Translations under genes and position numbers: made by a program | Notes under the pieces: generated by a model | The model's input: only the letters and a program-made list of their open reading frames with translations | Told to the model about the DNA's origin: nothing | The model's database searches: none | In this document: piece after piece, positions 1 to 38,091 of the stretch | Layout of the letters: each line of letters begins with the position of its first letter | Numbering within the stretch: the stretch's first letter is position 1 | Assembly (NCBI GenBank): GCA_023249255.1 | Contig: JAHFCY010000002.1 | Coordinates: 3,845 to 41,935, forward strand | Source: Candidatus Lindowiibacteriota bacterium | Lineage (GTDB): Bacteria; Lindowbacteria; 2-12-FULL-62-27 | Direction: 5' to 3' | DNA length: 38,091 nucleotides

Positions 1-3000
1 TTTGTCGAGTCCGTCTCCGTTGATCCTTGGCGGATCGGCTAAAAGATCAATACGATCCGCCTCCCCCGGCAGTACAACGATCTGAACGGCGGTATCCAGA
101 AGTACCCGGCTTCCCTCTATATCCTCAATCTTTATTGTCGCCGTTCCGGATGTCGCGTCGGGATAAAATTCCGCAACGGCCGGCCTGTTTGTATCAGTGA
201 CGTTGTTGGTTGCCGACAAAAAACACGATGTCAGAACCGGCGAGTTGTCGAGCGCGTTTCGAAAATCGCATGAAAACTGGATGAAATCATTCGGTATGAC
301 GTGGCCCAGCGCGTCCCGCACTGACACTTCAATGATCGATTTGTCCGCCACGTCCACTGCCTTGAGTTCCCGTTTGCTCACCGCGATGTCGAACGTCGCC
401 GGGTCGCCTTCGATGATCGTGAGAACAAGGCTGTCCACAAGCGGCGTATCGGCTTCGATGTCCATGGCCGTCAACAGGAATTGACCCAGATCAGGTCCCG
501 TGAAATATGTGAACGCCGTGCTGCCCGTCGGGCTTCGCGTCGTCTTCCGCCTAACGTCCACCCGCCCCCCGTCACCACCGGCAATCGGCGTGATGTCTAT
601 TTGAATCAGTTCACGCGGCACGCCGTTGCCGTTCTTGTCGAACGCCGTGACCGCGAATGCCATCGAATCCTTCCCGTCCGATTTCAGCGCCGTACGGGGT
701 ACGAAGATTTGTATCCTCTGCGCCCGGTCGACCAGCCGCACCGTCACGCTGTCGCTCGGTTTCGGCGCGGCGCCTTTGGGCGAAAACTCCACGATTTCGT
801 CGCCCGGTGTAAGACTCGCCTTGTAGTCGACTTGGACTTCACCGCCGGCGTCGCTCACGTCCTCCGACGGGGAAAATTCCCCGGAGCCTTTAAGCTGAGC
901 CACGGTCACCGGAAATCCCGGCACGGGATTGCCGTCCACCGCGCTTCGGAGTTCGGCCGTCAGAAGCGTCGTGTCTTTCCTGTTCGCCCGCATCACGATG
1001 GGATCTTCCGACGTCACCATGATCTCCACCGGCCTTAATACAATCACCGCCGTTTCCACTAGGTCCGTTTCCGGTGAGGCGTCGACGAACTGCACGATCA
1101 CTGTCTCCGTACGGGTCCCGCTCACGTAAAGTGATTGGGCCTTCCCCAAGAAATTCGTGACGGCGCTCGCTTGACCGATCTGTCCCGGCCCCTGGAGAAT
1201 GGAAAAAAATATCGTATCGCCGGGTACCGGATGGTCGAAAGCGTCCAGCGCCTCTGCGTCCAGCAGAACCTCCGACCCCCCGTCCGCCACCACTTCCGAG
1301 GGGATTGCCGACACGTTCAGTTTGGACGCCACGTCGTTCGTCAAAACAAGATCGACCGCCCGGCTGATTGCCGGCTGGGATCCCGCCACCGTCACCCGCA
1401 CGGTCGCCACGCCCAGCGCCGAATCGCTCGCGAAAACAAATCTCGCCGATTCCTCGGCCGCAAGCGCCGCTCGCGTGTCAACACGCACCAACCCGGGACC
1501 GCTCACGACCTCCGCGGCAAGCGCCACGGCCTTCATCGTTCGGCCGAATTCGTCGCTCACCCGCACAGAAATGGATGCCGTGTCCTTCTTGTTCGCCTTC
1601 ACGAAAATCTTGTCCGCCGAAACCTCGATCTGGCGCGGCGGACCGGCGATAAGTTCGATGGAAACAGTGTCGCGGAACGTCCCGGCGCCCGCGTCCACGG
1701 CGGAGATCACAGCGCGGCCCACGTCCGTGCCGGCTCTGTAAAACCCCGTCGCAACGCCTTTCGTGTCCGTCAGCGTCTCTATCCCTCGCGCCTCCCCGCT
1801 ACCGGAGGTCACAGAAAACAAAACCGTGCGGTTCGGAGCGCCCGCCGGATTTCCGAACGTGTCGAGAAAATTTACCGTCAGAAATGCAACGGATCGCCCG
1901 TCCGCGTACAACGCGGGGGTGTCAGATCGGAGTTGCAACCTCGCCGGCGGGCCTGCAACCTGGTCGATGTCCAAAAAGTCGTCGATGGCTGTGTCCTCTG
2001 AAGAAAAGGCCGTCACGGTCGATACACCTATCGTGTCTGATGCGGTATAAATGTTCCTCGCAAAACCTTCCGACAGTATCGCACTCACGCTGCTGTCCAG
2101 ACGGCCCGATGCTCCAACGATGGACGAAAGCGTAAATGAAACGGAGCCGCTGAAAATGATGTTTCCAACCGCATCTTCCACTTGCGCAAAAAGATTTGTC
2201 GTATCTTTGGATCTGGCAACCAATACGGTCGTGTCCGCCGACAATTTCATATGGTCAGGCGGACCCGGCAAAACCACCAGCACGGCTGTTTCGAACGTCT
2301 GGCCCGTCGTGTCCGCCAAATTGTCTACTCGAATGACCACCTTCCCCGCTATGAGGTCTCCGACGTAGAAAGCCTGCACTTGTCCGGATAGATCTGTAAC
2401 CGTATCGGTCGTTACGATTTCCCCGCTTCCGCGCTCGACGACGATGGACAACGTGTCCCCCGGTCGGACGATGCCGAACGTGTCCAGAGATGTGACCGTA
2501 ATTTTGACGAGACTGTTTGCAGCAACTGGATTTGAGTCGAATGAAATGACGAGGTTTTCCGGCTCGTCCGGCGTGTAGGGGATGATCCCTTCGGCGGCAA
2601 GTCCCACAGCCCGCGGGAAAGCCGATGTGTCGATCCTTGCGCGTACCCGAACGAATTGCTCAGGCCCCCGGCCCGCCGTCAGTTCAAACTCCGCATGGCC
2701 CACCGTGTCGGTTACGGCATTGATCACGCGGAACGATCCTTGCCCGTTCACAATCTCAAATTGAACCTGCTCTCCGGGGATCGGCGTGTTCGGCACTCCC
2801 CATTTGTTTTGTTCCAGCACCACCACGCTCACGATTCTTGTGTCCGTGCCGTTCATACGGAAAACGGGAGGAGAGTTATCCTGGCATATTTGTAGGTCGT
2901 CCGGTCCAAAAAATCGGACGAATACTCCGTCGCCTTCTCCACCCAATCCAAGATTTTGATACGCGCTCCACTCGAATGAAATCCGAAGCGGTTCCGTCCT

Positions 3001-6000
3001 TGTCAGTCTCGCCTCGGCCACCCCCGCGGCGTCCGTAACCGTACTCGGGGGCGACCCGGCGATAAAGATTTCATTGAAATCCAGGATGCTGGTCGTCTGA
3101 AAGTTGCAGTTCCCGTCGAAGCTGGCCACAAAGGGATCCGGCCGGGAAGTCGGCACAAACGTAGACAAGGCAAAGAAAACCGGTACGTCCGCGATCGGAG
3201 ACCCGTCCGTCGTTCTGCGGTATCGGACGCGGATGACCGTGCTGTCTACGCCGTCCGCCCTCACGGGATCCTTCGTTTTGCTCACAAATTCCGTGAAATA
3301 ATCGACGATGGTGATGCTGGCAAATTGCGGTGGGGTTCCCTGCACATCGCTCCGAACCGTAACCACGCCAGTGTCGCTCCCCGAGGTGTAGACCGTTACC
3401 CCTTCAAATCCGTGAAGCCTGGCGAAAAACTCCGAAAACGCCGCCACACCCGTAAAAACGTTCTTATCTCTGAGGCTCCCGGAATCCGGCGGCCCCGTGT
3501 CAATCGCGACCATCCCCGTTATTTCGGGCAGATCGTTGCCGTAAACGTCATATACCTGAAGCGTCAGCGACGACTGACGGGCGTCGCCCGGCACGGTCAC
3601 GCCAGGGCCGCCGGCGGCGGGAAGGTTGTTACGATGGAAGAAGGGAAAATTTCGGACGGGCGGCCCGCCCCGAATGTTGATGACTTTCGTGTCTCCGGGT
3701 CCCGCTTCCGCCACGATTTGAAGCGGCCTGTTGAACTGGCCCGATGTCATGGGTACGCGCACGCGTCCCTCTGTATCGCTCACAAAAACTGTTTTTCTTC
3801 CGCTGTTGAGCGGCCTGCTGTCTATGATCGCCGCCAGAATGCTGCCGACCGGTTGGTTGAAATTATAATTGGATCTGGCCGTCGTGTTCGCGTATTTCAC
3901 TCTTACGGTCACCGGCTCGTTGGGGACTCCACGGCCTGCACGGTCCAAAACCTGTATGTCCAGAGGCGTGGTTTCGTCGCCGGACCCTACGCCGCTGACG
4001 GACAAATCCCTGTCGGCGATGGTTAGAATGACATGATCCACCCTGCCGGCCGGCAGTTCGATTTCAATCGTGTCGCAGATCGTATCGGCGCAAGCCTGAA
4101 CGACCGCCTTGTCCAACGATTTGTCGGCGCCGGACGAAGAATACAAAGTCGTTGCAATACCGGCGAAATCGGATGACGCCTTTTTGGGAAACACGGCGCC
4201 GCCCCCGGGTGTTGACACGGCAAAGTTGACAGGTTTATTTAGCACGTCGTTGCCGAAACGGTCTGTCACCTCCGCTTCCAAATACGCCAGAGTGATTGCG
4301 TTTTTTAAGTCAATCGTCTGTGTCCTGATCCTCAGGTCAACCATCGCCGCCGGCCCCGCCGTCACCCTCACCCGCGCCTTTTTCGTCTGATCGGTGTCCA
4401 AAAGCCCCGGCAACGTCGCATCAAACGTCACCGGCCCCGCCAGTGTGCCGGCAAAATAGCCGGTGCGAGCCACGCCGGCGACGTTCGTAAAGATAGTGAT
4501 CGTCGTCTCGCCGTTTTCAAACGATCCGAACGGCCGGCCCGGCCGCGTGTCGCCGGAGGCTTCCATGATCCGGATCGCCACCGCCTGACCCGCAAACGGT
4601 CCCAGCGCGTCCGACACCTTCACCGTCAGCGTCGCCGATTCCGCCTGGCCCGCCGTCATCACATTCGTGTCGGCCACCACGTCGAAATCGAACGTCGCGT
4701 CCAGGGGCAGTTTCACCCGGATTTCGAGGTCCGAAAACACGGCCGCCTTGTTCACCGACTGGGCGCGGACAATGGCGGACGTGTCACGTCCTTCGATTGA
4801 GAGCAGGGCGCCCGCCTCCCCGAACTCGTTCGTCCCCGCCGCCGTGGTCTTTTGCAAATTGTCAAACACGGCCGGACCTGCGGCGACGGTGAAATTGATC
4901 GTATCGATGACACCCACCTTGTTCCCGAACGTGTCCGCTTCTTCCGCCAGAATGCGCGTCAGCGACCTTAGGCCGTTGCCGCGCACGGGCGTGTCGTGGC
5001 TCAAAAGAATCCGTTCAACCGGACCCGGCAATATTTTGAGCTTCGCAATCCCGCGCACCTGCGAAAACCCCAGCCCGTCGAACACCCGGATTTCGACGTC
5101 GCCGGCGACTGTGTCCGCTTTGAACACCGTCCGCACGACGCCCGACAGGTCCGTCGTCGCCGGCGCCGTGATCGTCCCTGTCCCCTCCTTGATTTCAAAC
5201 CGCATCGGCCGGTTGATGATCGGAAGGCCCTGTCGGTCGTACACCCGCGCCTCGATCAGCGAGGTGTCCCGCGCGCTCAAGAGTTGGATCGTATCCGGAA
5301 CCGCGCGCGCGTCGATGCTGTCCGGCGGAGACTGTACCACCGTCACGATCAGCGTGTCCGACAGCGCCGGATTCGCCACGACCACGCCTGAAATCGCAAC
5401 TGTCCCCGAAATAATCGACGGAAAATAGAACGTCCTGGCCTCGCCGTTCAGATCCGACGGGCCGGCTTCCTCGGAGGTGAAACTTCCGGACGACGCGCTG
5501 AATCTGACCATCCGGCCCGGCACCAGATTGCCGAAGAGGTCCCGGAGCCGACCGCCCACCATCAGCTTGTCCTGGCCGTCCGACACCACAACTCCCGTGT
5601 CCGAAAATACTTCGATGCTCGCCGGATTGCCCGACACCAGACGGATCGGAAATTCCGCGTTTGTCGGCGGCGAATCCGACGTCACCGTCACACGGATCGT
5701 GGCTATACCCGCGCGCGTGTCGGCCTTGTACAGAATTTGGGCCGCCCCGGCGCTGTCGGCCGATAACGCCGGCGTCGTCACCGACCCGGGGCCTGACACG
5801 CTCATGAGGATGGCGGACAGAGGCTTTGGAATCGGAGTCGGCGATGTCTTGTCTGTGATCCTGATCGCCAGGTCCGACGTGTCCCCCTTGTCCAGAATCA
5901 CCGGCTCCGGAGACGCCGTGAAATGAATCAGCGTCTCCTTGCCGTAAACGAAAAGCTCCGCCGTGTCCGAAAACGTGTCGGCCGGGTCCGTCACGTCGGT

Positions 6001-8540
6001 CGCGCGGATTACGACGATCGCCGCACTGTCGCCCGCAAGGTACGTCGCACGTACGCGGCCGTCCTCGAACGATGTTGCCGGCTCCGTGAACACGATGGAT
6101 CCGAACGACCCGTCCTGGTTCAACACATCAAATACCACCCTCTCGCTGCCTACCGCGTTGCCGAACGTGTCCGTCACCCGCGCCGTGATCGCCGACGTGC
6201 CGACCCCGTCCGCCACAAGTCCCAGCGGCGCGCGGCCGACGATCTTGATGATTTCCGGTTTCGCCGGCACGACAAGCACGGTCAGCGTGTCGGTCAGCGC
6301 GGGAAACGGAGATATCTTTTCCACGATGATCCGCACCGTGTCGGCTTTCGTCCCAACCTCGTACGACGCCGTAAAACGCCCCTCGGCGTCAGTCAGCGGC
6401 GCGCCCAAAACGCGGGCCCGCCCAAGCTGTGGACCCACGCCGCTGCGCGCTCCCGTCACGCGCAAACTCACCACTTCGCTATCGGCGAAATTTCCGAACG
6501 TGTCGAATATCTGCACCTCAATGAATCCCGCCTCCCCGCCCCCCGCCGTCATGAGGGTGCTGTCGATCGTCGCCGTCATCCGAACGCCCGGCCCCGGCTC
6601 CTTCAAAAATCCGATCGTATCGTTTACCCGCTCGAATTTCTGCACCTGTGCGAATACCGTCACGTTCCCGGCTACCGTGTCCGCCCGGAAAAACACGGTG
6701 GCCCGGCCGGAAACGTCCGTGTGGCCGAATGTGTCCGCAGGCGTCGCCCGCCCTGACGTCACACGAAACTGCACCGTCTCCCCCGGTACCGGCGTTGCCA
6801 GCCGGTCGTAGACTGTCGCCGTCACTGCCGCCAGGCTGTCCCCGTTCGCCACGATCACCGACGGCTTGACCTTCAAAACGATCGTGTCCGGATTGCCCGC
6901 CAAAAAGACCGTCCGCTGGAACGTCAGGTCGGTGTCTCCCGCACGCGTCACCCGGCCTTCGATGGGTACCGTGCCCGGTTCCGTCCCCGCATGAAATGCC
7001 AACGCCGTCCGCCCCATCTCGTCCGTCACGCCGATGGTGTCCGTGAAATTTCCGCCGGAAATGAATCCGCTGTCGTTCAATACGTCAAACGCGATCGGCG
7101 TGAACGGAATGGGATTCAAAAACGCGTCGTTAAGCGTCGCCGCGAGCGCCGAAGTATCCCGCCCGTTCGCCTTGATCGTTCGGGGCGTTGCGTTGATCAC
7201 CAGCTTTGACGGCGGCCCGGGAAACACGAAATAGGCCACAGTCTCCGCTACGTTCGTGCCGAAAACTTGCGCGCGAAAGAGGCCCGAGCCGGACTTGGTC
7301 TGCCCTCCCACCACGAACTTCGCTTCTCCCGCACCGTTCGATGTGGCCGTCACACCCGGCGAAAAATTGAGGCCCGCCCCGGTCTCCGTCGTCACAAACA
7401 TGTTCGCGCCCGGCACCGGATTGTTCTTTGAATCCAACAACCTCACCGTCACCGTTGCCGTGTCACGGTTGCCCACCGCCAAAAGCGTGTCCGGATCGAA
7501 GCTCACCAACACCTTCGCCACCGCGCCTGGGATGAATGTCAACACCTTCGTCCCCGTGATATTTCCGTCTTCCGGCGCGCGCGCGATGATCGTCGCAAAT
7601 CCGACGCTGTCGGCGCGGATGGTGGTCGCCGCCTTTCCTAGAAAATCTGTTATGAGAATTGTATCCGCAAGAGTGCCAATATTGGGAATGACCGATACTT
7701 CAATCTTGGTGTTTGGAACGGGTGTTCTGCTTGAATTCGTAGCAATTATTCTGATTGTACCCCGGCTGCCGTCCGCCTTCATCACACTGTCTTGGGGTTT
7801 GAGTGGATTGATGGGGCTGTCTGGTCTGAAATCTACAAAAAGACGGCTCGCCACCCCCACCCGCTTGATGCTCTTCGCCGTAGACACGCTTGTCTTGTTG
7901 ACCACCTCTGCGGAAAGCTGCGCCGTCCCTTCCTCAAACGTCTGCACGAAATAGACCGATCGCGCCGTCCCGCCCGTGTCGGTCACGAGTTGAGGCGGAG
8001 GAGGCGCAACCGCGCCCAAGATTTTCCCAAACCCGTTCGGCACGACCTTGAGGTCGATCACCACGTCCGGCACGGGATTGCCCAAGTCGTCGAACGCCCG
8101 CACTAAAATCCGCGTCGTGTCCGAGCCGTTTGCCTTTATCGGCGGCGGGTCGCCCGCAAGGTCCGGAAACGAAATCTCGATCCGCGCAATTTCCCCTTGC
8201 TTTCTCGTCACCGTCACCGTCTCCGCCGCCTGCCGCGGTATCGTCGTTGACATGACGTGCATCCCGATCTCGGACGTGCCTGCCACGGTAGCGCCTTGGA
8301 ACGTAACGGTATGGAATGTCGGCGCAAGGGACGGGCTTGTGACCGTGATCTCTCCTTCTCCAATCCCGCTCGGCGACAGTTTGGCGTCCAGCGTTTCGCC
8401 TTCAAGAGCATTCCCGCGCGCGTCCACGATCTCCGCGAAAAACTGTATGTTGTCCCCCGGCACGTTCGTCCGAACTTCGTAGGGCGGACTTGGGCTTACG
8501 ACCCGAATTCCGGAAGGCTTGGACAAAAATACGCGTACTC
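1..8540 (-). repeat. tandem array of about 26 Ig-like (Big/invasin-like) domain repeats inside the giant gene
   Basis: Translated units recur about every 310-330 bases. Each has a start like (V/I)xxxxxPxxVxADGxDT, a middle VxDxFGNPVPG, and an end like TDxxGxAxxxYxADTxxG. Unit starts lie near 8510, 8180, 7850, 7540, 7210, 6890, 6590, 6260, 5935, 5640, 5330, 5020, 4690, 4350, 4035, 3600, 3320, 2920, 2570, 2260, 1950, 1650, 1330, 1030, 720, 410 and 60. Units are strongly diverged, so the array is old rather than freshly expanded. The last one is cut by the window edge. Confidence 0.8.
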
Positions 8541-11500
8541 CCGCCATCGACGAATCCCCGGTTTTGTCGAACGCCGTCACCACGATGTCGTAATCCGCGC
8601 TCGAAAACCCCGCCGTTCCCCAGAGGCCGATCAGGCCGGAAATCACCGTGTCAAACCCCATGTCAGTCGTCGTGACGTCGCTCGGAGCGGCAGTCGGGCT
8701 GACCTGCACGAAATGCGTGTCCACGGACGGACCCGTGATCGAGCCGGTCACGTCCGTTATGTGCGGCCCGCCGGCCGTATCTGATATGAGCTGGTTGAAC
8801 GTCGGCGACGTGATGACGATCAACGGCAACGTGGACTTGACTCGAATCCGTCCCGTGTCCGAATACGGGCCGTCGAATGTTCCGTCGTTAGCGCGGACGC
8901 GCCAAAAATATATGCTGTCCGACAGAGCCGAAACCGCCGGCAATTCAAACCGCGTGCTTACGGGTTGCTGTGGAATTCCCGCGAACACGCGCGGCACGGT
9001 GAAATTCGGGTCCGTGTCGATCTCCAGTCGGTAGGTCAGAGTGTCTTTCTTGTTCTCGTCCGTCGCGTTCGTCCAACTGAACGCGGGCGTCGAGTCGGCC
9101 GTCGGCGAGGCGGCGTATGGGTTCCGGGGAGCCGATGGCGGTCGCGGGTTGTCCACCCCTACCCGCACAACGTCGCTTGCCGTGTTCCCGCTCGTGTCGC
9201 GCACGATCAACTCGATCCGGTACGTCCCGTTCTTCTCCAGCGCGCCGACGTCGAAACTTCCCAAGAGGCCGTCCACCACCGCCGTTGTCGGTGTCGCCGT
9301 GAATAACCCCACCGCCGAATCCGGCGGGCCTTCGAAAAAAGCGCGAAGTTCGTACGAAAGGAAAAACGAATCGGTGGCCGTTCCTCTGACCTCGATCACC
9401 GTGTCCGAAAAATCGGGTTCCGCTCCTGTTGGTTGGGTGATGTCGGCGATCGGCGTAACGTCGTCGGCAACCGTAAACTGCCGCGACGCCGTGTCGACGT
9501 TTCCCGCCACGTCCGCCGCGCTTGCCCGAAACTCGAACGCTCCAAGTCCCAGCTCCTCCATGACGAGGATTTGGCCGTTGGCAAGCGGCGTGTCTCCGAA
9601 CGGATCGGCCAGAACGATTCGCAAGCTCGCAGGGTCGACTCCGGACAGGTTGTCCGTTGTCTGAACGTCGATCGTGGTGGTTTCGCGAATGGAATAAGTT
9701 CGGGGAAGCGGCTCAAGGACCGAAATGCGCGGCGGGGTGACGTCGGTGACGACGTATATGACCGTATTGGAAGGCGGCGAGCGGTTCCCCACCGCGTCCA
9801 GCGCTTCGGCCGAGATCACGTGCGTATCGAAACCCAGGGCTGATCCCTGCGGGACCTCGACCTGGAAATAGCCGCTCGACCGGTCCGCAAACGTGGACGC
9901 CAAAAATGTTCCGCCGTCGAATATCTCAACCCGCGTGCCCGGCTCCGCCGATCCCGCCACGAGCGGCGTTGTGTCCTCCGACCGCGTTCCATCCGAAGGC
10001 GTCGTAATCACGGGGGCCGCCGGGGCCGTGCCGTCGATTGTGTCCTGCGCCCCGGCCGAAAATTCCGAATGATTTCCGACGGCGTCCGTCGCGCGCGCAG
10101 AAAACGTGATCGGCCCGTCAGGCAACGAAACCGGCGAGACCAAAGTGAATTTCCCCGTTGGATCGGCCACCGCCTCTCCAAGAAGAAATGGAATGGCGGC
10201 TTTGCTCTCAAACTGCACGGGAACGCCGTTCAGCACGATCGGAAATCCCTTGTCGTCCGCCAGCCGGAACTGCCAGTCCCCTCCTGCCGCCGCAGAGCCT
10301 GCACCGGCGAACAAAAATCCGTTTCCTTCCGAAAAAATGGTGTCCGGACTTAGAAACGGCGCGCTCGTCGGCGTGAGGCCGATCCCTTTCAGCACGAACG
10401 AAAACCAGTATGTTTTCCCAGCCTCGAATATGACGCCGGACAACGGAAAACTTGCGGGATTCAGAATCGCCCCGATTTGGTCGGTCAGGGTCGGACTAAC
10501 AAAGATGCGCCGAAGATTGGCGATGGTCTCCCCCTCGTAAATCTCAAGCCCGTATTGCGCGTTCAGCGTCATTCCGGTCGCCGACGCCCGCATTTGAACG
10601 CTCGACGCGTTCTTCACCGTTTCCGTAAACCGCACCCGCTGAACGAAACTGTCTCCCCGGCCGATCATGAATCCGTCTCGGCCCGCGCCGAACGGGGCGT
10701 TGTCCAGTTTCCGCAAATCCACGAATATCGCGACGGTCGATCCCGCTTCCGCCGTTCCGACGATGACCGGCCTCGGAACCGTGTCCACGTTCAGCGGTGA
10801 TGTGATCACCGGCGGACCCGGAGCCGTCGCGTCAACGTTCCACGTCACCGTGTCCGAACTCAGCGTCGGTTCGCCGCTCGCCAAAAATCCGCGCGCCGTA
10901 ACGTCGCGCCGGCCGGACGCCAGACCGGGGAACAACAAAAATTTCGCCCGCATCGTCGCCGTGTCCACCCGCGCCGCAAACAAAACTGCGCCGCCCTCCA
11001 TAAGCTGAACCGTATCTATTCCCGCCGCCGCAATCTCCACAACTGGATTCCCCGAAACAAGCGCCCCCGAATCCGGCGATAATATCGTCGGCCTCACGAC
11101 GGACACGGCCGCCTGCGGCAGCGCCGCAATCGTCTCCGTGAAAAACGATTCGTTCGGAAACGCCGCGCCGTCGAACGCCGTCAGCCGGTAATAGAGTCTC
11201 ACTCCGGCCGCAACCGGCGTGTCGACGTACTCCGTATCCGCCGCCGTTACTTCCGCGATGAACGATCTGGCTTTCCAATCCTGTTGCGCGGGATCCGTGT
11301 CCCTGTAAATTCTGAATCCAGCCAACCCCGTCAATGCTCCGCCCTCTTCGTCCAAAGTCGGCTTCTGCCACGTCAACCTCAGCTGCCCGCCCACGCTCGT
11401 GTCGGCCGCCACGGCTGACGGCGCCGCCGGCGCCGTTGTGTCCACGTCGGTACGTGTATCGACTTCTCCGAGTCGATACGGCAAAAACGCCGAAACAGGA

Positions 11501-14500
11501 TCATTGAATTTGGTGGCGATCTCTCCCTCGTTTGTCGTTCCCCACCAGTTGCGGGTCAGCGTTTGGCTGTCTCCCGACTCGTTGAATGCGTTGTTAACCC
11601 GGTTCCCGAATATGTTGTTCTTGGTGATGGCATTCCCGCTCGATGCCCCAAAAATCCAAATCCCAGTGTCGTTCTCAGAGATGTCGTTTTGCTTTAGTGT
11701 GTTGAAACTCGCGATGCCGATAGATGCGCCAGCGCCGTTTGCCCGAAGAACATTGTTCGTCACTATGTTGTTATTCGACCCTCCAGCCAGATCGATCCCT
11801 GCCTGACCGTTGCCGATAGCGGCGATTCCCGTCATCTCCGATGCGCTCACTCCCTCCAACCGGATGCCTTGGTTCGAGCCCATCACCGCCAAGTCCTTGA
11901 CCGTAAGTTCTGTCCGGTTCGCCGCCAAAATTCCGTATAATCCCGTCGTCGTTTGCTCGCCCGGCGGATCGATCACCGTCACGCCCGCCCCCGCGCCCGT
12001 CACGCTGATCCGGTCCGTCTCGATCACCACCGTCTCAGCATATATTCCTGCGTCGATCGATATCGCCTCGCCGGACTTCACAGCCTCAAGCGCTCGGCGG
12101 ATTGTCCGAAACGGACGGCTCGGCGAGCCGACGTTTGTGTCGTTCCCCAACTCGCTCGTGAACCGGTCGCCCGTTGTCGACGTATCGTTCACGTACCAGA
12201 TCGGCCCAGCCCAAAAAACTCTGTTGTCGGGTACGGCCTCCTGTTTCACCACCACCCACGTGTCCGTGGTTGATGTTTGACTCGACGGGCCCGTTTGAAC
12301 GTATCCGTATCCTCTCATCTGTTTGACGGCATCGTCGAAATATTCCAGGAGAATCGTCGTGTCCGACAGTTCCACTCGCGCGCTTTGCACGCCCTCGCTC
12401 CCCATCGTCACTTTCACCCTCTCTAGACGGTTGATCACGCTGCCGCCTGTGTTCGCGCTCGCCAGGATAACGCTACCAGTATCCCGACGCAGGATGCTGA
12501 TGTTCCCCCCTCCTCCGTTCGACACTGACATTAGATAGCCCTGGCCTGGGAAGGTTCCAAAAACGTCCGTCGCAAACGTGTCCCAGGCGTAATGATATTG
12601 AAATAAATCCGTGATCCCAAAGCTCATCTGCAGGAAGGATATGTCGACTTCCATCGTGTCCCGGTCCGTCCACGTCACCGCCGGTGGGTTCGAATTGATG
12701 TCCCGCCCCGTCACATTCCCGATAAACGATCCTCTCGACCCACCAGATCCCTTGGCCCCCGTGGACAGTCTGAGCGCCCCGCCCACGATTTGCGCCGTGC
12801 AGATTGTGATGTTATCGGCGCATCCCATCTTGTATTGCACAGCATCCGGGAACGGATCCACGCGGGTGTCCCAAGTCTCCCGGTGCACGGCTGTGGTTTG
12901 GTAGATGACAGGCACAGGTATCTCCGGCGGCCTCGGCGGGCCCTTCTTCGTATAGACCACCCACGTATCGCCTCTCTGGCTAAGGATCACCCCCGGGCTA
13001 CCAAATGCCCCCGCAAAAAATTGTAAGCCCTTCTTCACTCCGAACGGCTTGTACGTGCCCTCGTAAAACGCATATTGCCGGCTGAACGGCATCCCCGTGT
13101 CGTATTCCGCCGTTATCTGGTGAAGCCCTTCCCCCGTTTGCTCGATCACCAGCCGACGCAGGAAAAACAACGGATTGAATCCGAGTGCCGTCGATGAAAG
13201 CAGAACGTTCACACCGCCGTCCACGCGCCAGAAATGAATCTCGTTTGACTGCGATACGAATTCCACCACGTACCCCGTCCGCGATCCCGACACTCTCTGC
13301 CCTGTACTCGAGAACACGGCCTCAAGCGCCGGCCAAGAACTTATCGTCCCAAACGGCCCGCCGGGGTGCTGCGGGCCGACCGGACCCAAGTTGTATCCCA
13401 TCCACATTCGCACCGCCAAAGTCGAGCCCCCGCCCAAAAATCCCATGTCGATCACGTACGTGTCCTCGCCGACAGGCATCAGCGGCACCGTGCATTCCAG
13501 CAGGCTCCCCGTCGCCCCGCTGTACGTCAGCAACACGCTCCCGTTATCCACGGACACCTGCCCGATCTTTTGAAACACGTCCGCGTTGTTGATCACCTCC
13601 GCCGTGTCGAATACCTCTCGAAAAACGAAGGTGGTCGTCTCCGTCTGCGGCACAGGAATGGCCGCCATTATCGTGTCCGAGAACCAGCTCTCGTTCTCCC
13701 GCCCGTTCGCGTTTGTATCGTATGAAGTCAGCCAATAATACAGCGTGTCTCCGGGATTCCCCGTGTCCATATAACTCGTCGCACCAGTCCCCAAATCCGC
13801 CAGGGCCGGATGCCTTGATGACGGGTCGCGGGCTATGCTCCTGTATATCCGATAGCCGACAAGATCGTTGAGCGGCCCGACCTCTTCGTCTGTTGTCGGG
13901 GTATCCCACGTAAGCCGCACTCCCGTGCCCTGCACAAGAACGCCAATGTTTCGCGGCGAAGCAGGGGCCGTCGTGTCCGCGCCGGAGGACGTGTCAACCT
14001 CTCCGATCCGATAAGGCACGAACGCCGATGCAGGGTCATTGAATTTGGCCGCGATTGAACTTCTGTCAGTCGTTCCCCACCAGTTGCGGATGAGACTCTG
14101 GACATTTGCACTCTGATTCAAAATGTTGTTGGTGCTGTTGAAAACAATATTGTTTTTTGCGATGACGTTCCCGCTCGAAGTTCCCGGAATCCAAATCCCC
14201 GTCCCGTTTGAGGCAATATCGTTTTGATGAATGTCGTTTGCGTTGGAGGATTCTACCCGGATTCCCGCCGAATTCGAATTGGCTGTGTTGCCCTCTACGA
14301 GATTGCCGTTCGAACCGGACGAAAGATGAATCCCTTGGACTGTATTCGAGTTTGCCATGCTTTGGTTGATGACATTGTTTTCGGACCCGGTTAGGTAAAT
14401 CCCGTTGTTCCCGAGAAAACTTGCGTCCACATTCGCGACGACCGACCAATCCACGTTCTCAAAATGAATGCCGTCATACGCGTCGATGACATTGAAATTT

Positions 14501-16695
14501 TTGATGACAAGCCCCGTGTGGTTCGTCGAACTGATCCCGTAAAGCCCCCCGACGGTCTTCGCCCCCGGCGGGTCGATCACGGTGAGGGCCGAATCGACGC
14601 CGATGAGAATGGCGGTGTCCTTGTCGATCACAACCGTCTCCGAATACAGGCCGGCGTCGACAAAGATCGTGTCTCCGGGGTTGGCCACGCTTAGGGCTTT
14701 GGTGATCGTTCGATACGGCGCTGTCCGGCTGCCGTTTCCCGTCACATTGTCGCCCGTCGCGTATGTGTAGCTGTCGCTCGCCCGCGAACTGTCGTTCACA
14801 AAAAATCCGACGAAGGGAGGGGGCGTGTGGATTTTTAATATTTTCAGATTGTCGACAAATGCGTTTCTGTTGAGGTTGAGACCGCCAAGAGCATTCACCC
14901 GGAAAAAATCCTGATTGCCGATATGCAGATTCTGAACGGTGTCTTGGGTGGTATAGGTAGCGTCAAATATACTGAGTACGGCCTGGGGATGCGGGGTTTC
15001 ATTCGTGTTGGACGTCGGATAGTAGGTTGTGCATGTGTGTTCTCCGTCGCCCGTGTAGTGTATCTCTATCCCACGGGCGCCTTTAAATCCGACAAGAGTC
15101 CCGCAAGTACCGGCGCCGTCCTTCAACTCTTTTCTCACCCATGTGAATGAAGCGTCGAATGCACCGGTCACAATTCCCAACACGGTTTGAATTTGCCTGC
15201 CGTCGGCCTGCCGCCCGTCAACCCGATACATTTGCATTCTATCGGAAACTTCAGAGAACCCGCCGGACGAAGCACCCCCCGTAAAATCGATCTTGTACCC
15301 CGTGCCGTCCATAGCAGGTGTAATCTCATTTTGAGGATTAACGTTGTCGGCAAGCACGGACCCGGCCAACACTTGGTTCGAACTTCCGGCGTAAAACAGC
15401 CGAACGTCGTTGAAATAGCCAATGCGCGCGGCGCCGCCTGTCAGGCCGCAATTGACGTCCCAGTTGACGACCTCCTCTCCCTTGATGTCGAATTTGATTA
15501 GAGCCGCATCGTCTTCGGTCAACCCATACTGAACACGCGCGCCGAGATAACATCCGGGAATGTGTTGTGCGGAATTTTCCCGTTGTTGGAGTTGTACCCA
15601 CTTATTCGTCGCGTCGTAACTCGGGACACCTTGGTTGCTTCCAGGGGCGGCAAGCGTATAAATAGAGGTGTTTAGAATGCTGTTTACATCAAAGTGATCA
15701 TCGAGGAGTAGAACCGTATCGGTGGATGCCGGTGGCGGGGGAGGAGGTGGCTCAACCGCGGGTCCTTCGATCTGTTTGATGTTTATGTTGTCGAGAAACG
15801 CCTGCTGCTGTCCGCCTTGGCCGGACTTCCGCTGAAGGTCCTGGGCGCCGATGTTCAGGTATTTCGGCCCGGGGCTCGATGTATATGTGTTGTCAATCGC
15901 GGTCACGGCCGGCGAGCCGTTGAAGACGACGCCCGTGCAGGTGTGAACTCCGTCGGCGGTGTAGTGGATATGCACGGCCCGCGACCCGCTCAGGAACGTG
16001 CGGTTCTGACTCGGGATGAACTGCGACTTGACGAAGATGAAAGATTGTTGTCCCGAAGAAAAGGCGTTCGTGGTCGTTGCAAGCACGGTCTGTATTTGAG
16101 CCCCATCCACGTTCCGCCCGTCCACCCTGTAAATGCGCATGCTGCTGAACGGCTGCTCCGTGACGCTCGGGGGGTCTCCTCCGCCGTCTCCCACAAAGTC
16201 CACCTTGTACCCAGTTCCGTTTACCGCCGGCGTGATCGTGTTCGCCGGCGGGTCGCAGTTCTGGCAGTTTCCGCTGCGGATCGAGTTGCTCGACGCCGCG
16301 TAGAATACGCGCGCGTCGTTCGATATGCCATCGGTCGTGCTGAACGTGGAATTTTCTTTTCCGAACCAGTCCCACCTAGCCAGGAAGGCGTCGCCGCCGC
16401 CGAGCGTGTAGTCGAGTTTCACATTGAAGTAAGAGCCTGGGACATAGTTCGACAGGTCATCGTGGGTGAACACCACCTGGCCGTTGCTGAAGCCGGGCTC
16501 GAAGGCGTTGTCGCCGCGGCCAACGCCAAAAGGTGTGGGGGTCGTCTTGAAGTAGAGGTCGGCGTTCCCCGTGCTGTCGGTGTCGAACGTGTCGTTGAGG
16601 AGGAGGGTGTCTCCATAACTTGTGCGGGTGATTAATATCGCCAGACCGAGAGCATAGATGCCGACCCAGTCGACCCACGTTCGACCGGGTCTCAC
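1..16695 (-). CDS. giant secreted multidomain surface protein (beta-helix, FN3, tandem Ig-like), 3' end outside window
   Basis: One minus-strand frame stays open from 16695 to the left edge (5565 codons, no stop seen); I checked the frame at about eight points. The start is a GTG that overlaps the stop of the preceding gene (GTGA) and gives a good signal peptide: RPGR, then a hydrophobic stretch ending near residue 28. Order of parts: two DTFD/DHFD-type beta-sandwich-like segments (residues 30-620); a NosD/DUF1565-like right-handed beta-helix with many N-rich turns (about 629-879); FN3 (905-1005); two more sandwich-like segments; a second beta-helix (1494-1722); a second FN3 (1752-1855); mixed Ig/FN3-like domains to about 2715; then about 26 invasin/Big-like Ig domains of about 106 residues. 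These folds suggest a large adhesin, stalk or sheath protein at the cell surface. No catalytic site was recognised. The C-terminus, which would show how it is anchored, is missing. Confidence 0.88.
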   Translation of the reverse strand, partial: MRPGRTWVDWVGIYALGLAILITRTSYGDTLLLNDTFDTDSTGNADLYFKTTPTPFGVGRGDNAFEPGFSNGQVVFTHDDLSNYVPGSYFNVKLDYTLGGGDAFLARWDWFGKENSTFSTTDGISNDARVFYAASSNSIRSGNCQNCDPPANTITPAVNGTGYKVDFVGDGGGDPPSVTEQPFSSMRIYRVDGRNVDGAQIQTVLATTTNAFSSGQQSFIFVKSQFIPSQNRTFLSGSRAVHIHYTADGVHTCTGVVFNGSPAVTAIDNTYTSSPGPKYLNIGAQDLQRKSGQGGQQQAFLDNINIKQIEGPAVEPPPPPPPASTDTVLLLDDHFDVNSILNTSIYTLAAPGSNQGVPSYDATNKWVQLQQRENSAQHIPGCYLGARVQYGLTEDDAALIKFDIKGEEVVNWDVNCGLTGGAARIGYFNDVRLFYAGSSNQVLAGSVLADNVNPQNEITPAMDGTGYKIDFTGGASSGGFSEVSDRMQMYRVDGRQADGRQIQTVLGIVTGAFDASFTWVRKELKDGAGTCGTLVGFKGARGIEIHYTGDGEHTCTTYYPTSNTNETPHPQAVLSIFDATYTTQDTVQNLHIGNQDFFRVNALGGLNLNRNAFVDNLKILKIHTPPPFVGFFVNDSSRASDSYTYATGDNVTGNGSRTAPYRTITKALSVANPGDTIFVDAGLYSETVVIDKDTAILIGVDSALTVIDPPGAKTVGGLYGISSTNHTGLVIKNFNVIDAYDGIHFENVDWSVVANVDASFLGNNGIYLTGSENNVINQSMANSNTVQGIHLSSGSNGNLVEGNTANSNSAGIRVESSNANDIHQNDIASNGTGIWIPGTSSGNVIAKNNIVFNSTNNILNQSANVQSLIRNWWGTTDRSSIAAKFNDPASAFVPYRIGEVDTSSGADTTAPASPRNIGVLVQGTGVRLTWDTPTTDEEVGPLNDLVGYRIYRSIARDPSSRHPALADLGTGATSYMDTGNPGDTLYYWLTSYDTNANGRENESWFSDTIMAAIPVPQTETTTFVFREVFDTAEVINNADVFQKIGQVSVDNGSVLLTYSGATGSLLECTVPLMPVGEDTYVIDMGFLGGGSTLAVRMWMGYNLGPVGPQHPGGPFGTISSWPALEAVFSSTGQRVSGSRTGYVVEFVSQSNEIHFWRVDGGVNVLLSSTALGFNPLFFLRRLVIEQTGEGLHQITAEYDTGMPFSRQYAFYEGTYKPFGVKKGLQFFAGAFGSPGVILSQRGDTWVVYTKKGPPRPPEIPVPVIYQTTAVHRETWDTRVDPFPDAVQYKMGCADNITICTAQIVGGALRLSTGAKGSGGSRGSFIGNVTGRDINSNPPAVTWTDRDTMEVDISFLQMSFGITDLFQYHYAWDTFATDVFGTFPGQGYLMSVSNGGGGNISILRRDTGSVILASANTGGSVINRLERVKVTMGSEGVQSARVELSDTTILLEYFDDAVKQMRGYGYVQTGPSSQTSTTDTWVVVKQEAVPDNRVFWAGPIWYVNDTSTTGDRFTSELGNDTNVGSPSRPFRTIRRALEAVKSGEAISIDAGIYAETVVIETDRISVTGAGAGVTVIDPPGEQTTTGLYGILAANRTELTVKDLAVMGSNQGIRLEGVSASEMTGIAAIGNGQAGIDLAGGSNNNIVTNNVLRANGAGASIGIASFNTLKQNDISENDTGIWIFGASSGNAITKNNIFGNRVNNAFNESGDSQTLTRNWWGTTNEGEIATKFNDPVSAFLPYRLGEVDTRTDVDTTAPAAPSAVAADTSVGGQLRLTWQKPTLDEEGGALTGLAGFRIYRDTDPAQQDWKARSFIAEVTAADTEYVDTPVAAGVRLYYRLTAFDGAAFPNESFFTETIAALPQAAVSVVRPTILSPDSGALVSGNPVVEIAAAGIDTVQLMEGGAVLFAARVDTATMRAKFLLFPGLASGRRDVTARGFLASGEPTLSSDTVTWNVDATAPGPPVITSPLNVDTVPRPVIVGTAEAGSTVAIFVDLRKLDNAPFGAGRDGFMIGRGDSFVQRVRFTETVKNASSVQMRASATGMTLNAQYGLEIYEGETIANLRRIFVSPTLTDQIGAILNPASFPLSGVIFEAGKTYWFSFVLKGIGLTPTSAPFLSPDTIFSEGNGFLFAGAGSAAAGGDWQFRLADDKGFPIVLNGVPVQFESKAAIPFLLGEAVADPTGKFTLVSPVSLPDGPITFSARATDAVGNHSEFSAGAQDTIDGTAPAAPVITTPSDGTRSEDTTPLVAGSAEPGTRVEIFDGGTFLASTFADRSSGYFQVEVPQGSALGFDTHVISAEALDAVGNRSPPSNTVIYVVTDVTPPRISVLEPLPRTYSIRETTTIDVQTTDNLSGVDPASLRIVLADPFGDTPLANGQILVMEELGLGAFEFRASAADVAGNVDTASRQFTVADDVTPIADITQPTGAEPDFSDTVIEVRGTATDSFFLSYELRAFFEGPPDSAVGLFTATPTTAVVDGLLGSFDVGALEKNGTYRIELIVRDTSGNTASDVVRVGVDNPRPPSAPRNPYAASPTADSTPAFSWTNATDENKKDTLTYRLEIDTDPNFTVPRVFAGIPQQPVSTRFELPAVSALSDSIYFWRVRANDGTFDGPYSDTGRIRVKSTLPLIVITSPTFNQLISDTAGGPHITDVTGSITGPSVDTHFVQVSPTAAPSDVTTTDMGFDTVISGLIGLWGTAGFSSADYDIVVTAFDKTGDSSMAGVRVFLSKPSGIRVVSPSPPYEVRTNVPGDNIQFFAEIVDARGNALEGETLDAKLSPSGIGEGEITVTSPSLAPTFHTVTFQGATVAGTSEIGMHVMSTTIPRQAAETVTVTRKQGEIARIEISFPDLAGDPPPIKANGSDTTRILVRAFDDLGNPVPDVVIDLKVVPNGFGKILGAVAPPPPQLVTDTGGTARSVYFVQTFEEGTAQLSAEVVNKTSVSTAKSIKRVGVASRLFVDFRPDSPINPLKPQDSVMKADGSRGTIRIIATNSSRTPVPNTKIEVSVIPNIGTLADTILITDFLGKAATTIRADSVGFATIIARAPEDGNITGTKVLTFIPGAVAKVLVSFDPDTLLAVGNRDTATVTVRLLDSKNNPVPGANMFVTTETGAGLNFSPGVTATSNGAGEAKFVVGGQTKSGSGLFRAQVFGTNVAETVAYFVFPGPPSKLVINATPRTIKANGRDTSALAATLNDAFLNPIPFTPIAFDVLNDSGFISGGNFTDTIGVTDEMGRTALAFHAGTEPGTVPIEGRVTRAGDTDLTFQRTVFLAGNPDTIVLKVKPSVIVANGDSLAAVTATVYDRLATPVPGETVQFRVTSGRATPADTFGHTDVSGRATVFFRADTVAGNVTVFAQVQKFERVNDTIGFLKEPGPGVRMTATIDSTLMTAGGGEAGFIEVQIFDTFGNFADSEVVSLRVTGARSGVGPQLGRARVLGAPLTDAEGRFTASYEVGTKADTVRIIVEKISPFPALTDTLTVLVVPAKPEIIKIVGRAPLGLVADGVGTSAITARVTDTFGNAVGSERVVFDVLNQDGSFGSIVFTEPATSFEDGRVRATYLAGDSAAIVVIRATDVTDPADTFSDTAELFVYGKETLIHFTASPEPVILDKGDTSDLAIRITDKTSPTPIPKPLSAILMSVSGPGSVTTPALSADSAGAAQILYKADTRAGIATIRVTVTSDSPPTNAEFPIRLVSGNPASIEVFSDTGVVVSDGQDKLMVGGRLRDLFGNLVPGRMVRFSASSGSFTSEEAGPSDLNGEARTFYFPSIISGTVAISGVVVANPALSDTLIVTVVQSPPDSIDARAVPDTIQLLSARDTSLIEARVYDRQGLPIINRPMRFEIKEGTGTITAPATTDLSGVVRTVFKADTVAGDVEIRVFDGLGFSQVRGIAKLKILPGPVERILLSHDTPVRGNGLRSLTRILAEEADTFGNKVGVIDTINFTVAAGPAVFDNLQKTTAAGTNEFGEAGALLSIEGRDTSAIVRAQSVNKAAVFSDLEIRVKLPLDATFDFDVVADTNVMTAGQAESATLTVKVSDALGPFAGQAVAIRIMEASGDTRPGRPFGSFENGETTITIFTNVAGVARTGYFAGTLAGPVTFDATLPGLLDTDQTKKARVRVTAGPAAMVDLRIRTQTIDLKNAITLAYLEAEVTDRFGNDVLNKPVNFAVSTPGGGAVFPKKASSDFAGIATTLYSSSGADKSLDKAVVQACADTICDTIEIELPAGRVDHVILTIADRDLSVSGVGSGDETTPLDIQVLDRAGRGVPNEPVTVRVKYANTTARSNYNFNQPVGSILAAIIDSRPLNSGRKTVFVSDTEGRVRVPMTSGQFNRPLQIVAEAGPGDTKVINIRGGPPVRNFPFFHRNNLPAAGGPGVTVPGDARQSSLTLQVYDVYGNDLPEITGMVAIDTGPPDSGSLRDKNVFTGVAAFSEFFARLHGFEGVTVYTSGSDTGVVTVRSDVQGTPPQFASITIVDYFTEFVSKTKDPVRADGVDSTVIRVRYRRTTDGSPIADVPVFFALSTFVPTSRPDPFVASFDGNCNFQTTSILDFNEIFIAGSPPSTVTDAAGVAEARLTRTEPLRISFEWSAYQNLGLGGEGDGVFVRFFGPDDLQICQDNSPPVFRMNGTDTRIVSVVVLEQNKWGVPNTPIPGEQVQFEIVNGQGSFRVINAVTDTVGHAEFELTAGRGPEQFVRVRARIDTSAFPRAVGLAAEGIIPYTPDEPENLVISFDSNPVAANSLVKITVTSLDTFGIVRPGDTLSIVVERGSGEIVTTDTVTDLSGQVQAFYVGDLIAGKVVIRVDNLADTTGQTFETAVLVVLPGPPDHMKLSADTTVLVARSKDTTNLFAQVEDAVGNIIFSGSVSFTLSSIVGASGRLDSSVSAILSEGFARNIYTASDTIGVSTVTAFSSEDTAIDDFLDIDQVAGPPARLQLRSDTPALYADGRSVAFLTVNFLDTFGNPAGAPNRTVLFSVTSGSGEARGIETLTDTKGVATGFYRAGTDVGRAVISAVDAGAGTFRDTVSIELIAGPPRQIEVSADKIFVKANKKDTASISVRVSDEFGRTMKAVALAAEVVSGPGLVRVDTRAALAAEESARFVFASDSALGVATVRVTVAGSQPAISRAVDLVLTNDVASKLNVSAIPSEVVADGGSEVLLDAEALDAFDHPVPGDTIFFSILQGPGQIGQASAVTNFLGKAQSLYVSGTRTETVIVQFVDASPETDLVETAVIVLRPVEIMVTSEDPIVMRANRKDTTLLTAELRSAVDGNPVPGFPVTVAQLKGSGEFSPSEDVSDAGGEVQVDYKASLTPGDEIVEFSPKGAAPKPSDSVTVRLVDRAQRIQIFVPRTALKSDGKDSMAFAVTAFDKNGNGVPRELIQIDITPIAGGDGGRVDVRRKTTRSPTGSTAFTYFTGPDLGQFLLTAMDIEADTPLVDSLVLTIIEGDPATFDIAVSKRELKAVDVADKSIIEVSVRDALGHVIPNDFIQFSCDFRNALDNSPVLTSCFLSATNNVTDTNRPAVAEFYPDATSGTATIKIEDIEGSRVLLDTAVQIVVLPGEADRIDLLADPPRINGDGLDK
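11130..16610 (-). repeat. internal duplication in the giant gene: [sandwich-like pair + beta-helix + FN3] x2
   Basis: Unit 1 spans about 16610-13680 and unit 2 about 13650-11130. The match is clearest at the end of each beta-helix, where RNWWGTT and AxKFNDPxSAFxPYR and GEVDT recur, followed in both by DTTAPA and an FN3 domain with GxRIYR. The shared DNA stretch encoding the NWWGTT turn (near 14075 and 11545) is still nearly identical. Both helices open with a DUF1565-like SRxxPxRTIxxAL segment. Confidence 0.7.
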
Positions 16696-17060
16696 TTCCA
16701 GTTGATTCTCCCCTTATACTTCAGAACCTTCCTTGCATACTCAATAGCCTCTGTTACGGTGGCAAACGTGTCGTCGCCAGGGTCATGCCTCCACATGATC
16801 AGACTCGGTGTGTCGGACTCGATCCATCCCACAGCGCTGTCCGTCCCGTACGGCTGGATGAACGAGTAGGCGCGGACGATCCCCGTCGTGTCGGTGGTCA
16901 TATTGTTGTCGAGGACGATGCAGGGCAACCGCGTATTATCGTTCGGCACCGAATCGAACTCGTAGTGGCACTTGACGTATATAATGTCGGCCTGCGCCGA
17001 AATACCCATGCCCGCAATGCCCAAAACAACCAGCAACAAAACGGCTAAGGTTCGCTTCAT
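16692..17060 (-). CDS. small secreted protein with Cys pair (paralogue B)
   Basis: 122 residues. An N-terminal signal peptide (MKRTLAVLLLVVLGIAGMG, cleavage near SAQA-D) is followed by a mature domain of about 98 residues. It has two cysteines, in VKCHYEF and RLPCIV, and a C-terminal helix AIEYARKVLKYKGRINW. The next upstream gene encodes a protein with the same layout (signal peptide, K/QCxYxxxS...LPC/VPC, AIxYxRxVLxYxGxxN), so the two are paralogues. A GGAG lies 5-8 bases before the ATG. Its stop overlaps the GTG of the giant gene (GTGA), which suggests translational coupling. I do not recognise the family. A role as a periplasmic or surface partner of the giant protein is inferred from position only. 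Confidence 0.85.
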   Translation of the reverse strand: MKRTLAVLLLVVLGIAGMGISAQADIIYVKCHYEFDSVPNDNTRLPCIVLDNNMTTDTTGIVRAYSFIQPYGTDSAVGWIESDTPSLIMWRHDPGDDTFATVTEAIEYARKVLKYKGRINWK

Positions 17061-17070
17061 GGCTCCGCCC

Positions 17071-17418
17071 TCAAAACCTGTTCAAATTTCCGGCATACCT
17101 CAGCACCCGCCGGATGTAGTCGATCGCCACCAGCCGGTGCGGAAATTCCGAGATGTGGCTGGACGTCCTCAAAATCGCCATGCTGTCCGAAGTCGCCGTC
17201 ACCCGCACCACCGCCGTCTCGGCGCCCGGTGGAAACACCGCCACCCAGTTCTGCACAGAGGCAGTGCTGTGGATAAGAAAACACGGCACAAGCTGGCTGT
17301 CCGAGTTCAGGTGGTACTTGCACTGAAAATACGCCACATCCGACGACGCCGGGGCGGACCACGCATGGACGAAAAATGCCGCGGCAATCAGCGCCGGAAG
17401 GACAGATCGAAATTTCAT
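17071..17418 (-). CDS. small secreted protein with Cys pair (paralogue A)
   Basis: 115 residues from the ATG at 17418. A longer in-frame version to 17556 exists, but this ATG has an AAAGGAG ribosome site about 10 bases upstream and is followed directly by a signal peptide (MKFRSVLPALIAAAFFVHAWSA). The mature part has a cysteine pair (FQCKYH...LVPCF) and ends AIDYIRRVLRYAGNLNRF. It is a diverged copy of the next gene, which starts 10 bases after its stop, and it heads the three-gene unit leading into the giant protein. Function unknown; the two cysteines probably form a disulfide after export. Confidence 0.82.
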   Translation of the reverse strand: MKFRSVLPALIAAAFFVHAWSAPASSDVAYFQCKYHLNSDSQLVPCFLIHSTASVQNWVAVFPPGAETAVVRVTATSDSMAILRTSSHISEFPHRLVAIDYIRRVLRYAGNLNRF

Positions 17419-17646
17419 GTTCGACACGCTCCTTTCGTTGTCCTTGAATTTTGGAATGGGGAATGGAATTTCAGGGGGAAGGACGGACCAGACCGGTACG
17501 CACGGACTCCACCACCGCAGATTCTCTCTCCTGCTGCAAACGCCATCTTCAACCACCCCCGTATATAATATGGAAGAAGGACTGCGTTTAAGCCCCTGTT
17601 CGCCTCTTCAATCAATGCCTTACATCTTATTGGGTAACTTCAGCCC

Positions 17647-17675
17647 TTTAACCTTCTTGCCCCTCCCCATGTCAA
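17647..17675 (-). promoter_or_regulatory. possible sigma-70-type promoter for the secreted-protein/giant-protein unit
   Basis: The minus strand reads TTGACA (17675-17670), 17 bases, then GTTAAA (17652-17647). The -35 is perfect but the -10 matches only half of the consensus. It sits between the flagellin stop and the first small secreted gene, about 230 bases upstream of that start. Another A+T-rich stretch at about 17564-17574 (TATTATATAC) could instead serve as a -10. I see no clear terminator after flagellin, so read-through is also possible. Confidence 0.3.
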
Positions 17676-17699
17676 GCTGTATTTTTTGCTATGGGCCGC

Positions 17700-19217
17700 C
17701 TACCCAAGCAGCGTCAGCACGTTCTGCGGCCGCAGATTCGCCTGCGCCAGCATCGCGTTCGCCGCCTGCGACAATACCTGCGCCTTTGTGAACTCGATCA
17801 TCTCCGCCGCCATGTCGGTGTCGCGGATCCGGCTCTCCGCGCTTTGCATCCCCTCCGCAGCCACCAGCGCGAATTGGTACGCGTGGTCCAGGCGGTTCGA
17901 CTGCGCGCCCAACTTCGCGCGCATCCGCGATACGCGATTGATGCCGTCGTCAATTTTTCCGATCGCCGACTCCGCCTTCGCCTGCGTCAACACCGACACG
18001 TCGTACACGTGAAGATTGCCGGCGCGAACGTCCGCCGGCAAGTCCAGCATGATCAGTCCGTTCTTGTTCGCCGACGCCTGGATGGAAATCGGATCCTCCC
18101 GGTCCCCCGCCTTGTCGATGATGTCCTGCGCGATCTTCGGCATGATGTCGGTTTGATACGCCGCAACCGATTGGTTGGAATTTATGACGCCCAAATCGTT
18201 GTCCACGACCAACGCGTCGTATGCCGCAATGGTCCCAGGAACCAAATCGTTGGTAAGAACGTAGGTCGTCACGGTGTCGTCCGTTTTGCCGTCCACATTT
18301 GGATCCAACAGGATATTTCTGGCGGCGGCCTCTCCGTTTGCATTTGTGTTCGGCGGACCCGGCGGCGCGCCGCTGGCCAAATTGTCAATTTCAGTTCCGA
18401 CGGGGTCGTCGTTTTCGGGAGCATAGAGTAGGAAACGTTTCGCATCCGAAGCATAACTGGGGATGCCTCCGTTCATCGTGCCGACAAAGGGCGTATAAAC
18501 ATTGAATAAATTTGCTATGGCATTATAGCCCGGAGAAAAGTCAAAATCGACGGCAACAGCATTGAGCGCCGCTTGAAAGGCTGTGATGTTGTTCGTAAAA
18601 TCGAGTACCTTTCTTGTGTCTTCAGGAACAGACCCATCGCCCACCGTGACCAACGACAAGCGAAAATCAATATTTGCCTTTTTGAGCGCGTCCGTCAATG
18701 TTGTGAGACTGGCCTGTAACCCCGCAAGCGCAGGTGTCGTAACCGCGCTCCCCGTATCTATTCCAAAAACAATATCCGCCTTCGTGTTTTTCGGACCCAG
18801 GATTTTCTTCTCGTTGAACTCCACTGACGTGGACATTCGGTCCAGTTCGTTGATGAGCTGGTCCACCTCAAGCTGAATCAGCGACCGGTCCGAGTCCGAA
18901 TACACGCCGTTCGCCGCCTGCACCGCCAGTTCCCTCATCCTCTGCAGGATGTCGTGAACGGTCTGCAGCGCCGACTCCGCCGTCTGCACCATCGACTGAC
19001 CGTCCTGGATGTTGCGCGCGGCCACCTGATAACCCCGCACCTGCGTGCGCAGTTTCTCCGACACGGCCAGCCCCGCCGCGTCGTCCGAGGCGCGGTTGAT
19101 TCGATAGCCGCTCGACAGCCGCTCCAATGCCTTCGTCAGCGTCCCGTTATTCAACGTCGCTTGCCGGTGCGCAAACATCGCGCTGATGTTATGCCGCACG
19201 TTGAAAATCTCAGACAT
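17700..19217 (-). CDS. fliC: flagellin
   Basis: 505 residues. The N-terminal D0/D1 helices are canonical (IFNVRHNISAMFAHRQ, LERLSSGYRINRASDDAAGLAVSEKLR, then NIQDGQSMVQTAESALQ), as is the C-terminal D1/D0 part (SAESRIRDTDMAAEMIEFTKAQVL... QANLRPQNVLTLLG). The middle (about 150-400) is a variable D2/D3 insert with no obvious relatives, rich in acidic and small residues. The product is exported by the flagellar type III apparatus and forms the filament. No other flagellar gene lies in the window. Only a weak GGTGA-type ribosome site precedes the ATG, and I found no sigma-28 (TAAA-N15-GCCGATAA) promoter upstream. The symbol fliC is used in the general sense (hag in some groups). Confidence 0.95.
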   Translation of the reverse strand: MSEIFNVRHNISAMFAHRQATLNNGTLTKALERLSSGYRINRASDDAAGLAVSEKLRTQVRGYQVAARNIQDGQSMVQTAESALQTVHDILQRMRELAVQAANGVYSDSDRSLIQLEVDQLINELDRMSTSVEFNEKKILGPKNTKADIVFGIDTGSAVTTPALAGLQASLTTLTDALKKANIDFRLSLVTVGDGSVPEDTRKVLDFTNNITAFQAALNAVAVDFDFSPGYNAIANLFNVYTPFVGTMNGGIPSYASDAKRFLLYAPENDDPVGTEIDNLASGAPPGPPNTNANGEAAARNILLDPNVDGKTDDTVTTYVLTNDLVPGTIAAYDALVVDNDLGVINSNQSVAAYQTDIMPKIAQDIIDKAGDREDPISIQASANKNGLIMLDLPADVRAGNLHVYDVSVLTQAKAESAIGKIDDGINRVSRMRAKLGAQSNRLDHAYQFALVAAEGMQSAESRIRDTDMAAEMIEFTKAQVLSQAANAMLAQANLRPQNVLTLLG

Positions 19218-19463
19218 GATCGATCACCAGATCGTTTCCGCCTTTCCTCTTCTTCACCTCGCACACACCCCCCTCCGCATAGACATACACCTACACCCTC
19301 CCCCTCCAGACGGACGAACACGCACCGCTCGCCTGTCCTTCTTTTTGAGGGTGCAAATGATCCACAACCGCCGGCAGGTCGAACTCTGCCCTGTTCGCTT
19401 GTGGATCCGATATGAACCGTTCGTACCCTTCCTCAAACGGCGCGTCCTGCACCGCTTCGGGTA

Positions 19464-19483
19464 CGATGACATCCATGTCATCG
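19464..19483. promoter_or_regulatory. perfect 20-bp inverted repeat, possible operator
   Basis: CGATGACAT-CC-ATGTCATCG: both 9-base arms match perfectly around a 2-base spacer, a typical dimeric repressor/activator footprint. It lies about 250 bases upstream of the flagellin start and about 365 upstream of the FG-GAP gene. Confidence 0.45.
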
Positions 19484-19579
19484 AAAGCGCTTGAAACCGC
19501 CGCTTTCGCCGGTAACTTTTTGGCCCGGCGGAGCTTAAAAAAGCGCCACCGCCGCCTGCGGACAGAACGTCCCTGTCCG
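19482..19579. other. cluster of hairpins in the intergenic region
   Basis: Three separate stems: CGAAAGCG/CGCTTTCG (19482-19508, perfect 8 bp), GCCGG/CCGGC around a T-rich loop (from 19507), and CGGACAG/CTGTCCG (19559-19579, perfect 7 bp, 7-base loop). Either strand could be transcribed. It could be part of a long 5' leader of flagellin, a terminator complex or a small RNA. None of the stems has a proper T-tract directly after it. Confidence 0.4.
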
Positions 19580-19658
19580 TAACGGCTCCACTGGCAACAA
19601 AGGATGGAATGGTGATGAAAGGGATGGAAAAAAAGTCAGTCCATATGGCGGATCAGGT

Positions 19659-19708
19659 TGTGAATCCCTTCACACTCATTCAGCCTTCCTTGGCCTATAG
19701 ATAGATCC
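19659..19708 (+). promoter_or_regulatory. CRP/FNR-family site with class II-like promoter spacing
   Basis: TGTGA-ATCCCT-TCACA (19659-19674) matches the CRP consensus TGTGA-N6-TCACA exactly. A TATAGA box at 19696-19701 would start transcription near 19708, putting the site centre at about -41.5, the geometry of class II activation. There is no good -35 box, which fits activator dependence. It would drive the FG-GAP gene with a leader of about 140 bases. The start point is inferred from the box, so the -41.5 fit is partly by construction. Confidence 0.45.
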
Positions 19709-19846
19709 TATCCGCATTCTTCGACCGATAAACGGCTAAACTTTATTGGATTGGGCGGTTACGGCTGATCGGGAGTTTCTATTTTCAGGTTGACATAACC
19801 CCCCGCCTGTTGGAACATCAGCTTGGATATCCGCTTATCATTCATA

Positions 19847-22800
19847 ATGCATAAATCGGGGTGTGGGCTGGGGCGTCTTCTCCATATTATCGTACTCGTC
19901 TTGGGAGCCTGTATTCTCTTCGCGGGGCCACGCGAAGCGGGGGCGGCCTTTACCCGGGCCGACACCGAATCGGGCATCTTTGACGCCGCAAACGGCAACG
20001 GGGTCGCCTGGGCCGATTTCGACAACGACTCCGACCTCGACCTCTTCGTCGCGAATAGTTCCGGCCAGGCAGATTCCTTGTATCGCAACAACGGCAACGG
20101 CACATTCACGGAAGTTTCGGCGGCGGCCGGGATGACCGGAACGGCGGATGGATTCGGCGTCGCCTGGGGCGATTACGACAACGACGGCGACCTCGACCTC
20201 TTCGTCGCAACGAGCGGACAGGATATTCTCTATAAAAATAACGGCGGGGGCGTATTCACCGACGTGGCTGCGAGTGCAGGCATGACCGACGCCGTGGGTG
20301 GATTCGGGGCCGCATGGGCCGACTACGACGCCGACGGCGACCTCGACCTCTTCGTCGCCAACACCGGCACGGGTCAGGATTTCCTGTATCGCAACAACGG
20401 CAACGGCACATTTTCCAACGTGGCGACAAGCGCGGGCATGACCGACGCCGCAAACGGCGCGGTCGCCGCGTGGGCCGACTACGACAACGACGGCGACCTC
20501 GATCTCTATGTCGTCAACAGCGGAGGCGACCAGGACTTCCTATACAAAAACAACGGCTACGGCGCGTTCACGAGAGTCGATACCTCGGTCGGTATGATGG
20601 ATGCCTCAAACGGCGTGGGCGCGGCGTGGGGCGACTACGACGCCGACGGGGATCTCGATCTCTTCGTCGCCAATCAAACCGCCCAGGAGGATTTTCTCTA
20701 CCGCAATAACGGCGACGGAACCTTTACCCGCGTCGACACGACCGTTGGCATCAATGTCGCTTCTTATGGCTTGAGCCCCGCTTGGGGCGACTACGACAAT
20801 GACGGCGACCTCGATCTCTTTCTCACCAACGACGTCGCCCAGCAGGATATTCTCTATCGGAATAACGGCAACGGCGCGTTCACACGGGTCGACACGGCCC
20901 TGGGCATCATCGACGCGCTGGACGCCGGCGGTTCCGCGTGGGCCGACTACGACAACGACGGAGACCTCGACCTTTACGCCGCCAACTGGAACGGCCAGCA
21001 GGACTATCTGTACCGCAATGCCGGCCCGGTCCAGAACTGGATTAAAGTCATCACCCTCACTGATTCCAACGGCAACGCTCGTGAGTCGGACCCGGACTCG
21101 GACCGTCTTGACGTCGGAGCAAAAGTGGAAGTTGATTTGGACGGATCTGCGGATTTCGCCGTCGGCACGGGCCGTTACGCCTCTCTTCTCATCACCTCCG
21201 GGTCCGGCTTCGGCCGGTCGGCCATCCCCGCGCATCTGGGCGTAGGCAGCGCCACGACGGTAGATGTGCGCGTGACGTTTTCCGATGGAGACGTCTGGAT
21301 CGAAACCGGCGTCGCCGTCAACCAGACCATCACCGTCCGCGACCCGCCGAGATTTGTACAGTCGGCCCAATTGGCCGGCTTGAACGACGCCGCGTTCGCC
21401 TACGGCTCGGCTTGGGGCGATTACGACGGCGACGGCGACCTCGACCTCTTCGTCGCCAACGACGCCGGCGAGCAGGATTTTCTGTACCGCAACAACGGTA
21501 ACGGCACGTTCACCAACGTCGCCGTCGCAGCCGGCATGTCGGACGCGTCCTACGGGATCGGACCGGCGTGGGGCGATTACGACAACGACGGCGACCTCGA
21601 CCTCTTCGTCGCCAATTGGAGCGGCCAGCAGGATTTCCTCTACAAAAACAACGGCAACGGCACGTTCACCAGCGCGGCGGCAAGCGCCGGCATGACAGAC
21701 ACAGCGCACGGCTACGGCGCGGCGTGGGGAGACTACGACGGCGACGGCGACCTCGACCTCTTCGTCGCCAACGGCAGCACGACGGCGCAGGATTTCCTGT
21801 ATCGCAACAACGGCAGCGGCACCTTCACCAACGTGGGGATGACCGCGTTGGGGACGGACGCATCGGATGGCAAGGGCGCGGCGTGGGCCGATTACGACAA
21901 CGACGGCGACCTCGACCTTTTCGTTTGTAATTGGGGAGCTCAAAATTTCCTGTACCGAAACGACGGCGGCGGAGCCTTCACCAACGTCGCGGCAACTGTG
22001 GGTTTGCCCGAATCGTCGAACTCGACCTCGGCGGCCTGGGGCGATTTCGACGGCGACGGTGACTTCGACCTCTACGTCACCACATCCGGCCCGCAGGATT
22101 TGTTCTATCGCAACAACGGCAACGGCACCTTCACCCGCGCCGACACTACCGTCGGCTTCGTCGACGCCCATAACGGCCACGGCGCGGCCTGGGCCGATTT
22201 CGACGGCGACGGCGACCTCGACCTCTTCGTTTGCAATTACAGCAGTCTTCAGGACTTTTTATACCGCAACAACGGCAACGACTCGTTCACCAACGTCGCC
22301 AAGGCGCAGGGCGTGGACGCAGGCAATTTCGGCATCGGCCCGGCGTGGGCCGACTACGACAATGACGGTGACCTCGACCTCTTCGTAGCCGACGCCAATA
22401 ACGTTCAGGATTTCCTGTACAAAAATTCCCGCGTGAACGCCAAAAAGTGGCTCAAAGTCGTACCGCTCACCGATTCGAATCACGACGCCGAATTTTCGGA
22501 CGGCGAGCCGGACCGGCTGGCGATCGGCGCAAAAGTCGAGATCGATCTGAACGGCGGCGCCAATTTTGATACGGGTATCGGCAAATACACTTTCGCCGCC
22601 GTCGGCTCGGGACAGGGTCCAGGCCAGTCCGCCGCACCGCTTCACTTCATGCTCGACACCGTGGCGACCGTGGACGTGCGCGTCACCTTTCCCGACGGCG
22701 ACACGGCACTTGTCGCCAACGTCGCCGCCAATCAGACCATCACGGTCAAAGACCCGGCGCAGAAACTATTCATGGTATCGGGCAACCATCAGCTTGGCGC

Positions 22801-24451
22801 CGCGGGCGGGTCGCTTGCTTCGCCGCTGGTCGTCAAAGTCTTCCATCCCGTCGGCGGGGCGATTGCGGCGCCTGTGACGTTCAGCGTTTCCAACGCTCCG
22901 GACGGCGCGTCGGGATATTCTCCGGCGACGACGGTCATGTCCAATGCCGCCACCGGTCTGGCAAGTTTCAATTTCACCCTTGGCGCTAAAAACGGCGTCT
23001 ACCGGGTGACGGCGAGCGTCGGATCGCAGAGCGTGACGTTCACGGCCTACACGGATCGGGTGGACGTCGCGGCCGGCAAGTGGAAAATGGGCGGGCCTGT
23101 CAAAAAGCCGTCGGACGGAAGTCTGGCGGGCGTGATCGAGGACGACGGATTCGGCTCGCGCGAGACGACGGGCAAAGGAACTCTCACGAGCGGATACCGC
23201 ATCTATCGCTGGGATCCGACCGCCGGCGTCGATCCCAATTTCAGCCGGTTCAAAGTGCCGTCGATCATCGAGTCGGCCAAATCGTATTGGTTCAAAGCGG
23301 CCTCGGCCGGCGCGCTGGATGTGGACGGGACGGCGCTGACGGACACGTTTGAGCTTCGCCTTGATCAGGGATGGAACATGACGGCCAATCCGTTTGCGTT
23401 TTTCATCGACTGGGATTCGGACGTGCGATTCGAGACGTTCCCGGTGGCGGGCGAGGCGGTTGCGCCGAAGACTCCAAGTCAAGCGAGATCGGACAGCATC
23501 GCCGACGACGTGACGTTCTGGTTCGAGGACCCGCCGCCAGCGCCCGTCGGATATCGCTGGGGTCCGCGGTCCATTTCCTACGGCGCGCCGCTGGTGGCGA
23601 GTCTTCAGCTCAAACCCTGGGTCGGCTACTGGGTCTACGCGCACAGATCGTGCACGATGGTGTTTCATCCCAATCCGCGGGACCCTGCGTCGGCCGCGGT
23701 CGTGACACAGGCTCCGAGACTCCTCTCGGCCTCGTACGGCGCCGTTACCACGGGCGACACGGCCGAATGGACGATTCAATTGTCGCTCTCCGGCCTCCGG
23801 TCAACCGCTTCCGGTCTGCAAAAATATGAAGATGCGGAAAACTTCGTCGGCGTGCGCCGCTCGGGCATGACGGCGGTGCGCGACGCGCCGGCGTCGCCCG
23901 GCGGCGTGAATTTGAGCGTGTCGCGCCCCGGCGGGGAGGCCCCCCCATACGCGTTATTGTATTTGCCGATGAACCTCAACCGTCCGGCATCGAGCGGCGG
24001 CTGGTTTTCGTCGTGGGCCTTCGCGGACGAAGGGGAGCAAAGCCCCGCTTGGGAACTTTCGTCCTATTCGGCGGATGCGGGTGACGTGACGATCCTCGCC
24101 GACAACGTGCAGAACGTGCCTTCGGCCGTCCCGCTCCTCTTGCGGGACGAATCTACGGGGATCGTCACCGACCTTCGCCGATCACCTTCCTACTCCTACT
24201 TTTCCGCGCCGGGCGAGAGCCGCCGCCTCCTCCTGTCCGCCGGTACGGCGGGATCCGGCCCTTTGACGTCAATCAAATATCCAGCCGCATGTCTCATCAC
24301 GCGTCTTGTGGGCTCTGACCGAAAGTCTATCTTCGCCGCATTGCCCTCCGGCATTCGGCTGTATTTTCTGACGTGCCTTAGACAGGCCAGAGACGCTTTC
24401 CTACAATCGGCACTCGGCCGGCACGCGGTATGTCTCTATTACAAGTTGTAG
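19847..24451 (+). CDS. secreted double FG-GAP/VCBS propeller protein with two ASPIC/UnbV domains and CFI-box-like tail
   Basis: 1534 residues from the ATG at 19847; a TTG at 19823 would add eight residues. A signal peptide (LLHIIVLVLGACILFAG) precedes seven FG-GAP/VCBS repeats of about 51 residues (about 48-395), each with AWxDYDxDGDLDLFVAN (Ca-binding Asp ladder) and DFLYRNNGNGTFT. An ASPIC/UnbV-like domain follows (about 395-500: WIKV, DRLDVGAKVEVDL, TVDVRVTFxDGD, NQTITV). Then come another seven repeats (508-863), a second ASPIC/UnbV-like domain (865-973), an Ig-like domain (977-1077) and a region of unknown fold with Trp-rich segments. The C-terminus (about 1479-1534) resembles a CFI-box-CTERM tail: ACLIT...GS, then LRQARDAFLQSALGR, then LYYKL. 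Seven repeats fit one seven-bladed beta-propeller each. Likely surface or secreted, carbohydrate- or protein-binding; no enzyme motif seen. Confidence 0.93.
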   Translation: MHKSGCGLGRLLHIIVLVLGACILFAGPREAGAAFTRADTESGIFDAANGNGVAWADFDNDSDLDLFVANSSGQADSLYRNNGNGTFTEVSAAAGMTGTADGFGVAWGDYDNDGDLDLFVATSGQDILYKNNGGGVFTDVAASAGMTDAVGGFGAAWADYDADGDLDLFVANTGTGQDFLYRNNGNGTFSNVATSAGMTDAANGAVAAWADYDNDGDLDLYVVNSGGDQDFLYKNNGYGAFTRVDTSVGMMDASNGVGAAWGDYDADGDLDLFVANQTAQEDFLYRNNGDGTFTRVDTTVGINVASYGLSPAWGDYDNDGDLDLFLTNDVAQQDILYRNNGNGAFTRVDTALGIIDALDAGGSAWADYDNDGDLDLYAANWNGQQDYLYRNAGPVQNWIKVITLTDSNGNARESDPDSDRLDVGAKVEVDLDGSADFAVGTGRYASLLITSGSGFGRSAIPAHLGVGSATTVDVRVTFSDGDVWIETGVAVNQTITVRDPPRFVQSAQLAGLNDAAFAYGSAWGDYDGDGDLDLFVANDAGEQDFLYRNNGNGTFTNVAVAAGMSDASYGIGPAWGDYDNDGDLDLFVANWSGQQDFLYKNNGNGTFTSAAASAGMTDTAHGYGAAWGDYDGDGDLDLFVANGSTTAQDFLYRNNGSGTFTNVGMTALGTDASDGKGAAWADYDNDGDLDLFVCNWGAQNFLYRNDGGGAFTNVAATVGLPESSNSTSAAWGDFDGDGDFDLYVTTSGPQDLFYRNNGNGTFTRADTTVGFVDAHNGHGAAWADFDGDGDLDLFVCNYSSLQDFLYRNNGNDSFTNVAKAQGVDAGNFGIGPAWADYDNDGDLDLFVADANNVQDFLYKNSRVNAKKWLKVVPLTDSNHDAEFSDGEPDRLAIGAKVEIDLNGGANFDTGIGKYTFAAVGSGQGPGQSAAPLHFMLDTVATVDVRVTFPDGDTALVANVAANQTITVKDPAQKLFMVSGNHQLGAAGGSLASPLVVKVFHPVGGAIAAPVTFSVSNAPDGASGYSPATTVMSNAATGLASFNFTLGAKNGVYRVTASVGSQSVTFTAYTDRVDVAAGKWKMGGPVKKPSDGSLAGVIEDDGFGSRETTGKGTLTSGYRIYRWDPTAGVDPNFSRFKVPSIIESAKSYWFKAASAGALDVDGTALTDTFELRLDQGWNMTANPFAFFIDWDSDVRFETFPVAGEAVAPKTPSQARSDSIADDVTFWFEDPPPAPVGYRWGPRSISYGAPLVASLQLKPWVGYWVYAHRSCTMVFHPNPRDPASAAVVTQAPRLLSASYGAVTTGDTAEWTIQLSLSGLRSTASGLQKYEDAENFVGVRRSGMTAVRDAPASPGGVNLSVSRPGGEAPPYALLYLPMNLNRPASSGGWFSSWAFADEGEQSPAWELSSYSADAGDVTILADNVQNVPSAVPLLLRDESTGIVTDLRRSPSYSYFSAPGESRRLLLSAGTAGSGPLTSIKYPAACLITRLVGSDRKSIFAALPSGIRLYFLTCLRQARDAFLQSALGRHAVCLYYKL

Positions 24452-24460
24452 CGGCGGGCT

Positions 24461-25369
24461 ATGAAAAATAAAGTCGTCATCTGCATCGTTTTTCTGATTC
24501 TGGCGGCAATGGCATGGGTCGTATGGTCCCGCTCAAAAAACGATCCGCCGCCACAATTTCCGGAGAATCCTGTTACAGAACTTCTTGCCAGTCTCCACAG
24601 AAACCAGCAACAGACTGATGAAGAGATGGTAAAGATATTGGAAATGTTACTTGCACAACAGGCTCATATTTTAAAAACGACGAAGCTCTTCGAAAATTCT
24701 CTCATCGCCATTGTGGACTCCCACCGCCGGATTCAAACGATTCGGTCGGAGATTCCCGGAGTTCTGGAGGAATTAGAAAAAGCAGACGGGGAAACCCGCT
24801 TGGAATACTTCAAACCGAGCATAACGCTCACCCAACTTCAGGCGTCTCTAAGCGTATACGGTCTGACGTACGAAGCTGACCGCAAAGTCGGCGAACTTGC
24901 CTTGGAAAACTTGGGAGGAGTGCTCCAAATAGCCAACATGATATATACTATTCGAGACCAAAGGAAAACTTGGTTCTCAGGCACGCAGGCTCTTCAAGAA
25001 ATGATTGAGGGACTGCGCCGTGTCCGTACTGGAAACGAGAGCGGCCTTTCAATCATGGAAGCCTCCTCAAAGGCCCTTGTGGAACGACACCGTGAAGATT
25101 TGAAAGCTATGTTGGAAATCCTTGTTGCGGCAAAGGATATCCTGGAGTGGAGCGAAAAGACCCATGCCTCCAAAACAGCCATGCTCCAAAGGTTCGCTGT
25201 TTGGATGAACCAAACGATCGAGCCGGCACAGTCCGAAACTCTGAAACACGCAAAGTTCGTCGCCGCACTTGAAGAATATGCCGCCAAAGAAAAGAAATCC
25301 TTGGACGAAAAAACAAATTCGTTGGACGACGTCTCCAAGGAAATCGAACTGTTACACCGGCCGGAATAA
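24461..25369 (+). CDS. membrane-anchored helical protein, unknown function
   Basis: 302 residues. One N-terminal transmembrane or uncleaved signal segment (about 4-22: VVICIVFLILAAMAWVVW) is followed by a long helical, Glu/Gln/Lys-rich domain with heptad-like stretches (about 40-110 and 180-300), typical of coiled coils. No catalytic motif found. It begins nine bases after the FG-GAP gene stop, so the two are probably co-transcribed. It is clearly more A+T-rich than the gene before it, so the operon may join pieces of different origin. No strong ribosome site (GGCGGGC only), which fits re-initiation from the upstream gene. Confidence 0.8.
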   Translation: MKNKVVICIVFLILAAMAWVVWSRSKNDPPPQFPENPVTELLASLHRNQQQTDEEMVKILEMLLAQQAHILKTTKLFENSLIAIVDSHRRIQTIRSEIPGVLEELEKADGETRLEYFKPSITLTQLQASLSVYGLTYEADRKVGELALENLGGVLQIANMIYTIRDQRKTWFSGTQALQEMIEGLRRVRTGNESGLSIMEASSKALVERHREDLKAMLEILVAAKDILEWSEKTHASKTAMLQRFAVWMNQTIEPAQSETLKHAKFVAALEEYAAKEKKSLDEKTNSLDDVSKEIELLHRPE

Positions 25370-25383
25370 TTCGGCTTCCGCCT

Positions 25384-25839
25384 CTATCGACCAAGTTCCT
25401 GCAGTATTTTCTGTCGGATCAGTCTTGTTCTATCGGTATAGTTCACACGGAACTGCGCGAACGCCTCGTCTGAGAGAACCCATCGCTGACCCTTGGTCAT
25501 ATTCTCCTGCGTATTCGAAACGATGCGACCAAGTTCCACGAAGTCCTCGTGAAAGGTTGTGTCATACACCACTTGGAAAGTCGATTCCATCCCGACGAGG
25601 TCCAATTCAACGACCAAACACTCCCGATCCTGTACCATCGCCCTTGGCGCCATCATGCAAGCGATGAGCCGGTTGCTCCGGTCTTCGAAATCTTTTAGCA
25701 AGTTCAATTTGAGTTCTGACTGCCGACGTTGGTACTCCCATCGATCGGTGATGGCTGTGGCGATTAAACCCAAAATAAGCGCATTGATCACTGCGATGAG
25801 CAGCTTATCGAGAATAAACTTCTTAATATCATCTTGCAT
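25384..25839 (-). CDS. small inner-membrane protein, unknown function
   Basis: 151 residues from the ATG at 25839, chosen because a G-rich ribosome site lies just upstream and the transmembrane helix (about 12-30, LLIAVINALILGLIATAI) then falls at the N-terminus. A longer frame reaches 25989 but its extra part looks non-coding. The helix is followed by a basic/acidic amphipathic stretch (DRWEYQRRQSELKLNLLKDFEDRSNRLI) and a soluble domain of about 100 residues. Such short one-TM proteins often sit in islands; I do not recognise a family. It converges on the preceding plus-strand gene with 14 bases between stops and no strong terminator. Confidence 0.72.
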   Translation of the reverse strand: MQDDIKKFILDKLLIAVINALILGLIATAITDRWEYQRRQSELKLNLLKDFEDRSNRLIACMMAPRAMVQDRECLVVELDLVGMESTFQVVYDTTFHEDFVELGRIVSNTQENMTKGQRWVLSDEAFAQFRVNYTDRTRLIRQKILQELGR

Positions 25840-25903
25840 GACTGGCCCCCCCAAACTGTGATGGGTGGCATTCAAGATCGTCAGATGATCGAAGTCAAGC
25901 GAA

Positions 25904-25931
25904 ATTTTCATGGATGAATTTTCATAGATGA
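25904..25931. repeat. two tandem 14-bp direct repeats
   Basis: ATTTTCAT(G/A)GATGA occurs twice back to back (25904-25917, 25918-25931) with one mismatch. It lies between the start of the minus-strand membrane gene and the plus-strand promoter at 25971, a place where an operator would act on either gene. Confidence 0.5.
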
Positions 25932-25970
25932 TTCTGCCGAATATCGAGGAGTTGCTCATGGATTTATTTA

Positions 25971-25998
25971 TTGACCTAGCCTTCCACATACATATACT
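25971..25998 (+). promoter_or_regulatory. sigma-70-type promoter for the first PadR cassette
   Basis: TTGACC (25971-25976), 16 bases, TATACT (25993-25998): five of six matches in each box. Transcription would start near 26005 and read into the PadR-like remnant at 26071. Confidence 0.55.
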
Positions 25999-26070
25999 TT
26001 TTTCGGAGTATCTGAAACGACCTTTCTTGCATTTGGACTACAGTATTCCCGAACTACAAAGGGGCGAAAT

Positions 26071-26339
26071 ATGTTGTTCTTTACTCGACCGACTCGCGTG
26101 GAGACCGAAATTCTTAGGATATTACGGGATGGCGATTTGACCGGATACGATATCTGTCGGAGACTTCAGGATGCAGATCCACATGTGCCCCTGACGGGAG
26201 AGGGTCTACTGTATCCCATCCTTTACCGCTTGGAGGATCGGAGGGTTGTTCATGCGGAATGGAGGATAAATGAGAGGTAGGAAACGCAGATACTACAAGT
26301 TGACAAACCCGCGGACTGAAAAAAATTAAAACGCTGTAG
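26071..26339 (+). pseudogene. PadR-like winged-helix regulator, frameshifted copy
   Basis: The open frame encodes 69 residues: ETEILRILRDGDLTGYDICRRL, then GEGLLYPILYRLEDRRVVHAEWRINER and stop. Compared with the intact copy at 34049, two bases are missing after AATGAGAG (about 26275), so the conserved end (GRKRRYYKL...) is out of frame; a one-base gain follows further on. The recognition helix and most of the wing survive, so a shortened protein might still bind DNA, but the copy looks broken. An AGGGG ribosome site precedes the ATG. Confidence 0.75.
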
Positions 26340-26355
26340 CGATTTACGGGGCTTG

Positions 26356-26479
26356 GCGCTGTCTGTCCTGCCAAATCACTTCTCCTGTTGCATACGAGGG
26401 GGGCTATTCCAAATAGGAGGACGGACAAATGGCCCCCACATTCTTTTGTGATAGTGTTTTTATTTAAGGCCGACAGCGC
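26356..26479 (+). promoter_or_regulatory. structured 5' leader / translational attenuator, copy 1
   Basis: Outer arms GCGCTGTC (26356-26363) and GACAGCGC (26472-26479) pair perfectly. Inside, GGGGGC (26399-26404) pairs with GCCCCC (26432-26437) and encloses a perfect AGGAGG (26415-26420) and the ATG of a 12-codon peptide. TGTCTGTCC can also pair with GGACGGACA, so alternative folds exist. The following ORF at 26494 has no ribosome site of its own, so its translation probably depends on this structure. The same layout recurs at 34335-34456. Confidence 0.55.
26429..26467 (+). CDS. leader peptide (12 residues), copy 1
   Basis: ATG to TAA encodes MAPTFFCDSVFI, with AGGAGG 8 bases upstream, the best ribosome site in this region. 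The second cassette encodes MAPALFFDRVFI at the same place and with the same length, so the frame is kept although bases differ. It probably acts through its translation (opening or holding the leader hairpin). Confidence 0.5.
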   Translation: MAPTFFCDSVFI

Positions 26480-26493
26480 ATCTTGCCTATCCG

Positions 26494-26973
26494 ATGAGCA
26501 ACCTAACGGTCCCTATCCACGTGTTCTTGAGAAATTGCGTCTCCGAACTATCTCCCGCCGTACAGGACGCGATCATTTCACCGGAGATATTGAATGGCGA
26601 GCACCCCCCGTCCGTAGAGGAACTCGTGACGCGGTTCCCTCCGATGTGTGTTGTGCTCGCATTTCCAAATCACGATAAAGGATATTTGCTCCGTGTTGCG
26701 AAACGCCCGAAGGCGGGCGGGTTAAATCTGGATATCGAACCTCTGCCGGACACTATCATTTTGTTCGGCCTGACGGATGAGCACAAGCAAGCGGTCCATT
26801 TTCTGGCGCAGAAATGCAGAGCGATGAATCAACCCGCGCGGCAGGATCGTGCGCCCTGGCCCCCCAAGAAATTTATCCCGAAAAAGAAAAACATCCTCAA
26901 GAGTGGCGGGCACATCTGTTACAGGCCCGGGCACATTGAAACGGATCGACGAGCTTCTGCGCGTGCCGGCTGA
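26494..26973 (+). CDS. uncharacterised cassette protein, copy 1 (chimeric 3' end)
   Basis: 159 residues. The first 65 match the protein at 34471 closely (TVPIH(V/M)FLxNCVSELSPAV, ISPxILNGExPP(S/T)VxELVTRFPPM). Then about 30 residues present in copy 2 are replaced by a short different stretch. Similarity resumes at DTIILxGxxDEXK and the basic PKKFxPKKKxILK. The last 25 residues come from read-through into a foreign sequence and are probably not native. No recognised domain; the basic C-terminal half suggests nucleic-acid contact. No ribosome site; likely coupled to the leader peptide. Confidence 0.6.
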   Translation: MSNLTVPIHVFLRNCVSELSPAVQDAIISPEILNGEHPPSVEELVTRFPPMCVVLAFPNHDKGYLLRVAKRPKAGGLNLDIEPLPDTIILFGLTDEHKQAVHFLAQKCRAMNQPARQDRAPWPPKKFIPKKKNILKSGGHICYRPGHIETDRRASARAG

Positions 26974-27376
26974 GATTCGATTTCTGTCGGTTGAGCCGCT
27001 CTTAGCGCCGGTTGATTTGTCACCATGGTGCCCCTTGGAATATGGATTGACACTGCATCCCCCCGAAAATACTCTGCCGCCTATGAGTCGGTACGGATAC
27101 TATGTCGAGGGCTACGAAGACATCTCCGTTGTTGGCTGGGACCCGCCGTTAAGAACGCATTACGCGCAAATATCACACAACAACGATCCGACCCCCGATG
27201 ACGAACGGCCGACAAGATGTTGGATTGGCCAATTAGCTTATGAATGCCCGACTGTGGAGGAATTGGACGGCAAACTGAAAGGGCACGGGTTACAGGGGCT
27301 CCCGCAACGAGAGCATCCCGGCGCGAAGGAAGACTTGTGGGATCTCCTGCGTCTGGACAAGAAGATGAGCCGATAG
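26849..27376 (+). pseudogene. fragment of a phage Gp37/Gp68-type (DUF5131) gene
   Basis: From about 26936 the frame reads RIDELLRVPAEIRFLSVEPLLAPVDLSPW, the typical core of DUF5131 (radical-SAM-like phage proteins, where RFLSxEPLLGPVDL is highly conserved). The N-terminal part with the CxxxCxxC cluster is absent: upstream codons are the cassette ORF read in another frame. The usual C-terminal part (VGGESG..., KQWG) is replaced by an unrelated stretch ending LWDLLRLDKKMSR. It is therefore truncated on both sides and marks a recombination junction near 26930. Confidence 0.6.
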
Positions 27377-27390
27377 GGGCCGGGTTTCAC

Positions 27391-27918
27391 ATGGGCAATA
27401 GATGGAAATTTGCGGAATCAAAATCGTCCAAAAAATTCAAAGAACCGACGCTGGAAGAGAAGGCCGCGTTGGAGCTTTACATCTTGGTTCTACAGCACGG
27501 CGATAACCCATCCGTATTACCTCAAGAGCAGAAATCAAAATTTGATGTGGCCGACGAACTCGTGGAATGCTCCATTCGAAGGTGGATTCGATCTCGCCCT
27601 GTGGCAGATGAGGGTTGTCGGGATTGGCGTAAGAAATTGCACGAATCTCTACGCATCCTACATCATCGCCTGTATCTCGATTCTTACGTTGAACTCACAA
27701 CTATAGGGAGGATGATTTCTGCGCCGGCAAATCGAGGCAAGGAACCCGATGAAGAAGCAAAGCAGAAAATCCGATATATCGGTCAACGTCTCTGGGATGC
27801 CGGCAGTATAGAAATGATGCAGGCGGTATTTTATCCCGTCGTCAACAAACTCCGTGTTCCAGATTTTAATGTCCATCTTTCCTACATCTGGTCTGGTATC
27901 GGAACTTGGAGATACTGA
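27391..27918 (+). CDS. uncharacterised protein upstream of the FtsZ-like gene
   Basis: 175 residues from the ATG at 27391 (MGNRWKFAESKSSKK); the frame is open further upstream but that part overlaps the DUF5131 remnant. Mostly helical, charged, soluble, with no signal or transmembrane segment (LEEKAALELYILVLQ, DWRKKLHESLRILHHRLYLDSYVEL). No known motif. Its stop is one base before the ATG of the FtsZ-like gene, so the two are almost certainly translated together, and it may be a regulator or partner of that protein. Confidence 0.72.
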   Translation: MGNRWKFAESKSSKKFKEPTLEEKAALELYILVLQHGDNPSVLPQEQKSKFDVADELVECSIRRWIRSRPVADEGCRDWRKKLHESLRILHHRLYLDSYVELTTIGRMISAPANRGKEPDEEAKQKIRYIGQRLWDAGSIEMMQAVFYPVVNKLRVPDFNVHLSYIWSGIGTWRY

Positions 27919-27919
27919 T

Positions 27920-29338
27920 ATGGCAGAACCCGAGGGAGAAAAGGACCTGAAAAGTGAGAAAGAAGCGGGGGCGGACCGCCTTGACCTGAAAGTGATTGGG
28001 ATCGGTGGTGCCGGTGGTAATGCAATAAACCGTATGATTGATGTTGGAATTAGTGGTGTTGAATTCGTAGCTATGAATACGGATTCCCAAGTCTTGAAAA
28101 GCTGCCGAGCGCCGAACAGACTGCTCCTCGGCGAGAACCTGACGGGGGGACTCGGCGCCGGCGGAAAGCCCGAGATTGGTCGAAAGGCGGCGAATGAAGA
28201 TCGAGATGGCATTCTGGGTATGTTAGAGGGAGCCAAAATGATATTTCTCACCGCTGGTATGGGCGGAGGTACAGGAACGGGGGCAGCACCTGTGGTTGCT
28301 GAACTGTCCAAAGAACTGGGCATTCTGACGGTTGGTATCGTCACAAAGCCGTTTGCGTTCGAAGGCCCGGTGCGGCTCAGGAACGCCGAGGATGGCATCA
28401 TGGAACTCAAGGAGCACGTCGATACCCTCATCACTATTCCGAACGACAAGATCCTCGAAGTTTGCACAGAGAGGCTGTTCATCAACGATGCTTTTGCTCG
28501 CGTAGACGACACGCTCCGGCAGGCCATCCAGGGAGTTTCGTCCATCATTGCCGACGAGGGCGTCATCAACGTCGATTTTGCAGATATTAGGACTGTCATG
28601 GGCGAACGTGGAGAGGCGCTCATGGGCATAGGTCTAGCATCGGGCGAAAACCGTGCGAAAGTGGCGGTAATGCAGGCAATGCGCAATCCCCTTACGGAGA
28701 ATTTATCGATCACAGGAGCCAAGTCGGTTCTCCTCTGGATCCGCGGGGGGGTTGATTTCGAAATGCGGGAATTTAGCCAGATCGCGACGATGGTTCAAGA
28801 GGAGGCTGGTGGCGGAACCAACATAATCACCGGTTACAGTATCGACCAATCTCTAGTTGACCGTATTCAGGTTATCTTGATTGCATCGGGCATTCGAAAG
28901 TCGGCTGTAAAACAGAAGACCTATGCAAAGGACGAGGTGTCACAAATGCCTGCCATATCGTCCCCCGCTTGGAGAGTTGTGGCAGGCGGACGGATTGTTA
29001 GAACCGTCGTTTCTGGGATTGAAGGGAATCTGGTACTTCAAGAGGAGCAAGAGGAACTGGATATTCCCAGTTTCCTTCGGAGGGCAAAGCCAGGAAATAA
29101 GGGCTCGATAGCAGTAAGTACGTCTTATGACCTTGCAGATTTCCGGCGCGATCACGTCTGGATAATGGAAAATCGCCAGAGTCTGCCTGAGCGATACGAT
29201 GGGCAGTGGATAGCCGTCAAAAACGAGAAAGTCATTGCCCACTTCCAAGATTTGGACGCGTTGCTCTCCGCACTACCCAATGCCGCACATACTTGCATTG
29301 AACATCTCACGCGGGATGAGCCAGACGTGGTCCAATGA
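27920..29338 (+). CDS. FtsZ paralogue fused to a C-terminal DUF5678-like domain
   Basis: 472 residues from the ATG at 27920 (GGAG 8 bases upstream). The GTPase domain is well kept: GIGGAGGNA (27-35), AMNTDSQVL (51-59), the tubulin signature GGGTGTG (115-121), and the T7 synergy loop NVDFADI (217-223) with its catalytic Asp. After the core (about 325) comes a variable linker containing EELDIPSFLRR (378-388), which matches the conserved FtsZ C-terminal peptide that binds FtsA, ZipA and other partners. In ordinary FtsZ the protein ends about here; this one continues with a DUF5678-like domain (about 405-465: DHVWIMENRQSLPERYDGQWIAV, KVIAHFQDLDALLSAL). The stop overlaps the next ATG (ATGA). Because it lies in an island with accessory genes, it is probably a second FtsZ, not the housekeeping one. 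Fusion and coupling suggest regulated assembly or turnover; that role is inference. Confidence 0.88.
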   Translation: MAEPEGEKDLKSEKEAGADRLDLKVIGIGGAGGNAINRMIDVGISGVEFVAMNTDSQVLKSCRAPNRLLLGENLTGGLGAGGKPEIGRKAANEDRDGILGMLEGAKMIFLTAGMGGGTGTGAAPVVAELSKELGILTVGIVTKPFAFEGPVRLRNAEDGIMELKEHVDTLITIPNDKILEVCTERLFINDAFARVDDTLRQAIQGVSSIIADEGVINVDFADIRTVMGERGEALMGIGLASGENRAKVAVMQAMRNPLTENLSITGAKSVLLWIRGGVDFEMREFSQIATMVQEEAGGGTNIITGYSIDQSLVDRIQVILIASGIRKSAVKQKTYAKDEVSQMPAISSPAWRVVAGGRIVRTVVSGIEGNLVLQEEQEELDIPSFLRRAKPGNKGSIAVSTSYDLADFRRDHVWIMENRQSLPERYDGQWIAVKNEKVIAHFQDLDALLSALPNAAHTCIEHLTRDEPDVVQ

Positions 29339-29769
29339 AACTTCCTGGTTTCTATCAAGGGGCCAAACCTTGTGTCTTCGCCGTGGTGAGGGGCGGCAAT
29401 TCTCTGCATTCGTTTTCGGGCTATGTTCGGTTTGTGATAGATACGGCGGCGGTTCGGACAACACTTTTGGATGCTGATGCGCGGCGTCTGCGAATACCCG
29501 AGGAACTACTAAACCCGAGGGATAAGCTCGTTGGGCTTGGCGGTGCCGTCAGAACCTTTCTTATAGATAAGGCAGAGTTAATATTCGAATCCGCCGATGA
29601 AGATTTTTCCGTGTCCATGGCAATTTGTGTGACGCGCCACGATCTGGATGGAATGCCAACCGATGATAGAGCCAAGGTCGCCGCGCTTGCCTCGGTTCTT
29701 GGCTTGGACTTCATCAACAAGTTCAAACTGCTCTGTGAATATAGAAAAGACGTTGTGCGAATGGAATAG
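29335..29769 (+). CDS. retropepsin-like aspartic protease
   Basis: 144 residues, the size of one retropepsin domain, so the active enzyme would be a dimer. Active-site loop FVIDTAAVRTTL (33-44) carries D36-T37-A38 in place of the usual DTG/DSG; DTA occurs in bacterial and viral family members. The flap region is LVGLGGAVRTFLID (65-78), and the closing LGLDFINKFKL (122-132) matches the LGxDFLxxFxL end of clan AA proteases. No signal peptide or membrane anchor, so cytoplasmic. Its ATG overlaps the stop of the FtsZ-DUF5678-like gene by four bases, which means translational coupling and suggests the two act together, for instance protease and target. Substrate unknown. Confidence 0.82.
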   Translation: MKLPGFYQGAKPCVFAVVRGGNSLHSFSGYVRFVIDTAAVRTTLLDADARRLRIPEELLNPRDKLVGLGGAVRTFLIDKAELIFESADEDFSVSMAICVTRHDLDGMPTDDRAKVAALASVLGLDFINKFKLLCEYRKDVVRME

Positions 29770-29834
29770 AGTGATGTCTCTGTTGCGTGTTAATCACTTG
29801 GTCGGCAGTCATTAACTTGAGGAGGGTTTCGACC

Positions 29835-30443
29835 ATGCTCGACAAGATAAAGGAATGGGATCCGAAGTTGGGGCAAATAATCAGTTGGTTTCTATTTTTA
29901 GTTACAATTTCGTCATTCCATTATTGCGTCGGGTATTACACGCCTTTTGGAATTGCTATTGGTAATTTCTTCTCCCCGTCGGACTACTGTTTCAATAAGT
30001 TGACATCCGTGGTCGGTCAGAACGTGGTTGTATTCATCGTGCTCCTTGTCGCCGCGATTCTTTGTGATGCTTTGAGGAAGTGGCACCCGTCTTTTCTTAA
30101 CGAAGGAACCTTCACTGCGGCCCGCTTGTTACTCCTTATATTGGCCGCCATGGGATTGGCGATGTTCTATTTATATGAAGGGCACGAGGCCGGCGTGGGC
30201 GCGAAAATGCAGCCCCATTCCGTTATTCGTTTGACTTCTCAGGATACACCGCTGAATGCAGTCATCATTGGAGCTTCGAGTAACTACCTATATCTATTGG
30301 AAGTTTCGGATTCTCATACCATCGTAATCCCCCTCTCCTATGTGATGCGCATTGAGACACCGCAAACATTCGTTGTAGCCGCTCGCGGGCGGGACGCAAG
30401 GGGAATGACCGATACTGGTCCGACGCGTTCTACGAATGAGTGA
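29835..30443 (+). CDS. three-helix membrane protein with C-terminal beta-rich domain
   Basis: 202 residues; ATG at 29835 has a strong GGAGGG ribosome site 8 bases upstream. Transmembrane helices at about 15-34, 64-80 and 97-114, then a soluble tail of about 85 residues with beta-strand patterns (SVIRLT, NAVIIGASSNYLYLLEV, HTIVIPLSYVMRIE). No family recognised. It follows the protease gene by 65 bases in the same direction and could belong to the same transcript. Confidence 0.8.
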   Translation: MLDKIKEWDPKLGQIISWFLFLVTISSFHYCVGYYTPFGIAIGNFFSPSDYCFNKLTSVVGQNVVVFIVLLVAAILCDALRKWHPSFLNEGTFTAARLLLLILAAMGLAMFYLYEGHEAGVGAKMQPHSVIRLTSQDTPLNAVIIGASSNYLYLLEVSDSHTIVIPLSYVMRIETPQTFVVAARGRDARGMTDTGPTRSTNE

Positions 30444-30491
30444 ATTCTGTTTTGACCGTTACGGAAATACTGCCAACCGGAAGATCTGAAT

Positions 30492-30668
30492 GTGGCGGCG
30501 GTCAAATTGTCCGACGAGACCGAACTCTGCGAGGGTTGCGGGCAGTTCAAACAAATCGTCGAGGAAGTGGCCGAACCGAGGAAGAGGGGTGATCACAATA
30601 GATTCGATTTGGAACGCCGCCCCCTACTCAATCGGATGATCCCATGGGTGTGCTGGATTTATGAATGA
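30492..30668 (+). CDS. possible small protein with CxxC motif
   Basis: 58 codons from a GTG: VKLSDETELCEGCGQFKQIVEEVAEP and a basic second half. The residue pattern looks protein-like and the frame ends eight bases inside the next gene (stop at 30668, next ATG 30661). A clear ribosome site is missing. It may be a remnant or a small zinc-binding protein. Confidence 0.3.
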   Translation: MAAVKLSDETELCEGCGQFKQIVEEVAEPRKRGDHNRFDLERRPLLNRMIPWVCWIYE

Positions 30669-31185
30669 TTCTGAAATTCGTTCCTACATCGAGCGCGACC
30701 TCAATTCTCTCCTCGACGAATTCTGCAATTCGGACAGATGGTTTTTGCACCGTCAGATATTGATGGCACGGCGAGATCGGAAGCCAGAAGACATGCTTAC
30801 GTATCTTACTTTCCAGACAAAGCGTCGGTCTAACTGGCGTGATGTATTCCCGGATTGGTTCACGGCCAACGCCGCACGTATCCATGAACTCGTGTGTGTG
30901 AAATGGCAGTATTGCATCAAACGGGAGGAAGGCCGCTTCAACGACCAAGTATCCTTCGTGGCCAGCCTTTCGGATGTGGTCGCGGTTCTTACCATGGGTG
31001 TTCCCCCGGTACTTCTTGCAACCATTCTACTCAAGCTTGGCCTTGATAAATTCTGTGGGTGTACCGACACGGCGACCGGCGCTGTCACTGAATACTCTTG
31101 TGGCCATATTACCAAGTCCGGCAGAGCGTGTTCCCGGCGTGTTGGGTCCAGGGGGATACACTGTTTCCAGCACAAAAAATCGTGA
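30661..31185 (+). CDS. membrane protein with C-terminal Cys/His zinc-knuckle-like tail
   Basis: 174 residues. N-terminal soluble helical domain (1-95, Arg/Lys- and Trp-containing), one or two hydrophobic segments (about 104-128, VVAVLTMGVPPVLLATILLKLGL), then a compact tail with C132, C134, C147, H149, C157, C168 and H171. The end pattern CGHITKSGRACSRRV...GIHCFQH resembles the short CxxxTxxGxxCxxxxxxGxxCxxH zinc modules seen at the ends of many accessory proteins. Function unknown; a membrane-linked sensor or effector is possible. Confidence 0.75.
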   Translation: MNDSEIRSYIERDLNSLLDEFCNSDRWFLHRQILMARRDRKPEDMLTYLTFQTKRRSNWRDVFPDWFTANAARIHELVCVKWQYCIKREEGRFNDQVSFVASLSDVVAVLTMGVPPVLLATILLKLGLDKFCGCTDTATGAVTEYSCGHITKSGRACSRRVGSRGIHCFQHKKS

Positions 31186-31195
31186 GGATGCCAAC

Positions 31196-31252
31196 ATGGG
31201 TGGCGGAAGCAATAAGGTAGAAATGGCTCCTACCCTTGACCTCCGGCAGTGA
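31196..31252 (+). CDS. possible 18-residue peptide
   Basis: ATG with GAGG 8 bases upstream encodes MGGGSNKVEMAPTLDLRQ and stops seven bases before the PIN-like gene, which has no clear ribosome site of its own. It could be a coupling leader or chance. Confidence 0.25.
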   Translation: MGGGSNKVEMAPTLDLRQ

Positions 31253-31258
31253 TATTGT

Positions 31259-32113
31259 ATGAAATTGACATATCTATTCGACACATCGGCAATGCGTGGG
31301 GCATCGGTTCAGACGATCGAAAATTTGCAACGGCGCAATTATTACCTGTGCGTGTCTCCGTACTCATTTTGGGAAACGCTTTGCCATCTTGACGAAGGCG
31401 ATTTCGGCCGTTCAAAGGGCCAATTGCTGAAATTCGACCGCGTTGGAATTCTGGACGACCCCCGCGCGGAAATTGAAGCCCCTATATGCAACGCCGATCC
31501 CGATCTCGAAGACCGGTCGCCCGACGGCCATCTGATTAAAGCGGTACTTGTTTCGTTGAGGACATCAGTATCTCTTCGTGCCTTTTACTCTTCCAATATA
31601 CAGGATTCGAAGGGCAGAATGCGTCAGATTTCCGGAATCGCGGACAGGGTGCGTGCCGCCTTGGACGAGGAAGAGAGAAGATACATCAGAATGACCAATG
31701 ATATTGTTCAGGCGCTGGCCTCCGGGACTGTTGCGCACGAAACTGACAGACATCGTCACCGGGCCATATTAGATTTAGTAGAAGGATATGTGATTCAGTT
31801 ATCCCAGCGTGGCGCCTCCGAAATAGGGCTACGAGCTCGTCTCATCAATGATTCTTACATTCACTATGCCTACATTTTTATTCGGGCGTTGAAACTCTTT
31901 CAGTTCCGTAATACTCAACTTTCCAGAAATGATTATGAGGACGGTAGAATATGCCTCCATTTAAAATTGAATGTGCCATACTGTCTTGTCACGGCCGATA
32001 AAAGACAGAAGGAAACGATTGAGGAAATAATTGCGATTGTACGCCGACTCGACGATCCCCAATTCCAAATTATCCCCACGGTCACACATTTAGATTCACT
32101 ACGAGGAGCATGA
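31259..32113 (+). CDS. PIN-like domain protein (putative ribonuclease)
   Basis: 284 residues, roughly twice a minimal PIN domain. Acidic residues occur in PIN order: D8 in YLFDTSAMR, E39 in SPYSFWETL, the cluster N224-D225-E227-D228 in SRNDYEDGRICLHLKL, and D247 in PYCLVTADKRQ. The long central helical insert (about 80-210) is unusual. PIN proteins cleave RNA and are often toxins, but no antitoxin-like gene lies directly before it, except a possible 18-codon frame. Assignment rests on motif order only. Confidence 0.68.
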   Translation: MKLTYLFDTSAMRGASVQTIENLQRRNYYLCVSPYSFWETLCHLDEGDFGRSKGQLLKFDRVGILDDPRAEIEAPICNADPDLEDRSPDGHLIKAVLVSLRTSVSLRAFYSSNIQDSKGRMRQISGIADRVRAALDEEERRYIRMTNDIVQALASGTVAHETDRHRHRAILDLVEGYVIQLSQRGASEIGLRARLINDSYIHYAYIFIRALKLFQFRNTQLSRNDYEDGRICLHLKLNVPYCLVTADKRQKETIEEIIAIVRRLDDPQFQIIPTVTHLDSLRGA

Positions 32114-32246
32114 TCAACGTGCCGACGCTTCCTTTTTTACGTGGTTACGCATGGAAAACGAGATAAACTGGGGATTGTTATCCTTAATACCATACATAAG
32201 AGAGGTCGCGGCCCGGTGGTCATCCTGACCTCCGGCATATTACATC

Positions 32247-32375
32247 TCACTTCAACTCCCTCAGCCCCAATTCATCCAGCACCCACGAAATGTCGATGGT
32301 AAATCCCTTGTCCTTGAACTGCCCCTCAAGCCCGTGGAGATGGTCCTTCATGAGTTCGATCAGTCGTGGCCGCAT
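32247..32375 (-). CDS. small uncharacterised protein or gene remnant
   Basis: 42 codons from the ATG at 32375, which has GAGGA about 8-9 bases upstream (IELMKDHLHGLEGQFKDKGF, then WVLDELGLRELK). The frame is open to an ATG at 32507, and the part just upstream (SFFIEDPK) also looks coding, so this may be the 3' end of a gene cut when the neighbouring IS element arrived. No family recognised. Confidence 0.4.
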   Translation of the reverse strand: MRPRLIELMKDHLHGLEGQFKDKGFTIDISWVLDELGLRELK

Positions 32376-32590
32376 CTTGGGATCCTCTATGAAAAAAGAA
32401 GTCAAGGGTAGACTTTCCCCGTCAGCCGAAGGCTGAAGATGCGCTGCTTCGGCGGATATGATGTGTGGATCAGACGAAACGTTTTGACACCTCGTGGATT
32501 GTCCCATTACCGTATGCGTTCACGACCGATGCTGACCTGGTTCCCGAATCCTTCCCACAGGGTTCGACTACTCCTCTATCCGAGACTCGC

Positions 32591-32804
32591 GACCGCCTCG
32601 ACGCCCCCTTGAAGAGGGCGGCGAGGGGCTGCGGTCTATGGGAACAACGGGTCTGAGGGGTCGAGCGGCCAACCCCGGCGAGAGACTGAACCCAGCGTGG
32701 GAACGTCTAGAACCCCTAATCGGACCTTGTGCTCGACCGACCGTCGGGAACCGAAACCGTCGTGAGAACGGATGCGGCATGGGAAAAGCCCTTCGGTGTT
32801 TTCC
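32591..32804 (-). ncRNA. candidate bridge/seek RNA region of the IS110-type element
   Basis: The gene-free stretch next to the transposase stop has a long hairpin (32591-32636): GACCGC pairs with GCGGTC and, inside, CTCGaCGCCC pairs with GGGCGgCGAG around a short loop. More GC-rich short stems follow (near 32745-32765). In IS1111-type members the guide RNA lies in the 3' non-coding end, in IS110 proper in the 5' end; here only the 3' side has room. The RNA itself is inferred. Confidence 0.4.
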
Positions 32805-33869
32805 TCAGACTCGTTGAGTATGTGTCAGGAATCGATCCGGATCGAACGCCTCCTTTCGCTTCCACATCGCCCAGACCGTTGTGAGGATTTTGCGTTGAGT
32901 CGTCAGGCGCGCGTGGACGGGATTGAGGTTGCGTTTGCGCAGGTCGAGATAATAGTGCGCGACGGCATTTTTGCCGGAGTTACGTTTCATCGCCCCGATG
33001 AATGCCCGGCGCGTCGCGGATTTCAGTACGCCGAGTCCCTGCCGGGAGAGATGCCGGCGACCGAGCTGCTTGCCGGCGGACGACCGATCAACGACGCCCA
33101 GCCGGCCATAGCTACAGAGTTGGGATTTGTGTTGGAAGCGATCCGGCGTTTGGATGTAGGCCGAAAACTCGCAGGCGGTGATGATGCCGATGCCGGGGAT
33201 GGTCCGGAACCGGCCGACCTCCTCGAAGGCACGGCTCATCTTATGGACGTGGCTGAGAATCTCCTTGCGAGCGGCCATGAGTTCATCCAACACGCGATAC
33301 CATGCGCGGAGGCGCACCTGAGCCACGTCGGGAAGAGCCTCCATCGCCCCTTCGCGTCGCTGCGGGTGATAGATCTGCGTGGCCGACGGGTCGACGCCGT
33401 ATTGGTTGTAAGATTTTCGGACGCGGTTCTTCATTTTGACGATTTCACGAACAATCGTCTCGTATTGCTGGACGGCTCGCCGGAATGCGACACGTGCGGG
33501 GTCGATGGAGTGATAGACCTCGACGATGGCGCCGATGCGGAAAAGGTTTGCAAGTTTGTAGGCGTCGACGGGGTCGCTTTTGGTGTCCGCCTCGGCGATG
33601 AGGCGGTTGCGTCTGGGGTCGACGGAGATGATGCGGTCTACCAGGGGCGTCAACTGTTCGACGAACCATTGCGCCATCGCCGATTCCTCGATGACGAGGG
33701 TCACCGGCGCCGGAAATACGCCGATGGCTTTCTTGAGCGCATCAATTTTGGTGGGCAAGTCGCGGAACCGGCGAATCAACGTGCCGCCCCTGTCCATTCC
33801 GCACAAGTCACACGTTCTGAGATGGCCGTCCATTCCGATGATGGTTCCTGTTGCCTTGTCTATCGTCAT
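32805..33869 (-). CDS. IS110-family transposase
   Basis: 354 residues from the ATG at 33869, which has a perfect AGGAGG about 7 bases upstream (a longer frame to 33923 lacks this). The N-terminal RuvC-like DEDD domain shows IGMDGH (D14), VIEES (E61/E62) and DTKSDPVDAYKLA (D99, D102). The C-terminal Transposase_20 domain shows FRTIPGIGIITACEFSAYI and the Ser-bearing DRSSAGK. These recombinases cut and join DNA through an RNA-guided complex, leaving no target duplication or only a short one. Reading frame is intact, so the element may be active. Confidence 0.93.
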   Translation of the reverse strand: MTIDKATGTIIGMDGHLRTCDLCGMDRGGTLIRRFRDLPTKIDALKKAIGVFPAPVTLVIEESAMAQWFVEQLTPLVDRIISVDPRRNRLIAEADTKSDPVDAYKLANLFRIGAIVEVYHSIDPARVAFRRAVQQYETIVREIVKMKNRVRKSYNQYGVDPSATQIYHPQRREGAMEALPDVAQVRLRAWYRVLDELMAARKEILSHVHKMSRAFEEVGRFRTIPGIGIITACEFSAYIQTPDRFQHKSQLCSYGRLGVVDRSSAGKQLGRRHLSRQGLGVLKSATRRAFIGAMKRNSGKNAVAHYYLDLRKRNLNPVHARLTTQRKILTTVWAMWKRKEAFDPDRFLTHTQRV

Positions 33870-34048
33870 TGCGGACCTCCTGTTGTTGGGATATGGTGGC
33901 TCTTCAAATGAGCACCGGCACACACTATCTCAACAGCATATCCGCTTTTCTTATTACCCCGGCCGCCTGACGCGGCGTCCAGTTATCGATCGCCGGCACC
34001 GGCTCATCCATAAATTTGGTGAACACCCAAACCAGAGAGGGGCAAAAT

Positions 34049-34318
34049 ATGCTGTTCTTTGCTCGACCGACTCGCGTGGAGACCGAAATTTTAAGGATAT
34101 TAGAGGATGGGGATTTGACGGGATATGAAATCTGTCGGAGACTCCGGGAGGTGGATCCCTATGCGCTCATGATGGGGGAGGGTCTGCTGTATCCAATCCT
34201 TCAGCACATGGTGCATCGGAAGTTTATTTATGGAGAATGGAGAATAAATGAGAGAGGGAGGAAACGCAGATACTACAAGCTGACAAAATGCGGGCTAGAA
34301 AAAATTAAAACGCCGTAG
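34049..34318 (+). CDS. PadR-like winged-helix transcriptional regulator
   Basis: 89 residues from the ATG at 34049 (AGAGGGG ribosome site; an upstream in-frame start at 34016 is less likely). PadR pattern: ETEILRILEDGDLTGYEICRRLRE (helices 1-2), GEGLLYPILQHMVHRKFIYGEW (recognition helix and wing), then GRKRRYYKLTKCGLEKI. It is a short, N-terminal-type PadR without the usual C-terminal dimer helix. It probably binds its own promoter and controls the cassette. Confidence 0.85.
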   Translation: MLFFARPTRVETEILRILEDGDLTGYEICRRLREVDPYALMMGEGLLYPILQHMVHRKFIYGEWRINERGRKRRYYKLTKCGLEKIKTP

Positions 34319-34334
34319 CAACTTACGGGTCTTG

Positions 34335-34456
34335 GCACTGTCTGTCCTCCCGGATCACTTCTCCTGTTGCATAGAGGGGGCTATTCCAAATAGGAGGACG
34401 GACAAATGGCCCCCGCATTATTTTTTGATCGTGTTTTTATTTAACGCCGACAGCGC
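34335..34456 (+). promoter_or_regulatory. structured 5' leader / translational attenuator, copy 2
   Basis: Same design as copy 1: outer arms GCACTGTC (34335-34342) and GACAGCGC (34449-34456, one G-U pair), inner hairpin GGGGGC (34376-34381) with GCCCCC (34409-34414) that encloses AGGAGG (34392-34397) and an ATG, and a small CTATT/AATAG stem just before AGGAGG. The base pairs survive although the sequences around them differ, which supports a working RNA structure. Confidence 0.55.
34406..34444 (+). CDS. leader peptide (12 residues), copy 2
   Basis: Encodes MAPALFFDRVFI with AGGAGG 8 bases upstream; copy 1 has MAPTFFCDSVFI. Equal length, equal spacing to the next ORF (26 bases) and a shared MAP...F.D.VFI pattern argue for a translated, selected frame. 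Confidence 0.5.
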   Translation: MAPALFFDRVFI

Positions 34457-34470
34457 ATGTTGCCGATCTG

Positions 34471-35034
34471 ATGAGCCGCCGAACGGTCCCAATCCACATG
34501 TTCTTGAAAAATTGCGTCTCCGAGCTATCTCCCGCAGTCGAGGCGTTGGCCATTTCGCCGAAGATATTGAATGGCGAGCGCCCCCCGACCGTCGCGGAAC
34601 TCGTGACGAGATTCCCTCCGATGCGCGTTGTTCTCGAATTTCCAGATCGGACCGGAAGATATTTCCTCCGCCTCATCCAGCGCTTGGAGGCACTTGGGCC
34701 AGAAATTCCGAAGGGTAAGATGATGAGAGAGGCTGCGCTTGTTGTTGACGCCATTGATGACCGCGCGGATACGATTATTTTGTCCGGCATGGCGGATGAA
34801 TATAAGGTGGCGATCCGTGCTTTGACGCAGAAATGTCGAACGATGACTCAGTCCGCACGCAAAGATCGCGCGCCCCAGCGCCCCAAGAAATTTGCCCCGA
34901 AAAAGAAAGACATCCTCAAAGGCGGCGGTCAAGTAAATCCAGAGGCGAACAAGAGGGCGGACATCATCCGATCCCGCGCCGCGCGAACGGGACGTTTCGA
35001 AAAGTTGTTTGACGACGACGATTCGGCGGCGTGA
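34471..35034 (+). CDS. uncharacterised cassette protein, copy 2 (intact)
   Basis: 187 residues. N-terminal domain (1-60: PIHMFLKNCVSELSPAVEAL, LNGERPPTVAELVTRFPPM), a helical middle missing in copy 1 (about 70-100), DTIILSGMADEYKVAIRALTQK (about 100-120), then a strongly basic stretch (KDRAPQRPKKFAPKKKDIL), and an acidic end (FDDDDSAA). No family recognised; it looks like a nucleic-acid-binding adaptor. There is no ribosome site before the ATG, so it probably depends on the upstream leader peptide. Confidence 0.75.
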   Translation: MSRRTVPIHMFLKNCVSELSPAVEALAISPKILNGERPPTVAELVTRFPPMRVVLEFPDRTGRYFLRLIQRLEALGPEIPKGKMMREAALVVDAIDDRADTIILSGMADEYKVAIRALTQKCRTMTQSARKDRAPQRPKKFAPKKKDILKGGGQVNPEANKRADIIRSRAARTGRFEKLFDDDDSAA

Positions 35035-35080
35035 CGGGAGTGTCGAAATAAAATACACGTCCACTTACGAATGAAACTTG

Positions 35081-35098
35081 GTGCCAAAATAGTGCCAA
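35081..35098. repeat. direct repeat GTGCCAA x2, 11-bp period
   Basis: GTGCCAA at 35081 and again at 35092, one helical turn apart, on the left side of the tRNA fragment. Possible arm-type binding sites for the nearby integrase. Confidence 0.4.
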
Positions 35099-35238
35099 GT
35101 CTGCGGTTAAATCCGCTGAATTCGCGTGAGTGCCCGTGAAGCGGACGGGACGGTATAATTTTTCTGTAACTGGTTGGAAGTTGCGTAAATACATGTATAA
35201 AGAGTGGGATGCGAGCGGGATGTATCAGAGGGTAGGTA

Positions 35239-35282
35239 TCGGCTTAGAAGGCCGATGCTCTATCCAACTGAGCTACGGGCGC
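35239..35282 (-). pseudogene. 5' fragment of tRNA-Arg(UCU), probable attachment site
   Basis: Minus strand from 35282: acceptor strand GCGCCCG, TA, D-arm GCTCAGTTGGATAGAGC, anticodon stem/loop with CTTCTAA (anticodon TCT at 35246-35248), closing stem GCCGA at 35239. After this the sequence has no T-arm (no GTTCGAATC) and no acceptor partner, so the gene is cut in or just after the anticodon arm. Tyrosine recombinases commonly cross over in the anticodon arm, and such a gene starts about 210 bases away, so this is most likely one end of an integrated element. Confidence 0.8.
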
Positions 35283-35333
35283 CCAATTGATACTGAATAT
35301 GTTACACAATTATTCGGAAAATCCAAATTCAAC

Positions 35334-35351
35334 TTGTACCGGATTTGTACC
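35334..35351. repeat. direct repeat TTGTACC x2, 11-bp period
   Basis: TTGTACC(G/A)GATTT begins at 35334 and again at 35345. It lies on the right side of the tRNA fragment with the same 11-base period as the GTGCCAA pair on the left, fitting recombinase or excisionase arm sites. Confidence 0.4.
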
Positions 35352-35426
35352 AGATTTGGAAGTCGAGTTTTCCACAATAATCTCATGATGAGGGAATCCT
35401 ACCATGATTGGGAGGGACCGGCGATA

Positions 35427-35498
35427 ATGAAAATCCAAACCCGCCCAGCCCAAGTGTCGACTTTGACATTATCGAGGGAGGTGATGGCCTGTGTCTGA
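35427..35498 (+). CDS. possible 23-residue leader peptide of the integrase gene
   Basis: ATG with GGGAGGG about 10 bases upstream encodes MKIQTRPAQVSTLTLSREVM and three more residues; its stop lies eight bases inside the integrase frame, so termination would place ribosomes at the integrase GTG. The peptide frame also contains the integrase ribosome site. Confidence 0.3.
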   Translation: MKIQTRPAQVSTLTLSREVMACV

Positions 35499-36507
35499 CT
35501 ACGTACACCGAGCCAAGATCATAGGCAATTGCTTGAGCATAGTAAAGAAGTCGGCCTATAAAAAAACGGCGCTCACAAAAGACGAATTATTAAAACTGAC
35601 CGAATCCTTTTTTTCTTCGATACGCCCGAATACGCAGCGAGGCTACAACAACGCAATCAGACAGTATTGCGAGTTTGTAGGAGTAAGAAGTCCGTCCGAA
35701 CTCATCCGCCTGCTGTTTCAAGTCGGCCCCGGGAAAGCTCATTGCATGTTTTTGGATTTCAGAAATCATTTGCAAAAAAAATGTCTGGCACCGGGTACCA
35801 TCAACAGCCACATCAGCGCTATTCGACAACTTGTGAATTTTGCCAACACGGTTGGAGTAATCAACTGGAAAGTATCCCTCAAGCGCCTGCCATATCAGTT
35901 GCTACGAGATACGCGAGGGCCTGGGCGGGAAGGCATGATCAAAATGCTTGCTGAAGCGGCCAAACTGCCCGGTCTAAAAGCAATTCGAGCAATAGCTCTT
36001 CTACGCGTCTTCTGGGACTTGGGATTTCGGAGGGGGGAGGTTGAGCATTTGGACGTATCGGACGTTGATCTTGATGACGGACATGTTTGGGTCCTCGGCA
36101 AGATGAGGACGCAGAAGGAGAAAGTAACCCTTCCGCCGGAAACCATCGAGGCACTCAAAGCATGGTTGGGTGATCGGCGATCTGGACCGCTTTTTATGAA
36201 CCTGGTGCGTGGTGCGTATCAGGGAAAACGGATGAGTGATGACAGTATCTACGCTCTGATCCGCGCACTGGGTAAGGCGTGCGGAATCAGAGTTCATCCG
36301 CACGGGATTAGGCATGCGGCGATAACGGATGTCCTCGATTTGACCAACGGAGACGTCCGGTCAGCTCAGAGATTTGCACGACATAAGACCTTGGACATGG
36401 TCCTGATATATGATGACAACCGAAAAGATATTGGCGGGGTTGCATCGAAGCTGATTGCTAGACACTTGCCCACGCCTCCCATTCCGCCGGCACCCACTCC
36501 GGCCTGA
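35491..36507 (+). CDS. tyrosine recombinase / integrase
   Basis: 338 residues from a GTG with a strong GGGAGGTGAT ribosome site. N-terminal SAM-like core-binding domain (about 30-130: SIRPNTQRGYNNAIRQYCEFVG, LAPGTINSHISAIRQLVNFA). Catalytic domain (about 145-310): R180 in DLGFRRGEVEHL, Lys in LGKMRTQKEKVTL, H271 and R274 in HPHGIRHAAIT, H298 in ARHKTLDM, nucleophile Y307 in IYDDN. All six catalytic positions are present, so it should be active in cutting and rejoining DNA. The truncated tRNA-Arg upstream is its likely attachment site. Confidence 0.93.
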   Translation: MSDYVHRAKIIGNCLSIVKKSAYKKTALTKDELLKLTESFFSSIRPNTQRGYNNAIRQYCEFVGVRSPSELIRLLFQVGPGKAHCMFLDFRNHLQKKCLAPGTINSHISAIRQLVNFANTVGVINWKVSLKRLPYQLLRDTRGPGREGMIKMLAEAAKLPGLKAIRAIALLRVFWDLGFRRGEVEHLDVSDVDLDDGHVWVLGKMRTQKEKVTLPPETIEALKAWLGDRRSGPLFMNLVRGAYQGKRMSDDSIYALIRALGKACGIRVHPHGIRHAAITDVLDLTNGDVRSAQRFARHKTLDMVLIYDDNRKDIGGVASKLIARHLPTPPIPPAPTPA

Positions 36508-36589
36508 AACTCACGAATCAACTTAAAATCATGGGTATTGGTATTGGATTCCGCCCCCTTATATCCTTCGCCCGTCTACCGGCACCAGA

Positions 36590-36643
36590 TGGCCGCCGGC
36601 CGCCGGCGACCGGTTCAGAGTGACCGGTCGCCTTAGGCGGCCA
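36590..36643. terminator. long bipartite palindrome between convergent genes
   Basis: TGGCCGCC (36590-36597) pairs with GGCGGCCA (36636-36643), and GGCGACCGGT (36605-36614) with ACCGGTCGCC (36623-36632); 18 perfect pairs around an 8-base loop, with a 7-base bulge on one side and 3 on the other. It sits between the integrase stop and the stop of the convergent minus-strand gene, where a two-way terminator is expected. Only a short T run (CCCTTTTC) follows on the plus side, so it could also be a REP-like element. Confidence 0.45.
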
Positions 36644-36662
36644 GATCGTCAGCCCTTTTCGA

Positions 36663-37022
36663 TCAATCCCCAGTCCAGTTCGGATCGAGGCCGGGCGGTT
36701 CGCCAAATGTTGTCAGCGTGTTCTTGGCCCACGCGTGATCGACCTTTGGCTTTCTCTTGGGCTTGGCCTGCTTGGAGGACTTCTTGGCCACGGCTGGCTT
36801 TTCGACGACTTTAGGACGAGCGGATGGATAATGTATCGCTTCATCTTTGCTACAAATGGCGCCGCCTAAATACATCCCACAATTCTTCGCGGATTTTCGG
36901 TGGCCGAATGCCGGCTTTGAAAGATCTCCACCTTTGAAGTAGATCATCATAGGTTCTTCGCACTGCGGGCATCTGGGAACTATGCACCGTTCCTCGGATA
37001 CTGCTTCCACGCCGTCGGCCAT
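36663..37022 (-). CDS. Cys-rich, lysine-rich small protein
   Basis: 119 residues. The N-terminal half holds C13, C18, C21 (RCIVPRCPQCEEPM), H41, C48 and C57, compatible with one or two zinc sites; CPQC looks like a zinc-ribbon knuckle. The second half is Lys/Pro-rich and probably disordered (KKSSKQAKPKRKPK), ending FGEPPGLDPNWTGD. Last gene of a tight minus-strand group (its ATG overlaps the previous stop as TAATG). Possibly nucleic-acid-binding. Confidence 0.72.
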   Translation of the reverse strand: MADGVEAVSEERCIVPRCPQCEEPMMIYFKGGDLSKPAFGHRKSAKNCGMYLGGAICSKDEAIHYPSARPKVVEKPAVAKKSSKQAKPKRKPKVDHAWAKNTLTTFGEPPGLDPNWTGD

Positions 37023-37348
37023 TATTTCAACACCCCCGTTACGTTCAAGATTGCAATGACGCCCGCGAGGCAGGCGATGAAAAGTATAAACGCGAACAAT
37101 CCTCCAACCGTCGTGGGGCCGTAGTATGGCCTGAAGCCCACCTTGTATAGCGGCTGCGGTTGGGGTGCAGATCGATTGCCGCTGAAATTTCTTCGAGGCA
37201 TTTTGGAGAACACGGATGTCATGGAGTTGAGCAGGGATCCGATACGTTCAGATAGCAACGGTTTCTTTTCTGTCGGCCAGTCGGTCGGGTTGTAATGATA
37301 AGCGAGAGGCGGCCGTGTTTTCTTTTTGCTTTTGGATTTTCTGCTCAT
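37022..37348 (-). CDS. tail-anchored one-TM protein
   Basis: 108 residues. Very basic start (MSRKSKSKKKTRPP), a polar, probably disordered middle, and a single hydrophobic helix at about 82-101 (VGGLFAFILFIACLAGVIAIL) close to the C-terminus, which suggests a tail-anchored inner-membrane protein facing the cytoplasm. Overlaps both neighbours (ATGA with the TPR gene, TAATG with the Cys-rich gene). Confidence 0.72.
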   Translation of the reverse strand: MSRKSKSKKKTRPPLAYHYNPTDWPTEKKPLLSERIGSLLNSMTSVFSKMPRRNFSGNRSAPQPQPLYKVGFRPYYGPTTVGGLFAFILFIACLAGVIAILNVTGVLK

Positions 37349-37854
37349 TTGTAGAGATCAAGCCGCTCACGCTTGATTCGTCTGACGACCTCGAATGCCT
37401 CCGGGCTGTCCTGAATCGCGAGCGCCCGGCCGACTTCTTTTTTGGCGTCTTCCCACCGCCCGAGATCACACATGGCGGCGGCCCTCGACGTTAAAAGCGG
37501 GGGATTGCCTTTCGCCGTAAACTTCGCCGTCTCGTCGAGGGCACGCTGGGGTTCCCCCTTCGCGCGCAGGATGGAGCACAGCGTCGAGCGCGTATCGCTT
37601 CGCTCCGGGTCCTTCGCCATGACCTCCCAGATATGTTGTTCCGCGAGGTCATATTGCGCGGCAGTTCTCAAGCTGTTGATAAAGTGCAGCCGCTCGTCGG
37701 CGCTGAAGGTCGTCTGACCTTTGAACGCCTCGTCCAGCTTCAGGTTCAATGTTCCGCGAGTTTCAAGACGCGGTTCCTCGCCGCTGGTGTCATAGAACCG
37801 GGTCTCATCCCAGATATAGGTCTTGTTTTTGATTTCAAATTGCATTCTCGGCAT
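37345..37854 (-). CDS. TPR-repeat protein
   Basis: 169 residues. N-terminal beta-rich part (MQFEIKNKTYIWDETRFYDTSG) then helical repeats in TPR style (about 55-160): AAQYDLAEQHIWEVMAKDPER, STLCSILRAKGEPQRALDET, AAMCDLGRWEDAKKEVGRALAIQ. GGAG about 6 bases before the ATG at 37854. Heads the three-gene overlapping group, so the TPR probably binds one of its two partners. Confidence 0.78.
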   Translation of the reverse strand: MPRMQFEIKNKTYIWDETRFYDTSGEEPRLETRGTLNLKLDEAFKGQTTFSADERLHFINSLRTAAQYDLAEQHIWEVMAKDPERSDTRSTLCSILRAKGEPQRALDETAKFTAKGNPPLLTSRAAAMCDLGRWEDAKKEVGRALAIQDSPEAFEVVRRIKRERLDLYK

Positions 37855-37985
37855 GACGACTCCGGGTGACGTTCAAGAAGCGTTCACCCAGAAAAAAAGG
37901 CGAACGTCCTGGAACTTTCTGTGACACCCGGCAAGGCGTACAGGGTTCCATAAAAGGACGCTCGCCCACGTGTGACCCGACTTTT
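37855..37985. other. spacer upstream of the TPR gene
   Basis: 131 bases without a gene. It holds an imperfect inverted repeat GGGTGACG...CGTTCACCC (37864-37893) beside a run of A residues; on the minus strand this lies directly before the ribosome site of the TPR gene. No clear promoter seen. Confidence 0.4.
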
Positions 37986-38091
37986 TCAACTTGCAACATT
38001 TGAGCCCCGAGATCTGTTGACAAACTTGGCCTCACGCGGTTGAACTTCCCACTCTTCGTACAAGCCCCACTGCTGAAGCGCAAGCCGGACG
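37986..38091 (-). CDS. 3' end of an upstream gene (N-terminus outside window)
   Basis: The frame entering from the right edge reads VRLALQQWGLYEEWEVQPRE and AKFVNRSRG and ends with TGA at 37986. Its composition looks like real protein, while the competing frame in the same place does not. Too short to identify. Confidence 0.4.
   Translation of the reverse strand, partial: VRLALQQWGLYEEWEVQPREAKFVNRSRGSNVAS

Follow-up and report, generated by a model that had tools for sequence, protein, structure and literature searches.

A second FtsZ with a DUF5678 tail overlaps a retropepsin-like gene in a low-GC island

Results

Gene Arrangement of the Locus

The stretch of DNA analysed here, referred to as the window, is 38,091 nucleotides long and lies on contig C290 of a 3.35-Mb genome assembled into 366 contigs. 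An FtsZ gene within it continues in frame into a DUF5678 domain and overlaps the start of a gene for a small retropepsin-like protein. The features of the locus are listed below.

24461–36507, no strand: low-GC island holding the module, GC about 0.50 versus about 0.60 to its left; boundaries approximate
27391–27918, +: upstream ORF; start uncertain, longest ORF from 27244
27908–27911, +: GGAG, putative Shine–Dalgarno-like element read directly from the sequence, 8 nt before the fusion ATG
27920–29338, +: FtsZ-DUF5678 fusion gene, 472 aa; ATG at 27920, stop TGA at 29336–29338
27986–28465, +: tubulin/FtsZ GTPase domain, residues 23–182 (Pfam PF00091, E = 1.2e-51)
28610–28894, +: FtsZ_C domain, residues 231–325 (Pfam PF12327, E = 1.9e-23)
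29054–29083, +: conserved FtsZ C-terminal peptide ELDIPSFLRR, residues 379–388
29084–29107, +: junction linker AKPGNKGS, containing AGGAAATAAGGG
29108–29110, +: ATA (Ile397), near the start point of the free-standing relative L082 (MAEQL...)
29108–29335, +: DUF5678 domain; profile-matching part residues 409–452 (29144–29275)
29335–29338, +: ATGA, overlap of the fusion stop with the protease start
29335–29769, +: retropepsin-like single-domain protein, 144 aa
29440–29448, +: active-site triplet D36-T37-A38, with Gly replaced by Ala relative to D[TSC]G of the aligned module proteases
29695–29703, +: hydrophobic-hydrophobic-Gly motif VLG of the psi-loop, residues 121–123
32805–33923, −: IS110-family transposase (PF02371, PF01548)
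35491–36507, +: tyrosine recombinase/integrase

The ATGA overlap was exact as originally predicted, with the second ORF running from 29335 to 29769. A single nucleotide separates the TGA of the upstream ORF from the ftsZ ATG, and this ORF, for which no match was obtained in Pfam, PHROGs or PADLOC, is probably carried on the same message as the fusion. Left of approximately 24.4 kb the GC content is about 0.60, and from there to approximately 36.5 kb it is mostly low, at about 0.50; together with the integrase and the IS110 transposase, this agrees with the island location proposed earlier. The GC3 values of the FtsZ part, the tail and the protease gene were 0.56, 0.55 and 0.51, and that of the integrase was 0.54, compared with 0.75 for the ordinary ftsZ of the host genome and 0.73 for flagellin. 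Diverged direct repeats of approximately 80% identity (26048–26912 and 34026–34931, or 26048–26970 and 34026–35034 in a wider delimitation) enclose some 7.98 kb that includes the module. Each repeat holds a PadR-like small ORF and a gene to which no function was assigned. An overlapping or frame-broken ORF at 26849–27376 resembles, by eye, phage Gp37/Gp68-like (DUF5131) proteins and may be a remnant. At 31259–32113, a 284-aa ORF begins with YLFDTSAM, which looks PIN-like by eye, and gave no library match.

The FtsZ Part and Its Lineage

Residues 1–388 of the fusion correspond to a canonical FtsZ, and 84 further residues follow in frame. The protein scored 392 bits against the NCBIfam ftsZ equivalog TIGR00065 (cut-off 295) and matched FtsZ crystal structures with E-values down to 2.8e-95. 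As had been claimed, the GTPase motif GGGTGTG, the T7 loop NVDFAD with its Asp and the peptide ELDIPSFLRR are all retained, from which the fusion would be a still competent FtsZ. It differs at 3 of the 107 positions that are invariant among the other FtsZs compared, all three conservatively; the host's own FtsZ, taken as the control, gave the same number, 3 of 107. The differences at the three codon positions were 0.26/0.17/0.59 from the host ftsZ and 0.21/0.17/0.57 from the second other FtsZ of the group; the pattern against the host gene is a sign of purifying selection on the fused FtsZ.

The host genome also carries an ordinary ftsZ adjoining ftsA (contig C350), whose product terminates in ELEIPSFLRRAQGR, also given as EELEIPSFLRRAQGR, and the fusion is hence the second FtsZ of this genome. 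Within the host phylum, which was sampled by three genomes, the fused FtsZ shares 69% identity with the host FtsZ and 71% with that of genome G001, while the latter two share 78%. The best match outside the phylum, among those found, reached 51%. The fused FtsZ is therefore assigned to this lineage but was not copied from the host gene recently. The same values bear on whether the locus could be an artefact of assembly, binning or sequencing, as a fragmented assembly and a single occurrence might suggest. The FtsZ part is of the phylum's own type, and its divergence from the host ftsZ is too great for a chimera of that gene; moreover, FtsZ, tail and protease share their GC3, and the overlap is of the type normal for the module described below. 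Such an artefact is thus considered highly improbable.

A canonical and constrained FtsZ with a GC3 as foreign-like as 0.56 could also be an accessory FtsZ, by which a mobile element secures its own maintenance or changes host division, with the DUF5678/retropepsin part adjusting its turnover. However, no replication, partition or conjugation genes were recognised in the window, and we regard this explanation as quite improbable.

The DUF5678 Tail and the Junction

The Pfam DUF5678 model (PF18929; gathering score 23.2) gave 25.3 bits for the whole fusion protein and 28.1 bits for the tail alone; the alignment covers only positions 4–28 of 49, in the first half of the model. A profile that we built without the window sequence detected the tail with E = 2.5e-13, compared with 0.59 for the best of 4000 shuffles. 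The assignment to DUF5678, for which a profile search had been suggested as the check, was thereby borne out. No function of DUF5678 is known, and a literature search returned only an unrelated mention. A PDB match of DUF5678 to the beta-lactamase inhibitor protein II (E = 3.5e-4) was discarded, as it comprised only 13 residues of a repeat. Single-sequence structure models of the tail and the protease were of too poor a quality for a fold search or for evaluating binding.

When 386 genomes were searched with the protease, L082 (43% identity over 75 residues) and L083 (30%) were obtained as the nearest unfused relatives, which come from two other phyla and lack FtsZ. Both loci have DUF5678 as a separate ORF that runs into the start of the protease gene, with the same type of overlap as in the window; L088 is at the same place as L082. 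The phylum-wide searches around G138, the genome of L082, and around G103 covered tiny phyla of 4 and 1 genomes, respectively. The tail exhibited 42% identity to the L082 DUF5678, including the segment NPAHTCIE..TRE aligned with NAAHTCIE..TRDE, and the two are identical at 31 of 66 ungapped residues and differ by 30/22/45 at the three codon positions. The C-terminal part of the DUF5678 domain in the fusion is atypical, and its last 20 residues are matched only by L082 (HTCIE..TR).

The beginning of the tail reads IAVST..., where the DUF5678 of L082 starts with MAEQL..., and AGGAAATAAGGG precedes the ATA codon in the window. The DUF5678 gene may formerly have begun at the ATA, and AGGAAATAAGGG was possibly its ribosome-binding site. 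To judge from these remnants, the simplest history of the fusion would be the loss of a stop and a start codon between a copy of ftsZ and a DUF5678 gene.

The Retropepsin-Like Protein and Its Active Site

All Pfam matches of the window protease were below cut-off, including that to gag-asp (0.0021). Profile–profile comparison using hhalign connected it to the other DUF5678-linked retropepsins (95%, E = 2.5e-8), and a match to the FIV retropepsin was obtained at E = 0.0065. A simple profile of the module proteases did not place it above shuffles, whereas a profile–profile comparison with the relative L083 does reach it. The single-sequence AlphaFold2 model had a pLDDT of 33.7. By its sequence, the protein is a remote relative of retropepsins.

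The ORF is intact, and the VLG and GLGG motifs are kept. Its active-site segment reads FVIDTAAVRT, equivalent to FVVDTGVLRT of L083, so that the catalytic Asp-Thr/Ser-Gly of clan AA family A2 appears as Asp-Thr-Ala; the other aligned module proteases carry the near-universal D[TSC]G. This Gly is described as belonging to the hallmark motif, and in HIV-1 protease Gly27 is a ligand-contacting residue (PMC11313796). In work on RimB, DTG is described as wholly conserved in the family (PMC11957791). Since Ala replaces this Gly, ordinary catalysis is doubtful, and the protein is called retropepsin-like rather than an active retropepsin; the triplet suggests an enzyme that may be weak or dead. The original prediction of a one-domain retropepsin thus holds as remote homology, but it overlooked the DTA triplet. 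Its proposal that the protease cuts the DUF5678 tail or FtsZ polymers is weaker than was thought, because the altered triplet makes catalysis doubtful. Furthermore, one of the two close relatives is frame-broken: the protease gene of L082 reads DTG but contains disrupting frame changes, whereas the DUF5678 ORF next to it is intact.

The DUF5678–Retropepsin Module in Other Genomes

DUF5678 matches were fetched from about 800 genomes, and 85 loci were compared. A retropepsin lies directly downstream at 37 of them, mostly with a short overlap, and within the same ORF at another 18, giving 55 of 85. A frame-independent scan added six loci (L007, L021, L030, L061, L063 and L096), and inclusion of L114, L088 and the window itself brought the total to about 64 of 85, a proportion that is affected by how ORFs were called and by the presence of related genomes from one phylum and does not count independent events. 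About one quarter of the DUF5678 genes have no recognisable adjoining protease. Four truncated DUF5678-only genes of related genomes (L051, L052, L053 and L055) have the same end point just before the protease part, the protease half apparently having been deleted and the DUF5678 half retained. The DUF5678-linked proteases matched Ddi1 and retroviral proteases (E = 2.4e-12). All one-ORF proteins (for example L049) come from the phylum of genome G048, which is probably Cyanobacteria; these predicted proteins show that DUF5678 and the retropepsin act there as one chain. Widespread bicistrons, and single-ORF fusions in one large phylum that join the parts physically, support a real functional link between DUF5678 and retropepsins. 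The two constitute a widespread module, which is new here.

The same arrangement, with DUF5678 directly before a retropepsin-like ORF and a short overlap, is found in the window. The host genome contains in addition an ordinary pair (L014; contig C308, 1247–1845) with DTGAD and a 4-nt overlap, and both other members of the phylum carry a DUF5678 and retropepsin pair as well (L019 and L024). The expectation that DUF5678 genes neighbour retropepsins elsewhere was accordingly supported by pairs in many genomes.

Foreign heads were also observed in front of DUF5678. At L114 (949–1704), a response-regulator receiver domain (PF00072, E = 3.5e-15) precedes the DUF5678-like part, which is followed by a retropepsin-like ORF with LLDTGSDMTIVP encoding a DTGS protease. 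At L021, an ORF from position 784 begins with a FitA-like ribbon-helix-helix (E = 0.0024, below cut-off) ahead of DUF5678, with a DCGA protease after it. L023 carries a 332-residue head to which no kind was assigned. From this architecture with several head types, DUF5678 is probably a protease-binding part that can carry various heads, FtsZ among them. The protease of L114 is possibly controlled by phosphorylation, and the arrangement of L021 resembles an antitoxin with a DNA-binding head. A very long RND-transporter-like ORF in L022/L099 (G059) contains a DUF5678-like segment, flanked on both sides by regions with many membrane helices.

Compared with type II toxin–antitoxin systems, the window has the same gene order and small overlap, with the partner-type domain encoded first. 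This order, the ribbon-helix-helix head elsewhere and the integrase-bearing island are compatible with a decoy, in which the FtsZ head would bait FtsZ-binding phage proteins and their binding would free or activate the partner and harm the infected cell. We know of no phage of this phylum, which counts against such a role, as does the altered catalytic motif. None of ten proteins from the region matched a PADLOC defence model, and the phage-defence device proposed originally gained no support from this comparison, in which neither the protease nor any neighbour examined matched a defence family. A precedent by analogy is provided by CapRel-Ebc, which is activated only by the complex of T7 Gp0.4 with FtsZ, that is, an immunity system reading phage-bound FtsZ (PMC13423816). 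Overall, the decoy is judged improbable.

Search for Further Fusions

A second FtsZ-DUF5678 fusion was not detected in the approximately 800 genomes, and searches of 72,556 plasmid records, of the phage records and of viral contigs were also negative. A search for FtsZ in the regions around the remaining DUF5678 loci gave no match. Likewise, plasmids and viral contigs contained no close relatives of the protease, plasmids and phages none of the tail, and viral contigs none of the one-ORF DUF5678-retropepsin family. The FtsZ matches in phage and plasmid records were rejected, as they end at the FtsZ part and several of the records look chromosomal or contaminant. The survey suggested with the original prediction thus showed the DUF5678 and retropepsin pair to be present in many genomes, whereas this genome alone yielded the FtsZ fusion.

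An occurrence in a single genome would be expected if the locus were a relic, formed when a mobile copy of ftsZ was accidentally joined to a DUF5678-retropepsin pair by stop loss, the protease being inactive, the tail tolerated and only the FtsZ, or nothing, selected. The DTA motif, the frame-broken protease in one of the two close relatives, the commonness of orphan DUF5678 genes, and the degenerate genes and IS element nearby all point in this direction. In contrast, the residues and codon positions shared with L082 indicate constraint on the tail over much of its existence; the protease gene has an unbroken ORF that keeps VLG and GLGG, and the frames and overlap are exact. We consider a relic somewhat unlikely.

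Discussion

A Putative FtsZ-Tethered Partner

The reading that we favour, with a probability of roughly 50%, is that of an FtsZ-tethered pair of DUF5678 and a retropepsin-like protein, in which the partner is controlled by the state of division. Small retropepsin-like proteins would be bound by DUF5678, acting as an adaptor, an inhibitor or a propeptide-like part, and the two are normally encoded by overlapping genes or in a single polypeptide. In this island, a second, still competent FtsZ would have become the N-terminal head of DUF5678, most simply because the stop codon separating a copy of ftsZ from the DUF5678 gene behind it was lost. With its GTPase and T7 loop intact, the fusion would be expected to join FtsZ filaments, presumably by co-polymerisation, its C-terminal peptide would bind FtsZ partners, and the DUF5678 tail would hold the co-translated retropepsin-like protein on the filaments. 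Release, activation or retention of this partner would then vary with the state of the division ring. Given the DTA triplet, the partner may work through binding or with weak activity instead of as an ordinary protease. Against the tether we count the single fusion, the atypical C-terminal part of DUF5678, the DTA triplet and the poor structure models. A bolder version, in which DUF5678 is a general adaptor linking small retropepsins with interchangeable input heads and the locus a cytoskeleton-gated retropepsin-like switch, possibly with FtsZ as a decoy sensing phage or toxin attack on division, is unlikely.

The link of DUF5678 to retropepsin-like proteins gives this domain a directly testable function, namely that of a protease-binding or inhibitory adaptor. 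If the tether is true, it would be, to our knowledge, the first known case of a tubulin-family filament carrying its own protease-like partner, and it would bear on division control and on defences that monitor FtsZ.

Comparison with Known Systems

The fusion has the GTPase motifs, T7 loop and C-terminal peptide in common with canonical FtsZ, represented by TIGR00065 and the host copy. It differs from the host copy in its shorter N-terminus and linker, lower GC3 and island location, and it adds a DUF5678 domain beyond the C-terminal peptide. In the module pairs L014, L083 and L012 and in the one-ORF protein L049, DUF5678 is followed immediately by a single-domain retropepsin, as in the window, and overlaps of 4 nt are frequent; an FtsZ head is missing from them and their motif is D[TSC]G, whereas the window has FtsZ and DTA. 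L114 and L021 likewise place a foreign N-terminal head on DUF5678 with the protease next to it, but their heads are signalling or DNA-binding domains, unlike the cytoskeletal GTPase found here.

Among characterised proteases, RimB (PMC11957791) and APRc (PMC4140852) resemble the window protein in being single-domain and A2-like, of a DTG-type family, and RimB is described as acting in cytosolic regulation. No DUF5678 partner was noticed in the accessible text on either protein, and the window protein differs from both in having no DTG. CapRel-Ebc has FtsZ in its sensing complex, as in the decoy considered above, which is a functional analogy only: in that system an unrelated fused toxin–antitoxin detects the FtsZ of the host, whereas in the window FtsZ is itself the fused part (PMC13423816).
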